Below are positions 1-64,000 of a DNA stretch of 64,000 bases, one piece after another. A program made the position numbers and the translations under genes. Below the pieces are notes generated by a model. It searched no databases and had not been told where the DNA came from. It saw nothing but the letters and a program-made list of their open reading frames with translations. How positions within the stretch are numbered: the stretch's first letter is position 1; each line of letters opens with the position of its first letter. The stretch lies in contig CP075365.1 of assembly GCA_019454125.1 (NCBI GenBank), forward strand, positions 1,296,218 through 1,360,217. The letters are read 5' to 3'. Source of the stretch: Fimbriimonadaceae bacterium. Lineage in GTDB: Bacteria; Armatimonadota; Fimbriimonadia; Fimbriimonadales; Fimbriimonadaceae.

Positions 1-1
1 G

Positions 2-286
2 TTTCCTGACCAGGCTCCCGAGGGCGAGCCGCCCGTTTGGCTGTCGAAGCTGGATCCGGACGATGCGGCGCGGCTGACCGACCTCGTCCGCGAAATGCAC
101 CTTTCGCCCAGCAAGGAGCGGCTCTTGGCCGAGCACGAGACCTTCGACGGCGCCATGGAGATCCTTGAGGAAAAGCTGGAATCCAGGAAACGGCAGACGG
201 GGAGCTCGGCCGCCGTCGTCGACATGGACGCCTTCCGCGAATACAGCGCACGCCTGCGCGCGGCCAAGGGCGAGCCCCAAGACTAA
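2..286 (+). CDS. hypothetical protein, C-terminal fragment
   Basis: An open frame enters from the left edge and runs 94 codons to a TAA at 284-286, so the start lies outside the window. The visible part is charged and mostly helical in character (EKLESRK, ARLRAAKGE), with no membrane segment or recognisable motif. An internal ATG at 95 could start a 63-residue product, but the frame is open upstream with similar codon use, so a fragment of a longer gene is more likely. It ends 44 bases before the sigma factor on the same strand. Function unknown. Confidence 0.55.
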   Translation, partial: FPDQAPEGEPPVWLSKLDPDDAARLTDLVREMHLSPSKERLLAEHETFDGAMEILEEKLESRKRQTGSSAAVVDMDAFREYSARLRAAKGEPQD

Positions 287-330
287 AGTCCATTAAGATT
301 CCTTTACCGAAAGTCCGAATCGCACGGCTT

Positions 331-1251
331 TTGTCGTATGGTTACTTCGTGGGCACGATTCCTGCGCTCCGAAGGCAACCCCGAAGATTTGGGGATGGCG
401 GCGCGCAAAGAGCCGCGGGTGCGGACGACGCGGTCAAAGCTTGGCTTGAGCGCATCGGCGAGATTCCATTGCTGAGCGCAGAGCAGGAACGGCGCGTCGC
501 CGAATGCAGCGCGCAGGGCTGCCCAGAATGCCGTCGGGAGTTGATCGAGCACAACCTTCGGCTCGTCGTCGGGATCGCTGCGAAATTTGCGGGGACGGGT
601 GTCCCCCTCCAGGATCTTATCCAGGAGGGCAATATCGGCCTCATGAACGCGGCCGCGCGTTTCGACCCTTCCCGTGGCCACCGGTTCAGCACGTATGCGA
701 CCTGGTGGGTCCGGCAAGCGGTGAGCCGGGCGGCGGCCAACCAATCCGGCTTGGTGCGCGTCCCTGCCCATGCCCGCGACGCGAAGGCCCGGCTGCAGCA
801 TTTGGTCCGGCGAATGGCCCGAGAACTCCGCCGCGAGCCCAGCCTTGAGGAGCTTGGCTCTGCCGCTGGCGCCAGCATCGAGGACGTCCGGTTCCAGCTC
901 TCTCCCTCGCCGGAGGTCTCGTTTGTCGGCTCAATGGAAGAAGATGCCTGGGAGCGGATCGCGCCGACGACGGCCGGGAACGACTTTGACGTGCTGGTGG
1001 ACGAGGAGGTCGCGCACGTCGTGCGGCGGTTGATCGAGACGTTGCCGACCGCGGAACGCGAGGTGACGATGCGGCGTTACGGCCTCTCCGGCGAGAAGCC
1101 GCAGAGCGTGCGGGCCGTGGCGGAGGCCCTTCGATTAAAGCCGAGCGAGGTGCGCCAGGCGCAGGCAAGGGCTCTTGCGCGGCTCCGCCATCCGATGCTT
1201 TCCTCCGCGATCCGCGACGCCCTCAGCGGAATCTCGTATGGAACGGCGTGA
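331..1251 (+). CDS. RNA polymerase sigma-70 family factor (RpoD-like)
   Basis: This primary-type sigma factor directs RNA polymerase to promoters. Region 1.2 starts near residue 35 (AWLERIGEIPLL). Region 2 covers about 67-135 with the classical core-binding and -10 recognition signature (DLIQEGNIGLM, FSTYATWWVRQA). Region 3 lies near 144-190 (EPSLEELG) and region 4 near 238-295 (LPTAEREV, ending in ARALARLR). It lacks region 1.1 and has 306 residues, which suits a group 2 or non-essential RpoD paralogue. The start is TTG at 331, with GTG at 349 as an alternative; neither has a clear ribosome site. Its TGA stop overlaps the GTG start of the downstream selenoredoxin (GTGA), so the two are translationally coupled. 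Confidence 0.9.
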   Translation: MSYGYFVGTIPALRRQPRRFGDGGAQRAAGADDAVKAWLERIGEIPLLSAEQERRVAECSAQGCPECRRELIEHNLRLVVGIAAKFAGTGVPLQDLIQEGNIGLMNAAARFDPSRGHRFSTYATWWVRQAVSRAAANQSGLVRVPAHARDAKARLQHLVRRMARELRREPSLEELGSAAGASIEDVRFQLSPSPEVSFVGSMEEDAWERIAPTTAGNDFDVLVDEEVAHVVRRLIETLPTAEREVTMRRYGLSGEKPQSVRAVAEALRLKPSEVRQAQARALARLRHPMLSSAIRDALSGISYGTA

Positions 1252-1796
1252 CCGCGCCTCACGTCGAAGTCCTGCTCGCCACGGGCGAACGCGTCCCCCT
1301 TTCGGCGCTCTATGCCGAGCCGCTGGCGCTCGTCTTTCTGCGGCATTTCGGGTGAGTGTTCTGCCGACGATTGGTCGCGCAGTTGCGCCGACACCCGGAA
1401 CTGAACATCGTGCAGGTCTGCATGGCGACGCCTGAAGACGCCCGGAGCTTCGCCAATAAGTTACGGAGCCCGCATCGATTTATCTGCGACCCGGATGCGA
1501 AGCTTTACGAACGATTCGGGCTTAAGAAGGCGGGGACAGGGCAAATTTTGAACCTGAGGACGGTCTCGCGCTCTCTGGCCGAAGTCGGGATGGGGAATTT
1601 AGGGGGCAAACCAGTAGGGAACCCATATCAAATGCCGGGTGTCTTTGTACTTGCGAGCGACGGCGAGGTCGTATGGAGTTATTACAGTACGGACATCTCA
1701 GATAATCCGCGTGTGGAGGAGATCCGCTCAGCCTTGGAGCGCGCCGTCGGGCAGGATCGCGAAGTGCCCGCAGCTGACCGGCCGTGCAAAGCCTGA
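1248..1796 (+). CDS. AhpC/TSA-like redoxin with in-frame TGA read as selenocysteine
   Basis: The frame is intact from GTG 1248 to TGA 1794-1796 except for TGA at 1353-1355, codon 36. Translated as selenocysteine it reads FLRHFG-U-VFC, where relatives in the AhpC-TSA_2/peroxiredoxin-like group carry FLRHFGCxFC. Sec36 and Cys39 thus form a U-x-x-C redox pair. The upstream 35 residues match the family N-terminus and the downstream part has the thioredoxin-fold tail (PGVFVLASDGEVVW), so this is one gene of 182 residues, not two. A likely role is peroxide or disulfide reduction in the cytosol; there is no signal peptide. A SECIS-like hairpin follows at 1374-1392. The start overlaps the sigma stop, and the 3' end overlaps the convergent inositol phosphatase by 69 bases. 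Confidence 0.85.
1353..1355 (+). other. TGA codon proposed to encode selenocysteine (residue 36 of the redoxin)
   Basis: This TGA sits in frame exactly where homologous redoxins have the first cysteine of a CxxC motif and is followed by GTG TTC TGC. TGA is used as a normal stop by neighbouring genes, for example the sigma factor ending at 1251, so a changed genetic code does not explain it. Confidence 0.82.
1374..1392 (+). promoter_or_regulatory. bacterial SECIS-like hairpin
   Basis: GTC-GCGC (1374-1380) pairs with GCGC-GAC (1385-1392, one bulged C at 1389) around an AGTT loop at 1381-1384. The loop begins 26 bases after the TGA and has G in its second position. Both fit the usual bacterial SECIS rule of a small loop with a G in the first two positions, 16-37 bases downstream. 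It would recruit SelB-Sec-tRNA during translation. Confidence 0.6.
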
Positions 1797-2471
1797 CTCG
1801 TCAAACTCTCGCCCGTCGGTGTGTTGTACGCGCAGGCCGACCTCGCGGCAGACCACTAAGCTCCCAGCGGCATCGTAAAGGTGGCACCGGTGGGAGGTCA
1901 TTCCCCGGATCCGCCCGGTCGCGGCGAACATCGCTTCGATCACGAAGGCACCGAGCATGCGGGGCTTTCCGCCAAGCACCTCGAACTCTGGGGCGACCTC
2001 TTCCGAATGGGCCATCAGCTCGGTGCGCTTCACCGGGCCCGGCACTACGTTTAGCAACCGATCGCCATTGAGGAAGGCTCCTTGGCCCTCGGCGGCGACA
2101 TAGCTCTCGCCGAGGTCGGGCAGGATGACGGCGCCGCGGGTCAGGCGGCCCGCTTGCAGGAGCCCCGCGCTAATGCCCCAAAGGGGCTGGCGGTAAGCAA
2201 AGTTCGAGGTGCCGTCGATGGGGTCGACGAGCCAGGATCCGTTCTCGCCGGGTTCCTCATAGCCGAACTCCTCGCCCCAGACCGTGGTGCCCGGAACCAT
2301 CGGGACCAAGCGCTCCCGCAGGAAGGTCTCGACCGCGCGATCCACGTTCGTGACCAGCGAGCCGTCGCCCTTGTTCTCGACCTTTAGCTCCTCTCGGGCG
2401 GCCAAGGCAATCTCCGCAGCCTCAGCCATGACTCGTTCAAGCTCGCGGAGGCTCTCAGGTAGGTCGGCCAC
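1728..2471 (-). CDS. inositol monophosphatase family protein
   Basis: This is a magnesium-dependent phosphatase of the IMPase/histidinol-phosphatase group, acting on sugar or inositol phosphates in the cytoplasm. The metal-binding motifs are present: GEE at residues 67-69, DPIDGTSNF at 83-91 and the C-terminal YDAAG near 200. Its 247 residues are normal for the family, but the substrate cannot be told from sequence. The gene is on the minus strand, convergent with the selenoredoxin, and its last 69 bases lie inside that gene. Confidence 0.88.
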   Translation of the reverse strand: MADLPESLRELERVMAEAAEIALAAREELKVENKGDGSLVTNVDRAVETFLRERLVPMVPGTTVWGEEFGYEEPGENGSWLVDPIDGTSNFAYRQPLWGISAGLLQAGRLTRGAVILPDLGESYVAAEGQGAFLNGDRLLNVVPGPVKRTELMAHSEEVAPEFEVLGGKPRMLGAFVIEAMFAATGRIRGMTSHRCHLYDAAGSLVVCREVGLRVQHTDGREFDESGFARPVSCGHFAILPDGALQG

Positions 2472-2503
2472 GGCCTCCTAGTATGGGCAATCCGGGAGGG
2501 CGG

Positions 2504-3325
2504 TTACTGGCCCTCGTAAATGTCCTTGCGTACGCTGAACATCGGCCTCCGCAGCTGGCCGAAGACCATGCGGCGGGTGTGACCGTCGCCCCAGATCGTC
2601 ACCGCCCCGTCCCGGTGAAGGAAGTTGAAATGGTCGCGGTATCGCTTGTCATAAGCGGGCGGCGCATTGAACCAGTCCGGCTGCTGCAGAAAGTTGCACA
2701 CGACCACGTATGAGGCGTGCTCCCAGACGGCCAGCGTGTTCGCGGGGTCGTCGAGTTCGCCATTGTTCGCGCCGTCGCATTCCTCAACCCCCCACTTATA
2801 GCTTGTGCGGCAGTTCTTCGCGCCTGGGCCGAACTCGTTGTCCATCGCCTTTGGGTTGCGGTTGTAATAGTACGAGTAGCGCCCTTGGCGGAAGTAGTTG
2901 TAAGCCAAGGCGAGCTGCCAGCGGGCCTCTTTCTTCGGGCACACCTTCACCTCATAGCTCTTGAGGTACGGGTCGATCATGCCAGGTCGGATCGGGTTCA
3001 CGGCGGGCTTCGTCATGTCCCCGCAGAACTCGTAACACCAGCTGTTGTTGTTGTCGTATCCCACCCACATCTGTTGGGGGGCGAACTTCGGGTCGCTGTC
3101 GACGATGTTCGCCACCGGCGCCCAGTTATCGTCGTTGTCCGGCATGTACATCTGCAGACCAAGCCCGATCTGCTTCATCTGGGCGATGCATTGGGTCTGC
3201 TTGGCCGAATCCTTCGCCTGCGCGAAAACAGGGAAGAGGATGGCGGCGAGGATGGCGATGATCGCGATCACGACCAACAGCTCGATCAACGTAAAGGCGC
3301 GACGAAGGCGGCGAGAGCCCTGCAC
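2504..3325 (-). CDS. prepilin-like protein with N-terminal methylation motif and H-x9-DG ending
   Basis: The N-terminus has the type IV pilin/pseudopilin signature: a basic stretch, then [20 protein letters not shown], cleaved before the phenylalanine. The hydrophobic helix is followed by a tyrosine- and asparagine-rich globular domain. Near the end [12 protein letters not shown] matches the H-x9-DG pattern of the large prepilin families in Planctomycetes and Armatimonadota. It probably sits in a pilus or type II secretion pseudopilus or is displayed on the surface. The start is GTG at 3325. No secretion genes are adjacent. Confidence 0.85.
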
Positions 3326-3375
3326 TAGGGCATACTACCTAATACAAAGCTGATTTGCGCCACTCCAAAGAATAT

Positions 3376-3597
3376 TCAAGCGGGGTGTTTGCGGCTGACG
3401 ACCACAAAGCGGTTGCCCAGCGCCTTGGAGCGTCGGACGAAGAACTCGGCGTCCGGCGTGTGGGTCGCGAAATGGAGATCGGCGTCGTCGATGGTCACGA
3501 TGCCGAGGCCGGGCACCTCATAGTCGCCTTGGGCGACGGGCTCGCCCAGTTCCTTCCAGGTGACCAAGTAGCGGTCAGCGACCACTGGCTCGCGCAT
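3376..3597 (-). CDS. hypothetical protein (73 aa)
   Basis: ATG at 3597 gives a 73-residue protein starting MREPVVADRY, with alternating beta-like hydrophobics (GLGIVTIDDADLHFATH) and a basic C-terminus. The frame is open further upstream, but that part lies antisense to the lipid kinase, so the ATG just outside the kinase gene is preferred. No signal peptide, membrane helix or known family is visible. It is divergent from the kinase with 36 bases between the starts, where both promoters would have to lie. Confidence 0.5.
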   Translation of the reverse strand: MREPVVADRYLVTWKELGEPVAQGDYEVPGLGIVTIDDADLHFATHTPDAEFFVRRSKALGNRFVVVSRKHPA

Positions 3598-3633
3598 TAA
3601 CGGGAAGATACCCGTCGGGCTAGAATTGCGGCC

Positions 3634-4524
3634 GTGGACCGGGCCTGTCTGATCGTCAATCCTTTCGGCGGGTCTGGACGGACGGCACGTGTCTTTGAAG
3701 GGTTCCGCGCAGCTGGGGCGCTGGAGGGCATCGAAGTCTGCACGACCGAGCGCCCCGGCCACGCGACCGTGATCGCCCGCCGCGCGACCCAGGAGGGTGC
3801 GAAGCGCGTCATCGCCATGGGTGGGGACGGCACCCTGAACGAGGTCGTGAACGGCCTGCTCGGTTCAGAGGCGGTGCTCGGGATCGTCCAGGTCGGCACG
3901 GGGAACGACTACGCAAAGACGCTCGGAATTCCTACCGACCCAAAGGAAGCCCTGCGGCTGGCCCTGGAAGGGAAAGGCAGGGCGGTGGACGTCGGCATCG
4001 TGAACGACGAGCTGGCCTTTGTGAACGTGGCGGGAGTCGGGTTCGACGCGGAGGTCACGAAGACGTTCAACTCGAAGAATGCTGCATGGCGTCGCCTTCC
4101 GCCGCGCGTTCGGTATTACCTCGCCATCGCGTCCACGTTCGCAAAGTTCAAGGGTGTTCAGTCAAAGTTGGTCATAGATGGAGAGAGCTTCGCTGTGGAC
4201 CAGCTCTTTCTGCTGGCCGTCGGGCACGCGCGTTTCTATGGGGCGGGGATGATGATCCTGCCCGATGCCGACCCCTTCGATGGCCTTTTCGATACCGTCT
4301 GGGCGAGCGACCTGCGGTTGGCCGAACTCGTCGGCTTGCTGAAGAAGATCGACGGCGGTGGTCACATCGGACACCCAAAGGTGGCGCACAGGCGGGCGCG
4401 GCGTGTCAGTCTTGCGACGAATCCAGACGCCCCGTTCCATTTGGAAGGCGACATCCAGGGAGAGACGCCCGCCGACTTTACAGTCCGACCCTCGGCCCTT
4501 TTAGTTTCCGTCACACTTGATTAG
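3634..4524 (+). CDS. diacylglycerol/lipid kinase family protein (YegS/DgkB-like)
   Basis: This ATP-dependent lipid kinase is 296 residues long, the normal size. The N-terminal catalytic domain shows LIVNPFGGSGR near residue 6, GGDGTLNEVVNG near 69-80 and GTGND near 91, which are the nucleotide-binding motifs of the DAGK fold. The beta-rich C-terminal half has the expected DGLFD-type segment (PFDGLFDTVW) and ends with a lipid-facing strand. It likely phosphorylates diacylglycerol or a related lipid at the inner membrane. The start is GTG at 3634. It is followed by a small membrane protein on the same strand. Confidence 0.88.
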   Translation: MDRACLIVNPFGGSGRTARVFEGFRAAGALEGIEVCTTERPGHATVIARRATQEGAKRVIAMGGDGTLNEVVNGLLGSEAVLGIVQVGTGNDYAKTLGIPTDPKEALRLALEGKGRAVDVGIVNDELAFVNVAGVGFDAEVTKTFNSKNAAWRRLPPRVRYYLAIASTFAKFKGVQSKLVIDGESFAVDQLFLLAVGHARFYGAGMMILPDADPFDGLFDTVWASDLRLAELVGLLKKIDGGGHIGHPKVAHRRARRVSLATNPDAPFHLEGDIQGETPADFTVRPSALLVSVTLD

Positions 4525-4573
4525 AAACCGATCTAAGGGTTGCTCCGTCGTTAGCAATACTGGAAGGCATTAC

Positions 4574-4816
4574 ATGCAGATTCTTGGTTCCCTTTTCGCC
4601 ATTGTCAGCCTGGTTTGCTCGATCATCATCCTGATCGACGCGTTCAAGAGTGCCATTTGGAAAGGCATCGTGGGCATCCTTTGCGGCCTCTACCTGCTTT
4701 ACTACGGCATCGTCGAGTTCAAGCACCCGAATAAAACCGTGATCCTCGCGGTGTGGCTCATCTCCGCAATCCTGGGGGGCGGCCTTTCCGTGATGAGTTC
4801 CTCGGGCCGGATCTAG
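4574..4816 (+). CDS. small membrane protein (80 aa)
   Basis: ATG at 4574 follows a GGAAGG ribosome site (about 4561-4566) with good spacing, which decides this start over an upstream ATG at 4517. The product has hydrophobic stretches at about residues 4-20, 28-45 and 54-70, with a KHPNK loop, so two or three membrane segments. Family not recognised. It follows the lipid kinase by 49 bases and overlaps the end of pyrE, on the other strand, by four bases. Confidence 0.6.
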   Translation: MQILGSLFAIVSLVCSIIILIDAFKSAIWKGIVGILCGLYLLYYGIVEFKHPNKTVILAVWLISAILGGGLSVMSSSGRI

Positions 4817-5391
4817 GATCCCGCAGGACGTGTGCCGGGCTTGGTCACAGGAATGGCCGAGAGCCAGTCCGGCACCTCTTCGGTCGCGTAACTCGTGGCC
4901 GTGACTTTATAGGCGGCGTAGTGCGCGACGCCAAAACCGGGCGGGGCCCCGGACCGGTCGATCAGGACGCCGACTCCGGCGGGGACGCCCCCGTTTCTGC
5001 GTACGACTTCGAGGGTCTCCTGGACAGAGAGCCCGGTGGTCAGCACGTCGTCCACGATGAGCACCTTGGCGCCCTCACGGACGCTGCCGCCTCGGCGCAG
5101 TATCTTCACGCCCGCTTCGCTCTCCACATAGAGCGCCTGGACGCCGAGTTGACGGGCGACCTCGAACGCCACGATGATGCCGCCGGTAGTCGGCCCCGCC
5201 ACGACCTCGATACCAGCCGAACGGTAATGAGCCGCGATCTCCCCGCAGAGCGCGCTCAGCACGTCCGGGCGTTCCAGCACGCGAAACTTCTCGAAGTAGA
5301 CGTCGCTATGGCGGCCGCTCGTCAGGACGAAATGGCCACGGAGCACCGCGCCGCTGGATTCCAATAGCGCCCCGAGGTCAACCGAGGACAT
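4813..5391 (-). CDS. pyrE: orotate phosphoribosyltransferase
   Basis: PyrE joins orotate to PRPP to make orotidine monophosphate, the fifth step of pyrimidine synthesis. The PRPP-binding motif VLIVDDVLTTGLS lies at residues 110-122. The substrate loop region AGPTTGG is near 65-71 and FVLTSGRHSDVYF near 21-33 is typical of bacterial PyrE. Its 192 residues are standard. It is last in a minus-strand cluster ccmE-ccmF-panD-pyrE and overlaps panD by 14 bases, so it is probably co-transcribed. Confidence 0.93.
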   Translation of the reverse strand: MSSVDLGALLESSGAVLRGHFVLTSGRHSDVYFEKFRVLERPDVLSALCGEIAAHYRSAGIEVVAGPTTGGIIVAFEVARQLGVQALYVESEAGVKILRRGGSVREGAKVLIVDDVLTTGLSVQETLEVVRRNGGVPAGVGVLIDRSGAPPGFGVAHYAAYKVTATSYATEEVPDWLSAIPVTKPGTRPAGS

Positions 5392-5740
5392 GGAAGGGGT
5401 TCATCTCCCGAACGACGCGGTTGTCGCCGTCCAGCAGCAGCACTTCGGGCACGACTTCCTCATCGGTGAGGGTGAAGGCGGCGATGATGACGCGCTCGCC
5501 CGCCTTGAAGAGGTGGGCGGCCCCGCCGTTGATCCCGACCACGCCGCTTGGGCCAGAGAACGCATAGGTCTGGATTCGCGAAGTGCCGTCGACGGACCAG
5601 ACGTGGACCAACTCTCCGTCTTGGATTCCGACCCTCCTCAGGAGTTCGCCGTCCACCTCGATGCTCCCCACGTACTCCGGGTTGGCGTACGTGATATGGG
5701 CGTGGTGCAACTTAGCTTTTAGCAACTGGTTCAGGCGCAT
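5378..5740 (-). CDS. panD: aspartate 1-decarboxylase precursor
   Basis: PanD decarboxylates aspartate to beta-alanine for pantothenate and CoA synthesis. It is made as a proenzyme that cleaves itself between Gly25 and Ser26 (YVGSIEV), leaving a pyruvoyl group on the new alpha chain. The substrate-binding KLHHAHIT (10-17) and the NGGAAHL segment near 71 are conserved. Length 120 residues, as expected. It overlaps ccmF upstream by 29 bases and pyrE downstream by 14. Confidence 0.93.
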   Translation of the reverse strand: MRLNQLLKAKLHHAHITYANPEYVGSIEVDGELLRRVGIQDGELVHVWSVDGTSRIQTYAFSGPSGVVGINGGAAHLFKAGERVIIAAFTLTDEEVVPEVLLLDGDNRVVREMNPFHVLG

Positions 5741-8111
5741 TCTCGCTCTCTTCTAAGGGGTCGATCGCGGCGGAAGTTTCCTCGGGCCGTGGGGCCGCGG
5801 GGCTTTTTGATCTCGGGCGGCGAGCCCAGGCGGCGGCCAGACCGCCTAAAGTCATGATACCGACACCCCACCAGACCAGCTTGGTCAGGGGCTTATAGAA
5901 GACTTCGACCGGATAGGCGGGCGCTTGGTATTGCACTTGTAGCGAGGCGCCGCCGGTCGCCGCGTCAATCTGCCTCAGCCGGATCCGGTACTTATCGCCG
6001 ATGGCGGAAGGCAGCTCGATCATTTCGCCTTCGCCGAGTTGGATGGCCGGCTCCGCCGTCCACTCGCCGTCCGGAGTCTCGACCTTTACTTTCGCCGTGA
6101 ACTTGGCGCCCGGCATGCCTGCCTCACCCTCGCGCTGCAGGCCCTCATAGGTGACGAGCATGTTCTCGTCTCGCACGAGGCGGGTCTCGCCCTTGGCCAT
6201 CGGGGTGGTGTCAGTGGCGTCAAACGTGAGGTCGTGGACGACGACGTAGAAGTCATAAAGGGGCCGGGAAAGGATCCCCGGCCAGGCCATGGGCTGGGGC
6301 TCGCCTCCAGAGTTCATGCCGAGGTAGTAGAGGCCGGGTTCGACCTGGAACCGGTCGCCTGCGCGCGTCGCGACGACGGGCACTTTATTGTTCCGGTCGG
6401 CATAGTTCACGGTCGGCGCGCCCGCTTGCCATTGGTAGCCGAAGGCGGGCATGGGGCGCGTCGGGAGGAGCACCATCTGCTCCTTCTGTTCCAGGCTGCG
6501 CGAGACGAGGAGGCCGAGGACCGCGGTGAGGACGCCGACGTGGGTGAGCAAGCCGCCGACCGAAAGGCCCTTCTTGGGAAGGGTCTCGGCCAGCCGCCAG
6601 GCGCTCGCGACGATGCCGAAGAGCGTGACTCCGGCCACGAGTGCCGACCAGGACAGGTGGTTGACCTTGAGTCCGAGCAGCCGCGTCGTCGCCGTCTCCG
6701 AAGCGGGAAGCGCTTCCCACGCGTGCGGGAGCTGGAACCCCTTTAGCCAGAGCATCAGCACCCCGGTCAGGAAAATCGTGAGTGCGAGGACGTTCAGAAG
6801 CCGCGCCATGAGCTTGGCCAACCCGATTCCGCGCCATGAGAGAAACGGGCCGGCCGCCATCGCGACAATGAGCGGAAAGTACAGGAAAGCAAGCGTGGAG
6901 TTGTACAGTTTCTCGTCCACCACCTTCGGTGCCTGCCCCGCCAGCGACTGGAAGAGGGGAACGCTCATCCCGATCGCCGTCACCACCCCGAACGCTCCCA
7001 TGATCCATGCGGAGGTGCCGAAGAAGACTTCGCGGTTCAGCCAGGACTCTGGCTTTGCCAGCGACTCCTCCTGTCGGTTGAGGTTCCGCGCGCGCCAGCC
7101 CCAAGCCGTCGCGAACACCAGCGTCGTGACGAACATAAGTGCGATGAGGGTCCAGAGCGCAGAGCGGTCCATCTCAGCGAAGCTGTGCACGCTCGTATCG
7201 CCCAGGAAGCCGGACCGGGTGAGGAACGTGCCGTAAATGAACGTCACAAGCGGAGCCGCGGCGAGGGCCACCGTAGTCATCGCCCACTTCTTCCGGGCGA
7301 CCGTGACGAACGCGTTATGGATGAAGGCGACGGTGAAGCACCAGGGCACGAAACTCGTGTTCTCGACCGGGTCCCACATCCAGAACCCGCCCCAGCCGAG
7401 CGTCTCGTACGCCCAGAAACCGCCCATCGCGAGGCCAAGGCCGAGCAGGGTCGCGGAGAGGATCGCCCACGGGCGGACAGGGGCGAGCCATTCGGCCAGG
7501 TCGCCCTCTAACAAGGCGGCGAAAGCCCACGCGAAGAGCACCGCCAGCGAGCCGAACCCGAGGAAGATCGTGGGCGGGTGGATCACCACCCAGTAGTTCA
7601 GAAGGGACGGGGCGAGCCCCTTGCCGTCGGGAGGGATGATCGGTTGGCCGTGGACCAGCAAGAGCACGAAAGGAGACTCATAGGCCAGGATCGCGCAGAT
7701 CGCAGCGAGCAAGGCCGCGTAGCTCGCCGTGAACCAACGGCGATAGCGCCCGGTGGCCGGGCTCGCAAGGAGGCCAAAGATCGCCGTCGCGGTTCCCCAG
7801 AGGAGGATCGAGCCTTCTTGGCCGGACCAGACCGCCGCGACCTTGTACTTCAACTCCATTCCAAGCGCGGAGTGGCCGGCGATGTACTTAAACTGGAACT
7901 GGTCGTTGACGAAGAGCGAGAGGAGGCAGCCGAAGGCGGTGAAAAGGCCCAGCACGCCCAGAGTGAAGGCCCAAGCCGCAGGTTTGCCGCGAAGGCTCAG
8001 GAGCGACGCGAGCAGGAACGCGCCGAGCGCCACAAAGACCGCGGCGTACCCGATTTGGCCGACCACGAGCGACCATTGCGGGGCAATGACCGCTCGCACT
8101 TCAGGTGTCAC
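5712..8111 (-). CDS. ccmF: cytochrome c maturation heme lyase CcmF
   Basis: CcmF is the membrane heme lyase subunit that passes heme from CcmE to apocytochrome c in system I maturation. The 799-residue protein has about 14-15 hydrophobic segments. The tryptophan-rich heme-handling WWD motif (WGGFWMWDPVENTSFVPW) is at residues 240-257, and a large periplasmic domain lies between about 540 and 740. HPP (178-180) is the conserved histidine motif before the WWD region. The start is GTG at 8111. It follows ccmE by 29 bases, but ccmA, ccmB, ccmC and ccmH are not in the window. Confidence 0.93.
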   Translation of the reverse strand: MTPEVRAVIAPQWSLVVGQIGYAAVFVALGAFLLASLLSLRGKPAAWAFTLGVLGLFTAFGCLLSLFVNDQFQFKYIAGHSALGMELKYKVAAVWSGQEGSILLWGTATAIFGLLASPATGRYRRWFTASYAALLAAICAILAYESPFVLLLVHGQPIIPPDGKGLAPSLLNYWVVIHPPTIFLGFGSLAVLFAWAFAALLEGDLAEWLAPVRPWAILSATLLGLGLAMGGFWAYETLGWGGFWMWDPVENTSFVPWCFTVAFIHNAFVTVARKKWAMTTVALAAAPLVTFIYGTFLTRSGFLGDTSVHSFAEMDRSALWTLIALMFVTTLVFATAWGWRARNLNRQEESLAKPESWLNREVFFGTSAWIMGAFGVVTAIGMSVPLFQSLAGQAPKVVDEKLYNSTLAFLYFPLIVAMAAGPFLSWRGIGLAKLMARLLNVLALTIFLTGVLMLWLKGFQLPHAWEALPASETATTRLLGLKVNHLSWSALVAGVTLFGIVASAWRLAETLPKKGLSVGGLLTHVGVLTAVLGLLVSRSLEQKEQMVLLPTRPMPAFGYQWQAGAPTVNYADRNNKVPVVATRAGDRFQVEPGLYYLGMNSGGEPQPMAWPGILSRPLYDFYVVVHDLTFDATDTTPMAKGETRLVRDENMLVTYEGLQREGEAGMPGAKFTAKVKVETPDGEWTAEPAIQLGEGEMIELPSAIGDKYRIRLRQIDAATGGASLQVQYQAPAYPVEVFYKPLTKLVWWGVGIMTLGGLAAAWARRPRSKSPAAPRPEETSAAIDPLEESENAPEPVAKS

Positions 8112-8140
8112 TGGTCGACCTTAACCTCCACCGGCTTAGG

Positions 8141-8539
8141 TTAGGAAGCCTTCGCTTCCGATTTGGCCATCGGGGTGTCCGAGCTCTCGTACTTCGAGGG
8201 GCACTTGAGCAGCATCTTCTCACTGGTGAAGACCCCTTCCTTCATGCCGCCGATAACGACTACGCGCGTTGCCGAAGCCATGTTGGCGGGCGGCGCGCCC
8301 TTGTAGAGGACCGGGAGGGTCTTGCCCTCGTCGTCCTTCACGATGAAGCGGACGGTCTGCGACGTGGCGGAGACGTCGAGGGTGCCGGGGACGATTTCGC
8401 CGGCGACGTGAAGGTTATCGGCCTGGGAGACCTGTGCCTGGGCGACGGTTACGTACGGGCTGGCATTGGTCATGAAGGCGTACACCACGGCGCCAATTCC
8501 CACGAACGAAAGGACAACGGCGAGTAAACCTGGTTTCAT
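8141..8539 (-). CDS. ccmE: cytochrome c maturation heme chaperone CcmE, CxxxY type
   Basis: CcmE carries heme covalently in the periplasm and hands it to CcmF. An N-terminal anchor helix (residues 5-22) is followed by the OB-fold domain (LHVAGEIVPGT near 43-53, GMKEGVF near 98-104). The usual heme-binding histidine motif (HDENY-like) is replaced by CPSKY at 113-117. This is the CxxxY variant known from archaea and Desulfovibrio, in which cysteine binds heme. The protein is short (132 residues). It is first in the minus-strand cluster with ccmF, panD and pyrE. Confidence 0.87.
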   Translation of the reverse strand: MKPGLLAVVLSFVGIGAVVYAFMTNASPYVTVAQAQVSQADNLHVAGEIVPGTLDVSATSQTVRFIVKDDEGKTLPVLYKGAPPANMASATRVVVIGGMKEGVFTSEKMLLKCPSKYESSDTPMAKSEAKAS

Positions 8540-8648
8540 ACGCTCTCGCCGCCTATTTTACGCGATCTTGCAACGCCGATGCGGGAACGAGACTAGAGCC
8601 TGCGGCGTCTACCGATACCGGGAGAGTAAACTCCCCACCCTCGGTCGC

Positions 8649-9185
8649 ATGGCACTACGGAACGGACTTACCCTGGCAGGATTTCTTCTCGTCGCGGCAG
8701 CCTTTGGGCAACCCGCGACCCCAGCCCAAATGGCGGGGGTCAAGCCGGCGCCCGGGTACGGCACGATGCATTTCCAGACCCGCCTGGGCGGTTTCCGGAG
8801 TATTGACGGGCGCGGGCGGCTTGAGTTCACTTTCACGGGGACGGTGTTGCTCAGCCAGGTGAAGGGCGACGCCAAAGTCACCGGACAAGTCCGCAAGGAA
8901 TGGGACAAGAACGACCGCCGGGTCTATACGGGCACGGGCCGCGTCGTGGTGACGGGGGAATGGCGGGCCGTCCAGTGGTTCGGCCGGGACATGCAGGGCG
9001 TCTGGTACGGCCGGGGCACCTTGCGAATGGGCGGAGAATTCGACCGGGACTTGAACACGGGCACCTATTGGTTCGACGACCCGAACGACAAGATGTACTG
9101 GCCCGCGGGCACGACCTTCGACATCAGCTTCCCGCGCAACATGCCGGGCGTCAACCCCGCCACCACGCCCCGCAAGAAGAAGTAG
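8649..9185 (+). CDS. secreted hypothetical protein
   Basis: ATG at 8649 starts a protein with a clear signal peptide (RNGLTLAGFLLVAAAFGQ, cleavage near residue 20). The mature part, about 158 residues, is rich in beta-strands and aromatics (GRGRLEFTFTGTVLLS, VVVTGEWRAVQWFG), suggesting a beta-sandwich or barrel, and ends in a basic RKKK tail. The frame is open upstream to 8466, but that part overlaps ccmE on the other strand. No family recognised; probably periplasmic or surface-located. It ends five bases before the exonuclease start. Confidence 0.65.
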   Translation: MALRNGLTLAGFLLVAAAFGQPATPAQMAGVKPAPGYGTMHFQTRLGGFRSIDGRGRLEFTFTGTVLLSQVKGDAKVTGQVRKEWDKNDRRVYTGTGRVVVTGEWRAVQWFGRDMQGVWYGRGTLRMGGEFDRDLNTGTYWFDDPNDKMYWPAGTTFDISFPRNMPGVNPATTPRKKK

Positions 9186-9189
9186 CCTC

Positions 9190-10017
9190 TTGCTCCGCCA
9201 CACGTTCGTCCACCTTCCGGGGGTCGGCCACCAGGCCGAGCGGGCGCTCTGGCGACAGGGGTGCCACACGTGGGACGACTACCTCTCCGCGCCAAAGGAG
9301 TTTCGGATCGGGAGCGCGGACAGGGGCCAGGTCACGGAACTCTTGCACCGATCCGTCGAAGCCCTTGAGAACCGGGAGCACCAGTTCTTCGCTCGGTGGC
9401 TCGGCGCCCGCGAGGCGTGGCGAGCCTGGGAAGACTTTCGCGACTCCTGCATCTATCTGGACATCGAGACAGACGGCCGCGCGGGAGGAGACTCGGTCAC
9501 GTGCGTCGGGCTCTACGACGGCAACACTTTTCGATGCCTGATCGCCGGGGAAGACCTGGCCGTTTTTGCGGACGCCATCACCTATTACAGCTATATCGTC
9601 ACGTTTTTCGGCACAGGGTTCGACATTCCCGTGTTGCAGAAGGCCTTCCCCCACGTGATGTTCGACCACATCCACCTCGACCTCTGCCACGTGATGAAGC
9701 GGCTCGGGATGCAGGGCGGTCTAAAGCGCATCGAGTACGACCTGGGCATCACGCGGTGCGACGAGACGCGCGGTCTGACCGGGCGCGATGCCGTAAGGCT
9801 GTGGCGGAGGCACCTTTATGGAGACGAGTCCGCCTTGCCGATCCTCGTGGCCTATAACCGGGAGGACGTGGTGAACCTGGCGAAAATCGCCCAGATCGCC
9901 TACGACCGCCTCCGGATCCAGACGTCGCTAGACGACGAGCTCGGCAAGTTCCCGAAACGCGCCTTGAGAAAGGGCGAGCCCAGCCTCTTCGACGTCGTGG
10001 TGGAACACGGCCCTTAG
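9190..10017 (+). CDS. RNase H-fold 3'-5' exonuclease-like protein with N-terminal HhH
   Basis: A probable DEDD nuclease of the RNase_H_2/YprB type. Residues 5-32 look like a helix-hairpin-helix DNA-binding element (HLPGVGHQAERAL). The nuclease core begins at YLDIET near residue 93 (the D and E of motif I), continues with TFFGTGFDIPVL near 140 and ends with YNREDVVNL near 222 (last acidic residue). The start is TTG at 9190. Its 3' end overlaps the convergent threonine aldolase by 90 bases. Substrate unknown; a DNA repair or RNA role is plausible. Confidence 0.78.
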   Translation: MLRHTFVHLPGVGHQAERALWRQGCHTWDDYLSAPKEFRIGSADRGQVTELLHRSVEALENREHQFFARWLGAREAWRAWEDFRDSCIYLDIETDGRAGGDSVTCVGLYDGNTFRCLIAGEDLAVFADAITYYSYIVTFFGTGFDIPVLQKAFPHVMFDHIHLDLCHVMKRLGMQGGLKRIEYDLGITRCDETRGLTGRDAVRLWRRHLYGDESALPILVAYNREDVVNLAKIAQIAYDRLRIQTSLDDELGKFPKRALRKGEPSLFDVVVEHGP

Positions 10018-10950
10018 CCGGTTCGGTCCCATCGCGATCAGATCCACCCCCTTCTCGCGCAGCGCCGCTTCCCACCGGTCCGCCGGGGCGACCGTGTCCA
10101 CCATCAGGATGTTCGTTTGGGGCGGCACGGTCGAGAGCCCAGGCAGGCCGTCCAGGCTCTCGGCGAGGCGTCGGCACCGGTCGTGGTCTTCGGCCAGCCG
10201 GTCCACCATTTGCGTCAGCGAAACGATGCCGCAGGCGGCGAGGATCCCGGCTTGGCGGAGGCCGCCGCCCATTCTCTTGCGCCAATAGCGAGCCTCGCTG
10301 ATGAAGTCGGCCGTGCCGCAAAGGACCGAACCGACCGGCGAGCAAAGCCCCTTGCTCAAGCAGAAACTCACGGAGTCGACCGTGCGCGTGATATCGTCGA
10401 CGGGCGCTCCGAGCGCGACGGCCGCGTTGAAGACGCGCGCTCCGTCCAGGTGGACCTTGATTCCGAGTTCGTCCGCCGCCTGACGAAGGCGGCGATGGGT
10501 CTCCAGGGAGGTGACGGTTCCTCCCGCGCGATTGTGGGTGTTCTCAAGGCAGAGCAGGGTGGTGCCCGGCGTGTGCTCCGACCGGCGCAGGACGCGAGAG
10601 GCGAGCGCGTCCGGGTCGACCACGCCCTCGTGCGAAGGGACTGTCCTCGCCTGCACACCCGCGAACACGGAAGGGGCCGCCCCTTCGTAAAAGAGCATGT
10701 GGGCCTCGTCCTCGAAGAGGACGCTCTCGCCGGGGTTCGTGTGCGTGGCCAGCGCGACTTGGTTGCCCATCGTGCCGCTCGGCACAAAGATGGCGGCTTC
10801 CTTGCCGGTGAGGTCGGCGGCCAGCCGTTCCAGTTTCTCAACCGTCGGGTCGTGACCGAGGACGTCGTCGCCGAGTTCGGCGGCCATCATCGCCTCGTAC
10901 ATCGAGGGCGTGGGCCGCGTCACCGTGTCGCTTCGGAGGTCAACGCGCAC
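9928..10950 (-). CDS. ltaE: low-specificity L-threonine aldolase
   Basis: A pyridoxal-phosphate enzyme that splits L-threonine or L-allo-threonine into glycine and acetaldehyde. The N-terminus DLRSDTVTRPT (4-14) is the family hallmark. The PLP lysine is K200 in SFCLSKGL, and HLDGAR (167-172) holds the conserved aspartate that contacts the cofactor ring. Its 340 residues are normal. The gene is convergent with the exonuclease (90-base overlap) and stands 25 bases downstream of the esterase on the same strand. Confidence 0.92.
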   Translation of the reverse strand: MRVDLRSDTVTRPTPSMYEAMMAAELGDDVLGHDPTVEKLERLAADLTGKEAAIFVPSGTMGNQVALATHTNPGESVLFEDEAHMLFYEGAAPSVFAGVQARTVPSHEGVVDPDALASRVLRRSEHTPGTTLLCLENTHNRAGGTVTSLETHRRLRQAADELGIKVHLDGARVFNAAVALGAPVDDITRTVDSVSFCLSKGLCSPVGSVLCGTADFISEARYWRKRMGGGLRQAGILAACGIVSLTQMVDRLAEDHDRCRRLAESLDGLPGLSTVPPQTNILMVDTVAPADRWEAALREKGVDLIAMGPNRLRAVFHHDVEEAGLALSQGAFRELAELVV

Positions 10951-10975
10951 GCGCCTAGGATACTTTCTGCTGTGG

Positions 10976-11737
10976 TCAGAGCCCGGCGAGGTGCGCGTGC
11001 GCCGCTTCGCGGACCTTCATCCAGGCGCCGTACGAGAACGCGTGGTGCTCGCCTTCCATCGCGAGAAGGCTCACCTGGTTGCCTGCCTGGCGAAGACGGG
11101 CTTCCATCTGGAGCGATTGCGAGAAGGGCACGATTTCGTCGGCGGTCCCGTGGACGAGCAGGGTGGCGGGCGCACCCGCCAGTGGCTGGCAGGCTGGGCT
11201 CGCATCTGCCCACCGCGGGTCTTCCGCAGAATAGCGGTCGCCCATGAACTGCTCGGCGAACCCGCGGGCGAGCGGTTCTTCGACGATTCCGGGGTCGGTC
11301 ATGTCCGTGATCGGGCATACGGCCACCGCCCGCGCGGGCCGGACCGACGGTTCGTCGCCATCCAAGATTCGGCCCGCCAAGGCTGTCATCAGGGCCAGAT
11401 GGCCGCCCGCGCTGTTGCCGAAGACGGCAGTCCTCCCCGGCGAAGTGCCGAACAAGCTTGGGTTCTCGGCGGCAAAGAGCAGGAACCGTTGGACGTCCGC
11501 GATCGGGATCGGGAACGGGAAGAGCGGCGCGAGCCGGTACGAGACGCATACGGCGGCCCAGCCATGCGAGGCCCACCAGAGCGCTTCGTCGCGATAGTCC
11601 TCCTTCTCGCCGCTGATCCATCCGCCGCCATGGATCAGCACCAGCAGCGGGAGCGCCTCGTCCGTGTTCCGCCGGAAGAGGTCGAAGGAAAGCTCCGCCC
11701 CTTTCACCGGAAACCGCTGATTAATGTCCGCCCGCAT
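10976..11737 (-). CDS. alpha/beta hydrolase, esterase/lipase (BD-FAE/HSL type)
   Basis: This serine hydrolase has the HGGGW oxyanion motif near residue 36 and the nucleophile elbow GNSAGG near 110. The C-terminal catalytic histidine is in GEHHAFSYG near 240. ATG at 11737 (MRADINQRF) is preferred. The frame extends to 11776, but that would leave only four bases to the divergent phosphodiesterase gene, and a TATAGCAT-like -10 lies just upstream of the chosen ATG. There is no signal peptide, so it is probably cytoplasmic. Substrate unknown. Confidence 0.8.
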   Translation of the reverse strand: MRADINQRFPVKGAELSFDLFRRNTDEALPLLVLIHGGGWISGEKEDYRDEALWWASHGWAAVCVSYRLAPLFPFPIPIADVQRFLLFAAENPSLFGTSPGRTAVFGNSAGGHLALMTALAGRILDGDEPSVRPARAVAVCPITDMTDPGIVEEPLARGFAEQFMGDRYSAEDPRWADASPACQPLAGAPATLLVHGTADEIVPFSQSLQMEARLRQAGNQVSLLAMEGEHHAFSYGAWMKVREAAHAHLAGL

Positions 11738-11780
11738 GGTTTTGATGCTATACCCGTTTCCGCGCGGGTAGAACACGCGG

Positions 11781-12560
11781 GTGTTTGTGCCCTGCTGCCT
11801 CTTGCTCCTGGCCCAAGTCCAGCCCTTGCCCCGCGCCTTTTCCCATAACGACTATTGGCGAAAGCAACCGTTGGCGGACGCTTTGGCCTTGGGGTTCTGC
11901 GGCGTGGAGGCTGACGTCTTCTTGCAAGACGGTGAGCTACTGGTCGGCCACAACCTCAGCGAACTTAAGAAAGGGAAGACCCTCCAGGCGATGTACCTGG
12001 ACCCGCTCCTGGAGCGTGTCCGGCAAAACGGGGGGCGCGTCTATCCTGGCGGACCGGAGTTTCTGCTCTTGGTCGACGTGAAGCAAAGCGGGACGGCCGT
12101 TTGGGACCGGCTGAAGGAACTGCTTGCGGAGCGGAGAGAAATGCTTGCCACCAAGGCGCCCGGGGCGGTGCGGGTGGTGGTCAGCGGAGACCGCGATTCG
12201 CGGATCCTGAAAGACCCAGATGCCCTGGCCGGCTATGACGGCCGCAAGGAAGACCTGGCAAGCGACCTCCCTGCCTACCGCATCCCGCTGGTCAGCGAAG
12301 ACTGGACCTCGCTCTTCCGATGGAAGGGGATCGACACGATGCCCAGCGACGAGCAGGACCAGCTGGCGGAGTTCGTCCGGCGCGCCCATGCCCGCGGCAG
12401 GAAGGTCCGGTTCTGGGCCATCCCGCACGGCAAAAGCGTCTACGCGACATTGGTCGGGGCGGACGTCGACTTCCTCAACGTCGACCGCCTGGGCGAGCTT
12501 GCCGACTTCCTGCGCGCCAGGGACTCGGGTGGGTCGTCGGGAACCGAACGGGAAAGGTAA
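11781..12560 (+). CDS. secreted PI-PLC/GDPD-like phosphodiesterase
   Basis: The N-terminus (MFVPCCLLLLAQVQPLP) looks like a short signal peptide. The mature protein has the TIM-barrel phosphodiesterase signature: AFSHNDY near residue 20 (catalytic His), GVEADVF near 41 (metal Glu/Asp) and VGHN near 54 (second His). LLLVDVKQ and the late GADVDFLNVDRL fit the barrel. Proteins of this kind hydrolyse phosphodiester lipids or glycerophosphodiesters outside the membrane. The start is GTG at 11781. It is 17 bases before trxB. Confidence 0.72.
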   Translation: MFVPCCLLLLAQVQPLPRAFSHNDYWRKQPLADALALGFCGVEADVFLQDGELLVGHNLSELKKGKTLQAMYLDPLLERVRQNGGRVYPGGPEFLLLVDVKQSGTAVWDRLKELLAERREMLATKAPGAVRVVVSGDRDSRILKDPDALAGYDGRKEDLASDLPAYRIPLVSEDWTSLFRWKGIDTMPSDEQDQLAEFVRRAHARGRKVRFWAIPHGKSVYATLVGADVDFLNVDRLGELADFLRARDSGGSSGTERER

Positions 12561-12577
12561 CCTCTTTCCTCCTACCG

Positions 12578-13516
12578 ATGGCCCACAATGTGATCGTGGT
12601 CGGCTCCGGCCCGGCCGGCTACACCGCCGCCCTCTACGCCGCTCGAGCGAACCTGCAACCCCTCGTACTCGCGGGCCCTGAACCGGGCGGTCAGCTCATG
12701 ATCACGACCGACGTGGAGAACTACCCCGGCTTTCCCGACGGCGTCATGGGGCCCGAAATGATGGATCTCTTTCGGCGGCAGGCGGAGAGGTTCGGATCCC
12801 AGATCGAGCACGACGTGGTCACGAGGGTCGACCTTTCCGCGAGGCCGTTCCGAGTCTGGACGGCGGAGAAGGAGCACACGGGCAAGACCTTGATCATCAG
12901 CACGGGCGCGGTGGCGAAGTGGATGGGCGTGCCCGGCGAGGTGGAGTTCGGCGGCCATGGGGTCAGCGCTTGCGCGACTTGCGACGGCTTCTTCTTCCGC
13001 GGCAAGCGGATCATCATCGTCGGCGGCGGGGACACCGCAATGGAGGAGGCGAACTATCTGACACGGCACGCGGAGATGGTGTACGTCGTTCACCGGCGCG
13101 ATTCGCTCCGCGCGAGCAAGATCATGCAGAAACGTGCGATGGAAAACCCCAAGATCGAGTTTATTTGGAACACCGTGATCTCTGAAATCCTGGGCGATTC
13201 CGCCCCTTATAAAAAGGTGCACAGCGTGCGGCTGGAGAGCACGGTCGAAGACCGCTCCTGGACAATGCCGATCGACGGCGTCTTCGTGGCGATCGGCCAC
13301 AAGCCGAACAGCGAAGTCTTCGCGGATTGGCTGGATCTTGACGAGCTGGGTTACATCAAAGTCGAGCCCTATTCGACGCGCACAAAAATCCCGGGTGTTT
13401 TCGCTTGCGGCGACGTGACCGACCGGACATACCGCCAAGCCGTTACGGCTGCGGGGACCGGGTGTATGGCGGCCATCGACGCGGAGCGGTTCCTCGAAGC
13501 CGAGGAAATGGGTTAG
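12578..13516 (+). CDS. trxB: thioredoxin-disulfide reductase
   Basis: TrxB passes electrons from NADPH through FAD to thioredoxin. The 312-residue protein has the FAD-binding GSGPAG (9-14), the redox CATC pair at residues 132-135 and the NADPH-binding GGGDTAMEEA. The C-terminal FAD site is FACGDVTD. The frame is open upstream into the phosphodiesterase gene, but ATG 12578 gives the conserved N-terminus (HNVIVVGSGPAG). Its TAG stop overlaps the GTG start of the next gene by one base. It could reduce the selenoredoxin through thioredoxin, but that is only inference. Confidence 0.94.
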   Translation: MAHNVIVVGSGPAGYTAALYAARANLQPLVLAGPEPGGQLMITTDVENYPGFPDGVMGPEMMDLFRRQAERFGSQIEHDVVTRVDLSARPFRVWTAEKEHTGKTLIISTGAVAKWMGVPGEVEFGGHGVSACATCDGFFFRGKRIIIVGGGDTAMEEANYLTRHAEMVYVVHRRDSLRASKIMQKRAMENPKIEFIWNTVISEILGDSAPYKKVHSVRLESTVEDRSWTMPIDGVFVAIGHKPNSEVFADWLDLDELGYIKVEPYSTRTKIPGVFACGDVTDRTYRQAVTAAGTGCMAAIDAERFLEAEEMG

Positions 13517-14616
13517 TGCGCTTTCCGGCCCTCGCCGTATGCCTTTGCATCGGGCCGGCTTTGTACGCCCAGCCCGTCCTCCACAAGTTTCCAAGCGTCC
13601 TCGATGGACAACCGAGGTTTGAACTGGAATATGAGCCAGAGCCCATGGCTTCTCCCAAGGCAGCCCCGGGCAAACCCTGGCCCTTTGACCGAAAGATCAC
13701 CGCTCGCGTTTTGACCGAGCAGGGCCCGCGAACGAGGTTCAATGTCTATATCGAACAAGGGCTGCCGAAAAGCGAGCTGGACCGGGGCGTCTTAGCCGCC
13801 CGCTTTCTGCTGCGTCTTTACGATTTCAATGTCAGCTGGCTCCGCTTAGACCACAGCCCTCTTTACGGCGGAGGATCCATCGATGTTTATCTTTGCGCGA
13901 GCGGCCAACCGGGTGGCGAGCATCAGTTTACAGTCGATACAACTGCGACGGACTCGTCCCGACGCCCAAGGAAATCCAGCGTCATCTTTATTTACCGAAT
14001 TGGCGAACTTCACGATCAGCTTGAGTTCGCGCGGGAGCTCGCCCACGAATATGGCCATGCCACCTTGCCCCCCTTCCGAATCGATGGCGGTCCCGAGGAG
14101 TGGGTCAGCGGAGACGTTGGCGAACGCTTATACCTTAACTGGATCCAGGATCTTTTGCTTTCTGAAGCGGCGGACTCTGCCGATGTCTTATCGGTGACTC
14201 CCAGCCAATTGGCGGCATATGCGAACAAGCGCGTCCTCCCAGCCATGGAAAAGGTCGCCTTGGAGGGGCCCAACTGGAGCTTGATCAAGACGGGCGGCCA
14301 AGAGGGGTATTCCTCGTTCCTCGGCCTCGTTTCCTGGTGTGCGCAAGTCCTGCCCCGCAAGGTTCTTTCCCGAGCGCTCGTCCTCGCGCCAAACCAAAAT
14401 GCGATCTCTTTCCGAACCTCTCTTTCGGAGGCCGTTGACGAGTCCCCGGGTTTCCGCCCCACGATTCCACAGACGTATAAGGGCAGGGGCGTGTGGATTC
14501 CGACCGGGAGCGCGAAAATCGCGGGCGGCGCGGTGCTGCAGCAACGTGAGAACTGGACGAAGGTTACTGGCGCCGACGAGCTTTGGGTCGCTCCTTCGGC
14601 GAGCCGAGGGTCCTGA
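13516..14616 (+). CDS. secreted protein with HExxH metallopeptidase-like motif
   Basis: GTG at 13516, overlapping the trxB stop, starts a signal peptide (RFPALAVCLCIGPALYA, cleavage near residue 19). The mature region has mixed alpha/beta character. At 177-181 it reads HEYGH inside ELAHEYGHATLPP, the classic zinc-binding HExxH helix, and GGPEEWVSGDVGERL follows 9-22 residues later with candidate third ligands. No named family was recognised. An extracellular or periplasmic zinc peptidase is the working guess. There are no internal repeats. Confidence 0.65.
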   Translation: MRFPALAVCLCIGPALYAQPVLHKFPSVLDGQPRFELEYEPEPMASPKAAPGKPWPFDRKITARVLTEQGPRTRFNVYIEQGLPKSELDRGVLAARFLLRLYDFNVSWLRLDHSPLYGGGSIDVYLCASGQPGGEHQFTVDTTATDSSRRPRKSSVIFIYRIGELHDQLEFARELAHEYGHATLPPFRIDGGPEEWVSGDVGERLYLNWIQDLLLSEAADSADVLSVTPSQLAAYANKRVLPAMEKVALEGPNWSLIKTGGQEGYSSFLGLVSWCAQVLPRKVLSRALVLAPNQNAISFRTSLSEAVDESPGFRPTIPQTYKGRGVWIPTGSAKIAGGAVLQQRENWTKVTGADELWVAPSASRGS

Positions 14617-14628
14617 TCCCACCTCTCT

Positions 14629-14650
14629 CCCCTGAGGAAAACCCCAGGGG
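14629..14650 (+). terminator. hairpin between the HExxH gene and fliM
   Basis: CCCCTG (14629-14634) and CAGGGG (14645-14650) form a six-pair stem with a ten-base loop, 13 bases after the stop of the HExxH gene. There is no T-tract, so termination is uncertain; it could also be an mRNA end or a leader structure of the flagellar operon. Confidence 0.3.
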
Positions 14651-14698
14651 CACCGACAACAATGCTGACGGCGCCGAAAGGACCTCAATCCAGCTGCG

Positions 14699-15721
14699 AT
14701 GTCGGAAATCCTCTCCCAAGCTGAAATCGAAGCCCTTTTGACTTCGCTGTCTCCAGATTCTGGCGGCGGCGCCTCCGCACAGCCGGAACAATCGGGCGGC
14801 AAACCCGGGGCAAGTTCCGCCAGTGTCCGCAGCCTCCGTGCGGCAACGGCCTACGAAGTTTACGACTTCCGGCGACCCGACAAGTTTAGTAAAGACCAGC
14901 TCCGGACCCTGCAAATGTTGCACGAAACCTTTGCACGTCTGGCCGGCTCGTCCCTATCTGGACACTTGCGGACCCATGTCAGTGTCGACCTAATCTCCCT
15001 TGAACAGGTCCCTTACGAAGAGTATCTGCGCAGCATCAACCAATCTGTCTTTGCAGTGATGAACATTTCTCCTCTTAACGGACAGGCCGTTTTGGAGATC
15101 GAGTTCAGTATTGTCTTCACAATGATCGATCGGCTCTTAGGCGGCCCCGGCCGCATGATCGCTCGACAAAGCATTACTGAGATCGAACAACCTCTTGTGC
15201 GCCAGACTATAGAAAGGATGTTCGGGGCTTTGAAGAGTGCTTGGGAAGGCGTCGTCGTCATAAACCCAAGCATCGAAGCGATCGAGACGAGCGCACAGTT
15301 TGTACAAATCGCCCCTCCGTCTGACGTGGTGATCAGCGTCCTCTTCGAGATTCGCGTGGGCGATACGCGAGGCGCCATGAGCCTCTGCATTCCCTACATG
15401 GTTTTGAAACCGATCACGGTCAAGCTTAGCGCCCAAAAATGGTTTGCGAGCAGCAACCGAAAGCAGGCGCCTGCCTACCGAAGCACGCTGACCGGCCATG
15501 TCGCAGCGTCTAACGTGGAGTGCACGGCGACACTTGGGAAATGCCGCATGCAGGTCCGCGAATTCTTACAGCTTAAGGCCGGGGACATGCTCAGATTGGA
15601 CCGGCGCGCTGACCGAGAGGTACTAATGATGGTTGCTAAGAAGCCGAAATTTGAGGGACGTCCCGCCCTCCATAACAAGAAGCTGGTGTTCCGCATCAGC
15701 CAGCCGTTCGCTGAACTTTAA
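14699..15721 (+). CDS. fliM: flagellar motor switch protein FliM
   Basis: FliM is the middle-layer C-ring protein that binds CheY-P and FliG. The N-terminal LSQAEIEALL (5-14) is the CheY-P binding peptide. The CheC-like middle domain starts near YDFRRPDKFS (about 58) and continues through MNISPLNGQAVLEI. A SpoA domain ends the protein (about 260-340, LKAGDMLRLD). Its 340 residues are normal. ATG 14699 begins an operon of closely packed flagellar genes; the gap to fliN is three bases. Confidence 0.95.
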   Translation: MSEILSQAEIEALLTSLSPDSGGGASAQPEQSGGKPGASSASVRSLRAATAYEVYDFRRPDKFSKDQLRTLQMLHETFARLAGSSLSGHLRTHVSVDLISLEQVPYEEYLRSINQSVFAVMNISPLNGQAVLEIEFSIVFTMIDRLLGGPGRMIARQSITEIEQPLVRQTIERMFGALKSAWEGVVVINPSIEAIETSAQFVQIAPPSDVVISVLFEIRVGDTRGAMSLCIPYMVLKPITVKLSAQKWFASSNRKQAPAYRSTLTGHVAASNVECTATLGKCRMQVREFLQLKAGDMLRLDRRADREVLMMVAKKPKFEGRPALHNKKLVFRISQPFAEL

Positions 15722-15724
15722 ACC

Positions 15725-16609
15725 ATGAGCGTCTCACCAGAAATCATTGAGAAGTTTCGAGCCTACCAACCACAGGTTTGGCAGTCAGTCAAGAGAGTTA
15801 TCACTGACCAGGTCGATCAATTCTCGTTGGACGATAGTAATGTCGAGGGACTATCCACCGCCGAAGCAACCAGGGGTCTCGCGACAGGCGTTCAGATAGC
15901 CTTCGCATTTGCTAACGCGCCAGAAGACAACATGGTTGTCTTCCTCCCGCAACTCACGGTCAATGCACTGTCTAACCGGGATGAAGCGATCACCCTCGAT
16001 GACAATCTCGTCGCAGAACTTCGGTCTACCTTCGAAGGGGTTGTCCAGGGGATCTGCCTAGCGATAGGCACAATCCTTGACGAGCCGATGGTTGCTAGCG
16101 GCTTGCAGATCCGGTTGCAGGATCTCCACTTGCCCGAGAGCCTCGATCGATCTGAGGAAGTCGTTAAGGTATCGACGAGTGGCACCGTTAACGGACAAAC
16201 CGTCCAGGTGTTCTGGTTCCTAAGCCGTGTCGCTGCCGCTACGATCTGTGGAGAATCCACACAGTCCGACGAGGGTAATCCCTTCAAACTTGTATCTGGT
16301 GGGGTGGAGGGCCGGCACGGTGACCCGAGTTTCCTGGAGGATGCCAGCCTAGAGATCATTATGGACATTCCCCTTGAAGTGAGTGTCGAACTTGGTCGCG
16401 TCAAGATGCCCGTAAAGGACGTGCTCGAGCTTGGGCCGGGTTCGATTGTCGAAATCGATAAGGCTGCGGGTGAACCTGTTGATGTCCTGGTGAATAACCG
16501 ACTTGTTGCGCGTGGCGAAGTTGTCGTGATTGACGACAATTTTGGTGTGCGTATCACAGAGATCGTGAGCCTGCAAGAACGATTGCAAAAGTTGAACGAG
16601 GCAGCATGA
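15725..16609 (+). CDS. fliN: flagellar motor switch protein FliN (long, FliY-like)
   Basis: The last 80 residues form the FliN/SpoA domain ([30 protein letters not shown]...), the lower C-ring protein that also docks export cargo. The first about 200 residues resemble a CheC-like middle domain ([26 protein letters not shown]), so the protein has the FliY-type layout instead of the short FliN of enterobacteria. In FliY the CheC part can dephosphorylate CheY-P; the diagnostic active-site residues were not confirmed here. Its stop overlaps the fliO start (ATGA). Confidence 0.88.
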
Positions 16610-17094
16610 AGTTGGTATCGCTTCTTCTCTTCACGGCTCTTGCTGCTCTTTGCCTTGGCCAAGGCGCGACAAGCGGCAAGTTCGGAACCAAGGTCGAACC
16701 AAGAAGCGAGAAACCGGTTGAGCAATCCTCCTCAGCGCAAAATATGCTCGTGTTGCCGATCGTAGCTATCGCCCTTTGTTGGGGCTGCGTCACGATCTAT
16801 ACGAAGTTTAAGAAGGGTGCCAGCACGATTGTCCAAAACCACGACGGTCTGCATATAGTCGCAAAAGGCAGTCTTGGATCTTGCAACGTAGCCATCATTC
16901 GACATGGCGGAAACCGCTGGCTAATGGCCACTAATGGCGTAAGCCAACCGACAGTTCTGGAAATTCCGGAGTGGGTTGAGCCCGTTTCGAGGAATGAGGT
17001 AGGTGACGCAGCCTTGGTTCATGAAGAGACTGGCGACGAGGTCATCGAAAGTGCGGACTTCGGCGACCGCTTGAAGGTGCTGCTCGAAGGATGA
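16606..17094 (+). CDS. fliO: flagellar biosynthesis protein FliO
   Basis: FliO helps assemble the FliP-FliQ-FliR export gate. The protein is 162 residues: a signal-like hydrophobic N-terminus ([16 protein letters not shown]), a periplasmic linker, a membrane helix near residues 46-64 ([16 protein letters not shown]) and a cytoplasmic beta-rich tail with [18 protein letters not shown], typical of FliO. Sequence conservation is low as usual, so the call leans on position between fliN and fliP, with ATGA overlaps on both sides. Confidence 0.82.
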
Positions 17095-17861
17095 AGCGCG
17101 AATTCCGAGGTCCGCTGCTTCGTATTCTCCTCCTGCTGGCAGTTCTTGGGCTAGGCACAATCGCCTATACACAGTCCAATAGCATTACTCCGGTAATCAA
17201 CATCGGCATTGCCGGTGACGAACAACGCTCTCAGATTAGCACGGGCTTACAGATCTTGGTGCTGCTGACGGTGCTGTCCTTGGCACCGGCAATTCTGATG
17301 TTGACCACGGCCTTTACCCGGATCGTGGTCATCCTAAGCTTTATGCGGACCGCGCTTGGAACGGCTTCCATCCCGCCGAACCAGGTTATAGTGGGTCTCA
17401 GCCTGTTTCTAACCTTCTTCGTCATGGAGCCTGTCTACAGCTCTGTTTACAATGAGGCATATGTTCCATATACACGAGATAAAGATCCGATTCCGTTAGA
17501 GGAAGCTGTCGCCCTGGCAGAAAGGCCTGTCAGGGCGTTCATGCTTAAGCATACGTATGAAGCTGATCTAAAGACGCTACTCGAGATCCGTCAAGAGAGG
17601 CCAAAGAATGGCGATGATGTTGCACTCCTGACCCTTGTACCTGCCTTCGTGATCAGCGAGCTCAAGACCGGATTTGTCGTGGGTCTCTATATTCTAATTC
17701 CATTTGTCATCATCGATATCATAGTGGCAAGTATCCTCATGGGTATGGGCATGATGATGATGCCGCCGACCGTAATATCTCTGCCGGCTAAGATTCTGAT
17801 CTTCACAATGGCAGATGGTTGGTCCCTTCTGGTCAACTCAATCGTGATGGGCTATCGATGA
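17091..17861 (+). CDS. fliP: flagellar export gate protein FliP
   Basis: FliP is the main subunit of the export channel. After a cleavable signal peptide come the hallmark segments LAPAILMLTTAFTRIVVILSF and LRTALGT-like MRTALGTASIPPNQV, then paired C-terminal helices including IIVASILMGMGMMMMPP near residue 210. Its 256 residues are typical. The stop codon overlaps the fliQ start (ATGA). Confidence 0.95.
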   Translation: MKREFRGPLLRILLLLAVLGLGTIAYTQSNSITPVINIGIAGDEQRSQISTGLQILVLLTVLSLAPAILMLTTAFTRIVVILSFMRTALGTASIPPNQVIVGLSLFLTFFVMEPVYSSVYNEAYVPYTRDKDPIPLEEAVALAERPVRAFMLKHTYEADLKTLLEIRQERPKNGDDVALLTLVPAFVISELKTGFVVGLYILIPFVIIDIIVASILMGMGMMMMPPTVISLPAKILIFTMADGWSLLVNSIVMGYR

Positions 17862-18121
17862 ATCATTCTGTTGTCCTTGGAGTTGTCCGCGAGGGTTTGA
17901 TCGTGGCGGGATCCGTCGGCATGCCGCTATTGCTAACCGCCCTGGTGGTAGGTGTTCTAATCAGCATCTTTCAGGCTGTTACCCAGATCCAGGAGGCGAG
18001 CTTATCATTTGTCCCTAAGATCTTGGCCGTCGCCGCAGTGGGCATCTTGCTGAGCAACTGGCTCTTATCGACTCTGGTTTCGTTCCTAATCCACTGTCTG
18101 CAAGTTCCGGTTGGAGGATAA
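17858..18121 (+). CDS. fliQ: flagellar export gate protein FliQ
   Basis: FliQ is a small two-helix subunit around the FliP/FliR gate. ATG at 17858 overlaps the fliP stop and gives an 87-residue product, the usual size. Helix 1 covers about 18-40 (MPLLLTALVVGVLISIFQAV), followed by the conserved TQIQEASLSFVPKI, and helix 2 about 58-78. An upstream GTG at 17819 would add 13 residues unlike the family. Confidence 0.93.
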   Translation: MNHSVVLGVVREGLIVAGSVGMPLLLTALVVGVLISIFQAVTQIQEASLSFVPKILAVAAVGILLSNWLLSTLVSFLIHCLQVPVGG

Positions 18122-18125
18122 TTAG

Positions 18126-18848
18126 GTGGCGGTCGACGTGTCCCTCATTCTTTCGGGTCTTCTCATCTTTTGTCGGATTGGCGCCTTACTCATGGCCATC
18201 ACGTCGCTCGGGAACATGATTCCGGTTTCAATCCGCATCGGAGTGGCCGCATGTCTGTCGATATGTCTCACGCCAATCTTACGCGAACTTGTCGTTCCAA
18301 TGGACTCTTGGGAAGCGCTCGCCCTACAGGCCTTAGGTGAGATTGCTAGAGGGCTCTGCTTCGGCGGTGCGGCTTCGCTCCTCATTTTGTCAGCAGGCTG
18401 GGCAGGCCAACTTATTGACACGCAGATCGGCATTAGTTCTGCGCAAGTCCTTAATCCGAGCCTGGGCGAAGCAATCACTCCGTTTGGCACGCTCTATAGA
18501 AGCGTGGGCGTCTTCGTTCTCTTTCTTTCTAATGGCCACAGCTTACTATTGAAAGGCATCATTCGTTCGTTTGAGATCGACCCGCTCAAGTTGACCGAAG
18601 TGTCACGAATTGGATCTCTCCTAGAACAGTGCCTGGGAATTGCTTTGACACTAGCGATGCCGGTCGTTATGGTGACGGTCATTGTCGACGTTACCTCAGC
18701 CGTTATCAACAAGGCGGTGCCTCAGGTGCAACCGTTCTTTCTCTCATTGCCCCTTAAGCTCGTTACTGGAATCGGTGTGGCATCTGGTTCCTGCATGTTG
18801 CTGGCGCCTGTGATGGACAAGGCGGGAATCGTATTATTGGGCGGGTAG
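18126..18848 (+). CDS. fliR: flagellar export gate protein FliR
   Basis: FliR completes the FliPQR channel. The 240-residue protein has five or six hydrophobic helices and the conserved ends LLIFCRIGALLMAI near residue 13 and PQVQPFFLSLPLKLVTGI near 195. GTG 18126 starts four bases after the fliQ stop. The next gene is flhB after six bases, as in many fliOPQR-flhB clusters; flhA is not present here. Confidence 0.93.
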   Translation: MAVDVSLILSGLLIFCRIGALLMAITSLGNMIPVSIRIGVAACLSICLTPILRELVVPMDSWEALALQALGEIARGLCFGGAASLLILSAGWAGQLIDTQIGISSAQVLNPSLGEAITPFGTLYRSVGVFVLFLSNGHSLLLKGIIRSFEIDPLKLTEVSRIGSLLEQCLGIALTLAMPVVMVTVIVDVTSAVINKAVPQVQPFFLSLPLKLVTGIGVASGSCMLLAPVMDKAGIVLLGG

Positions 18849-18854
18849 CTCTTT

Positions 18855-19916
18855 ATGTCCCAGAAAGATGCAAACGAGAGAACAGAGGAGGCAACGCCTA
18901 AACGTAGGCGTGAGGCCAGAGAGCGGGGACAAGTTGCCAAGTCCCAGGAACTAACAAATGCCTTGGGTTTTCTCGGATTCCTTGTGCTCACATGGCAAAT
19001 GTTCGGAGCAGTCGGGATCAATTCGCTCTTGTACTTCTCCCAGTACTTAAGCTATTCTGGCACCGAAATAATAGATACGAAAAACTTTGCAGTCTCCTCG
19101 CTCTTTGCTCTGCTTGCTTCGGTCGTCCTTGTGCTCTTGGTCACGACTGTTATCGGAACGGTATCGAACGTAGGTCAAACAGGCCTGCTTGCCAACCGCG
19201 AAGCCTTCAAGCCTAAGTGGGATCGAATCAATCCAGCTTCAGGATTTAAGCGGCTATTCTCTAAGGTCGCCGCCTTCGACTCTGTTAAGGCTTTGTTGAA
19301 GTTAGGTCTTTTCCTGACCCTATGTTTGAAGAGCGTCGAATCCTTTCAGATCAAACACCAGGGGAGCGAGCTTTCCCCAACGGAGTCCCTCAAGCAAGGA
19401 GGCGAGACACTCCACGGGGTACTCGTCCAGATTGGGATTCTTTGGTTGATTTTCGCCGTGTTCGATTACATGTTCCAGAAGAAGGAATTTGAGAAGAGTA
19501 TACGAATGACTAAGGCGGAGGTGAAGCGAGAAATGCGGGAACAAGAGGGCTCGCCTGAAGTCAAGTACGCCCAACACCGGCGAAGGTCGAAACTGTCGAA
19601 AGGCTCCTTGGAGTCGCGATTGAAGAAGGCGGACGTCATCGTCACCAACCCTACCCACTTTGCCGTTGCTCTTCATTACGACCCCCTCACAATGAAGGCT
19701 CCGATGGTTCTAGCAAAAGGTCAGGATGTCCTTGCTCAGAGAATTAGGGAAACCGCGAAGACGTACAAGATTCCGATTGTTGAAAACCGTGTTATCGCTC
19801 GGGCAATTTTTACCCGGTGCGAGGTTGGTGAGTTCATTCCCCGTGAGCTATTCTCCCCGGTCGCCGAGATCCTCGCATACGTCTACGGTAAAATTGGTGG
19901 CAAGCGATCTGAATAA
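18855..19916 (+). CDS. flhB: flagellar export switch protein FlhB
   Basis: FlhB sets the export substrate order, switching from hook to filament after it cleaves itself. The N-terminus ERTEEATPKRRREAREKG-like (8-25) is the family signature. Four membrane segments lie between about 35 and 210. The autocleavage motif NPTH is at 265-268 (VTNPTHFAVAL), so the switch should work. Its 353 residues are normal. It ends 17 bases before mcsB. Confidence 0.95.
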   Translation: MSQKDANERTEEATPKRRREARERGQVAKSQELTNALGFLGFLVLTWQMFGAVGINSLLYFSQYLSYSGTEIIDTKNFAVSSLFALLASVVLVLLVTTVIGTVSNVGQTGLLANREAFKPKWDRINPASGFKRLFSKVAAFDSVKALLKLGLFLTLCLKSVESFQIKHQGSELSPTESLKQGGETLHGVLVQIGILWLIFAVFDYMFQKKEFEKSIRMTKAEVKREMREQEGSPEVKYAQHRRRSKLSKGSLESRLKKADVIVTNPTHFAVALHYDPLTMKAPMVLAKGQDVLAQRIRETAKTYKIPIVENRVIARAIFTRCEVGEFIPRELFSPVAEILAYVYGKIGGKRSE

Positions 19917-19933
19917 GGTCACTTCGGCGGAAG

Positions 19934-20992
19934 ATGCAGGGAGGGTCGGAAAAGTGGAAAGCGGCGGTGTTGCAGGGCATGGCACTGCCGGCATGGCTCA
20001 CCGAGGTCTCCGACCTCGACGACGTCGTTGTGAGTTCGCGAATAAGAATGGCTCGGAACTATTCGGGGTACTGCTTTCCGAATGTGGCTCCGAACAGCGA
20101 CTTGGAGGCAGTTTCCAAAATTGTGCGGTCTCGCTGCAACGAGGCTCCCGAGAAATGGTCTAGCACCTCTTCATTATCTGACCTCGAACGTTGGTATTTA
20201 GTTAGCTCCAGACTTGTTTCGCCGGAGTTCAAGTATCGCGCTGTCGGGCGGATCGTCGCGATCGATGCTGATCGACGCATTAGCATTCTGGTGAACGAGG
20301 AGGATCATGTGCGGCTACAGGTGATCTCTCGCGGCGGCAGATGGCAGCAGGACCTTGAGTTGTGCGACTCTACGCTCAACTTCTTGGAGCGTGGTTGCTC
20401 ATTTGCGAGAGATTCAGAGGGCAACTTTCTGTCAGCCTGTCCTACTAATTGTGGTGCTGGATCCCGTTTTTCAACGTTGCTTCATTTGATCGGCTTGTCG
20501 CAGTGCGGTGACCTTCAAGGTGCTACCACTGAGTTGCGGGAGATGGGTGCGGTGGTGAGGGGTATTTTTGGAGAGACCAGCCGCGCTGTCGGCGCCTTTT
20601 TTCAGATTAGCTTCACCGGTACTAGTAGCGACAAGCTTCACGTAGCCATAGAGAAAGTGGTCGAGCGTGAACGTCTTGCGCGAGAGGCAGCAAGGCGGAT
20701 ACTTGTTTCGAGCTTGGAATCCATTTTGGCCACCGGCATCTCTACTCGTTCACTGAGTATGGAAGAGGCGATAAAGTTGCTCTCCTGGGTTCGTTGGGGA
20801 GCTTGCGCAAGGGAATTCGCAGACCTTAAGCCGGCAGAGGTCGACCAACTTATGGTCACCAGCGAACTTTTTGGCCACCAGTCCATTGCCGTGTCTGGTG
20901 CCCACCGGGCTTCGTCGATCCGGATTTTCTGCGAAAGCCTCCTGAAAGGCAACGGGCAGACGTCGATGACCGTAGGCAAGGTTCGAGTCTAG
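19934..20992 (+). CDS. mcsB: protein-arginine kinase McsB-like (ATP:guanido phosphotransferase)
   Basis: McsB phosphorylates arginine residues on proteins and marks them for ClpCP degradation in Firmicutes. The catalytic domain is clear: SSRIRMARN (34-42), NEEDHVRLQ (121-129), ACPTNCGAG (168-176) with the guanido-kinase cysteine C169, and RGIFGETSRAVGAFFQIS near 205. The usual TNVGTGxR is TNCGAGSR here. The C-terminal half would hold the dimer and phospho-arginine pocket. It lies in the flagellar operon with no mcsA, ctsR or clpC beside it, which is unlike Bacillus. Confidence 0.85.
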   Translation: MQGGSEKWKAAVLQGMALPAWLTEVSDLDDVVVSSRIRMARNYSGYCFPNVAPNSDLEAVSKIVRSRCNEAPEKWSSTSSLSDLERWYLVSSRLVSPEFKYRAVGRIVAIDADRRISILVNEEDHVRLQVISRGGRWQQDLELCDSTLNFLERGCSFARDSEGNFLSACPTNCGAGSRFSTLLHLIGLSQCGDLQGATTELREMGAVVRGIFGETSRAVGAFFQISFTGTSSDKLHVAIEKVVERERLAREAARRILVSSLESILATGISTRSLSMEEAIKLLSWVRWGACAREFADLKPAEVDQLMVTSELFGHQSIAVSGAHRASSIRIFCESLLKGNGQTSMTVGKVRV

Positions 20993-20996
20993 AACA

Positions 20997-21500
20997 ATGG
21001 CAGAAGTGGATCAACCGAGTGGTGTCGTCACGTATAGGCCCGCTTCTGCGCTCAAGTGGGCCGAACTTGACAAGATCTCGTGGAAAGAAACACTGCAGAA
21101 GTCGCGCGGGGTTTCCCTTAACTCTTCTGAAGTGATCGGGGCGATTAAGGAGGCAGCTGGAAGAGCGACGGCCTTCGGCAAGTCTGCTGTTCGTGATTAC
21201 ACAACGCGACAGGCTGTCCAGGTGTCATATCATCTTCTGGATACATCGTTTCTCGTAGTGTCGTCCGGGGCACAAAGAGCGGTAGATTATACGGAGATCC
21301 GTGCAATCCGTGAGAGACCCGAGAATTCATTTGAACTGGTGACCGCGAGCGAGCCGGTGGTGATAAAACCTCCGGCCCTTCTATGTGTCGGTAAACAGAA
21401 GGTGCCTGTTGGTTGGGAACGAAACGGAATAGAAGTCCCGTACCTTTTCCTTGTTGAGGAATTGGTCTCGCGCACGGGCAAAGAGGTTTTGCAGGGATGA
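20997..21500 (+). CDS. hypothetical protein with possible PH-like domain
   Basis: A 167-residue cytoplasmic protein with no signal peptide. Residues 1-65 are polar and helical. From about 70 to 150 there is a run of short strands (QVSYHLLDTSFLVVSS, DYTEIRAI, SFELVTASEPVVIKPPALLCV) resembling bacterial PH-like barrels, but the match is by pattern only. It sits between mcsB (four-base gap) and nadC (ATGA overlap), so it belongs to the same operon. Function unknown. Confidence 0.6.
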   Translation: MAEVDQPSGVVTYRPASALKWAELDKISWKETLQKSRGVSLNSSEVIGAIKEAAGRATAFGKSAVRDYTTRQAVQVSYHLLDTSFLVVSSGAQRAVDYTEIRAIRERPENSFELVTASEPVVIKPPALLCVGKQKVPVGWERNGIEVPYLFLVEELVSRTGKEVLQG

Positions 21501-22336
21501 CCGGCTGGTTTGAAACCCCTCCCTTTGGGTGGGAAAGTTTGGTCGAGCGCGCGCTTGAAGAGGACATCGGCACTGGCGACGTGTCAGCCGCTCTCGTTCC
21601 GAAGGGAATCTCCTCAAACTGGTATGTCGAGGTAGAACATACAGGTGTTCTATGTGGCATTGCCATCGCTGCAAATATCTTGTCGAGGGCACCCGGTAGT
21701 GTGCAAGTCCTTTACGAGGATGGATCTGGAGTCAAACCAGGACAGGTCGTTCTTCGTGGTAAAAGTAAAGCTTCGAGTCTCTTATCTTATGAGCGCGTTG
21801 CCCTGAATTTCCTTATGGTGCTCAGCGGTGTATCTTCAAAGGTTTCTGAGTATGTGGAAGCTGTGTCGGGCACTAGTGCCGCTATCCTTGACACGAGAAA
21901 GACAATTCCTGGACTTAGGAATCTCGAGAAGTATGCGGTTCGTTGTGGAGGAGGTTTAAATCACAGGTTTGGACTTTATGATGCAGTCATGATAAAGGAC
22001 AATCACATACGAGCCTTGGGATCGATCACTCATGCAGTTCATTCTGCGCGGAGTCGTTATGGGCCCTTGATGGGCGTTGAGGTGGAATGCACGAGCGCAA
22101 AAGAGGTTGAAGAGGCGGTTGACGCCGGCGCTGATGTCGTCATGCTGGACAATATGTCGCTTGAGGCAATGGCCGGCTTGGTGCGCGACTTTAAGGGTAA
22201 ATGTCGATTTGAAGCAAGTGGAGGTGTCTCGTTGGAAAGCGTGGCTGCGGTTGCCGGAACCGGCGTCGACTTTATCTCGGTGGGAAGAATCACGCATTCG
22301 GTGGCAGCTCTCTCGTTTCACTTAGAATTTGAATGA
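21497..22336 (+). CDS. nadC: nicotinate-nucleotide diphosphorylase (carboxylating)
   Basis: NadC converts quinolinate and PRPP to nicotinate mononucleotide in NAD synthesis. The 279-residue protein shows ALEEDIGTGDVSAALV near 16-32, the active-site run ILDTRKTIPGLRNLEKYAV near 130-148 and GGGLNHRFGLYDAVMIKDNHI next to it. GGVSLESV and GVDFISVGRITHS end the barrel. It overlaps the upstream unknown gene and the downstream birA by ATGA junctions. nadA and nadB are not in the window. Confidence 0.95.
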   Translation: MTGWFETPPFGWESLVERALEEDIGTGDVSAALVPKGISSNWYVEVEHTGVLCGIAIAANILSRAPGSVQVLYEDGSGVKPGQVVLRGKSKASSLLSYERVALNFLMVLSGVSSKVSEYVEAVSGTSAAILDTRKTIPGLRNLEKYAVRCGGGLNHRFGLYDAVMIKDNHIRALGSITHAVHSARSRYGPLMGVEVECTSAKEVEEAVDAGADVVMLDNMSLEAMAGLVRDFKGKCRFEASGGVSLESVAAVAGTGVDFISVGRITHSVAALSFHLEFE

Positions 22337-23028
22337 AGATCGGACCAAATTGGTTGCTTCTCGATGCCGTTGATTCAACGCAAAGAGTTCTTCAAGACCT
22401 GCAAGGGCTTGGCGTCCCGTGTGACGTCGTCTATGCAAAGGAGCAGCTGGCGGGGCGTGGAAGATTCGACAGGACATGGTACAGTCAAAAAGGCTCTTCG
22501 CTGACCTTTTCAGTCGCAATTGGCGTCGAGGAAAGCCACAACCAACCTTGGCTTTTTGGAATGGCTGCGGCAGTGGCGACCGCATCGGTCATCAACTGCA
22601 AAGTGCAATGGCCGAATGATCTGCTTCTCAGGAATAAAAAGGTAGGCGGCATCCTCTCTTCTATGGTTTCCAAGTCCACAGGCCAACGAGCCGTCCTGGC
22701 AGGGATCGGAATAAATCTGGGCGAAGGAAGTTATCCAGAAACGTTAGCGGAAAGTGCCACCAGCCTCAGCATCGCACAATGGGAAGGCTCGGCAATTGAC
22801 TTAGCCGAGGCAATAGTCGCAAAGTGCAGGGACGTCGCAACCCCTCGAAATTGGTCGGAACTTCTACCACTATGGCAGTTGTTCGACGCTACGCCCGGCA
22901 AGGAATACCGGGAGGCGAGTGGGAGGGTTGTCACGGCAATTGGGGTTGGACCGAACGGTGAGTTGTTAGGAAGTGCTGACGGCGAGACCGTGAGCGTGAT
23001 GGCCGCAGAAGCGCTCTGGGGTTCTTAA
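22333..23028 (+). CDS. birA: biotin--[acetyl-CoA-carboxylase] ligase
   Basis: BirA attaches biotin to the carboxyl carrier protein of acetyl-CoA carboxylase through biotinyl-AMP. The nucleotide loop AGRGRFDRTW is at residues 40-49, VQWPNDLLL at 91-99 and KKVGGILSSM at 102-111 with the catalytic lysine; the small C-terminal SH3-like domain ends the protein. There is no N-terminal DNA-binding domain, so it is a ligase only and not the biotin operon repressor. Length 231. Confidence 0.92.
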   Translation: MKIGPNWLLLDAVDSTQRVLQDLQGLGVPCDVVYAKEQLAGRGRFDRTWYSQKGSSLTFSVAIGVEESHNQPWLFGMAAAVATASVINCKVQWPNDLLLRNKKVGGILSSMVSKSTGQRAVLAGIGINLGEGSYPETLAESATSLSIAQWEGSAIDLAEAIVAKCRDVATPRNWSELLPLWQLFDATPGKEYREASGRVVTAIGVGPNGELLGSADGETVSVMAAEALWGS

Positions 23029-23031
23029 TCA

Positions 23032-23943
23032 ATGCAATTGACGGATACCGTTCTCATGGTTCTTCCGAACACCTTTGGATTCGACGAAGAGACGGCAAAG
23101 ACAAACACTTTTCAAGAGCCGATATTCGATCGGAAGGTCGTGCAAACGGCTCGCGAGGAAGTTTTGGGCCTCAGTCGCACCCTGGAGGGCGCCGGAGTGA
23201 GGGTTCTCCTTTATGAGGATACCGACCGAGATCCTTTGCCAAACGCAGTTTTTCCGAATAACTGGCTCATCACCACCAATGATGGATACTGTTTATGTCC
23301 GATGGCGACTCCTTCCAGAAGAAGAGAGCGCAAGGAATCGATCCTGGCCTTTCTCAAAAAGTCTCATAGCATGGGGGCTGAGACGGATCTCTCCAAACTG
23401 GAAGTTAAGGGGCAGTTTCTTGAGGGGACTGGAAGCCTAGTATTGGACAGGAAGAACCGAGTCGCGTACGCAGCGGTTAGCGCGAGGACAAGCGTTGACG
23501 CTGCCAAGGAGTGGTGCAATTTGATGGACTACCGGTTACAGAGTTTCGTAGCCGATGGCCCTGGTGGCCTACCGGTCTATCATACGAACATCTTGTTAAC
23601 GATTAGCGAGTCTCTTGTGGTGGTCGCGCTCGAGCTTCTTGATTGCAAGGAGGACGGGCGGGTCGCTCTCAAGGAGCTGGAACAGACTGGCCGGGAAATT
23701 ATTGACATCTCGACACAACAAATGACTCGCTTTGCCGGGAACGTCCTTGGCTTAAGGTCTATAACCGGCGAAGAACTGATAGCAATGTCTAAGACAGCCG
23801 AACAGGCATTCACGCCAGAGCAGATGGATCGTATAAAGCATCATGCCCGAGTTGTTTCGGCAGACATAAACACAGTTGAGACCGTGGGGGGTGGTTCGGT
23901 AAGGTGCACCCTATGCGAGATCTTTTCGCCCAGGATCAGTTAA
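23032..23943 (+). CDS. ctlX: guanidino-group hydrolase of the amidinotransferase superfamily (CtlX-like)
   Basis: The 303-residue protein matches citrulline/arginine-type hydrolases: FPNNWLITT near 75, CPMATPSRRRER near 90, EGTGSLVLDR near 135, VYHTNILL near 182 with the catalytic His, and GGGSVRCTLCEIF near 290 with the catalytic Cys. CtlX relatives hydrolyse citrulline to ornithine, but the substrate here is inferred only from similarity. It is the last gene of the rightward flagellar/mcsB/nadC/birA run, three bases after birA. Its 3' end overlaps a convergent hypothetical gene by eight bases. Confidence 0.78.
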   Translation: MQLTDTVLMVLPNTFGFDEETAKTNTFQEPIFDRKVVQTAREEVLGLSRTLEGAGVRVLLYEDTDRDPLPNAVFPNNWLITTNDGYCLCPMATPSRRRERKESILAFLKKSHSMGAETDLSKLEVKGQFLEGTGSLVLDRKNRVAYAAVSARTSVDAAKEWCNLMDYRLQSFVADGPGGLPVYHTNILLTISESLVVVALELLDCKEDGRVALKELEQTGREIIDISTQQMTRFAGNVLGLRSITGEELIAMSKTAEQAFTPEQMDRIKHHARVVSADINTVETVGGGSVRCTLCEIFSPRIS

Positions 23944-24283
23944 CGCCTAGGCGCGAAGATTCGCAGAGCTCAAGGGCTTCTCGAATGTAATCAATGCGCG
24001 CTACTATTCGGCGTTGATCGCGCTGAAGAGCCTGGGAGAGCGTCGGGGGCTCTATAAGCTTCTCCAACGCATCGGCCGTCCTCTGATCGATGTGCGATCC
24101 AGTTTCGGTCCCATCGAGGAATGGGGCCAGCTCGTCACGAAGTGACTCGTACGTTTTAAGCATCCAGGATCTGTACTGGCGGTACTGTTGATCTACATGT
24201 GGAGTGGGTCCGTAGCGCATAGCATCCAACAAAATGCCCGAGATCTTTTCGTGCGCTGAGCGAAAGTCTGACAGGGTGTTCAT
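23936..24283 (-). CDS. hypothetical helical protein (115 aa)
   Basis: ATG 24283 overlaps the stop of the DUF1844 gene (ATGA), so the two are coupled. The 115-residue product is charged and almost wholly helical by pattern (QYRQYRSWMLKTYESLRDEL, RDQRRIVARIDYIREALEL), with no membrane segment. Family not recognised. It may partner the DUF1844 protein; that is inferred from the overlap only. Confidence 0.6.
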   Translation of the reverse strand: MNTLSDFRSAHEKISGILLDAMRYGPTPHVDQQYRQYRSWMLKTYESLRDELAPFLDGTETGSHIDQRTADALEKLIEPPTLSQALQRDQRRIVARIDYIREALELCESSRLGVN

Positions 24284-24567
24284 GGTTGCCCTTGCGATTT
24301 CTCGACAAAGTTCAGCTTTAAGTTGGCATTGAGGTTCTCAAGCTGGCGCCGGTCTTCCCCCTCAAGGACAGGGGTTAGGATGGTGGAAAGGGCCTGCACT
24401 GAGTCGATGGCCATTCGCGCCTGGACTAGATCCTGGGCTAGTCTTCCCGTGACAGGATCCGGCTGCAATCCAAGCTTCTGCCAAGCTAAGGAGGAGAGCT
24501 GGTCGACCACTATCACCAGCACCTCAGGTACGGCAATCGGGCTCCGCTCGCTTTCCGGTTGCTCCAC
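24280..24567 (-). CDS. DUF1844 domain protein
   Basis: This 95-residue protein has the DUF1844 pattern: LSSLAWQKLGLQPDPVTGRL near residues 24-43, then DLVQARMAIDSVQALSTIL and a final ENLNANLKLNFVE helix. The family is small, cytoplasmic and of unknown function, widespread in Acidobacteria, Planctomycetes and Armatimonadota. The start is GTG at 24567. It lies 53 bases downstream of the prepilin-like gene and overlaps the next gene by four bases. Confidence 0.78.
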   Translation of the reverse strand: MEQPESERSPIAVPEVLVIVVDQLSSLAWQKLGLQPDPVTGRLAQDLVQARMAIDSVQALSTILTPVLEGEDRRQLENLNANLKLNFVEKSQGQP

Positions 24568-24620
24568 TATGGTGATTGACGGGCGCGGCGGTCAAAACGT
24601 CGCCTGCACACCCCAGAATA

Positions 24621-25367
24621 CTAGGGAGAATGGTCGCGAGTAAAGTTGCTGTCTTTAACCTGCGCCTCTCGCTTTGTCGCTGAGTGGCCGTCACAAAAGA
24701 CTAAGACTGCACGCCCTTCGGAGCGTACGGTTTTCGAGAGAGGATCGATAATTGGTGGTGAACCGTGGCGAAAGTCGACGTTCGGATTTCCCTGCCAAAG
24801 GCTCGGGGGATCAATGAAGCCGAAGTCAAATTCTTCGTCGTTTCCGCCCTCCCAAGACACGTCTCGGTAGATTGACGTAGCAAAAACGATTGTCCCAGAA
24901 GGATCTGAAAGTGCCGAACCTGTACTTGCATTCTGGCAGTTCGGGAAAGAGCTATAGTCCGCCGTCACGTGAAAATCGCTCCCAAGATATCCATAGTTGT
25001 ATCCAAAGCCACGGCCGTCTCCTAGGTAAGGTTTCGCGCGGAAAGTCAAATCTTTTGCGAGAGCATTTCTGGTATATGCTGAGAGCAGCCCGCCTCTCAG
25101 GTCAAACGCTTCTGGGCCAGTCTGAAGCCCGAACCAAGTTACTAAAGACATGTCAGGGCCGTAGTACATTGCGATCGGGAAGGTGTCGTCATAGTCGGCC
25201 GTGTACTGCTTAGCAGCAAAGGCAAGTTGGGCCAACTGAGCAGAAGCCTGGGACTGATAAACCACTTGCTTTGTCGAAGTTATCGCGGGAACCGCGATGG
25301 CCGCAAGGACGGCAATGATGGAGATCGTCACAAGAAGCTCGACGAGGGTGAAGGCCGCTCTTGCCAC
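24621..25367 (-). CDS. prepilin-like protein with N-terminal methylation motif and H-x9-DG-like ending
   Basis: The N-terminus (ARAAFTLVELLVTISIIAVLAAI) is a type IV prepilin cleavage site and helix. A globular domain of about 210 residues follows, rich in Tyr, Asp and Phe, with FRHGSPPIIDPLSKT and AVLVFCDGHS near the end, a variant of the H-x9-DG ending. The start is GTG at 25367. A TATGAT-like -10 lies immediately upstream on this strand. It is the second member of this family in the window, the other being at 2504-3325, and no assembly genes are nearby. Confidence 0.82.
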   Translation of the reverse strand: MARAAFTLVELLVTISIIAVLAAIAVPAITSTKQVVYQSQASAQLAQLAFAAKQYTADYDDTFPIAMYYGPDMSLVTWFGLQTGPEAFDLRGGLLSAYTRNALAKDLTFRAKPYLGDGRGFGYNYGYLGSDFHVTADYSSFPNCQNASTGSALSDPSGTIVFATSIYRDVSWEGGNDEEFDFGFIDPPSLWQGNPNVDFRHGSPPIIDPLSKTVRSEGRAVLVFCDGHSATKREAQVKDSNFTRDHSP

Positions 25368-25458
25368 ATCATAAATATTTGGTCGGAAGCGGTAGGTTCT
25401 TATGGGCCCGGGCCAAGTTTGTGCTCCCGCGGTGAAGGGTAACCTGACGGCTCGTCAA

Positions 25459-26610
25459 ATGAAGCTTCACGAATACCAGTCGAAGGCCCTCCTCCAGCAA
25501 TTCAACGTGCCCGTGCCCAAGGGCGAGGTCGCAGAGGACGGTCATGCGGCACGCACCATTGCCAGGGACCTTGGGGGCAAGGTCGTCGTGAAAGCCCAGG
25601 TGCTGATGGGTGGCCGAGGAAGGGCCGGTGGAGTCAAGCTCTTTAGTGACGCAGATGAAGCCGGCAACTTCGCCGGTGAGCTAATCGGTAAGCGGCTCAT
25701 CTCAATCCAAAACCCGGATGGAATGATTGTCGAAAAGGTGTTGGTCGCCGAGCAGGTGGACATCGCCTCGGAGTACTACCTTTCAGTCTTACTCGACCGT
25801 GCGGCCCAAAAGCTCCTCGTAATGCTTAGCAAAGAGGGCGGAATGGAAATCGAAGAGGTAGCCGCGAAAAGTCCGGAATCTATCGTGCGGCTGCACGTAG
25901 ATCCTGCATGGGGCCTCGCCGACTTCGAGATTCGGGATGCAATCATCAAGGCTGGGATTCCGAAACCAGTCCAGCGCCAGCTCGCCTCAATGATTCGAGG
26001 CTTGGTAAAGGCGTATTTGGAAAACGATTGCGACATGGTAGAGATTAATCCGGTGGCGGTAACTCCGGAGGGCAAGCTCATTGCGGCTGACGCAAAAGTT
26101 AGCATTGACGAGAACGCGCTGTTCCGTCACCCTGAGTACGAAGCAACTAAATCGGACGCTGCCGGTGACCCGCTGGAAGCGGCCGCCGCCGAACTCGGGA
26201 TTGCCTACGTAAGTCTTGGCGGCGACATTGGCATAATCGGTAATGGTGCAGGGCTCGTTATGTGCTCCCTCGACGAGGTTAGCGCGGCTGGAGGAAAGCC
26301 GGCTAATTTCTTAGACGTAGGAGGAGGAGCCAGCGCCGAACGTGTGAAAACTTGCGTCGAACTCGTTTTACGCGATAAGAACGTAAAGGGGTTGCTCATT
26401 AACATCTTTGGCGGCATTACCAGGGGCGATTTGGTCGCGCAAGGGATCATCCAGGCGCTTGCCGAACTGAATGTAAAGATTCCGGTCGTCGCCCGCGTTG
26501 AAGGCACGGCTGCGGCAGCGGGTCTCAAACTGCTAGAACCCACAGATATCGTCGGGGCCGCAACGATGCAGGAAGCCGCTGCGAAAATCGTTGAGCTTAC
26601 GCGGAACTAG
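25459..26610 (+). CDS. sucC: succinate--CoA ligase (ADP-forming) beta subunit
   Basis: SucC pairs with SucD to interconvert succinyl-CoA and succinate with ATP formation in the citric acid cycle. ATG 25459 gives the conserved start MKLHEYQSKALL; the open frame upstream to 25402 is unlike the family. The ATP-grasp domain holds VVVKAQVLMGGRGRAGGVK (about 45-63) and MVEINPV near 195. The CoA-ligase domain ends with LLINIFGGITRGD near 310. Its 383 residues are normal. sucD is not adjacent. The 3' end overlaps mfd by 14 bases. Confidence 0.93.
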   Translation: MKLHEYQSKALLQQFNVPVPKGEVAEDGHAARTIARDLGGKVVVKAQVLMGGRGRAGGVKLFSDADEAGNFAGELIGKRLISIQNPDGMIVEKVLVAEQVDIASEYYLSVLLDRAAQKLLVMLSKEGGMEIEEVAAKSPESIVRLHVDPAWGLADFEIRDAIIKAGIPKPVQRQLASMIRGLVKAYLENDCDMVEINPVAVTPEGKLIAADAKVSIDENALFRHPEYEATKSDAAGDPLEAAAAELGIAYVSLGGDIGIIGNGAGLVMCSLDEVSAAGGKPANFLDVGGGASAERVKTCVELVLRDKNVKGLLINIFGGITRGDLVAQGIIQALAELNVKIPVVARVEGTAAAAGLKLLEPTDIVGAATMQEAAAKIVELTRN

Positions 26611-29600
26611 ACGCGACACCGAGTGAAGCCCTTTGGGCCTCGATGCTTTCATAAGCGAATTGAATGGCCTCAAGAAGGCGTTCCGTCGCCTTGATTGGGT
26701 CACCTTCGAAGGGCCAAATTAGCTTCTCACCACTCATATAAGCGGACTTGTAGCGTTGTCGGATTATCGAGAACGCGCGCGGCGAAAACGCGGAACGGGG
26801 CTCGAAGAGTGCGGCCAGGCGGCCATCCTTGCCTTCAACCTTTTGGAGACCGAGCTCCGCGCAGCGGATGCGAAGGCGCATGACCTCCGTTATCATCTCA
26901 ACTGTCACGGGCAAGGCTCCATACCGGTCACGGATCTCATCGCGCACATCCATCAATGTGCCTACTTCCCGACTTGACATAAGGAGCTTATAGTAGTAGA
27001 GTCTTTGGCCCTCGTCCGGGACATAGACGGTTGGAATCAGGGCCTTGACAGGTAACTCAAGAATGGGAAGGGGTGCCAAGCCAACGAGCGGATCCTTCAT
27101 GTCCTGCGGTTCGGTGCCATCCGCGAAAGATTTGAGGAAATGAACCTCGCTGTCAATGAGTTGGCTATAGAGGTCAAATCCCACGGCTGACATTTGTCCG
27201 CTTTGCTTGGCACCTAGCAAATCACCCGCGCCTCGAATCTGTAAGTCGCGAAACGCTAGGGAATATCCGCTTCCAAGATGGTTGAACTCTTGAAGGGCTC
27301 CTAGGCGAGCAGTGGCGTTTTCAGTCAGGACTGTGTCGGCAGAATAGAGGAAATAGGAGTATGCTTGGACGTCGCTGCGTCCTACCCTTCCCCGTAACTG
27401 GTATAGTTGCGACAAGCCAAACTTATCCGCATTCTCTACGATGAGGGTGTTGGCGCTCGGAATATCGAGACCGTTCTCGACAATCGTCGTCGAAACAAGA
27501 ATGTCGATCTCGCCATTGATGAAGCCAAGCATGACCGGTTCAAGTTCAGCCTCCGTCATCTGACCATGGCCTACGGCAATCTTAGCAGTCGGGACGAGCT
27601 TCTTCAATCTTTCGGCGACGTGATAGATGCCACTTACCCGGTTAAAGACGTAATAAACCTGCCCACCCCTTGTCAACTCGCGCAAGAGGGCTTCTCGGAC
27701 GACTTCGGTGCTGAAGGGCCTTACGTAAGTGCGGATGGGTAGGCGTCCCGGGGGTGGGTCGTTTATGAGAGACATCGGCCTTATCGACATAAGCGACATG
27801 CTCAAAGTACGAGGTATCGGCGTAGCGGAAAGCGTGAGCACATCCGCCTGAGTCCGTAAGGTCTTCAGGGCCTCCTTATGCTTCACCCCGAACTTTTGTT
27901 CTTCGTCGACAATGATGAGTCCCAGCTTCTTAAAAGCCAATTTGTCGTTCAAAAGCGCGTGCGTTCCAATGACGATGTCTAGATCGCCTCTTTCCAGATC
28001 TTGTCTGAGGGCTTTACGTGCCGCAGCTTTCGTGAAGCGTGTTAGGCAGCCCACCCGTGTCGGGAATCCGGAGAGGCGTTCGCAAAAACTGCGATAGTGT
28101 TGTTCGCTCAGAATTGTCGTTGGGCACAAAACCGCCACTTGGCTACCGGCTTGGACAACCTTGAAGGCAGCGCGGATGGCAACTTCGGTCTTCCCGAAAC
28201 CGACGTCACCGCAGATAAGGCGGTCCATAGGATATTCGGTCTCGAGGTCCTCTTTGACATCGATAATCGCCGCAAGTTGGCTGGGGGTCTCAACCCAAGG
28301 AAACGTGTGTTCGAGTTCGGCTTGCCATGGAGAATCCGAGCCGTAACTCGGGCGTGTCGTCTTCCGGCGTTCTGCGTAGAGCCTTATGAGTTCTCGTGCA
28401 AACTCACGTGCCTCCTCGCGGGCCTTTCCCACGGTCCGCTGCCAGTCACCTCCTGTAAGTCGGTTGATCTTCGGCGTTACGTCGTCCGGTGCAAGATACT
28501 TTTGCACTCGGTCCAGCTGGTCGGCGGGGACAAACAGCCGGTCAGGAGTCTGATAGTCAATGTGCAGGAATTCGCGTTCTGTCCCTTCCTGAACCCGCTT
28601 GACCAAACCTCGATAGATTCCGATCCCGTAATTGATATGCACGACAAAGTCGCCGGGCTTAAGGTCTAAGACGGTCGTGATCGGCACCCCTTCGCTAAAC
28701 CGCCTTTGGGGAAGCTTTAGGCGGCCGACGCCGAAGAGCTCGTGATCGGTCAGGAGCGCGGCCCCATGAGCCGGAGCCACGAAGCCGCCGGCGAGGTTGC
28801 CCTCGAGGAGGCGAAGAGCGGCGGGTTCGGGCGTTTCGGATTCAGTAGGGAAGAGTTCGGCTTGGGCGAGCACGGCCTTGGCGCGGGTGGGCTGGTCGGT
28901 GGAGACTCCGACGGCCAGTTGCCCGGTCAACCAGTTCTGGATCGTTGCGGTAAGGATTGTCGGGTTAGACCTATACGGTTCCAATGATTGGAATCCGAGC
29001 TCGTGCCCCTCGCCACGCGGAAACCAGTTCGGCGCGGCGTCGCTCGCAGTGAGCATCGTTGCGGGACCGTGTTGGCCAAAACGCTCGGGCGGTAGCATGT
29101 AGTCGTGGGCATGGACTTCAAGGAACTCGCCCGCGGCAGCGCGTGCGGCCAGGGCCTGGCCGAGTTCCTCTTCGGCGCGGTTCGCCAACGCGGCGAGCTC
29201 GAAAGGCTCCTCCAAGACCAGCCACCCCTTTTCCCCAAGAAGGTCCACGGCACAGCCGGAATCCGGCTGGATGAACGGCCGATAGAGGTCTAGGCGGTCG
29301 AAATGGCGCATCGCCTCCAAGCTTCGAAGATCGTGGGCGACGGTTTCTCGCAGTTGGTCGCCGGCCGCTGGCGGCAACCGGTTCGCCTCGCTCTCCAAGG
29401 TCGACTGGAGAAGCTCCACGACCCCAGAGCCCGGCAGGGGAAGGATGGTCTCGCGCGCTGGAAGGACTTTGAGCGGAGGGGAAGAGCCGACGGAGCGCTG
29501 GCTCATCGGGTCGAAAAAGCGGAGTGTCTCGACCTCGTCGCCAAAGAGTTCGACGCGCACCGGGCGCTCCGCGCCCATCGGAAAGACGTCGAGGATCCCT

Positions 29601-30133
29601 CCCCGGCGCGAGAATTGGCCGGGCACGCGAATCGGGTCGGAGATTTCGTAGCCAAGCTTTGAAAGTCGGTCGACCGTGTCGTCGATATCTAGAGTCTGGC
29701 CAGCATAAAGTTGGACATAGTGTTCATCCAAAACTTCAAGGGGAAGGGTTCGTTCCAGGGCCGAAGCGGCTGTGGCTACCACAATGGTCGGCGTCTCGCC
29801 AGAAAGCGCGCGGAGCGCGCCGATGCGGTCTGAAAGGGCGGTGGTCTCCGGCGCCGCGTTCTCAAAGAGCGCGCTCTGGCCGCTCGGCAAGAGCCGGATC
29901 GCGTCCGCGGGAACGCCGCAAAGGGCCAACCGTGCTACCCAGTGGAGGGCGCGGTCGTAGTTCTTCGTCACCACGAGGCACGGGCCGGGGCTCATTTGCC
30001 AAGCGGCGGCGACAAGGGGCGGCCGGGCCTCAGGGCAAACGTCGTACCAGCGCTCCCCGGCAGACTTCTGCCCAAGAATCGGAGAAAGCGTGGCTCGCTC
30101 GCCCAGCCAGCGGCAAAAATCCTGCAGGCGCAT
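26597..30133 (-). CDS. mfd: transcription-repair coupling factor Mfd
   Basis: Mfd removes RNA polymerase stalled at lesions and recruits UvrA. ATG 30133 (MRLQDFCRWLG) gives 1178 residues. The UvrB-like part runs to about 350 (FSRRGGILDVFPM near 180). The RNA-polymerase-binding domain starts near 485 (LKPGDFVVHINYGIGIYRG). The helicase motors contain GDVGFGKTEVA (Walker A) and IIVDEEQKFGVKHKE (Walker B), followed by the TRG relay and the C-terminal UvrA-regulating domain. GC content jumps from about 52-57% to about 70% near 28.7-28.75 kb, close to the start of the polymerase-binding domain. Confidence 0.95.
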   Translation of the reverse strand: MRLQDFCRWLGERATLSPILGQKSAGERWYDVCPEARPPLVAAAWQMSPGPCLVVTKNYDRALHWVARLALCGVPADAIRLLPSGQSALFENAAPETTALSDRIGALRALSGETPTIVVATAASALERTLPLEVLDEHYVQLYAGQTLDIDDTVDRLSKLGYEISDPIRVPGQFSRRGGILDVFPMGAERPVRVELFGDEVETLRFFDPMSQRSVGSSPPLKVLPARETILPLPGSGVVELLQSTLESEANRLPPAAGDQLRETVAHDLRSLEAMRHFDRLDLYRPFIQPDSGCAVDLLGEKGWLVLEEPFELAALANRAEEELGQALAARAAAGEFLEVHAHDYMLPPERFGQHGPATMLTASDAAPNWFPRGEGHELGFQSLEPYRSNPTILTATIQNWLTGQLAVGVSTDQPTRAKAVLAQAELFPTESETPEPAALRLLEGNLAGGFVAPAHGAALLTDHELFGVGRLKLPQRRFSEGVPITTVLDLKPGDFVVHINYGIGIYRGLVKRVQEGTEREFLHIDYQTPDRLFVPADQLDRVQKYLAPDDVTPKINRLTGGDWQRTVGKAREEAREFARELIRLYAERRKTTRPSYGSDSPWQAELEHTFPWVETPSQLAAIIDVKEDLETEYPMDRLICGDVGFGKTEVAIRAAFKVVQAGSQVAVLCPTTILSEQHYRSFCERLSGFPTRVGCLTRFTKAAARKALRQDLERGDLDIVIGTHALLNDKLAFKKLGLIIVDEEQKFGVKHKEALKTLRTQADVLTLSATPIPRTLSMSLMSIRPMSLINDPPPGRLPIRTYVRPFSTEVVREALLRELTRGGQVYYVFNRVSGIYHVAERLKKLVPTAKIAVGHGQMTEAELEPVMLGFINGEIDILVSTTIVENGLDIPSANTLIVENADKFGLSQLYQLRGRVGRSDVQAYSYFLYSADTVLTENATARLGALQEFNHLGSGYSLAFRDLQIRGAGDLLGAKQSGQMSAVGFDLYSQLIDSEVHFLKSFADGTEPQDMKDPLVGLAPLPILELPVKALIPTVYVPDEGQRLYYYKLLMSSREVGTLMDVRDEIRDRYGALPVTVEMITEVMRLRIRCAELGLQKVEGKDGRLAALFEPRSAFSPRAFSIIRQRYKSAYMSGEKLIWPFEGDPIKATERLLEAIQFAYESIEAQRASLGVASSSA

Positions 30134-30165
30134 GCGGACACCTGATGATACGCCCGAGGGCCGCG

Positions 30166-31389
30166 CTACTTCAGGACGTTCCAGGTCACGGCGCGCGTGC
30201 GGACGAGTTCCGCGCCGTTGCGGACTTGGACGAAGGCGGTCTGCTTGCCGGGCAGCAGCTTCACGTACCCTTCCCACTCGCCGTTCGCACCGACCGGGAA
30301 GCGCCCGACCCGCCTTGCCCCGACGATCACTTCGACGCTTTGCCCAGGCTTGGCCTTCCCAGAGACTTTGTTCATGCCTTGCGGAAGGTTGGCGCCATTG
30401 CGGGGCGTGTCCATCTCCGGGCCGGTCGGCGGCGCCGGGCGCTCCGCGGGACGCCCGGGAGCGTTGAACTCCTTCTTCTCGACCGTGTCGCCCTTCTCAT
30501 TGAGCAGCCTGGCCGTCACCGAAGTCGGATCCGAATGGCGCGGCGGAACGTCCGCGACCCATTCACCAGAGTTCTGGATCGTCGTCTCGCCAAGGTCGTC
30601 GCCGTCGACGCTGATGCTCACGCGGCTTCCGGGCTTACCCTGGCCGCGCACCTGGACGATCTTCGTTTGAGGGCGGCGCAGCACGCCGCTGATCTCGAAC
30701 TTTGGATCGTCGACAGATTCGCCCGGCTTCTCGACGCGCAGCGGCACTTTTTCCATCATGGCAATGCGCTGGCCCTTCCGACCGACCGCCTCGACTTCCA
30801 ACTCATAAAGGCCGGTCTCTCGAAGATTGAGGACGACTTGCCACCTGCCTCCGGCGTCCGCCGTGATCTCATGCCAAAGCGCGTTGTTCACGCGGACCTG
30901 CAGCCGGGACTTCGGTTCGGCGATACCGGAAACCAGCGTCTTGCCGGGCTCGACGGTCGGATTCTTGGGGTCAGGGACCTTAAGCTGGATCGGCGAGGAT
31001 TCGCCGGGGACTTCGATCGAGCGTTCTTGATGCGCGACCTCCGTTTTCGAGACTGGATCCAGAAAAAGGGCCTCGACCAGGACTTCTCCGGCAATCCGCG
31101 GGCTCCATTCGAAGGCCCACGTGCCCTCGTCGGAGACGGTCAGGTTCCGCTCGCCCGTCGAGATCGGCATCTCGTTGGCACTGAGCCGCACGATGTAGCC
31201 TGGCTTTCCGTGGCCCTCAAGCGTAATGGGCTGCCCAGCCACGGGTTTAATTTGTAGCGGTTCTATCGAAAAATCTGTACGGATCGCGACTCCGCCGCCA
31301 TGGCCGCTGAGGGCAGCGCCAATGAAAGAGCCTGCGGCGACGAACGCCTTGAAGCCCGTATAGAGGTTGCTCGGCCCTCCTCGACTCAA
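30166..31389 (-). CDS. Ig-like repeat protein
   Basis: This 407-residue protein has one hydrophobic segment near residues 12-28 (GFKAFVAAGSFIGAALSG) and then four repeats of about 85-90 residues. Each has the pattern G-x-x-x-PG-x-x-V-x-V near its start and G-x-W near its middle (GKPGYIVRL...GTWAFEW; AEPKSRLQV...GGRWQVVL; GKPGSRVSI...GEWVADV; AKPGQSVEV...GEWEGYV). These are bacterial Ig-like modules, expected on the cell surface or in the periplasm. Its ATG start overlaps the stop of the upstream coiled-coil gene (ATGA). Confidence 0.72.
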   Translation of the reverse strand: MSRGGPSNLYTGFKAFVAAGSFIGAALSGHGGGVAIRTDFSIEPLQIKPVAGQPITLEGHGKPGYIVRLSANEMPISTGERNLTVSDEGTWAFEWSPRIAGEVLVEALFLDPVSKTEVAHQERSIEVPGESSPIQLKVPDPKNPTVEPGKTLVSGIAEPKSRLQVRVNNALWHEITADAGGRWQVVLNLRETGLYELEVEAVGRKGQRIAMMEKVPLRVEKPGESVDDPKFEISGVLRRPQTKIVQVRGQGKPGSRVSISVDGDDLGETTIQNSGEWVADVPPRHSDPTSVTARLLNEKGDTVEKKEFNAPGRPAERPAPPTGPEMDTPRNGANLPQGMNKVSGKAKPGQSVEVIVGARRVGRFPVGANGEWEGYVKLLPGKQTAFVQVRNGAELVRTRAVTWNVLK

Positions 31390-33500
31390 GACGCTTCCTC
31401 ACGCGCCATGGCCGCAGCCTGCCGGATCCACTCGTCGCAGTCCACGCCCTGCCATTCCTTAAGGTGGAGCGTCTCTCGCAGAACTTTCGGTCCGGCTGCC
31501 GCAAGATCCCCGAACGTGAGGATTCCCGCGTCCCACAGCATCTTCTTATAGACCGGGCCGAGCCCGGTGATCTCGTCGAGCGGGTCGCGACGAGAGGCGA
31601 GCGAGACGCCCGGCACGCGGCCCTGCCCCTGGACAAGCACCGGCTCCGGTTTGTTCCCGCTGGGCCTCGGTGGTTCTGGTTCCGAGGTGCCCCCGTCGAG
31701 GCTCTCCAGGATTCGCCGGGTCTCTTCGATTTCTTCCTGCAGCGCCTGGCTGACTTTGGTGGACTCTGCGGTGCGCTCGCTGGCCTTCTTCGCCTGAAGA
31801 TCGGCGACGGCCGCTTGGAGTTCCGCGACCCTGCCGCTTTGCCTATGGGCCTCTTCTTGCGCGGTCGCCGCCGCTGCCTTAGCTTTGGTCAGAGCCTCCC
31901 GCAGTTCCTTGGCCTCGTTCGCTACCGCTTCCGCGGCCCGCCGGGACTCTGCGCTTTGGCCTTCCAGTTCGGCAAGTCGCGTGCTCGCCTGCTCCGCTTC
32001 GGCACGCCACTTGGCCTGCTCTTCGAGCTGCGAGTTCAAACGCTCGACCTCCTTGGCGGAGGCTGCCGCCGCTTGTTTGGCCGCCTCAAACCCTTTCCGG
32101 AGCGCCTCGCTTTCCTCAGTCGCGCGCTGGGCCGCTTCGGCTTGCTCTCGAAGCTTGGCGAGGTCGGCCGTCTGGGATTCCACTCGGAGAAGGGCGGTCT
32201 CTGCGTCGGAGGCCCGCTGGCGGGCGGAGGTCAGTTCTCCCGACATCGCCTTAAGCTTGTTGGCCGCTTCGACGAGCAGCTGTCGGGCCTGGCCGATCCC
32301 GGCCGCTTGTTCTCGCATCGCAGCGAGTTCGTCTTCCAGGGCGGAAGCACGACGCTCGGCTTGGTCGAGTTTGGCTCGGAGCTCCGTAGTCTCGGCGGGG
32401 GCGTCGTTGCCAAGTTCTCGCATCAGAGCCTCAATTGTGGCCGCTTGGCCGGCGGCCTGTTCGGCGAGCCGCTCATAGCGTTCGCGGTACTCCTCCGAGG
32501 CTCCAGAGGGCGTGCTGGCGCGGCCGCGCTGCTGGGTGAGTTCGGCTTGGCTCGCGGCGAGTTGGGCGCGCAACTCCTCAAGCTCACTCTGGACGTCTTT
32601 CCCGCCCCGTTCCATCGAGATGCGGGCGAGCTCGTTGTTTGCATCCTGCAGCCTCGCTTCGAGCAACGACGACCGAGAGGCGCGTTCCCGCAGCGCTTCG
32701 AGTTCCGCGACCTGCAAGGCGGGTGCCTTCTCCACCTGGCGGGTGAGCTTCTCGACCTGCTGCTTCGCCGCGGCAAGCTCGCTTTCCAGCCGGGGCAACA
32801 TCTCTGCGCGGGCCTTTAGGCCGGCCAGTTCGGCAAGGTCCGGCGCGGGGGTCGGGGCAGCCTTCTTGCGCTCCAGTTCAAGCTCCCTACGTGCCTGGAG
32901 CAGTTGGGCCTCGAGGTTGGGGACGGTGGCGGCCCGGTCGCGAAGGGCGCGAAGCTCGGCAGGGTCGAGCGCCGCGTGCGCTCGTTCCGAAACCATCGCC
33001 TTCAGCTTCTCGAGCGTCGCCTTCAACTCAGCGTTCTCAGCCGCCAGCTCGGGGTCGATGCTGGCTTGCGTCGCCCGCTCGGCGACCACGGTGGCGTACT
33101 TGTCCTCCAGTTCTTCGAGCTCACGGAGGCGCGCACGGAGCTTGTCGGCTTCGTCCAGGGCCCGGCGGTGGCGCTCCTGCCACGTGCCGGAATCGCCAGA
33201 AGAGGCCCGTAGTTCTCTAAGTTGTTCTGCCAGCTTGTCGCGCTCTAAGGCGATGGGCTCCATCTCCGCGATGCGCCGCTGGGCTTGGAGCAGTTCCAGC
33301 CGAACGTTCTCGTCAGCCTCGGGAGGGGCGCCTGCCGCTTTCGCCCGTAGCTCGTCGATCTCGCGCTGGGCGGCTTCGAACCTTCGCTCCCAAGCCGCTT
33401 CCATCTCGTCCTTCGGCTTCCGACGGTAATAGAAAAGGTCGATCAGAAGCCAAATGACCGCTGACCCGCCGATCCCGTAAAAGAGTGACTGGATATCCAT
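31386..33500 (-). CDS. membrane-anchored coiled-coil protein with C-terminal helix-hairpin-like domain
   Basis: ATG 33500 starts a 704-residue protein. A single membrane helix lies at residues 4-20 (QSLFYGIGGSAVIWLLIDLF). About 560 residues of coiled coil follow, very rich in Ala, Glu, Arg and Leu. A small globular C-terminal domain (LDEITGLGPVYKKMLWDAGILTFGDLAA near 640-667) resembles the helix-3-turn-helix/DUF4332 nucleic-acid-binding type seen in COG3743-like proteins. An upstream in-frame ATG at 33578 adds 26 atypical residues. A structural or envelope-to-DNA tether role is possible but unproven. Confidence 0.7.
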   Translation of the reverse strand: MDIQSLFYGIGGSAVIWLLIDLFYYRRKPKDEMEAAWERRFEAAQREIDELRAKAAGAPPEADENVRLELLQAQRRIAEMEPIALERDKLAEQLRELRASSGDSGTWQERHRRALDEADKLRARLRELEELEDKYATVVAERATQASIDPELAAENAELKATLEKLKAMVSERAHAALDPAELRALRDRAATVPNLEAQLLQARRELELERKKAAPTPAPDLAELAGLKARAEMLPRLESELAAAKQQVEKLTRQVEKAPALQVAELEALRERASRSSLLEARLQDANNELARISMERGGKDVQSELEELRAQLAASQAELTQQRGRASTPSGASEEYRERYERLAEQAAGQAATIEALMRELGNDAPAETTELRAKLDQAERRASALEDELAAMREQAAGIGQARQLLVEAANKLKAMSGELTSARQRASDAETALLRVESQTADLAKLREQAEAAQRATEESEALRKGFEAAKQAAAASAKEVERLNSQLEEQAKWRAEAEQASTRLAELEGQSAESRRAAEAVANEAKELREALTKAKAAAATAQEEAHRQSGRVAELQAAVADLQAKKASERTAESTKVSQALQEEIEETRRILESLDGGTSEPEPPRPSGNKPEPVLVQGQGRVPGVSLASRRDPLDEITGLGPVYKKMLWDAGILTFGDLAAAGPKVLRETLHLKEWQGVDCDEWIRQAAAMAREEAS

Positions 33501-33594
33501 CGCGAAAGCCTTAGAACCTGCTCTAAGTATTGGCAGATTCTTGACAGCGCACAGGCCAATGGCCCGATAGCACGCCAAGGATCAAGTTCCCGAC

Positions 33595-34608
33595 CTATTT
33601 GTCTACCAAAACATCGACGACCAAGGGATTATGGTCGGAGGCTCCTGAAGATTCGACGAACGCCGTGGCACATCCGGTACGCCCGAACAGCCAAACATGG
33701 TCGATCCTCTGGAGCGGAGTCCGGGAGGGCATCGTCCAGCCGGGGCCAATGCCGCGCTCAGCCCATGCGTCGCGTCCCCACCTCTGCAACTCGCGAAGGC
33801 TTTGGCCCGAAGGGGACCGGTTCATGTCTCCCGCGAGCACGGCAGGATCTCCGTGGCCCTTTGCGATCGGCACGACCTTGCGAAGGAGGCAAGCCTGCTC
33901 CGTGCCGACTTCGCCGAAGCGGCGCCAAAGTTGGTGGAGCGGCCGCCCGAGCATGACGTCCGTGCGGAAGCTGGGCATGTGCATGTTCACGACCCGGAGC
34001 GTGGCGCCGCCCTTTCTCACCTTTGTCTCGACACAGCTCCAGGAAAAAGAGAACTCTGTTAGCCAAACTTCGCGCTGCCACTCGATCGGTAATCGAGTGG
34101 CCGTCGTCCGACCGTTGCTGCAATAGAAGCGGTATTCGGGTAAAGCTTTACGAAGTGCGTTATACGTGGCCGCGTCCTCACCGCGCCAATCCAGCTCTTG
34201 CATGCACACAATGTCGGGGTCGCAGCGCCTTATCGTCGCCGCGACCTTCTCGACCCCGGCCCAGCAATGCTGGACGTTATAGGACATCACGCGAATCTGT
34301 CCAGGCTCGCTGGCAGCCGTGGAACGCGGGAAGTGCCACTGACCTGCATAAACAAAAAGGCCGGTTTGAAGCAGTATGGATAGGGCCAAGCGTTTCCAGT
34401 TCCTGCGTGCGAGAGCGAAGGGAAGGGCCAAGGCGAGAGGAATAAGACAAAGCGCAGAGTGCAAGGAGTTCGCGACGAAGCCGAGCGAGGTCGTATCGTC
34501 GCCGGAATAGCCATAGTAGACCAGAAAGGACACGGACAGAAACGCCAGCAGCACAAGGCCCGTCCACAACTGGTCAAAGCGCTTGGAGCCCTGCTTCCTT
34601 TCGGTCAC
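33595..34608 (-). CDS. membrane endonuclease/exonuclease/phosphatase family protein
   Basis: GTG 34608 overlaps the stop of the beta-CASP gene (GTGA), which decides this start over an upstream ATG at 34755. Residues 15-95 contain three hydrophobic segments. The EEP domain follows: RVMSYNVQHCW, a catalytic Glu in CMQELDW, GDMNRSPSG with Asp/Asn, and the final SDHNPLVVDV. This metal-dependent fold acts on phosphodiesters or inositol phosphates; which substrate is unclear, and the catalytic part would lie on one side of the membrane. Confidence 0.8.
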   Translation of the reverse strand: MTERKQGSKRFDQLWTGLVLLAFLSVSFLVYYGYSGDDTTSLGFVANSLHSALCLIPLALALPFALARRNWKRLALSILLQTGLFVYAGQWHFPRSTAASEPGQIRVMSYNVQHCWAGVEKVAATIRRCDPDIVCMQELDWRGEDAATYNALRKALPEYRFYCSNGRTTATRLPIEWQREVWLTEFSFSWSCVETKVRKGGATLRVVNMHMPSFRTDVMLGRPLHQLWRRFGEVGTEQACLLRKVVPIAKGHGDPAVLAGDMNRSPSGQSLRELQRWGRDAWAERGIGPGWTMPSRTPLQRIDHVWLFGRTGCATAFVESSGASDHNPLVVDVLVDK

Positions 34609-35990
34609 TCCAATGAAAACGTCTCGTGGAGGTTGGGAATCCCCACATTCCACCCCAGCTCCCTTTCGATGCGGGCTTTTAGGGCTTCTTGGACGGGAAG
34701 TTCGCCATGGACAAGGAAGGTCTGCTTGGGCGGTTCTTTGAAGTGGCCGAGCCACGCCATGATCTCGTCCGCGTCGGCATGGGCGCTCATAGAATCGATC
34801 CGCTCGATCTTCGCCCGGATCGGCACGGCCTCCCCGAGAATCTCCACCGAATCCGCCCCGTCGATCATTCTGCGTCCGTTCGTGCCCTCGGCCTGGTAGC
34901 CGGTGAAAAGGACCGTCGTGGTGGGATCACCCAGCCGCCGCTTCAAGTGGTGCACGACGCGCCCGCCGCTCACCATGCCGCTCCCACTGATCACCACGAA
35001 CGGCCCGTGGGAGTCGTTCAGCTCTTTTGAGGTCTGCCGATCGCGGACGAAGGTCACGAGGTCGTTCGAAAAGGGCGACCGCCCTTCGCTCAAGTCGATC
35101 TTCATCTGCTTGTCGTGGTCCTCGTCCTCCTTCAGGTAGAGCAGGGTCGTCGCGCTCGCCATGGGGCTGTCCACGTAGATCGGGATGCGGGAGATCTCCC
35201 GCCGTTCAATCAGCTCGTGCAGGTGCCAGAGAAGCTCTTGCGTACGTCCGATCGCGAAACTCGGCACGACCACCACGCCCCTCTCCGCCTGGGCGCGCTG
35301 GATCACGGCCTTCAGGATCGCCTTTGGGTCGTCCTTCGAGTGGAGCCGGTCCCCATAGGTGCTCTCCATGACGAGGAACTCGGCGAACTCCACTGGCGAG
35401 GGATCGTGGATGATCGGCCGGTCGTTCCGGCCGAGGTCGCCGCTCATAAGGATGCGCTGCCCGTCCGGGAAGTAGACCTCGGCGAAGGCGGAGCCCAGGA
35501 TGTGGCCGGCGGGGATGAATCGGAAAGTGGCCCCTCGCGGCAGGTCCTGCCACTGGAAGTAGTGCACCGGGCGCATCGGCTTAAGCGCCTCGAAGGCGTC
35601 GGCCTCAGTGTAAAGCGGCTCGGCGGGGCGGTGGCGGCTGGTGCCGTGCCGGTTGTGATAGCGGGCCTCTTCCATCTGCAGCCGGCCCCCGTCGGGCAGG
35701 CTGATCCGGCAAAGGCCGATCGTGCCGGGCGTCGCATAGACGGGCCCTCGGAAGCCGAGCTTTATCAGCCTGGGCAGGTAACCGATATGGTCCGTGTGGG
35801 CATGGGTCAGGATCACGGCGTCCAGCGACGCCGGGTCGAACTGGAGCGGCTCCCAGTTCAGTTCGCGAAGCTCGCGCGGCCCTTGGAAGAGGCCGCAATC
35901 CACCAAGATCTGCTTGCCTTCGTACTCGATGACGTGCTTGCTGCCCGTGACGGTCCGGGCTGCGCCTTGGAAGGTGATCCGCTGGGGCAC
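34605..35990 (-). CDS. MBL-fold beta-CASP ribonuclease-like protein
   Basis: GTG 35990 (VPQRITFQGAARTVTGS) is preferred. The frame is open to 36200, but that would run through the divergent phosphorylase gene. The metallo-beta-lactamase zinc motif HAHTDH is at 63-68. A beta-CASP domain follows (MESTYGDR, VPSFAIGRTQE, ISGSGMVSGGRVVHHL) and the final histidine motif is in FLVHGE. Such YsaA/CPSF-like enzymes process or degrade RNA. It is 461 residues long and overlaps the next gene on its strand by four bases. Confidence 0.86.
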   Translation of the reverse strand: MPQRITFQGAARTVTGSKHVIEYEGKQILVDCGLFQGPRELRELNWEPLQFDPASLDAVILTHAHTDHIGYLPRLIKLGFRGPVYATPGTIGLCRISLPDGGRLQMEEARYHNRHGTSRHRPAEPLYTEADAFEALKPMRPVHYFQWQDLPRGATFRFIPAGHILGSAFAEVYFPDGQRILMSGDLGRNDRPIIHDPSPVEFAEFLVMESTYGDRLHSKDDPKAILKAVIQRAQAERGVVVVPSFAIGRTQELLWHLHELIERREISRIPIYVDSPMASATTLLYLKEDEDHDKQMKIDLSEGRSPFSNDLVTFVRDRQTSKELNDSHGPFVVISGSGMVSGGRVVHHLKRRLGDPTTTVLFTGYQAEGTNGRRMIDGADSVEILGEAVPIRAKIERIDSMSAHADADEIMAWLGHFKEPPKQTFLVHGELPVQEALKARIERELGWNVGIPNLHETFSLE

Positions 35991-36018
35991 GCGCGCCAGT
36001 ATGGCCGACCGGTAACAT

Positions 36019-36753
36019 GTGCGTGTGGAGCGGGCGGACGCCGCCTTGGTGGGCGGCACAGGCATTGGTCGTCGTCTGACCCAGATGGCCGGGAAACAAA
36101 TTCTCGTGCCAACGCCCTTCGGGCCGTTTCGTGGCCGCCTGTTCGAGCACCAGGGCGTGCGGATCGTGGCGGTGCAGCGCCATTCCATGGGCCATCGCAC
36201 CCCTCCCCATTTGGTGAACTACCGCGCGGTGGCCGACGGCCTCGCCCGTATGGGAGTTCGCGCCTGCCTCTCCAGCGCGGCGGTCGGCTCGCTTCGCGCG
36301 GATTGGACGCCAGGCACGCTCGCTGTGGTCACCGACTTCCTCGACTTCACGGGCCGGCGGCTGACCCGCTTCGACCGTGAGTTTGCCCACGTCGATTTCT
36401 CGCGGCCCCTGCCCGCGGGGAAAGCCCTGGTCGAAGAAGCGGAAAAGCTCGGCCATATCGTCGAGCCGCAAGCGGTCTACGCCGCGACGGACGGCCCCCG
36501 CTACGAATCGCCCGCCGAAATCCGCATGCTCCAGCATGTGGGCGCCGACGTGGTCGGCATGACCGCCACCACGGAAGCGGTGCTGATGCGCGAGAGCGGA
36601 GTGGACTACGGTTGCCTGGCCGCGGTCACGAACCTGGCCTGCGGCCTCGAGGACGACGTTCTGGCCCATACGGGGGTCGAGGCCGTGATGAAGCGCTTGC
36701 AACAACCTGTGCTCGACCTCCTGCTCGGCGCCATCGTCCGGGCGGTCAGCTAA
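36019..36753 (+). CDS. mtnP: S-methyl-5'-thioadenosine/purine nucleoside phosphorylase family protein
   Basis: A trimeric-type PNP/MTAP family enzyme that cleaves thioadenosines or purine nucleosides with phosphate. GGTGIG (12-17) is the N-terminal phosphate loop. HSMGHRTPPHLVNYRA near 55-70 matches the RHGxxHxxxPxxxNYRAN motif, although the first His is replaced. GMTATTEAVLMRE near 180-192 and TNLACGLEDD near 203 are the nucleoside-binding regions. The start is GTG at 36019, only 28 bases from the divergent beta-CASP gene, so both promoters share or overlap that gap. Substrate cannot be fixed. Confidence 0.8.
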   Translation: MRVERADAALVGGTGIGRRLTQMAGKQILVPTPFGPFRGRLFEHQGVRIVAVQRHSMGHRTPPHLVNYRAVADGLARMGVRACLSSAAVGSLRADWTPGTLAVVTDFLDFTGRRLTRFDREFAHVDFSRPLPAGKALVEEAEKLGHIVEPQAVYAATDGPRYESPAEIRMLQHVGADVVGMTATTEAVLMRESGVDYGCLAAVTNLACGLEDDVLAHTGVEAVMKRLQQPVLDLLLGAIVRAVS

Positions 36754-36759
36754 CCCGCC

Positions 36760-37635
36760 ATGCCCCTCTCCCGCAGAAGTCTGGCTTTGGCCCTTGCCCT
36801 TACGCCCGGAATCGGCGGCAAGTCCGTCACCCGAATCCTCACTCGCAACGACCTGCTAGGGCGGACCCCGGACGAGTTCCTCAGCTTCGGTTTCGAGACC
36901 CTGCGCGAGGAGTACCGCCTGAACCGCCCGGCGGCGGAGGCTTGGACTGCGGACGTGCAAAGGCGGGTGCACGACGCCCTGGCGCTGGAAGACCGCCTGA
37001 CCCCGCTTGGCGTCCGCATGGTCACGGCCGCCGACGCCCACTATCCGCGCCGCATCGAGCAGATGGAGGCGGACCCGCCGGGCGTGCTCTTCCTCTATGG
37101 CAACCTGCGGCTGCTCGAAGCGGACACCTTCTGCGTCCTCTCCAGTCGCATGAGCGCGCCGGAGGCGCTGGACTGGGTGGAGCGGGTGGCCGAAGAGGGC
37201 GTCCTGGACGGGAAGGTCGTGGTCGCCGGGCACGACACGCCGGAGTACCAGCGGTCCGCCGTAGTCCCCCTGCGCTATGGTGCGCCGCGCGTGCTGGTGC
37301 TGGACCGCGGGCTCGTCAAGGCGCTGGGCGAAGACCTGCGCGAAGAGCCTTTTCGCACGGCCCGGCTCTGGCGCCACCAGTTCGACGACCGCACCGACCT
37401 GGCCGTCTCGTGCCAAGTGCCGGACCGCGATTTCCATCCGAACAGCAACCGCATGCGCGACCGGCTCGTCGGCGCCCTTTCGACGGCGCTTGCCTTTGCC
37501 GAAGTCCGCCCTGGGGGGAACATGGAGCGGATCGCCGTCGCGGCGCTGAAGGCGGGCCGGCCCGTTCGCGTTTGGGAAAAATCGGAGTCGAGCGCAACGA
37601 TCGCCCGCCTCGGCGGCAAGGTCTCCGTGCAGTGA
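36760..37635 (+). CDS. DprA-like protein, probably degenerate
   Basis: The N-terminal helix region (LALALALTPGIGGKSVTRIL near 8-28) and the central YPRRIEQMEADPPGVLFLYGNLRLLEADTF are as in DprA/Smf, the RecA loader for transforming DNA. The Rossmann core, however, reads VLSSRMSAPEA where DprA has VGSR, and the SGxAxGID motif is missing. The C-terminal MERIAVAALKAGRPVRVWE fits the fold. It is either a diverged paralogue or non-functional in DNA uptake. It starts six bases after the phosphorylase. Confidence 0.6.
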   Translation: MPLSRRSLALALALTPGIGGKSVTRILTRNDLLGRTPDEFLSFGFETLREEYRLNRPAAEAWTADVQRRVHDALALEDRLTPLGVRMVTAADAHYPRRIEQMEADPPGVLFLYGNLRLLEADTFCVLSSRMSAPEALDWVERVAEEGVLDGKVVVAGHDTPEYQRSAVVPLRYGAPRVLVLDRGLVKALGEDLREEPFRTARLWRHQFDDRTDLAVSCQVPDRDFHPNSNRMRDRLVGALSTALAFAEVRPGGNMERIAVAALKAGRPVRVWEKSESSATIARLGGKVSVQ

Positions 37636-37676
37636 TAAGATATGTCCTGGGCAAGCCCCTGGGTTAAGGACCGGTT

Positions 37677-40499
37677 GTGAGGGTCGCGTTTTTTGGCGGT
37701 CTGCGTGTCGTGGGGGAGCGGCCCGTCGAGTTCTCAAACCGACGGGTCGCCTCGCTCTTTGCCTACCTCGCCCTGCGGCCCGAACCCGTGAGCCGTGAGC
37801 TCGCGGCCCTCGCCATCTGGCCGGGCGATCGGGAAGCAGCCTTGGCGAGCCTTCGAAACGCCCTCCCCTTGCTCCGTCGCGACCTTAGCGCGGCCGGAAT
37901 CGAGCCGGAGACATTGATGGTGATCGAGCGGGCTTCCGTGGGGCTGGCCTCGGCCGCTTTCGAGAGCGATCTGGCGGATCTGCGCGCGGCGGTCAAGGAA
38001 AGCCCGGAGGATTTGGTGGCCCGACTGCGCGTCTGCGCCGGCCCGTTCCTCCCGGAGTTCGAGGAGCTCTGGGCCGAGGCCGAGCGAGAGCGCGCATACC
38101 ACGACGTCCGACGCGCAGTCGAAGGTGGCTGCAAAACGCTGGCCGGCGAGTGGCTCGACCTCTTGCGCCACCTTTCGGCGGAGCTTCCCGATGACGAGGA
38201 ACGGCTTAGGTGGCTGATGGAGGCGCTGCTTGCCGAGGGGGAGACGGGCGAGGCGCTCCGGCGCTATCGCCGGTTTGAGGCCCAGCTCCGTAAGCGGCTC
38301 GCGGTTTCTCCGTCTCGGGCCACAGTGCTCCTGGCGCGCACTGCGCGGCGGCAGGCGTCACGGCCAAGCCTTCAGAGCCACCTGCCCGGGCTGCTGCCTC
38401 CCCTCATTGGCCGCGAAAGGGAACTGGAAGCCCTCAGGGGCACAGCGGGCCAAGGCGTGCGGTGCCAAACCCTATTGGGCACTGGCGGAGTTGGAAAGAC
38501 CCGCTTGGCCCAAGAACTGGCCGTCTGCTTTCATCGCGAGACGCACCACCCGACTTGGTTCGTAGACTTGAGTTCGATCACAGACGCGGACGCGATCCTG
38601 CCGACGGTCGCCCAGGTCGTGGTCCCCGATGCGGATGGGGGGCGCCCCTTGGACGCCCTGCGGGAGGCGGTTGGGGACCAGCAATCCCTCGTGATCCTGG
38701 ACAACCTGGAGCAGATCGGACCGGGAGCGGCGGGAGCGGTCAACGCGCTGCTGCAAGCCTGTACCCGGATAGCGGTCGTCGCGACGACCCGCACCGCCCT
38801 TGGCGTTCCCGGCGAGGTCGTCCACCGCCTGGAACCACTCCCCCTGCCGATGGCCAGTGAGGAGGCGCCGAGCGTCCTGCTTTACCGCCAGCGGGCAGAG
38901 GCGACGCAAGGCCGGCCCGTCATCGGGGCGGAAACGGAAATCGCGGAGCTCGTGACCAGGCTCGAAGGCCTGCCTTTGGCGATCTGTCTCGCCGCCGCCC
39001 ACGCGGACGTCCTCACACCTGCCGAGACGCTGGCCCAGCTCGAAGACCGGTTCCGGTTGCTCCGCGACGAGCGGTCTGACTGGCCCGTCCGCCACCGCCG
39101 ACTCTGGTCATGCATCGAATGGAGCTATCGCATGGTGCCAGAGGCCCACGCCTTGCTCGACCGCTTGGCCCACTTCAGGGCCGGCTGGACCCTGGCTACG
39201 GCCCAAAGCACGGTGCCCGATCGGCCGGTCGCCCCGCTCATGCAGGCCTTGTTGCGATCCTCGCTGGTCCACGAGATGCCTGGCGAGGCGAGGCGCTTCA
39301 CGATGTACGAATCCGTTCGCGAATTCGTTTTGGCGTTGGCCGAGCCCGATGGGCGGGCTCTCGCGCGGGCCGACTTCGCCAGGGCGATGCGCGAGTGGAT
39401 CGAAGACTCCCGGCTCCGCCAACAACCCTACAACGAAGGCTATATGAGCGAGCGCCAGGCAGAGTACGAGAACCTGCGCGCAGCCTTCGAATGGTCGCTG
39501 GAGCACCGTCCGGACTGGGCGCTCGACATCACGAATGGCCTCGCCTATTACTGGTGGAGCCGGACCATGAACCGAGAGGGAAGGGGGTGGTTCGAGAGGG
39601 CCATCGCCGCCGCGCCAGACGTATCCGGGGAAGCTCTGGCGATGGCTTACCGGGGGCTCTCCACGATGCTCGTGGGCCTGGGTGAGTACAAGGCGGCCGT
39701 CCACATCATCGAGGCGGGGCTGCGCCGCCTTCCCTCCGAAACCAGCCCGAACTTGCTCGGCCGCTACTACAACTCCTACGGCAACGCCGCCATGCACGCG
39801 GACGTCGAGGCCGCCGTGAAAGCGTTCGACGACGGGATCGCGGTTCTAAAGGAGGCAGGGGAGGTGCCTATGGCGAACGCCCTTCTCGGCAACAAAGGGT
39901 TGGCCCTCTACCTTGCCGGGCATTTGGAAGAGGCCGAGGCAATTCTGAGCACGGCCGTCACCGAAGCCGCTGCCCGCGACAACGACGATTGGACGGCGAA
40001 CCACACCCACCACTGGGGTCTCGTCGCCCTAGTGAGGCAGGACTGGGCTAAAGCGGCCGAGCGCTTTGCCCAAGCGCGAGCCCTGGTGGAAAAGCATGGG
40101 ATCGATCCGGCCCATCGGGCCTGGCTCCACGACGCCGCCCTGGCAGAGATCGGCCTCGGACGCCTGGGGGAGGCTTGGGAATTGATCCGGCGCAGCGCGG
40201 GTCAAGTCGGCAAAGCGCGGGGCAGGGAACAGATGGCCGAGTGCGTGGCCGCGGCCGCGCGGTGGTACGCCGCGACCGGGTATCCGTTCGAAGCCGTCAG
40301 CCTGCTGGGCTACCTCAGCTCACAAGGGCTGGAGCCCCAGCGGTCCAAGGGCGACCCCGTCCCCGACCTCGAAGGGCAGATCCAGGCCCTGCGCTCCAAA
40401 CTGACCCCGGACGAGTTCCGTCTTGCCACAAAGGCGTACGAGTTCGTCCCCCTCGAAGACTTGCTTTTGGACATCAGCGAGCGCGACGCCTCTCCCTAG
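37677..40499 (+). CDS. SARP/AfsR-type regulator with STAND ATPase and TPR repeats
   Basis: A large regulator of 940 residues. Residues 1-90 form a winged-helix output domain (MRVAFFGGLRVVGERPV) and 91-240 a BTAD-like helical domain. A STAND/NB-ARC ATPase has GTGGVGKTRLAQEL near 268-281 and SLVILDNLEQ near 340. Residues from about 590 hold TPR-type repeats that usually sense a ligand or partner. There is no membrane segment. The start is GTG at 37677. It lies upstream of the large surface protein gene, but a regulatory link is only inferred. Confidence 0.83.
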   Translation: MRVAFFGGLRVVGERPVEFSNRRVASLFAYLALRPEPVSRELAALAIWPGDREAALASLRNALPLLRRDLSAAGIEPETLMVIERASVGLASAAFESDLADLRAAVKESPEDLVARLRVCAGPFLPEFEELWAEAERERAYHDVRRAVEGGCKTLAGEWLDLLRHLSAELPDDEERLRWLMEALLAEGETGEALRRYRRFEAQLRKRLAVSPSRATVLLARTARRQASRPSLQSHLPGLLPPLIGRERELEALRGTAGQGVRCQTLLGTGGVGKTRLAQELAVCFHRETHHPTWFVDLSSITDADAILPTVAQVVVPDADGGRPLDALREAVGDQQSLVILDNLEQIGPGAAGAVNALLQACTRIAVVATTRTALGVPGEVVHRLEPLPLPMASEEAPSVLLYRQRAEATQGRPVIGAETEIAELVTRLEGLPLAICLAAAHADVLTPAETLAQLEDRFRLLRDERSDWPVRHRRLWSCIEWSYRMVPEAHALLDRLAHFRAGWTLATAQSTVPDRPVAPLMQALLRSSLVHEMPGEARRFTMYESVREFVLALAEPDGRALARADFARAMREWIEDSRLRQQPYNEGYMSERQAEYENLRAAFEWSLEHRPDWALDITNGLAYYWWSRTMNREGRGWFERAIAAAPDVSGEALAMAYRGLSTMLVGLGEYKAAVHIIEAGLRRLPSETSPNLLGRYYNSYGNAAMHADVEAAVKAFDDGIAVLKEAGEVPMANALLGNKGLALYLAGHLEEAEAILSTAVTEAAARDNDDWTANHTHHWGLVALVRQDWAKAAERFAQARALVEKHGIDPAHRAWLHDAALAEIGLGRLGEAWELIRRSAGQVGKARGREQMAECVAAAARWYAATGYPFEAVSLLGYLSSQGLEPQRSKGDPVPDLEGQIQALRSKLTPDEFRLATKAYEFVPLEDLLLDISERDASP

Positions 40500-40602
40500 C
40501 ACCGCGTCCTATCGCTTCTCTCAGTTGTCGCCACTTTGCGTTAAGTTTGCGGTCCGGTCGCCAAAGTGTGCGTTGGGGCTACCTCGCCCCAGAGGAAAGA
40601 CA

Positions 40603-43600
40603 ATGCTGACGACACTAATCGCGGCGGCGGCGCTCAAGGCACCGGGTGACGGTGTCGCCGGCGCACTTGCTGCCTTCAAACGGCCCCAGGCCCCTAAGCA
40701 ACTGGACAACTGGCGGCATATCGACGACTACTTGGCCCAGGTTGAAAGGTACGAGGAGCGGTGCAAGGCCGCCGGACTCTGGGACGAGGAGAAGGACGAA
40801 TGGGCTGAAGAGCAAGAAGAGTTCTTTGGTATGCGTTCCTACATGCTCCGAATGCGCGCATGGCCCAACGCAACCATAGACTCGGCCCGGGTTCGCAAGG
40901 CCATGAAGCAGCGTGACGCGATGGAGCCGATGGCTACTCCTGCCTACCCTGGCACGGCTTGGACCTTCTTTGGGCCGAGGGCGCTAGAGGCCTCCAACGG
41001 CGTCAGCGGCCTCGTCGGCGGTCGGTGCAACGACGTCGCCATCAGTCCGCAGAACTCGAACACTTGGTGGATCGTCGGCGCGACCGGCGGGCCTGCTAAG
41101 ACCACGAACGGCGGCGCCGGCTTCACGATCTACGGCGGCGACTGGCCCTACACCTATGCAAGTTCGGTCGAGATCGACCCGACCAACGAAAACCGCGTCT
41201 ATGTCGCCTCGGGCGATTATCCCGGTTGGTGGGGTTACGGCGTCGGCCTTTTCCGCACCCAGGACGGCGGCTCGAGTTGGACTAACCCGCTCGACGCCGA
41301 TGACCTGAAGGGTTGCGAGGTCTCCGATGTGCTCGTCTGTCCGGATGCGCCAAACGTGGTCCTCGCGGCGGTCGGCCGGGGAACGATGGACGCAGCTGGT
41401 TGCGGGCTCTGGAAGTCCACGAACTACGGCCAGACCTGGAACCGGATCGTCTCTTCCACCGGCAGTGGGTTCACCACCCTGCGGGCGGGAATCAGCGGCA
41501 GCGGGAAGAGGTGGATCTACGCCACAAACTCCGCGACCCACGATGTGCTACGCAGCGACGACAACTTCACGTCGTGGAACACGCTTAAGAACCTTTCGTA
41601 CGACAACGGCATCCTGACCGTCGCGACTTCGACAACCGCACGGGACACGGTCTACGTTGTGCAAACAAACGCCCACCGCATCCTTCGCAGCACCGACAAC
41701 GGGACGAACTGGAGCGCGCTTTCCACTTCCGGCATCGAGTGGGGCCAAGAAGACTACAACTACGCGTTTGAGTGCGTGAACACGGTCGCAAACGGCACGG
41801 GCGAAGACATCCTCATGCTCGGAATGGTAGAGCTCTACGCCAAGAAGGCGTCGAATTCTGGCTGGACTCGCATCAGCCGCCCCGCGGACACCCGCTTGAT
41901 CCACGTCGACTACCACAACATCGAGCCTCACCCGACCCTCAAGAACAGCTGCTTGATCGCAAACGACGGAGGCATCTACTTCGGCACCTACCTCGGTGCG
42001 GTGGGCTGGGGCTTTTCCGACCAGAACCAGAGCATTCGGTTCACCGAGCACGTGAACGCCGCCTACCACCCCAGCGCCTCCACTTATCCGAACTACTGCC
42101 TCACCGGCATCTGGCACAACGGAGTGGCACACTGCACCGTCGACCCGCAGAACTGGGCGCAGCGCTCCGGCGGTGACGGCGCCTACAGCATCATCGACGA
42201 CCAGGCACCAGGGACCCAGCAAACGACTTGGCAAAACTTTGGGCTGGACAAGGACAACCGAACGTACCGGATCCAGGTTACTCGCGACGGGTGGGGCAAT
42301 TCTGGAACCTTGACGCCGGCTTGGTTCAACTCGGAAGACACGGCCTTCATGGGGCCGATGACGGACATCCCCGGCAAGAGGGAGTCCTTCTATTTCGGCG
42401 GCGAGTACCTTCACCGCGTCTACCGCCACCAAAGCTCGGGGCTCTGGCTCTACGACATGAACTACGGTCGGACGCACCTCGCGAGCGATGCCGGTGAGGT
42501 CATTACGGCCATCGGCACCTACGTGAGCGCGACCGACGGTGCCTACGTCGGCACCAGCGACGGTAAGTTCTATTCCGCCACCGACCCATCGGCCGGCTTC
42601 ACCTTTATCGACACCTTCGACACCGCGATCCGGTGTATCGACGTCAACCCGTATTTGCCGAGCGCCGTTCTTGTTTGCACCGGCAACAACCTTGCACCGG
42701 GGGCGGGCGGCGGCATTTGGGAGACCATCGCCGCGAACTCCGTCAACCCGACTTGGCATGACCGTTCCGGCGCCGGAGGTTCGAACCCCTTGCCCGAGAT
42801 CGGTGTGAACTGGGTTGCCCGCGACCCTTATAACCCGGTTAGCGAGTGGTACGCGGCGACCGACATCGGCGTCTTCTACACTCCCGACCGAGGGGCCAAC
42901 TGGTACAACGCGACCAACCCCCTCGGCCTGCCCAACGCCCTCGTCTCCCACGTTGGTGTGAGCGACGGCTATCTCTATGCGGCGACCTTCGGCCGTGGGA
43001 TGTGGCGCATGCCGCTCCGCACGACAAAGCCCCGGGTGACGGCCGCAACTTTCTCCAGCGCGGAGGTCACGGGCGGTAAGACGGCCAACCTCCTCGTTAC
43101 GCTCGACACGCCTGCGGGCCCCGGCCTTGAGATCTCGGTCAGCTCGAACAGCCAAGCGGCCATCAAGAACCAGTCGATCCCGTTCCCGGTCGGGCAGACG
43201 CAGGCGACTCTCTTCGTCCAAACTGAACAAACGTCGGCGGACATCAACACGACCGTGACGGCCACGTCGAACGGTGGTTCCGCCCAAGACTCCATCATCG
43301 TCCGCAAGATCAGCGTGACGGCGCTGGAACTGCAGGATGTCACCGGCGGCAACAGCTACCAGGCGCTCGTGAGGATCGACCGCGGCGCGCCTCCCGCCGG
43401 CGCAGTCGTCAACCTCGCCGACAACAGCCCCTTCGTCACCACACCCCAGCAGGTGACCATACCAAGCGGCGCTCTCGCCGCCTACTTCACGGTCACGACG
43501 AGCAAAGTCCCGCAGAACACCCTCGCAGGGATCCAAGCTTCGCGGCCGGGAAGCGGAATCCAATCCTCGTTCACGCTGTACTCGGTGAACCTCATCCGCA

Positions 43601-44652
43601 TTCAGATTGTCCCGACCTCGGTCTACAACACTGAAGACTTCGCGGTCAGGGTGACGCTTAACCGGGCCGCCCCCACGGGCGGGTTCACCTTGAGCCCGCT
43701 GTCGGGCAACTCGAGCCTTGCCCAACTGCCGCCCAGCTTCGTCGTTCCCGAAGGGGCGAGCGGTGCCGACATCGTTGGCACGACCTCCTACACGGCGAGC
43801 GACCAAACCGTCGGGATTCGCGTTACGGATCCCTGGGCGAGCTTCTTTGAGAGTAGCCTTACGCTCTTAAACCTGGACATTACCGGCTTGAGCTACAACC
43901 CCAATCCGGTGGTCGCAGGCAACGACACGGTGGGCACGGTCCGCATCAACCGGAACCCGATCCGCAACGTCACCTTGCGCCTCGTTTCAAGCGATCCCTC
44001 TATCCTCTCGTTGCCGGCGACCGTGACCATCCTGCGCGGCACGGGCCAAGCCACGTTCACGGGCTCCACAGATGTCCGGCTCAACGGCAAGAAGACGGTC
44101 AAGACCTTGGCGGTCTTCAACCAGGCAGATACCCGCCAACAGCCCCGTCGCGAGGAAGAGGTGGACGTGATTGGGAGCCCGGTGACGGTGGTGCCGGACG
44201 CGTTCCAAGTGCTGCTGGGCAAGACGTCGGCCGGCAACCTGACGAGTCTTGCCGCGACCGACGGCAACACGTTACGTGTGTGCAAGTTCTTGGTGCCGAA
44301 CTTAGTCGTACCTCCGATCCAAGTGCAGATCGAGGGGACGGCGCCCCTGCCCTTCATCAGCGACCTGAAGCTACAAGCGACGGCGCGCATGGTCCATGTC
44401 GGCTCGTTCCTGCAGACTTTGGAGCTCTGGAACTGGACCACGAACAACTGGGACACGGTGGATAAGCGCACGGACACAGTCACCACGACTATGGCGACGC
44501 GCGAGCTCGCGACCAGTGGGAACAAGCTGCGGTACGTCCAGAGTGGCACACTCAAGATGCGCGCTCGCTACTCGGTCAAGCAAAGCGGGCCCTCGAGCGT
44601 CACGCTCTGGTGCCACGAGGCTGACCGGACCGCCTGGGTCTATTCCTTCTAG
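40603..44652 (+). CDS. large beta-propeller (BNR/Asp-box) surface protein with Ig-like repeats
   Basis: ATG 40603 follows a good GAGGAAAG ribosome site; the product is 1349 residues with a weak, non-classical signal-like N-terminus. Residues about 100-800 hold sialidase/VPS10-type Asp-box repeats (TQDGGSSW, STNYGQTW, STDNGTNW, TPDRGANW). Residues about 810-1210 are four or more Ig-like modules of the kind VTGGxxxxxxVxLDxPAGPG. The last about 140 residues form a distinct beta domain seen in other Armatimonadota surface proteins. No catalytic acid/base set was identified, so binding or structural display is likely. Confidence 0.75.
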   Translation: MLTTLIAAAALKAPGDGVAGALAAFKRPQAPKQLDNWRHIDDYLAQVERYEERCKAAGLWDEEKDEWAEEQEEFFGMRSYMLRMRAWPNATIDSARVRKAMKQRDAMEPMATPAYPGTAWTFFGPRALEASNGVSGLVGGRCNDVAISPQNSNTWWIVGATGGPAKTTNGGAGFTIYGGDWPYTYASSVEIDPTNENRVYVASGDYPGWWGYGVGLFRTQDGGSSWTNPLDADDLKGCEVSDVLVCPDAPNVVLAAVGRGTMDAAGCGLWKSTNYGQTWNRIVSSTGSGFTTLRAGISGSGKRWIYATNSATHDVLRSDDNFTSWNTLKNLSYDNGILTVATSTTARDTVYVVQTNAHRILRSTDNGTNWSALSTSGIEWGQEDYNYAFECVNTVANGTGEDILMLGMVELYAKKASNSGWTRISRPADTRLIHVDYHNIEPHPTLKNSCLIANDGGIYFGTYLGAVGWGFSDQNQSIRFTEHVNAAYHPSASTYPNYCLTGIWHNGVAHCTVDPQNWAQRSGGDGAYSIIDDQAPGTQQTTWQNFGLDKDNRTYRIQVTRDGWGNSGTLTPAWFNSEDTAFMGPMTDIPGKRESFYFGGEYLHRVYRHQSSGLWLYDMNYGRTHLASDAGEVITAIGTYVSATDGAYVGTSDGKFYSATDPSAGFTFIDTFDTAIRCIDVNPYLPSAVLVCTGNNLAPGAGGGIWETIAANSVNPTWHDRSGAGGSNPLPEIGVNWVARDPYNPVSEWYAATDIGVFYTPDRGANWYNATNPLGLPNALVSHVGVSDGYLYAATFGRGMWRMPLRTTKPRVTAATFSSAEVTGGKTANLLVTLDTPAGPGLEISVSSNSQAAIKNQSIPFPVGQTQATLFVQTEQTSADINTTVTATSNGGSAQDSIIVRKISVTALELQDVTGGNSYQALVRIDRGAPPAGAVVNLADNSPFVTTPQQVTIPSGALAAYFTVTTSKVPQNTLAGIQASRPGSGIQSSFTLYSVNLIRIQIVPTSVYNTEDFAVRVTLNRAAPTGGFTLSPLSGNSSLAQLPPSFVVPEGASGADIVGTTSYTASDQTVGIRVTDPWASFFESSLTLLNLDITGLSYNPNPVVAGNDTVGTVRINRNPIRNVTLRLVSSDPSILSLPATVTILRGTGQATFTGSTDVRLNGKKTVKTLAVFNQADTRQQPRREEEVDVIGSPVTVVPDAFQVLLGKTSAGNLTSLAATDGNTLRVCKFLVPNLVVPPIQVQIEGTAPLPFISDLKLQATARMVHVGSFLQTLELWNWTTNNWDTVDKRTDTVTTTMATRELATSGNKLRYVQSGTLKMRARYSVKQSGPSSVTLWCHEADRTAWVYSF

Positions 44653-44667
44653 CGCCGTGCGCGCCCC

Positions 44668-44700
44668 CGCCCCCTCTTCGAGTGCAATCGGGAGGGGGCG
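44668..44700 (+). terminator. GC-rich hairpin after the surface protein gene
   Basis: CGCCCCCTC (44668-44676) and GAGGGGGCG (44692-44700) form a nine-pair stem with a 15-base loop, 16 bases past the stop. There is no T-tract after it, so rho-independent termination is not certain. Confidence 0.45.
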
Positions 44701-44735
44701 CGGGAACTTTGCAGCGCGAGCCTCGTCCCTTTCTC

Positions 44736-44754
44736 GGCGGCACTTTGTGCCGCC
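44736..44754. repeat. perfect inverted repeat with TTT loop
   Basis: GGCGGCAC (44736-44743) and GTGCCGCC (44747-44754) pair perfectly around TTT. It lies between the surface protein gene and the ABC operon, upstream of a TATAAT box. It could be a terminator stem without a T-tract, or an operator. Confidence 0.45.
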
Positions 44755-44801
44755 CAAAGTCGTTGAAGGAACTGTGCGGGCTGCTGAAGCGCCCGCACCG
44801 G

Positions 44802-44807
44802 TATAAT
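44802..44807 (+). promoter_or_regulatory. TATAAT -10 box upstream of the ABC transporter operon
   Basis: A perfect -10 hexamer lies 27 bases before the TTG start of the ABC ATPase gene, with a GGAGG ribosome site (44824-44828) between. No convincing -35 sequence is present 16-18 bases upstream, so the promoter may depend on an activator. Confidence 0.4.
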
Positions 44808-44834
44808 CGCCACGCCATTTTTCGGAGGCCCTGA

Positions 44835-45800
44835 TTGAGCCTTGCCATTGAGACTCGGAACCTAACGAAAACGTATAAGTCACGCAGCGGACAGGTCAAC
44901 GTCGTCGACAACCTCAACCTACAGGTCGAGCCGGGAGAAATCTTCGGCTTTCTCGGCCCCAACGGTGCAGGAAAGACGACGACCATTAAGATTCTGCTGA
45001 ACATTATCGAGCAGACTTCGGGCCAAGCCTTCGTGCTTGGACACGAGGCCGGCGACATTAGGGCCCACCGCGAGTTAAGCTACTTGCCGGAAAAGCCTTA
45101 CTACTACGAGCACATGACGGGCCTCGAGATCATGCAGTTTTATGCAAGTCTCTTCGGCATTCGCGACAACGACCACTGTAAACGGTTGCTGACACGCGTA
45201 AACCTGGGGAACGACATGAACCGACCGATCAGCCAATACTCAAAGGGTATGCAGCAGCGTGTCGGACTGGCCCAGAGCTTGCTGAACGATCCCAAGCTCT
45301 TGTTCTTGGACGAACCGACCGGCGGCCTCGACCCCATCGCGCACATTGAGATCCGAGACCTTATCCTTCAGTTCCGCGACGAAGGGAAGACGGTCTTTAT
45401 CTCCAGCCACGAGCTAAGCGACGTCGAGCGTATCTGCGACCGAGTCGCAATCATCAACAAAGGCGAGGTGGTCGCCCAAGGGCGGCTCGAAGAGCTCTTG
45501 ATCGGCGGTCGTATTGAGATTACTGCGAACAACTGCACCACTGAAGTTGCGGACAAGATTCGCGACCTTCATACTATGGTGTCGATCAACAGCGGCCGCA
45601 TGATTGTGGATATGCCGGACTCGTCGAGTCCGAACGACGTCGTTGCTATGGTCCAGGCGGCGGGCGGCGAGATCGTGAGCGTCATTCCGCGGCGTAAACG
45701 GCTAGAAGACTTGTTCCTCGAAGCCGTCAGCAGCGATGACAAGGTAAAAGGTCGAGAAAAGGTCAGCATGCTTGAAGACAAGGAGGTCACGAAGCCTTGA
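44835..45800 (+). CDS. ABC transporter ATP-binding protein
   Basis: The ATPase subunit of an ABC exporter: Walker A GPNGAGKTTT near residue 42, Q-loop region YLPEKPYYYEHMTG near 83, signature YSKGMQQRVGLAQ near 135, Walker B LLFLDEPTGGLDP near 155 and the switch histidine in FISSHELSD. A C-terminal extension of about 80 residues follows. The start is TTG at 44835 behind GGAGG. Its stop overlaps the TTG start of the permease (TTGA), so the two form one transporter; substrate unknown. Confidence 0.93.
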   Translation: MSLAIETRNLTKTYKSRSGQVNVVDNLNLQVEPGEIFGFLGPNGAGKTTTIKILLNIIEQTSGQAFVLGHEAGDIRAHRELSYLPEKPYYYEHMTGLEIMQFYASLFGIRDNDHCKRLLTRVNLGNDMNRPISQYSKGMQQRVGLAQSLLNDPKLLFLDEPTGGLDPIAHIEIRDLILQFRDEGKTVFISSHELSDVERICDRVAIINKGEVVAQGRLEELLIGGRIEITANNCTTEVADKIRDLHTMVSINSGRMIVDMPDSSSPNDVVAMVQAAGGEIVSVIPRRKRLEDLFLEAVSSDDKVKGREKVSMLEDKEVTKP

Positions 45801-46591
45801 ACGTCATCTTATCCATTGCCAGAACGACGCTCGGTGAGGCGATTCGCCGCCGCGTCTTGCTCGTCATCCTTCTCATCGGCGTCCTTTTCCTCGTCGTGGC
45901 CCCGGGCTTAGAGGCCCTCTCGCCTCGACAGGAATCAACCGTCCTCCGCGCCCTCACGCTGGGCGTTATCCAGCTCACAAGCGCAGTAATCGCAATTGTC
46001 CTTACCGTTTACCTTATCCCGAACGAGATCGAGCGAAGAACCATATACACCATCCTTTCCAAGCCTGTCCAAAGATGGCAGTTCTTGGTAGGGAAGTACC
46101 TGGGCGCGGTCGGTGCGCTCGGGCTGATGATGGCCCTAATGACGGGCACGATGTTGCTGGTCTTCATGCTAATGAAGCAAAACCAGCTGGACCAGCTCGG
46201 AGAACTCGCGCGCGTGCCAGTCTTGTTCTTCGCACAAATGGCGCTGCTCGCCGCAGTCGCAGTGTTCTTCTCCACATTCGTATCGCCCATCGTTAACTTC
46301 TTCCTTTCGGGAGGTGTCTACCTCCTAGGTTCTGTGTTCAACTCGTTGTTCGAGTCATTCGCGGATCCGGAAAGATCGGACATTAACCCCTTGGTCCGCG
46401 GCATAGCCGGGGCCATCCAGTTCGTGATCCCGAACTTTCAGAACTTTAACGTTCAAAATGCGGCGATCAACCAGGGAACTGCGATCCAGAGCGAGGCTGT
46501 TTACTATGCAGGGCTTGTCGGTTACGCGCTAGCGTATATCGGCGTGCTCCTCATAGCCGGCATCCTGATCTTCGACCGGCGTGAGGTCTAA
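45797..46591 (+). CDS. ABC-2 type transporter permease
   Basis: A 264-residue permease with six hydrophobic segments, at about 20-38, 52-70, 100-125, 135-155, 165-185 and 235-258. The cytoplasmic loop IPNEIERRTIYTILSKPVQRWQFLVGKYLG (near 73-102) is typical of ABC-2/NatB-like permeases. The start is TTG at 45797, overlapping the ATPase stop. The TPR protein gene follows 10 bases later and is probably part of the same complex or operon. Confidence 0.88.
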   Translation: MNVILSIARTTLGEAIRRRVLLVILLIGVLFLVVAPGLEALSPRQESTVLRALTLGVIQLTSAVIAIVLTVYLIPNEIERRTIYTILSKPVQRWQFLVGKYLGAVGALGLMMALMTGTMLLVFMLMKQNQLDQLGELARVPVLFFAQMALLAAVAVFFSTFVSPIVNFFLSGGVYLLGSVFNSLFESFADPERSDINPLVRGIAGAIQFVIPNFQNFNVQNAAINQGTAIQSEAVYYAGLVGYALAYIGVLLIAGILIFDRREV

Positions 46592-46601
46592 CGAAGGAAG
46601 A

Positions 46602-48020
46602 ATGAAACGGAAAGTCGCCCCCCTGATCGCCGCAATGGCTGCCCTCTTCTTGGGGCAGGCCACGCTGCAAGGCACGACCATCTTCCCTTTATGGAAGAAG
46701 AACTTTGCGCCCTTGCGAGCTGACCTTACGGGATTGGACCCGAGCCAGTTGCTGTTCGCCTTCGCCGGTTTTCGCGAGCTCATCGCGGGCATTCTCTGGG
46801 TGCGCGCGGACGCGTTCTTCGACGAAGGGAACTTCGACGCCGTCTTGCCGATGATCTGGCTCGTTACTCGTTTAGACCCGCACCAGATCGACGTTTATGC
46901 CACCGGAATGTGGCACATTGCGTACAACTTTACAGACGAGGGGTCGCGGTCGGACCGGCGCTATATCCCCAGTGCGGTCGCGCTCGGCAGGGAAGGGGCG
47001 CGCAACAACGACCAGACTTACGAACTTTTCTTCGAGACGGGATGGCTCTACTACCACAAGATCGAGGACGACTATCCGGAAGCCGTCAAGTGGTTTGAAC
47101 AAGCCGCCGGCCATAAGGATATCATGACGGCCCGCCGCAACCTCCTCAACAACGTTTATCAGCGGAACAACGAGGTGGACAAAGCGGCAAACTACCTGTA
47201 CGGCTTGCTCGAAGAATCGCAAGAGCGCTATAAGAAGGCGCCGAACGAGTTCGTCAACATGCAGAACCGCGACACGATCGAGCAGAACTACGACAACCTG
47301 CTCGTGCGCATGGCCCAACGCGGTTACTTAGCGAAGAAGGAAGGATACTATCCCTCCTGGGACTACGACACGAAACCCCCCTTCGATGTAGGGTTTAGCG
47401 CGCAAGTGACCGTTATCGAACCGCGCGTGATAAAGATTGTCGGAACGTGGAACGTGCTGCCGGTGGGAACCAGGATCCGCGTCGTGATGCGCGACGCCGA
47501 CTACCCGAACGCGATCCCGGCCGGGATGAAGTGGTACCAAGGCGAGAACATCAATCTGGACCCGCCGAAAGACCGCACATTTATGCAGGACCAGCTCTTC
47601 GTGAAAAACCAAAGGTTTAACCGCACGATCGATATGGGCCGCGACCGCACGATGTACCCGTTCACCTCGGACAAGTACGTCATCGAGTTCTATTACAACC
47701 CGCGCCAGGCGCCCGCCTACATCCAGGACAAGTTCGGTTGGAACGGCGAGGGCATGACCGATAAGAACTTCATCAACAATGAAGTGCGTCCCGGGAACCC
47801 GGTCGTTTACACTCGCATGGAAGTGAGCCGCGACCAGATCGAGCGCCGCGGTGAGTGGAAGGACGTCGCTCCTGTCTTCCAGACCAAGAACTACGCGGGC
47901 CTAGCCCCCACCCAGGTGGACCAGGGCGTGATCAAAGTCCCAGGCATTCTGGAGCAACCCAAGACCCAGTCCGCCCCCTCGACGCCAGGAAAGGCGCCGG
48001 GAATTTCGGCGAACGAGTGA
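46602..48020 (+). CDS. membrane-anchored TPR-like protein of the ABC operon
   Basis: ATG 46602 follows a GAAGGAAG ribosome site. The 472-residue protein has an N-terminal hydrophobic anchor or signal (LIAAMAALFLGQATLQG). A helical-repeat region follows to about 260 (GWLYYHKIEDDYPEAVKWFEQAAGHKD is TPR-like), with a beta-rich part from about 265 (PPFDVGFSAQVTVIEPRVIKIVGTW) and a Pro-rich tail. Relatives occur in Armatimonadota and Planctomycetes ABC clusters, but the function is not known. Confidence 0.68.
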   Translation: MKRKVAPLIAAMAALFLGQATLQGTTIFPLWKKNFAPLRADLTGLDPSQLLFAFAGFRELIAGILWVRADAFFDEGNFDAVLPMIWLVTRLDPHQIDVYATGMWHIAYNFTDEGSRSDRRYIPSAVALGREGARNNDQTYELFFETGWLYYHKIEDDYPEAVKWFEQAAGHKDIMTARRNLLNNVYQRNNEVDKAANYLYGLLEESQERYKKAPNEFVNMQNRDTIEQNYDNLLVRMAQRGYLAKKEGYYPSWDYDTKPPFDVGFSAQVTVIEPRVIKIVGTWNVLPVGTRIRVVMRDADYPNAIPAGMKWYQGENINLDPPKDRTFMQDQLFVKNQRFNRTIDMGRDRTMYPFTSDKYVIEFYYNPRQAPAYIQDKFGWNGEGMTDKNFINNEVRPGNPVVYTRMEVSRDQIERRGEWKDVAPVFQTKNYAGLAPTQVDQGVIKVPGILEQPKTQSAPSTPGKAPGISANE

Positions 48021-48053
48021 CGCGCCCGCCCGGCCCCACAGTGCTATCATCGA

Positions 48054-48152
48054 GGGGCCGGGAACTGCGCGGCAGCAGAACGGTGAACCCCGCCAGGGCC
48101 GGAAGGCAGCAACGGTAAGTCGTCTCTCTGTGCGACGCACCCTTCCCGGCAC
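48054..48152 (+). ncRNA. ffs: signal recognition particle RNA (small bacterial, 4.5S-type)
   Basis: The conserved domain IV is clear: GGTGAACCCCGCCAGG, then GCC-GGAA-GGC (the Ffh-binding GGAA tetraloop), then AGCAACGGTAAG. The ends pair as GCCGGGAA (48057-48064) with TTCCCGGC (48143-48150), giving the long hairpin of about 95 bases. With Ffh it targets nascent membrane and secreted proteins. It lies just upstream of dnaX, as in many bacteria. The exact ends are estimates. Confidence 0.88.
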
Positions 48153-48157
48153 TTGCC

Positions 48158-49792
48158 ATGCCCGACCTTGCCCTTTACCGGAAATATAGGAGCCAGACCT
48201 TCGGCGACCTAGTCGGGCAAGACCATGTCGTCCGGACCATCCAAAACGCCATCGGCCGCGGGAGGATCGCGCATGCTTACCTCTTCACGGGCCCACGCGG
48301 GACGGGCAAGACTTCGACCGCGCGTCTGCTCGCCAAAGCGCTGAACTGCCAGAGCGCAGATTCTCCCGTGTCCGAACCCTGCAACGTCTGCGAGACCTGT
48401 CTCAGCATAATGAATGGCAACTCGCTCGACGTCCATGAACTGGACGCGGCGAGCGAATCGGGCGTGGACAAGGTGCGGGAGAGCATCATCGAGGCGGTCG
48501 ATTATCGGCCCGCGGTCGGGCGTTACCGCGTCTTCATCATCGACGAGGTCCACGATCTTTCGACTAAAGCGTTCGACGCGCTCCTCAAGACCATCGAAGA
48601 GCCGCCGTCGCACGTCGTCTTCGTCCTCGCCACAACGGAGTACAGCAAAGTTCCGCCCACGATCCGGAGCCGATGCCAGCGGCACGAGTTCCACCGGGGC
48701 ACCGTGCAAGACCTGGTGAAGCGGCTCGAGACAGTCGCCAAGGCGGAGGGGATCGAGGCGGAGACCGCGGCGCTGGGCGCTATCGCGCGCATGGCCGACG
48801 GAGGCTATCGGGACGCCCTTACCTTGCTGGAGCAAGCGATGGTGACGAGCGACGGACCGGTCACCCTCCAGCACGTCTACGACCAACTCGGCCTCGTGCC
48901 GGACGAGACCGTGGACAATCTCCTGCGGTCGATCGCGGGCGCCGATGTGCCGCAGATCATCACGATGCTCGACAGTCTCTACCGTCTGGGCCGGGATCCG
49001 CGGGCGCTTCTGGAGTCGCTCCTCCTGCGGTTGGGCGACCTGACCCTCGCGGCATACGGGATCGAGGGCACGCATGTGGACGCGACCATCTCCGCCGCCA
49101 TGACCTCGACCGCACGCACGATCGGCGTGGAAAGGCTCGGACACTATCGCAGCGAACTCGCGGTGGCGCACGCGAAAATCCGCGAGGTCACGATCCCTAA
49201 GGTTTGGCTCGAGGCCGAGATCATCCGCCTGACGCGGGAACCGGCAGCCGCGCAGCCCGTGAACCCAGCGCCGCCCGCCGCAGCGGAGCGAAAGGTGGAA
49301 CGCGCGAAAATGCGGGAGCCAGAACCGCCCCGAGAGCCCGAGAAAAAGCGTGAGGCCAAGAAAGAGTCCCCGCCCGCGGCTGCGGTGGTGAGAGAAGCGG
49401 GACCGCCGCTCGTCGTCAATGAGCCGACCGGCATCGAGACGGTGTGGCGCCGAGTGGTCGCCGACGTCTCCGAGCTTTCGCGCACTGCGCGCGAACGCCT
49501 GATGGCGACGCGGGTCTGCGGGCAAGACGCGAAAACCGTCACCATCGAGTTCACCCGCCAGGTCGACGCGGACGGCGTGCGCGGCAATAGCAAGCTGATG
49601 CCAGCCCTCTTGGAGGCCTGGCAACGGCACGGGGGAGGAGACTTCGCCCTTGAGTTCGTCTCCGCGCCGAAGACCCAGGAACCTTCGAGGCCCCATGTGG
49701 AGAAGACGGCGGTAGAATCGATCCTCGAAGGGGACTCGCTGGTCGAAGCCACTCGCGAGATTCTCGGCGGCGAAACGTACCAACAGAAATGA
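48158..49792 (+). CDS. dnaX: DNA polymerase III subunit gamma/tau
   Basis: DnaX is the clamp-loader motor that ties together the replisome. The AAA+ domain shows LFTGPRGTGKTSTARL near residue 43, the four-cysteine zinc site (C64, C74, C77 and C80) in CxxxxxxxxxCxxCxxC, VFIIDEVHDLS near 125 and sensor region LATTEYSKVPPTIRSRCQ. A collar domain runs to about 365, then a Pro/Glu-rich linker and a tau-like C-terminal domain to 544. The stop overlaps the ybaB start (ATGA). Confidence 0.94.
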   Translation: MPDLALYRKYRSQTFGDLVGQDHVVRTIQNAIGRGRIAHAYLFTGPRGTGKTSTARLLAKALNCQSADSPVSEPCNVCETCLSIMNGNSLDVHELDAASESGVDKVRESIIEAVDYRPAVGRYRVFIIDEVHDLSTKAFDALLKTIEEPPSHVVFVLATTEYSKVPPTIRSRCQRHEFHRGTVQDLVKRLETVAKAEGIEAETAALGAIARMADGGYRDALTLLEQAMVTSDGPVTLQHVYDQLGLVPDETVDNLLRSIAGADVPQIITMLDSLYRLGRDPRALLESLLLRLGDLTLAAYGIEGTHVDATISAAMTSTARTIGVERLGHYRSELAVAHAKIREVTIPKVWLEAEIIRLTREPAAAQPVNPAPPAAAERKVERAKMREPEPPREPEKKREAKKESPPAAAVVREAGPPLVVNEPTGIETVWRRVVADVSELSRTARERLMATRVCGQDAKTVTIEFTRQVDADGVRGNSKLMPALLEAWQRHGGGDFALEFVSAPKTQEPSRPHVEKTAVESILEGDSLVEATREILGGETYQQK

Positions 49793-50124
49793 AACTTCCA
49801 AAGGGATTCGGCGGACAAGGGTTTGGCGGGTATTTGAAGCAGGCTCAAGAGGCCATGGCTCGTGCGCAGAGCCTGGAACAGGAGCTGCAAGGCGAAACGG
49901 TCGAGATCGACAAGGGCCCGGTCAAAGCGGTGTTCAACGGTGCGGGCGAAATCCAGTCGATCAAGATTGATCCGAGCGTGGTCGACCCTGATGACGTCGA
50001 GGCCCTCGAGGACCTGATCGTCGGGCTCGTCAGGGACGGCTTCGCGAAGTCCACCGAGCTAAGGAACGCGCGCATCCAGGAAATCATGCCGAACGTGCCT
50101 GGAATGGGCAACCTCGGGCTCTGA
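49789..50124 (+). CDS. YbaB/EbfC family nucleoid-associated protein
   Basis: This 111-residue DNA-binding dimer protein has the family pattern: a long helix (YLKQAQEAMARAQSLEQELQGETVEID), a beta hairpin (VKAVFNGAGEIQSIKIDP) and a second helix ending with MPNVPGMGNLGL. It sits in the classic dnaX-ybaB-recR order, overlapping dnaX by four bases and ending 10 bases before recR. Confidence 0.93.
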   Translation: MKLPKGFGGQGFGGYLKQAQEAMARAQSLEQELQGETVEIDKGPVKAVFNGAGEIQSIKIDPSVVDPDDVEALEDLIVGLVRDGFAKSTELRNARIQEIMPNVPGMGNLGL

Positions 50125-50134
50125 CGGTCGCCCG

Positions 50135-50728
50135 ATGCACTTTGCCCGCCCGCTGGCGGAACTGATCTCGCGGCTGGAGCGCCTTCCCGGCGTCGGGCCA
50201 AAGTCCGCGCAGCGCTTGGCTTACCACACGCTGAAAATGCCGACGGACGATGTTCGCTCACTGGCGAACGCGCTCGTCGCCGCGCGCGAGTCCCTGCGGT
50301 TTTGCGAGGTCTGCCAGGACTTCTCCTCGGAGGAGACTTGCCGGATCTGTAGCGATCCGCGCCGCGACCCGCGCATGATCTGCGTCGTTGGGGAGCCCCG
50401 AGACGTGGCCGCGATGGAGCGGCTTAACGAGTATAAGGGCACCTATCACGTCCTTCATGGCCTGCTTTCGCCCATGGACGGGATCGGCCCCGAACAGATT
50501 CGCGTGCGCGAACTGCTCGAGCGTCTTCGCGCGGAGATCGACGAGGTCATTCTCGCGACCAACCCGACTGTCGAGGGTGACACGACCGCGCTCTACCTGG
50601 CCAAACTCATGAAGCCGCTGGGGGTCACAGTGACGCGCCTTGCGCACGGAATGCCGGTCGGGGGAGAGCTGGACTATGCGGACACCGCGACTCTTCTCAG
50701 CGCCTTCGAGTACCGCCGGCCCATCTAA
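50135..50728 (+). CDS. recR: recombination protein RecR
   Basis: RecR works with RecF and RecO to load RecA at gapped DNA. The 197-residue protein has an N-terminal helix-hairpin-helix (LERLPGVGPKSAQRLAYH near 15-32), the C4 zinc finger (CEVCQDF...CRIC near 54-72), a TOPRIM domain starting at ICVVGEPRDVAAME near 83, and a C-terminal Walker-like loop (GMPVGGELDYAD). It is last in the ffs-dnaX-ybaB-recR group. Confidence 0.95.
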   Translation: MHFARPLAELISRLERLPGVGPKSAQRLAYHTLKMPTDDVRSLANALVAARESLRFCEVCQDFSSEETCRICSDPRRDPRMICVVGEPRDVAAMERLNEYKGTYHVLHGLLSPMDGIGPEQIRVRELLERLRAEIDEVILATNPTVEGDTTALYLAKLMKPLGVTVTRLAHGMPVGGELDYADTATLLSAFEYRRPI

Positions 50729-50736
50729 AAAAGGAA

Positions 50737-50755
50737 CCCTGCCGGAACGGCAGGG
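50737..50755. terminator. strong hairpin after recR
   Basis: CCCTGCCG (50737-50744) and CGGCAGGG (50748-50755) form a perfect eight-pair stem with a GAA loop. On the plus strand no T-run follows. On the minus strand the stem is followed by TTCCTTTTTT, a proper rho-independent signal for leftward transcripts. It may act in both directions, since an A-run precedes it on the plus strand. Confidence 0.7.
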
Positions 50756-50960
50756 AAAGACACACTAATTGAGCTGCACTAATCAGCTTTCTCTTCTTTT
50801 GCATCGATGGGACTGGCCCGTAATCATGCCGTCCAACCTGCTATTGGATTGAGAACCATACTTTGTGACTTCTAAACTAAAAAAGTGATGGTTTTGAGTC
50901 GATTTATGCAGACGCCCCGAACTTACACTGAGTCGCGAACTGGGCGAGTATCCTGAGGAC
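50756..50960. other. AT-rich intergenic region between recR and purD
   Basis: About 205 bases, clearly poorer in GC than the flanking genes. It holds a second small hairpin, AGCTG (50772-50776) with CAGCT (50784-50788), followed by TTCTCTTCTTTT, which could end the recR transcript on the plus strand. No protein gene is convincing. The purD promoter must lie here. With the leftward-facing terminator at its left end, a small leftward RNA is possible but unsupported beyond that. Confidence 0.4.
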
Positions 50961-52223
50961 GTGCGCTTCTTGGTGGTGGGCTCTGGGGGGCGCGAGCACG
51001 CCCTTGCGCGAAAGCTCGCGCGTCGCGCCGAAGTCGTGGCGGCTCCTGGCAACCCGGGCATCGCCGAATTGGGCGAGTGCCACCCCGTCCCCGCGAACGA
51101 CCTCCGAGGCATCGCCGAGCTCGCCGCCCGAATCGAGCCGGACGCGGTCGTCATAGGCCCTGAAGACCCCTTGATCGCGGGGCTGGCCGACACTTTACGG
51201 TCTGCTGGATTGGCCGTTTTCGGCCCCAGCGCCCGGGCCGCAGAGCTCGAGGGGAGCAAGTCCTTCGCGAAGCGGTTGATGGCTGAGGCCGGTGTCCCGA
51301 CTGCGGCCGGAGCCTCGTTCACCGACGCCGGGGAAGCCGAAGCTTACGTCCGGGGCCGTTTCGCGGCCGGTCGACAGGTCGCCGTCAAGGCGAGCGGCGC
51401 CGCTCTCGGTAAAGGGGTTGTCGTGGCCGAGACCTTGGACGAGGCGCTCGCCACCGTCGACGCGTTCATGCGGAAAGGCGACCTTGGCGACGCGGGAAGA
51501 GTCGTTGTGATCGAGGACCGGTTGCTCGGCCGCGAGTTCTCGCTGCTGACCATGGTCTCGGACGGCCGGCTTCTGAGCCTGCCCATCGCGCAGGATCACA
51601 AGCGTGCGCTGGACGGCGACTTAGGGCCGAACACGGGCGGTATGGGCACTTACTCGCCCGTCCCCTGGGTCTCCCAGAGCTTGCTGGAGGCCGCCGAGGA
51701 GCGCGTCGCCAGACCGATCGTCGAGCACCTGGCCCGTCAGGGGATTTCGTACCGCGGCGTGCTATTTAGCGGCCTTATGGCGGTGGACGGGGATCCCTAC
51801 TGTCTCGAATACAATGTTCGGTTCGGGGACCCCGAGACCCAAAGTGTCCTCCCACGGCTCGCGGATGATTTTTGCGACGCGATCCTGGCTGTCGCCCGCG
51901 GCGAAGAGATTCCCCCGGTCGCCATTCTGCCCGTCTGCGCCGTGACCGTGGTCCTGGCCAGCGGAGGCTATCCTGGCCCCTATGAGAAGGGGGTGCCCGT
52001 CGAAATCGGGCCCTTGCGGGAAGGGGCTTTTGCCTACCACGCGGGCACTGCCCGAACCGCCGACGGAACCCTCGTAACCGCGGGTGGGCGCGTCCTTGGT
52101 GTGACCGGTACGGCAAAGACACTGGGCGAAGCTCGAAACCTCGCTTACGAAGGCGCGGCGCAAGTCTCCTTTTCCGGAAAGTCATTCCGAAGCGACATCG
52201 CCGCCGACGCAGGGTTCGGCTAG
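50961..52223 (+). CDS. purD: phosphoribosylamine--glycine ligase
   Basis: PurD joins phosphoribosylamine and glycine with ATP to form GAR, the second step of purine synthesis. The N-terminus VVGSGGREHALA (5-16), PGNPGIAELG near 31, KASGAALGKGVVVAE near 140 and the ATP-grasp signature YNVRFGDPETQSVLPRL near 288 are all intact. Its 420 residues are standard. GTG 50961 is the start. It stands alone, and the AT-rich gap before it should hold its promoter. Confidence 0.95.
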   Translation: MRFLVVGSGGREHALARKLARRAEVVAAPGNPGIAELGECHPVPANDLRGIAELAARIEPDAVVIGPEDPLIAGLADTLRSAGLAVFGPSARAAELEGSKSFAKRLMAEAGVPTAAGASFTDAGEAEAYVRGRFAAGRQVAVKASGAALGKGVVVAETLDEALATVDAFMRKGDLGDAGRVVVIEDRLLGREFSLLTMVSDGRLLSLPIAQDHKRALDGDLGPNTGGMGTYSPVPWVSQSLLEAAEERVARPIVEHLARQGISYRGVLFSGLMAVDGDPYCLEYNVRFGDPETQSVLPRLADDFCDAILAVARGEEIPPVAILPVCAVTVVLASGGYPGPYEKGVPVEIGPLREGAFAYHAGTARTADGTLVTAGGRVLGVTGTAKTLGEARNLAYEGAAQVSFSGKSFRSDIAADAGFG

Positions 52224-52342
52224 GTTTTGGGCTTTGGGCGGCCAAGCCTGGCGAAGGCCGTCACGCCTCGGCACGCCACGCGCCGAGGATAAACTGATGC
52301 GGTGCAGACGCGACACAAGACGGACCGGGCCGGAGCGAGACC

Positions 52343-53062
52343 GTGAGCGAAGGCTCGCCGAACTTCGTCGGCATGGTCGATTTCGCTCTGTTGCACCCCA
52401 CCCTGACGGACACCGAACTCCAGCAAGGTTGCGAGCGGGCGGCGCTGTTAAAGGTGGCCACTGTCTGTATAAAGCCGTATGCTGTCAAGCAGGCGGTGCA
52501 ATGCCTAACGGGCACTGGCGTAGGGGTGGGGACCGTCATTGGTTTTCCCCACGGCTCGCACGCCACCGACATTAAAGCTGCCGAAGCGCGGCTGGCTTGC
52601 CAAGACGGCGCGACCGAACTCGATATGGTCATTAATGTCGGCAAAGCTTTGTCAAGGGATTGGGCTTACGTCGAGCAAGACATCGCGGCAGTGCAACGCG
52701 TTGCCAAAGAACACGGGGCGGTGCTCAAGGTCATCTTCGAAAACGACTATATTTCGGACGCCGCGGTCAAGATAACGCTTTGCAAAGTCTGCACCCAGCT
52801 GGGCGTCGACTATGTCAAGACTTCCACCGGTTTTGGATTCGTGAGACAGGCTGACGGCGGGGTTAGGGCGTTAGGGGCGACATTGTCGGACTTAGAGCTC
52901 ATGCGCAAACATTGCGGCCCTGCTGTGAGGGTGAAGGCGGCTGGTGGTGTCCGCGACTTTGCCACCGCGCAAAGGATGTACGAGTTAGGCGTAACGCGGT
53001 TTGGCACGAGTTCGCCGGAAGCGCTGCAGCCCGATGCAAGGGACAAGAACACCGGCTACTGA
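52343..53062 (+). CDS. deoC: deoxyribose-phosphate aldolase
   Basis: DeoC splits deoxyribose 5-phosphate into glyceraldehyde 3-phosphate and acetaldehyde. The Schiff-base lysine is K159 in VDYVKTSTGFG. The start DFALLHPTLTD near 13, TVIGFPHGSH near 64-73, ELDMVINVG near 92 and KAAGGVRDFATA near 196 are typical. It has 239 residues and starts with GTG at 52343. The pyrimidine nucleoside phosphorylase gene follows after 22 bases, forming a deoxynucleoside catabolism pair. Confidence 0.94.
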   Translation: MSEGSPNFVGMVDFALLHPTLTDTELQQGCERAALLKVATVCIKPYAVKQAVQCLTGTGVGVGTVIGFPHGSHATDIKAAEARLACQDGATELDMVINVGKALSRDWAYVEQDIAAVQRVAKEHGAVLKVIFENDYISDAAVKITLCKVCTQLGVDYVKTSTGFGFVRQADGGVRALGATLSDLELMRKHCGPAVRVKAAGGVRDFATAQRMYELGVTRFGTSSPEALQPDARDKNTGY

Positions 53063-53084
53063 GGAGTCGCGGTAAACAAAGTCG

Positions 53085-54371
53085 ATGCTGCCCACAACAA
53101 TCATCGCTAAGAAGCGCGACAACGGTGAACTTTCACCGCAAGAAATCACAGACTTCATTAACGGCTATGTCTCAGGTGACATCGCCGACTATCAAATGGC
53201 GGCGCTAGCGATGGCGATCTATCTACGCGGGATGAACGCCACCGAAACAGCCGCGCTGACCGATGCCATGCTGAACAGCGGCGTGCAGTTGACGTGGGAG
53301 TCGCCCTTCCCGGCCAAAGTCGATAAACATTCGACGGGCGGCTTGGGCGACAAAACGTCGCTGATTCTGGCCCCGCTTCTCGCATGCTGCGGCCTGCAAG
53401 TGCCCATGCTCTCGGGTCGGGGCCTGGGCGCGACCGGCGGCACGCTCGACAAACTGGAAGCCATTCCGGGCTACCGGACCGACCTCTCGCTGGAAGAGAT
53501 CCGCCACCTGACCGAAAATGTGGGCTGCGTCATCACGGGGACCACACCGAATCTGGTTCCTGCTGACCGCAAGCTGTACGCGCTGCGCGACGTCACCGCG
53601 ACGGTGCCGAGCATTCCGCTCATCACGGCCAGCATCATGAGCAAGAAACTCGCCGAGGGCCTCACGGCTTTGGTGCTCGACGTGAAGTTTGGAAGCGGCG
53701 CATTCATGAAGACCCTGGACGACGCCCGTGCCCTCGCTCGTTCGCTGGTGGCCACCGGCAAGCGCATGGGCGTGACCACAGTGGCGTTGCTGACCGATAT
53801 GAACCAGCCATTGGGCCGCATGGTGGGCAACGCGGTGGAAGTGGACGAATCGATCGCCGCCATGCAAGGCGAAGGATCCGGCGATTTGATAGATGTGACG
53901 ACGGCCCTGGGAGCAGAGCTCTTGGTGGCCACCGGCAAGGCGGCTTCGCAGGGCGACGCGAGAGCCCAACTTCAGGGGCACATCGCTTCGGGCGCGGCAC
54001 TGGCCAAGTTCGAGGAGATGGTCACCGCCCAAGGCGGCAATCTGGCACTACCGAGACCGGTGGCTTCGGCCCACGAGGTTGGCAGCCCGTCCCAGGGCGT
54101 GGTCTCGGCCATCGACACGGAGCAACTGGGTCTGGCCGTCATCGAGCTGCGCGGTGGGAGACGCAAGATGGGGGACCAACTCGATCTTTCCACTGGGATA
54201 GAGATGTTGGTCCGGGTGGGCGACCGGGTTGAGGACGGGCAGCCCTTGGCCCGCGTCTTTGCCCCCTCCGCTTTGGCAGAAGAAGCTTGCCGGCGCATGC
54301 AGGCAGCGGTGCGGATCGGAGACCAGGCGGCGCCCCCGCTGCCCTTGATCGTCGATCGGATCAGCAGCTAA
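53085..54371 (+). CDS. deoA: pyrimidine-nucleoside/thymidine phosphorylase
   Basis: This enzyme cleaves thymidine or uridine with phosphate; its deoxyribose 1-phosphate feeds DeoC after isomerisation. The signature VDKHSTGGLGDKTSL is at 79-93, followed by GRGLGATGGTLDKLE near 110. The C-terminal barrel ends after the usual RVGDRVEDGQPL. Its 428 residues fit the Bacillus Pdp type; whether it prefers thymidine or uridine is not decidable. It overlaps the convergent transporter gene by four bases. Confidence 0.93.
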   Translation: MLPTTIIAKKRDNGELSPQEITDFINGYVSGDIADYQMAALAMAIYLRGMNATETAALTDAMLNSGVQLTWESPFPAKVDKHSTGGLGDKTSLILAPLLACCGLQVPMLSGRGLGATGGTLDKLEAIPGYRTDLSLEEIRHLTENVGCVITGTTPNLVPADRKLYALRDVTATVPSIPLITASIMSKKLAEGLTALVLDVKFGSGAFMKTLDDARALARSLVATGKRMGVTTVALLTDMNQPLGRMVGNAVEVDESIAAMQGEGSGDLIDVTTALGAELLVATGKAASQGDARAQLQGHIASGAALAKFEEMVTAQGGNLALPRPVASAHEVGSPSQGVVSAIDTEQLGLAVIELRGGRRKMGDQLDLSTGIEMLVRVGDRVEDGQPLARVFAPSALAEEACRRMQAAVRIGDQAAPPLPLIVDRISS

Positions 54372-55615
54372 ATCAAAATCCCCGCGATGCAGGCCGTCAT
54401 GAAGCAGGCCAGGGTACCGCCGATCATGGCGCGCAGGCCCAAGCGGGCCAAATCGCTCCGACGTTCTGGCGCGAGCGCCCCAATGCCGCCGATCTGGATG
54501 CCGATCGAGCTGAAATTACAGAAACCGCAGAGGGCGTAAGTGGCCAAAATCTGGCTGCGCTCGGACAAGGCGTTGGGCTGCTTCATGAGCTCGCCCAAGT
54601 CGATATAGGCCACGAACTCGTTCAGCGCGGTGCGGGTCCCCAGCAGTTGCCCCACTGCGAAGGCATCTTTGAAGTCCACGCCGATCAAGAGCGCGAACGG
54701 GGCAAAAAGATAACCCAGAAGCGCCTTGATCGTCCAGCCCGGTTGGCCGAACAATTGCCCCACCGCGCCGACGATCCAATCGCCGCAGGCGATGAGGGCG
54801 ATGAACGCGATCAGCATGGCCCCCACGTTGACGGCCAATCGCATGCCGTCCGTCGCGCCGATTGCGACGGCTTCGATGGGGTTGGTCGAGATCCGTTCGA
54901 CCTCCATTTCGACTTTGCCCAGCGTCTTGGGTTGATCGACCTCGGGCTGCATGATTTTTGCGATGAGTAGCGCGGCCGGGGCCGAGATAACCGACGCCGT
55001 GAGCAAGTGCCCGGCACTGACGCCGAACTTGACGTAAGCCGCCATGACACCTCCGGCGACCGTGGCGAACCCGCCCACCATGACCGCCATCAGCTCGCTT
55101 GAGGTCATGACATTGAGGTATGGCTTGACCACCAGCGGCGCCTCGGTCTGCCCCACGAAGATGTTGGCCGAGGCCGACAGGGTTTCGGCCCCGGAGGTGC
55201 CCAACGTCCGTTGCATGAGGACCGCAAAGCCCTTCACGATGACCTGCATGACCCCAAGGTGATAAAGAAGCGACATGAGCGCCGAGAAGAACACGATCGT
55301 GGGAAGCACTCCGAAGGCAAAGGTGCGCATTAAGGTAATGCGCGCTGGCAAGTCCGGGTCGCCGTCACGTGGGTTGATGCCGAACATGAACATCGAGCCT
55401 TCATCGACGAACCCCAGCAGGGTGTTCACCGCCTCCCCCATTCGGGCGAACGCCCATTGGCCCGGCTCCGTCTTCAGCGTCACGATCGCGAACACCAATT
55501 GGAGGATCAATCCGCCAATCACGATCCTCCAGCTCACTTTCGTCCGATGGGTGCTGAGCAGCCACGCGATGAGAAGCATCGTGAGCAGGCCGCCAAAACT
55601 TATCAAGCGCTCCAT
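54368..55615 (-). CDS. nupC: NupC family concentrative nucleoside transporter
   Basis: A cation-coupled nucleoside importer of the CNT family. ATG 55615 (MERLISFGGLL) gives 415 residues with eight to ten membrane segments. The conserved substrate-site motifs are NIFVGQTEAPLV near 160 and TALNEFVAYIDLG near 330, with the Gln-Thr-Glu and Asn-Glu-Phe groups that contact nucleoside and ion. The upstream open frame to 55765 does not look like part of the protein. It is convergent with deoA, suggesting uptake and breakdown of nucleosides as one function. Confidence 0.93.
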   Translation of the reverse strand: MERLISFGGLLTMLLIAWLLSTHRTKVSWRIVIGGLILQLVFAIVTLKTEPGQWAFARMGEAVNTLLGFVDEGSMFMFGINPRDGDPDLPARITLMRTFAFGVLPTIVFFSALMSLLYHLGVMQVIVKGFAVLMQRTLGTSGAETLSASANIFVGQTEAPLVVKPYLNVMTSSELMAVMVGGFATVAGGVMAAYVKFGVSAGHLLTASVISAPAALLIAKIMQPEVDQPKTLGKVEMEVERISTNPIEAVAIGATDGMRLAVNVGAMLIAFIALIACGDWIVGAVGQLFGQPGWTIKALLGYLFAPFALLIGVDFKDAFAVGQLLGTRTALNEFVAYIDLGELMKQPNALSERSQILATYALCGFCNFSSIGIQIGGIGALAPERRSDLARLGLRAMIGGTLACFMTACIAGILI

Positions 55616-55792
55616 GCGATGAGTTTCCTTAGGCTGAGCCCACGCGCCGTCGGCGAGCGGGCGAGCGTGCCTTGGGAGCTTGACACACCCGTCCCTTTGT
55701 CGGCACGGCGGCGTCGCTTCTCGCAAGGGACGGCAAAAACATTCGGCCGAGCGCCGGGCCTGCACTCACGCTGGGTCTGACCAGGCAACCTG

Positions 55793-55820
55793 GGAACGCA
55801 ACTGCCCGGGGCCGCGTTAC
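55793..55820 (+). promoter_or_regulatory. candidate ECF sigma-type promoter upstream of the ECF sigma gene
   Basis: GGAAC (55793-55797) and CGTTAC (55815-55820) are separated by 17 bases, resembling the -35 and -10 elements used by ECF sigma factors. A start near 55826 would leave a leader with GAGGTGG (55841-55847) before ATG 55852. It would make the sigma factor self-regulated; pattern evidence only. Confidence 0.4.
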
Positions 55821-55851
55821 GGTTGGCGACAATGCGATTCGAGGTGGTGCC

Positions 55852-56415
55852 ATGATCTTGACGATGGGCGGAAGAGCCCCTGCCGGGACTTCGCGCGGTC
55901 TGCTGGATATGTTTAAGAATCCTGTACGAGACTTTGAGTCGGCAGTGAGCTCTGAACTGAAAGTGCTCTACCGCGTGGCCCGCCGACTTGGCGCATCCGC
56001 CGAAGAAGCGGAGGACTTGGTCCAGGTCACCCTCGTCAAGGCTTACCAGAATTGGCAACGCTTCGACGGCCGCTATATCCGCAGCTGGCTCATCCGCATT
56101 TTGCGGAACGAGCGCCTCGCCACCCTGCGAGCCGTGAACCTGGAGGTCGAATGGGACGACGCCAGCGAGAACCGCGCCGTCGAACAGCCGTTCTGGTCCG
56201 GGATCGAAACGAAGCTCGAGGCCGAGCGAATCGTTGCCGAACTTGAGACCTTGCCCGAAATCTATCGGCTCGCCGTGCAGTTGTGCGACGTCGAGCAAAT
56301 GAGCTACGAAGAGGCAGCCATCGCCATGGACGTACCCATCGGCACCGTCCGAAGCCGGCTCTTTCGAGCCCGCACCGAACTCAGAAAACGGCTGGGAGGA
56401 ACGCTTGAGCCCTGA
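55852..56415 (+). CDS. ECF-type RNA polymerase sigma factor
   Basis: This 187-residue sigma factor has region 2 at about 32-95 (AEEAEDLVQVTLVKAYQNWQRFDG, RSWLIRILRNE) and region 4 near 125-180 (YEEAAIAMDVPIGTVRSRLFRAR), with no region 3. ATG 55852 has a strong GAGGTGG site; ATG 55909 is a possible later start. The next gene, overlapping by 11 bases, encodes a one-pass membrane protein, the usual layout of a sigma/anti-sigma pair. Confidence 0.9.
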   Translation: MILTMGGRAPAGTSRGLLDMFKNPVRDFESAVSSELKVLYRVARRLGASAEEAEDLVQVTLVKAYQNWQRFDGRYIRSWLIRILRNERLATLRAVNLEVEWDDASENRAVEQPFWSGIETKLEAERIVAELETLPEIYRLAVQLCDVEQMSYEEAAIAMDVPIGTVRSRLFRARTELRKRLGGTLEP

Positions 56416-57082
56416 CTGGCAGGCATATGAAGACGAGACTTTGACGGCGGCCGAACGAACGGCGGCCGATTCGCTCCTTCGGACCGACCCGGCGGCGCGG
56501 GCCGAACTTGCAGCCCTGCGCCGTCTGCGGCAAGCGACCCGCGAGGCGGTTCTCGCCGAAGAAGTCCCGGAAAAGGAGCTGAAGGCCCGTCTCGCCCAAG
56601 TCACCCGCTCTGCCCCGGAGCAGCTCAATCGAATGCGCGTTGTGTTCGCTTTTGCAGCCGCGTTCTTACTAATAGCCGTCTTTGCGACCTCGCGTCTTCG
56701 ACCCTTGGAGCAGGGGGCGGTGATGGAACTCCGCACGGAAAGCGTGCAACTCGCGCGTGACTTTGCGGGGCGTAGCGCCCAGATCAACGCCCCCGTCCCT
56801 GCCCTTGCCGGGCTCGGCCAGTTCCAGCGTGTCCACTGCGGCAAGGACTGGGCCTGCTTTGATTATCTGGTCGATGGGCGCACGGTCCATGTGCACGTCC
56901 AACGCGACTCGGGTGGCAGTTTGCCGGGCGAAATGGTCGCTATTGACGGCTTTAACATGTACATATCGACTTCGATTACCTGGCGGTGCCACGGCATGGT
57001 GTACGAAGCCTCGGGCACGTCTTTGCCCACGCTGCGCCGGGTCGCCCTTCAGGCGGCGGCTGAAGTCGCAAGCCAGAGCTAA
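56405..57082 (+). CDS. putative anti-sigma factor, single-pass membrane protein
   Basis: TTG 56405 starts a 225-residue protein: an N-terminal acidic helical domain of about 75 residues (YEDETLTAAERTAADSLL), one membrane helix near 77-95 (VVFAFAAAFLLIAVFA) and an external domain of about 125 residues with Cys at WACFDYLVDG and CHGMVYE. The HxxxCxxC zinc motif of ZAS anti-sigmas is absent in the N-terminal part. The anti-sigma role rests on topology and overlap with the sigma gene. Confidence 0.65.
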   Translation: MSPDWQAYEDETLTAAERTAADSLLRTDPAARAELAALRRLRQATREAVLAEEVPEKELKARLAQVTRSAPEQLNRMRVVFAFAAAFLLIAVFATSRLRPLEQGAVMELRTESVQLARDFAGRSAQINAPVPALAGLGQFQRVHCGKDWACFDYLVDGRTVHVHVQRDSGGSLPGEMVAIDGFNMYISTSITWRCHGMVYEASGTSLPTLRRVALQAAAEVASQS

Positions 57083-57105
57083 AGGGGCAGGTACCCTGCC
57101 CTTCG

Positions 57106-58422
57106 GTGATTGAAAGGTACTGCACGGACGCCATGACAGCGATCTGGAGCCGCAAAGCGAAGTACGAGCGCTGGCTTGAAGTCGAAGTGGCCGTATGCGA
57201 GGCCTGGGCTGAGGCTGGGGTCGTGCCAAAGGAGGACTTGGCCCAGATTCGAGAGCGGGCGGCGTTCAGCCTTGAGCGCTCGGACGAGATTGAGAAGGAG
57301 ACGCGGCACGACCTGATGGCTTTCGTCCGCAACGTGAGCGAAGAGGTATCCAAAGGAGGGTCGGCGGCAAGCCGCTGGATCCACTACGGCCTGACCAGTT
57401 ACGACGTCATCGATACCTCACTCGGCATGATGCTGCGGGATTCGTGCGACGTGTTGCTGAAGTCTTCCGAGCGCCTCGGCGAGGAGATGGCGCGCCTCTT
57501 TGAGCGATATGGCCAAGAGCCGTGTATCGGTCGCACCCACGGCATCCACGCGGAGCCGATCACTTTTGGCCATAAAGTCCAAGGATGGTATCTGGAACTT
57601 GAACGGAGTAAGGCGCGGCTTCGTGCAGCTCGTGACGAAGTCGCGGTCGGCAAGATCAGCGGGGCGGTGGGCATCCACGCTCATGCGGGCTTCGACCTTG
57701 AGCGCAAGGTTTGCGAGGCGTTGGAGCTAAGTCCAGACCCGAACAGCACGCAAATCGTCGCGCGGGACCGAATGGCAAACTTGCTCTGCGTCCTTGCCGT
57801 CTTCGCCGGGAGCCTTGAGAGAGTCGCGACAGAGCTTAGGAACCTGCAAAGGACAGAGATCCTTGAAGTGCAAGAGGCCTTCGCGAGCGGCCAGACTGGG
57901 AGTAGCGCGATGCCTCATAAGCGCAACCCTTGGAACAGCGAGACCGTTTGCGGGTTGGCAAGGGTTGTCCGTGCTAACGCCCATGCAATGCTCGAAAGCA
58001 TCATGACTTGGCACGAACGGGACCTTAGCAGCTCTTCCGTGGAAAGGATAATCCTTCCCGACACCTTTCATCTCGTCGATTTCATGCTCGCAAGGCTCAC
58101 CACAATCCTTAGTGGTTTACACGTCGATTCCGAGCGGATGATAGAGAACATTCGTCTTATGGGCGACCTCGTCTTTAGCGAGCATTTGATGATGGCTCTC
58201 ATTGAGAAAGGGATGAGCCGCGAGGCGGCTTACAAAGTTGCGCAGCGTCACGCCAGCGCCGCCTGGTCCGGCAACGATTTCCGTGCGTCAGTCGCTGCCG
58301 ACCCGGAAGTCGCGGCCCTGCTCGCGCCGGAGGAGCTGGAATCTGCGATGAACCTAGGCCATCATCTGCGTAACGCGCCCAAGGAACTCGGGGCTGGCCG
58401 CGTCCCTTGCGAGGCAAGCTAA
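57106..58422 (+). CDS. purB: adenylosuccinate lyase
   Basis: PurB removes fumarate from SAICAR and from adenylosuccinate in purine synthesis. The fumarase-superfamily signature GSSAMPHKRNP is at 265-275. The catalytic histidine region GRTHGIHAEPITFG is at 142-155 and YGLTSYDVIDT at 94-104 binds substrate. Its 438 residues are normal. GTG 57106 is the start, with a short gap after the putative anti-sigma gene. Confidence 0.95.
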   Translation: MIERYCTDAMTAIWSRKAKYERWLEVEVAVCEAWAEAGVVPKEDLAQIRERAAFSLERSDEIEKETRHDLMAFVRNVSEEVSKGGSAASRWIHYGLTSYDVIDTSLGMMLRDSCDVLLKSSERLGEEMARLFERYGQEPCIGRTHGIHAEPITFGHKVQGWYLELERSKARLRAARDEVAVGKISGAVGIHAHAGFDLERKVCEALELSPDPNSTQIVARDRMANLLCVLAVFAGSLERVATELRNLQRTEILEVQEAFASGQTGSSAMPHKRNPWNSETVCGLARVVRANAHAMLESIMTWHERDLSSSSVERIILPDTFHLVDFMLARLTTILSGLHVDSERMIENIRLMGDLVFSEHLMMALIEKGMSREAAYKVAQRHASAAWSGNDFRASVAADPEVAALLAPEELESAMNLGHHLRNAPKELGAGRVPCEAS

Positions 58423-58424
58423 GC

Positions 58425-59996
58425 ATGGTTCTTGCCGCATTCTTGCTAGGCGCAACCTTGGCATCGGCACAGGATTGGCCCCAGTCCAAAGCCGAAAGGA
58501 CTGAGTTTCGAGAAACGTCTAGTTACGAAGACGTCCTCGGCTTCTTAGACGGATTGCAAACCCAGTCTCCGGATCTAAGCGTCCAGTTCATCGGGGAAAG
58601 CGCGAGGGGCCAAAAACTGCCATTGGTCATCGCTTCGCGCCCCCTCATTACGAATCCCCTTGAAGCAAAACGGCTTGGAAAGCCTGTCCTTTACGTGCAG
58701 GCGACCATCCACGGGGGAGAGGTGGAAGGTAAAGAAGCCGTCCTCCATCTCTTGCGGAGATACCTTCAAGAAAAGACTGGAATCCTTGACAAGGCCGTAC
58801 TCCTCGTTACCCCGGTTTATAACATCGATGGAAACGACTCTTTCGGCCCACAAGAGACGAACCGACCCGGACAGAATGGACCTGCCATTGTCGGTCAAAG
58901 AGCGAACGGAGACGGCCTCGACCTGAACCGAGACCACATCAAAGCCTTGAGCCCGGAAATGCGGTCCCTCCTTCGCGAGGTCTACACGAAATGGGAGCCG
59001 GACCTCATGATGGACCTCCATACGACGGACGGGACGCGGCACGGCTACCCCATCACCTACCTCACTCCGCTCAACCCTCTCACCAACTCGGAAATCGATA
59101 GGTTTGCTCGCGAAAAGTTAATGCAAACCGTGAAGAAGGGGCTCAACGACGACTTTAACTTGCCGATCTTCGACTACGGAAATTTGGAGACGATCGAAGG
59201 AAAGAAGGGCTGGTACGTCACCGGGGTCGAAGGGCGCTACAGCACGTCGTACCTGGGTTTAAGAAACCGCATCGGCGTCCTTTGCGAGTCGCTCGTCTAC
59301 GTGCCGTTTAAGCAACGGGTTTTGGATACAGAGAGGTTTGTGGATGCAACCTTAAACACACTCTTAGCGCAAGCTGACGTTCTCCACGCGATATACGCCC
59401 GGGCCGACCGCGAGGCGGCGGATTCAGTCGGCAAGGAGTTCGCCGTCCGGTCAGAGTTCGGGAGCCGCGGCCAGGAGGCGGTCATGATCGAGAAGCCAGG
59501 CGCCCAGCCGCAAGGCGTGCCGACCGATTTGGAACCGCTGGACCTCACAATCTACGACCGCTACGTACCGACCAAGCTGGCAAAAATGCCGAGCGCGTAC
59601 TTGGTTCCACCCCGGGAGACACGGCTGCTGGAGCTGCTCCATAGCCACGGCGTCCGTCTCGAAGTGGCCCTTGAAAGCTGGGAGGGCCGAGGCGAAACCT
59701 TCTCAATCGACGAGGTGAAGGTCGCCAGACAAGCCTTCCAGGGCGTCCGGATGACGACCCTAGAGGGCCGGTTCCAGCCTGACCGGACAACGGTCCAGGC
59801 GGGGGACGTCCTCGTCCGCACAAACCAGCCTCTCGCACTCCTGGCTTTCCATATCCTAGAACCTGAGAGCACCGACGGCGCCGTCGCCTGGGGGTTCCTC
59901 TCCACCGCTCCGGAAAAGGGCGCGCGCTATGCGATCGGCAAGCTCAGCGAAGCTCCGCTGGTGCCAAGCAGGGCGTGGGCCGCAGGAAAGCAATAA
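58425..59996 (+). CDS. secreted M14-family zinc carboxypeptidase-like protein
   Basis: A signal peptide (VLAAFLLGATLASAQ) is followed by an M14 metallopeptidase domain. HGGEVEGKEA has H96 and E99 (first zinc pair). GLDLNRDH holds the substrate Arg/Asn, and DLHTTDG carries a further His ligand; the catalytic Glu was not placed with certainty. A C-terminal domain of about 200 residues is extra. ATG 58425 is chosen; TTG 58407, overlapping purB, would add the basic residues RGK, which would improve the signal peptide. Likely periplasmic peptide or amide hydrolysis. Confidence 0.8.
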   Translation: MVLAAFLLGATLASAQDWPQSKAERTEFRETSSYEDVLGFLDGLQTQSPDLSVQFIGESARGQKLPLVIASRPLITNPLEAKRLGKPVLYVQATIHGGEVEGKEAVLHLLRRYLQEKTGILDKAVLLVTPVYNIDGNDSFGPQETNRPGQNGPAIVGQRANGDGLDLNRDHIKALSPEMRSLLREVYTKWEPDLMMDLHTTDGTRHGYPITYLTPLNPLTNSEIDRFAREKLMQTVKKGLNDDFNLPIFDYGNLETIEGKKGWYVTGVEGRYSTSYLGLRNRIGVLCESLVYVPFKQRVLDTERFVDATLNTLLAQADVLHAIYARADREAADSVGKEFAVRSEFGSRGQEAVMIEKPGAQPQGVPTDLEPLDLTIYDRYVPTKLAKMPSAYLVPPRETRLLELLHSHGVRLEVALESWEGRGETFSIDEVKVARQAFQGVRMTTLEGRFQPDRTTVQAGDVLVRTNQPLALLAFHILEPESTDGAVAWGFLSTAPEKGARYAIGKLSEAPLVPSRAWAAGKQ

Positions 59997-60005
59997 GCAA
60001 AAACC

Positions 60006-60680
60006 GTGTGCGCCCGATACGTCTTTTTTAACGGCAGGATGTTCGTGGATCGGTATGGCGTGCCTGTCGTGCCAGACCTCACCCCTCGATACAACATTGC
60101 GCCGACCCAGGAAGTCCCGGCCGTGGTCCAAGGTCGGGCGGGAAGGGAGTACCGACCCTTGCGGTGGGGCCTCGTGCCGAGCTGGGCTCGCGACCCAGCC
60201 GTGGGGCAACGCATGATCAACGCCCGTTGCGAGACCCTGCTTGAGCGTCAAGCCTTTAAGGACGCGTTCTTGCGTCGGCGCTGTCTTCTGCCCGTCGACG
60301 GGTTCTACGAGTGGGCCGGGGAAGGGAAATCGAAGCGCGCATATTACATTTCGTGGCCCGGCGGCCCGCGTGCCTTCGCCGGTCTCTTTGAATCCTGGCA
60401 GGGGCCCGAGGGCCTGCTCGAGACCTGCACCGTCATCACGACCGAGCCGAACGAGGTTGTCGCCCGGGTCCATGACCGCATGCCGGCCGTCCTGCATCCC
60501 GAGGACTACGAAGACTGGCTGGAGGCAGGACCAGAAGAGGCGCCCCGGTTGATGGCGCTCCTGCGACCGCTTGCGGTCGAGGAGACGGTTCTGACCGAGG
60601 TCGGCCGCGCGGTCGGCAATCCCCGCAACGAGGGGCCGTCGCTTATCGAGCCCGTCGTGAACCGCTCGCTCTTCGATTGA
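60006..60680 (+). CDS. SOS-response-associated protein YedK/HMCES-like
   Basis: This protein crosslinks abasic sites in single-stranded DNA through its N-terminal cysteine. The start is GTG followed by TGC, so Cys2 (after Met removal) is the active residue (MCARYV). RYNIAPTQEVP near 28-38, LRWGLVPSWA near 52-61, INARCETL near 71, GFYEW near 98 and HDRMPAVL near 156 are the conserved motifs. Its 224 residues are normal. It is 10 bases after the M14 gene. Confidence 0.93.
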   Translation: MCARYVFFNGRMFVDRYGVPVVPDLTPRYNIAPTQEVPAVVQGRAGREYRPLRWGLVPSWARDPAVGQRMINARCETLLERQAFKDAFLRRRCLLPVDGFYEWAGEGKSKRAYYISWPGGPRAFAGLFESWQGPEGLLETCTVITTEPNEVVARVHDRMPAVLHPEDYEDWLEAGPEEAPRLMALLRPLAVEETVLTEVGRAVGNPRNEGPSLIEPVVNRSLFD

Positions 60681-60698
60681 GGACGGCTCAACGGCCGC

Positions 60699-61436
60699 TC
60701 ACCAGTCCACGGCCCGCCCGGCGAACCCTATCTTGGGGGAGGTGATCGCGCGGTGCCACCTTTCGGAGATCTTCGCTTGCCCGGCGGCGTTCGGGTGGAT
60801 GTAGTCCGCAAGGTCGGTCGCAGGGTCCAGTGCGCTGAACATATCCACGTAAAAGACCTGCCGGCCGAGGGCCCGCTGCTCCGCACAAAGGAGGCGGATG
60901 AGCGAATCGAGCTGGGCGGCCCACACGTTCCGAGATTGGCCGTTCGGATAGTCGGTCTTGGTCACGGAACCCCAGTAGACCGTGGCCCCGCAAGACCCGG
61001 CCTCTTCGATGAGCCTCCGATACCGAGACTCCATCTCTGGTAGGGGGGTGAAGTAGTCGTTCGTTCCGGCCATTAGGAGGATGAGTCTGGGGCGGAACAA
61101 GGCGACCCATTTCGCGACGTTTCCCTTGCCGTCCCTGCCGTCGCAGAGGTCAAGCAGGGTCCATCCTCCGAAACCTGCGTGTTCCGGATCAATCATTCCT
61201 GCCGAATTCTCGACACTCGGGCCGACAAAGTCAAAGGAGTAACCGGAGGTCGTAAGCCGGTCTTGGAGGAAGCCACGGTAGCCTCCGGGGACGGGATAGC
61301 CCGAGGTGATGGAATCGCCCAACGGCATCGTCGGGCCAAGGTCCACGGCACTGGCACACAGCATTAAAAAAGGAAGCCACATGACCGGAAAGAACAATTG
61401 TAAGCCAGCCTTTGTTTCAGGTTTAGCAAAAATCAT
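60699..61436 (-). CDS. SGNH/GDSL hydrolase family protein
   Basis: A secreted esterase-like enzyme. GDSIT at 40-44 carries the catalytic serine, GTND near 122 is block III, and DYIHPNAAG near 213 has the Asp-His pair. The N-terminus (MIFAKPETKAGLQLFFPVMWLPFLMLCASA) is a signal peptide with K residues before the hydrophobic stretch, which favours ATG 61436 over the internal ATG 61382. Substrate unknown. It is convergent with the YedK gene, 18 bases apart. Confidence 0.85.
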   Translation of the reverse strand: MIFAKPETKAGLQLFFPVMWLPFLMLCASAVDLGPTMPLGDSITSGYPVPGGYRGFLQDRLTTSGYSFDFVGPSVENSAGMIDPEHAGFGGWTLLDLCDGRDGKGNVAKWVALFRPRLILLMAGTNDYFTPLPEMESRYRRLIEEAGSCGATVYWGSVTKTDYPNGQSRNVWAAQLDSLIRLLCAEQRALGRQVFYVDMFSALDPATDLADYIHPNAAGQAKISERWHRAITSPKIGFAGRAVDW

Positions 61437-61598
61437 CTCTAGTAAACGGAAAAAAGGTAACCAAAAGTGGCGGGCGTGGCGCTACTCTTGCGGTTTGCCA
61501 CTGGCCACCGGGCTGGGAGGTGGCTCGCTGAGAGGTCGGGCAGGACGCCGGATCGAGCCAGCGCTAAGCGGCGCCAAGAGTGAGTAACCTCTGCATCA
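61437..61598. other. intergenic region with no gene seen
   Basis: About 160 bases between divergently transcribed genes. It includes an A-rich patch at the left (AAAAAAGG near 61450) and GC-rich sequence to the right. No RNA gene or clear -10/-35 pair was recognised; the promoters of the SGNH hydrolase and of the M42 peptidase should lie here. Confidence 0.4.
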
Positions 61599-62654
61599 AT
61601 GAACATCGAGTTGTTCCGCGAGCTGACCGAGGCGCACGGCTCGCCGGGCCGGGAAGAAGCGATTCGCGACATCGTGATCCGCGAGCTCAAGCCGTTCTGC
61701 GAGCTGAGCTCAGATTCCATGGGCAACGTGATCGCCCTGAAGCGCGGTTCGAAGAGGGAAGGGGCGAAGAAGCTGATGATCGCTGGCCACATGGACGAGA
61801 TCGGGTTCCGGGTGAAGCACATCAGCGACAAAGGGTTCCTGCGTATCGTGCCGACCGGCGGCTGGGATCCGCGCCAGATGGCGAGCCAGCGCGTGAAGGT
61901 CCACACCCGCGAAGGCTTGATCTCAGGATTGCTCATGATGAGCACAAAGCCAAAGCACATGCTTCAACCGGGCGAAGGAGCAAAGGAGCCTAGCATCGAC
62001 GATTTCTTCATCGATATCGGCATGTCGGGCGACGCGGCGAAAGAGAGGGTGGAACTGGGCGACGCCGTGACGATGGACCGGACGTTCATCGAAATGGGCG
62101 AGCTATGCACCTGCAAGGCGATGGACGACCGCGTCGCCGTCTTCGTGATGATCGAGGCCATGAAGGCGGCGAAGGCGCACGAGGTGGACGTGTACGGCGT
62201 CGCGACCGTCCAGGAAGAAGTCGGGCTGCGAGGCGCGGTGGCCAGCGGCTGGGCGATCCACCCCGATGTCTGCGTGGCGCTCGACGTCACCTTGGCCAAT
62301 GACATCCCGGGCTTGACGGACGAGTTCAGCGTCACCAAGCTGGGCGAAGGCACGGCGATTAAGATCCTGGACAGTTCGCTCATTTGCCACCCCAAGGTCG
62401 TCCGCCACTTCCGCGACCTTGCCGAGAAGAACGAGATCAAGTACCAGCTTGAGGTCCTGCCTTTCGGTGGCACCGACGCGGGCGGGGTCCAGCGCCTTCA
62501 TGGCGGCATCCCCTCGTTCACTCTCAGCGTCCCGTGCCGATATGTCCACACCGTGAACGAGACGGTGCATAAGGGCGACGTCCAAGCGTCCATCGACCTC
62601 CTGGCGCGCTATATCGAGGACTGCCAAAACGGGGACTACGGCTACGGGGTGTAG
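61599..62654 (+). CDS. M42 family aminopeptidase (FrvX/glutamyl aminopeptidase-like)
   Basis: A dodecameric-type metalloaminopeptidase of 351 residues. HMDEIGF at 64-70 holds the first His and Asp metal ligands. KAMDDRVA near 176 (bridging Asp), QEEVGLRG near 205 (catalytic Glu pair), ALDVT near 228 and YVHTVNET near 315 (last His) complete the site. The N-terminal LTEAHGSPGREEAIRD is typical. Start ATG 61599. It is cytoplasmic and removes N-terminal residues from peptides; specificity unclear. Confidence 0.92.
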   Translation: MNIELFRELTEAHGSPGREEAIRDIVIRELKPFCELSSDSMGNVIALKRGSKREGAKKLMIAGHMDEIGFRVKHISDKGFLRIVPTGGWDPRQMASQRVKVHTREGLISGLLMMSTKPKHMLQPGEGAKEPSIDDFFIDIGMSGDAAKERVELGDAVTMDRTFIEMGELCTCKAMDDRVAVFVMIEAMKAAKAHEVDVYGVATVQEEVGLRGAVASGWAIHPDVCVALDVTLANDIPGLTDEFSVTKLGEGTAIKILDSSLICHPKVVRHFRDLAEKNEIKYQLEVLPFGGTDAGGVQRLHGGIPSFTLSVPCRYVHTVNETVHKGDVQASIDLLARYIEDCQNGDYGYGV

Positions 62655-62775
62655 CCCACGGGCTTCGTAGGGTAACTGCTTCCATCGCCAAGGGGCAGAG
62701 CCATGGGCTCATGCGCCGTCGCGAAGGAAGGCGAGAGCCGGGCAGGCGCGGGGCCGCTGTTTCTCCGTGCAACGG

Positions 62776-62793
62776 CCTTGAGGCTTCAAGGCT
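62776..62793 (+). repeat. hairpin upstream of the selenoprotein lipoprotein gene
   Basis: GCCTTGA (62776-62782) and TCAAGGC (62787-62793) pair perfectly with a GGCT loop. No T-tract follows, so it may be an mRNA end of the M42 gene or a leader structure; the rest of the 62655-62823 gap shows no gene. Confidence 0.4.
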
Positions 62794-62823
62794 CCTCCGA
62801 AAACCCGGTAACATCTTACTGCT

Positions 62824-63225
62824 ATGGTTCGAAGCACGACCATCACGGCCGCCTTGGCCGCGGTGCTTGGCCTGGCCATTTTTGGGTGTGCGCCGCAGGA
62901 CTCGGAAATCTCCGAGTCCCCGGTCGCCCAGAAAGAGGCCGCCCAGCCGACCGCAACTGTCGCCGCTTCGGAAGCTGAGGCCAAGAGCTACAAAGCCGTC
63001 CTCAGCGTTCCGGGCATGACGTGAGCCTCCTGCCCCGCCACGGTGCGGTCCATCTTGGTCAAGATGGATGGAGTCAAAGACGTCAAGACCGACCAGCCGT
63101 CCCTCACGGCGACCGTCGTCTACGACGGAAAGGTCACGACCGCGGAGAAGATCGCCAAGGCGCTCGGTGACGAGCAGGCGCGTTACGCGGCCACGGTCAA
63201 GTCCAAGTCGGTCCAGCCCGGCTAA
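62824..63225 (+). CDS. HMA-domain lipoprotein with in-frame TGA read as selenocysteine
   Basis: Read through TGA 63022-63024 (codon 67), this is one 133-residue protein. A lipoprotein signal peptide (ITAALAAVLGLAIFGC, Cys about residue 22) precedes a Glu/Ala-rich linker. The heavy-metal-associated domain follows: VPGMT-U-ASC, where related proteins have GMTCxxC, then ILVKMDGVKDV and ATVVYDGKVTTAEKIAKAL, the expected HMA strands and helices. Sec67 and Cys70 would bind a soft metal or act as a redox pair on the outer face of the membrane. The domain continues normally past TGA, so termination there would leave a truncated protein without its metal site. Confidence 0.85.
63022..63024 (+). other. 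TGA codon proposed to encode selenocysteine (residue 67 of the HMA lipoprotein)
   Basis: The codon replaces the first cysteine of the GMTCxxC metal-binding loop and is followed by GCC TCC TGC. The HMA fold continues in the same frame for 66 residues to TAA 63223-63225. Confidence 0.84.
63049..63068 (+). promoter_or_regulatory. bacterial SECIS-like hairpin
   Basis: TCCATCTT (63049-63056) and AAGATGGA (63061-63068) form a perfect eight-pair stem with a GGTC loop at 63057-63060. The loop begins 33 bases after the TGA. A GGUC loop is like that of the well-studied E. coli fdhF SECIS, and the spacing lies in the 16-37 base range, so this is a strong SelB-binding candidate. Confidence 0.75.
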
Positions 63226-63270
63226 ACCTCAGGGGCCTTCCGTCTTCGACCGGAGGGCCCCGATTCACCC

Positions 63271-63651
63271 CTAAGGGTTCCAGCGCTCGTCGCGGAACTG
63301 CTGGACCTCGATCCGGTAGCCGTCCGGGTCGTCGGCATAGAAGTGGTAGATCTGGTACTTCTTGTTCAGCCTCGGCGGCCCGTCGGTCTCCACGCCGTGG
63401 GCACTCAGGTGCCGGTGCCACTCGTCGACCTCGTCGGTGACGATGGTCAAGACGATCGCAGAGGCCGGTTCGGCCATCGCCTTACCGTCGGCACAGAAGC
63501 CGAGGAACGCCGATGTGCCCGCCCAGCGGTAAATCCGGCACCCGCCCTGCCCCAGCACGAGTTCCAGCCCGAACAAGTCCCTGTAAAACCGCCCGTTAGC
63601 CTCCAGGTCGCGCGTCCGCAGGAACGTTACGGCTTGATCGATCCTTGGCAC
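63271..63651 (-). CDS. VOC (glyoxalase/bleomycin resistance) family protein
   Basis: A 126-residue metal-binding protein of the vicinal oxygen chelate fold: two beta-alpha-beta units, with RDLEANGRFYRDLFGLEL near 13-30 and the C-terminal FYADDPDGYRIEVQQF carrying a ligand Glu. The first-half His is not obvious. Function in this broad family (dioxygenase, glyoxalase, resistance) cannot be told. It is convergent with the HMA lipoprotein gene. Confidence 0.82.
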   Translation of the reverse strand: MPRIDQAVTFLRTRDLEANGRFYRDLFGLELVLGQGGCRIYRWAGTSAFLGFCADGKAMAEPASAIVLTIVTDEVDEWHRHLSAHGVETDGPPRLNKKYQIYHFYADDPDGYRIEVQQFRDERWNP

Positions 63652-63711
63652 GAACCATTATCTCCCCAAGGCATCTGCGCAGGGACCGTGCCACTTTCGG
63701 ACAGCTTGCGC

Positions 63712-64000
63712 CTACGACTCCGATGTCCGGGGGAGGGGGGTGTCTTCGAGCGGAATGTCGGCAAGCCGATCGGCGAGGCCGTCGGCCCCGATCTTGCGCA
63801 GCGCCGCCGCCCCGGATTGCCAGTCGACGTTCTCAGTCGGCAGGTCCACGGGCAGATCGCACCGCATGCGCGCCACTTCGCGGAACATCAGGGCGAGCCG
63901 CGCGTTGGGCGTGTCTCCCCAGGCCTGGCAGACTCCATCCAGCGAGCCGTGCGTCTTCAGAAGGCCAGAAGCCGCCACTGGGCCGATGCCCTTGACGCCG
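63712..64000 (-). CDS. 5'-3' exonuclease (Pol I N-terminal type), C-terminal fragment
   Basis: The frame enters from the right edge, so the start is outside. The visible 95 residues begin GVKGIGPVAASGLLKTHGSLDGV, the helix-3-turn-helix DNA-binding motif of flap/5'-3' exonucleases, followed by RLALMFREVARMRCDLPVDL as in the end of the Pol I exonuclease domain. The protein ends soon after, so it is a stand-alone exonuclease or the domain alone, without polymerase. It would remove RNA primers or flaps. Confidence 0.72.
   Translation of the reverse strand, partial: GVKGIGPVAASGLLKTHGSLDGVCQAWGDTPNARLALMFREVARMRCDLPVDLPTENVDWQSGAAALRKIGADGLADRLADIPLEDTPLPRTSES

Follow-up and report, generated by a model that had tools for sequence, protein, structure and literature searches.

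A predicted HMA-domain selenoprotein with a probable membrane anchor in Fimbriimonadaceae

Introduction

MerP, the closest well-known relative of the protein considered here, is a soluble periplasmic protein encoded in mer operons. Selenocysteine (Sec) at heavy-metal sites of this kind has precedents: passages of the 2008 Global Ocean Sampling study list two Sec-MerP sequences and one UxxC cation ATPase from the marine metagenome (PMC2398784), and sections of two reviews mention a putative mercuric transport protein and the UxxU metal-binding protein NF041115 (PMC9312934, PMC13188914). Here we analyse a gene of a Fimbriimonadaceae bacterium in which an in-frame TGA occupies the position of the first metal-binding cysteine of a heavy-metal-associated (HMA) domain. 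The 64,000-nucleotide stretch of DNA analysed, hereafter the window, sits in a 2.65-Mb single-contig genome that is 97% complete. We compare the gene with its relatives in the family, the order and the phylum and propose that it encodes a real selenoprotein, exported and probably anchored at the membrane.

Results

The complete frame of the predicted HMA selenoprotein (62824..63225, forward strand) runs from an ATG at 62824 to a TAA ending at 63225 and comprises 133 residues including Sec. The DNA around the in-frame stop is ...CCGGGCATGACG TGA GCCTCCTGC..., with the TGA at 63022..63024 on the same strand, and the translation with this codon read as a residue is MVRSTTITAALAAVLGLAIFGCAP...VPGMT-U-ASCPATVRSILVKMDGV.... 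Residue 67 thereby becomes the first metal ligand of a GMTUxxC motif (GMT-U-ASCP), while the second ligand, Cys70, is encoded by a TGC at 63031..63033 (forward strand) and forms an invariant alignment column. Both ligands belong to an HMA domain with the MerP/CopZ/Atx1-like ferredoxin fold (residues 59-114; 62998..63165, forward strand), which scored 49.3 bits with the Pfam model PF00403, above its gathering cut-off of 24.8. The preliminary description of this locus, which had placed a TGA at the first metal cysteine of an HMA domain, is thus confirmed on this point.

The domain is preceded by a lipoprotein-type signal peptide that extends through Cys22, the putative lipidated residue of the lipobox IFGC (62824..62889, forward strand), and by an Ala/Pro/Glu-rich low-complexity spacer joining anchor and domain (62890..62997, forward strand), which is poorly conserved and disordered in the structural model (pLDDT about 40-45). 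The observations on the lipoprotein signal proposed earlier are mixed: the leader does end in a putative lipobox Cys, but IFGC is slightly atypical because of the Phe at -2, and in the ortholog from genome G054 (L024) the N-terminus is hydrophobic but contains no such Cys. The leaders of the relatives L021, L022, L023, L168 and L169 likewise end in Cys, the lipobox being the canonical LTGC in L022 and VVAC in L023. A membrane anchor is thus probable for most members, though not for all, and it may face the periplasm rather than the cell surface.

Standard ORF calling splits such genes in two, and at this locus it returned, as predicted, a truncated ORF of 66 aa and a second one of 60 aa. Since release at the UGA competes with Sec insertion in every selenoprotein gene, the 66-residue lipopeptide could be regarded as the main product, with the Sec form being minor or selenium-dependent. 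We consider such a regulated truncation quite improbable: the 66-residue part is poorly conserved, and it is the HMA part that is the conserved one.

A bSECIS-like hairpin lies downstream of the TGA (63049..63068, forward strand). Its arms, TCCATCTT (63049-63056) and AAGATGGA (63061-63068), pair exactly over 8 bp and enclose a GGTC loop (GGUC in RNA; 63057-63060). Counting from the TGA, the stem opens with the 25th base and the loop, at an offset of 32 nt, with the 33rd, precisely as had been described. The bSECIS consensus is a hairpin that closely follows the UGA on its 3' side and has a G in its apical loop, and the element found here has both features. No other hairpin of the window, on either strand, combines a GGTC tetraloop with a stem of 7 bp or longer, and lowering the limit to 5 bp adds a single further one; simulated sequence with the same dinucleotides leads one to expect about 0.02 GGTC hairpins with an 8-bp stem in each strand of 64 kb. 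The folding check suggested in the preliminary description gave a divided answer, the hairpin alone being more stable than its shuffles (z -2.3) but the whole 51-66 nt region no better than them (z about -0.3). Because the whole-region fold shows no excess stability, we judge the hairpin by its position, its loop, its covariation and its comparison with SelD. In the G054 gene, three stem pairs are changed on both sides with pairing and loop kept, a covariation that was reached by 10 of 500 shuffles; the support that it lends to the hairpin is suggestive but statistically not strong by itself, as it comes from four sequences, with the divergent G054 as its one source. A hairpin arising by chance was considered and rejected.

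The genome holds the machinery required for decoding: tRNA-Sec with the anticodon TCA (78 bits), SelB (360 bits), SelA (456 bits) and SelD. The concern that the genome might lack the Sec insertion genes, raised together with the original proposal, is thereby removed. In-frame TGA codons are common in SelD, a classic selenoprotein, and the SelD of this organism (L167; G000:C1, near 888060-888206, minus strand) is itself a selenoprotein, with a TGA before ASKLGP. Its gene has a GGTC-bearing hairpin whose loop stands 32 nt after the TGA, an offset identical to that in the HMA gene, so that Sec decoding in this organism has a positive control within the same genome.

The ortholog search covered 85 genomes of the family and 113 of the order. 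The gene was found in five genomes, including that of the window, and always beside the same M42 aminopeptidase gene; in the window, this upstream neighbour is an M42 glutamyl aminopeptidase (61599..62654, forward strand), a synteny marker that is not part of the selenoprotein. The motif codon is TGA in four of the five, namely the window genome, G053 of the same genus, and G031 and G054 of other genera. The ortholog of G004 (L022), at the same locus, has TGC instead (GMTCGSCP). Among the aligned relatives, L021, L023, L024, L168 and L169 have TGA at this position and L022 has TGC. The GGTC hairpin is present at the same place in all four TGA genes and absent from the TGC gene of G004. At the level of sequence, the Cys ortholog completes a Sec/Cys pair at one locus, and since G004 carries SelA, SelB and tRNA-Sec, the Cys form represents an exchange between Sec and Cys within a lineage that uses Sec. 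In all pairwise comparisons of the region downstream of the TGA, dN is lower than dS (0.34 vs 0.94 and 0.28 vs 0.95 in two of them), which indicates that this region is translated and under purifying selection.

Two stop-codon flags, '1 TAA' for L022 and '1 TGA' for L025, were set aside: both lie outside the motif, at which each sequence has Cys. G053 contains a second Sec-HMA copy that looks decayed (L158; HGRT-TGA-RSCPAKVRSIVVKTEGVK; minus strand of G053:C13, about 849-977): its motif is altered, its hairpin is partly damaged, and the similarity stops soon after.

These comparisons bear on two readings in which the TGA would not encode Sec. A sequencing error for TGC, which the preliminary description had named as a possible objection, finds some footing in the single base that separates TGA from the Cys codons; however, a TGA stands at the codon of 63022 in independent assemblies and in other genera, making a read error very unlikely, and the sole Cys ortholog is the one without the hairpin. 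We reject it as having a negligible probability. If, on the other hand, the TGA were a true nonsense mutation, the downstream part would be a relic of a decayed gene, and the decayed copy in G053 does indicate that the family loses genes. Against this, the same TGA is shared by several genera, the frame after it is intact with dN below dS, the hairpin is conserved with compensatory changes, and the Sec machinery is complete. Decay is rejected as well, as highly improbable.

In a search of the phylum (291 genomes), TGA-containing HMA lipoproteins with similar leaders were found in two genera of a distant family. Their motifs are GMT-U-GSC (L168) and GMT-U-GGC (L169), and their hairpins are different from that of the Fimbriimonadaceae genes and weaker. 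Another HMA gene with a TGA, L171 (G122:C673, 344-586), has one extra residue between the ligands (GMS-U-PAGCP), and its GGTC loop follows the TGA at 35 nt, displaced by exactly the added codon; its HMA domain ends a longer, different N-terminal part. The genomes of L168, L169 and L171 carry SelB and tRNA-Sec, as do all genomes compared. A tree of 30 HMA domains, only indicative because the domain is short, clusters six of the seven Sec rows with the Cys row of G004 (94/94 support), and the sequences are compatible with a possible single origin of the Sec form. A contig scan with the single protein gave no match; when repeated with an alignment, it recovered Fimbriimonadaceae records and many MerP-like proteins of other phyla, the latter all with Cys at the motif.

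AlphaFold2 predicts the HMA domain with confidence (pLDDT >90) as a ferredoxin-like strand-helix-strand-strand-helix-strand fold that follows a disordered leader. Of the PDB structures it matches MerP best (1osd; 37% identity, E 4e-7, target TM 0.91) and, after that, domains of copper ATPases, and from this MerP-like fold we infer that Sec67 and Cys70 form an extracytoplasmic soft-metal site. In the genomes looked at, none of the genes nearby was recognisable as a metal-resistance gene. The adjacent genes are the M42 peptidase, a glyoxalase and an exonuclease-like gene, and no mer genes were recognised in the neighbourhood; a MerT search of the genome gave no match, nor did its control. Because metal-resistance genes are not adjacent, the metal role is argued from the fold and the motif. 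The window also contains a bacterial small SRP RNA (48056-48154; RF00169, 58.9 bits).

Discussion

Based on the above data, we propose that the gene encodes a real selenoprotein, whose HMA domain has Sec at the position of the first Cys in the GMTCxxC motif. We assign this reading a probability of roughly 85%, judging from the sequence evidence that backs each of its elements: the frame, the hairpin, the machinery, the conservation and the Sec/Cys pair. In the mechanism that we envisage, SelB bound to the GGUC hairpin 32 nt downstream would deliver Sec-tRNA at the UGA at 63022, and the product would be an exported, membrane-anchored MerP/CopZ-like HMA domain containing Sec. We infer that Sec is actually inserted, that the protein is located at the membrane, and that it binds metal with some selectivity: the most likely task of the Sec-Cys pair, outside the cytoplasm, would be to bind or scavenge a soft metal ion, be it Hg(II), Cu(I) or Ag(I). 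Given that no mer operon is seen in the vicinity, the pair may act on its own, as a trap or donor.

The main rival accepts the selenoprotein and differs in function: the Sec-Cys pair would be an extracytoplasmic thiol/selenol redox centre for peroxide or disulfide chemistry as opposed to a metal site. Bacterial UxxC selenoproteins are mostly oxidoreductases, according to passages of the 2008 study (PMC2398784), and the lack of metal genes nearby also speaks for such a centre. However, the fold is that of an HMA domain and not of thioredoxin, and the Met of GMT and the Pro after UxxC agree with MerP. We thus regard a redox role as unlikely, and soft-metal binding as the somewhat favoured main role of the Sec-HMA protein in view of its motif and modelled fold. 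More tentatively, the anchored Sec-HMA lineage of Armatimonadota could constitute a mer-independent, selenol-based defence, in which the protein serves as a stand-alone extracytoplasmic trap for soft metals (e.g., mercury); we hold this to be possible but doubtful.

Whether such a protein had been described before was left undecided in the preliminary description. Sec in MerP/HMA proteins has indeed been described, but the anchored branch was not found among the descriptions; a literature search for Fimbriimonad- or Armatimonad-selenoproteins returned nothing specific, an absence that is no proof. What seems new is the anchored, single-Sec UxxC form, its distribution in Armatimonadota and the absence of recognised mer genes from its vicinity. 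Because related genomes, all competent for Sec, encode either the Sec or the Cys ortholog, the contribution of selenium to soft-metal binding can be tested directly.

Compared with MerP (TIGR02052; PDB 1osd and 1afi), the predicted protein shares the HMA fold, the GMTCxxCP motif and export, and MerP is its best PDB match; its score with the family model TIGR02052, however, is below threshold (50.8 bits vs a cut-off of 92.55). It differs from MerP by having Sec instead of Cys as the first ligand, by a probable lipid or membrane anchor followed by a long spacer, and by a neighbourhood devoid of recognised mer genes. NF041115 (UxxU_metal_bind) is similarly a small HMA-type protein with Sec in the metal motif, and it is the top or second NCBIfam match for all members tested (47.7-60.3 bits), although its cut-off of 95 is not reached (47.7 bits for the window protein). 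That model is short (74 positions) and has two Sec (UxxU), whereas the Fimbriimonadaceae protein has one (UxxC) and an export/anchor leader. NF045683, the MerT/CopZ fusion-like heavy metal transport selenoprotein, a selenoprotein per NCBI, also has a CopZ-like HMA part, but it is a fusion of 235 positions with a MerT-like membrane part, of which only the HMA segment (positions 158-229) matches, at 34.4 bits vs a cut-off of 375. Finally, the 2008 predictions of Sec-MerP and a UxxC ATPase likewise place Sec in MerP-type or metal-ATPase proteins, and the portions of that study and of the later reviews at hand describe no anchored form, unlike that of Fimbriimonadaceae (PMC2398784). With the present locus, the few predicted selenoproteins that have Sec at a metal site as opposed to a thioredoxin-like redox site are joined by a conserved, syntenic Sec/Cys pair.
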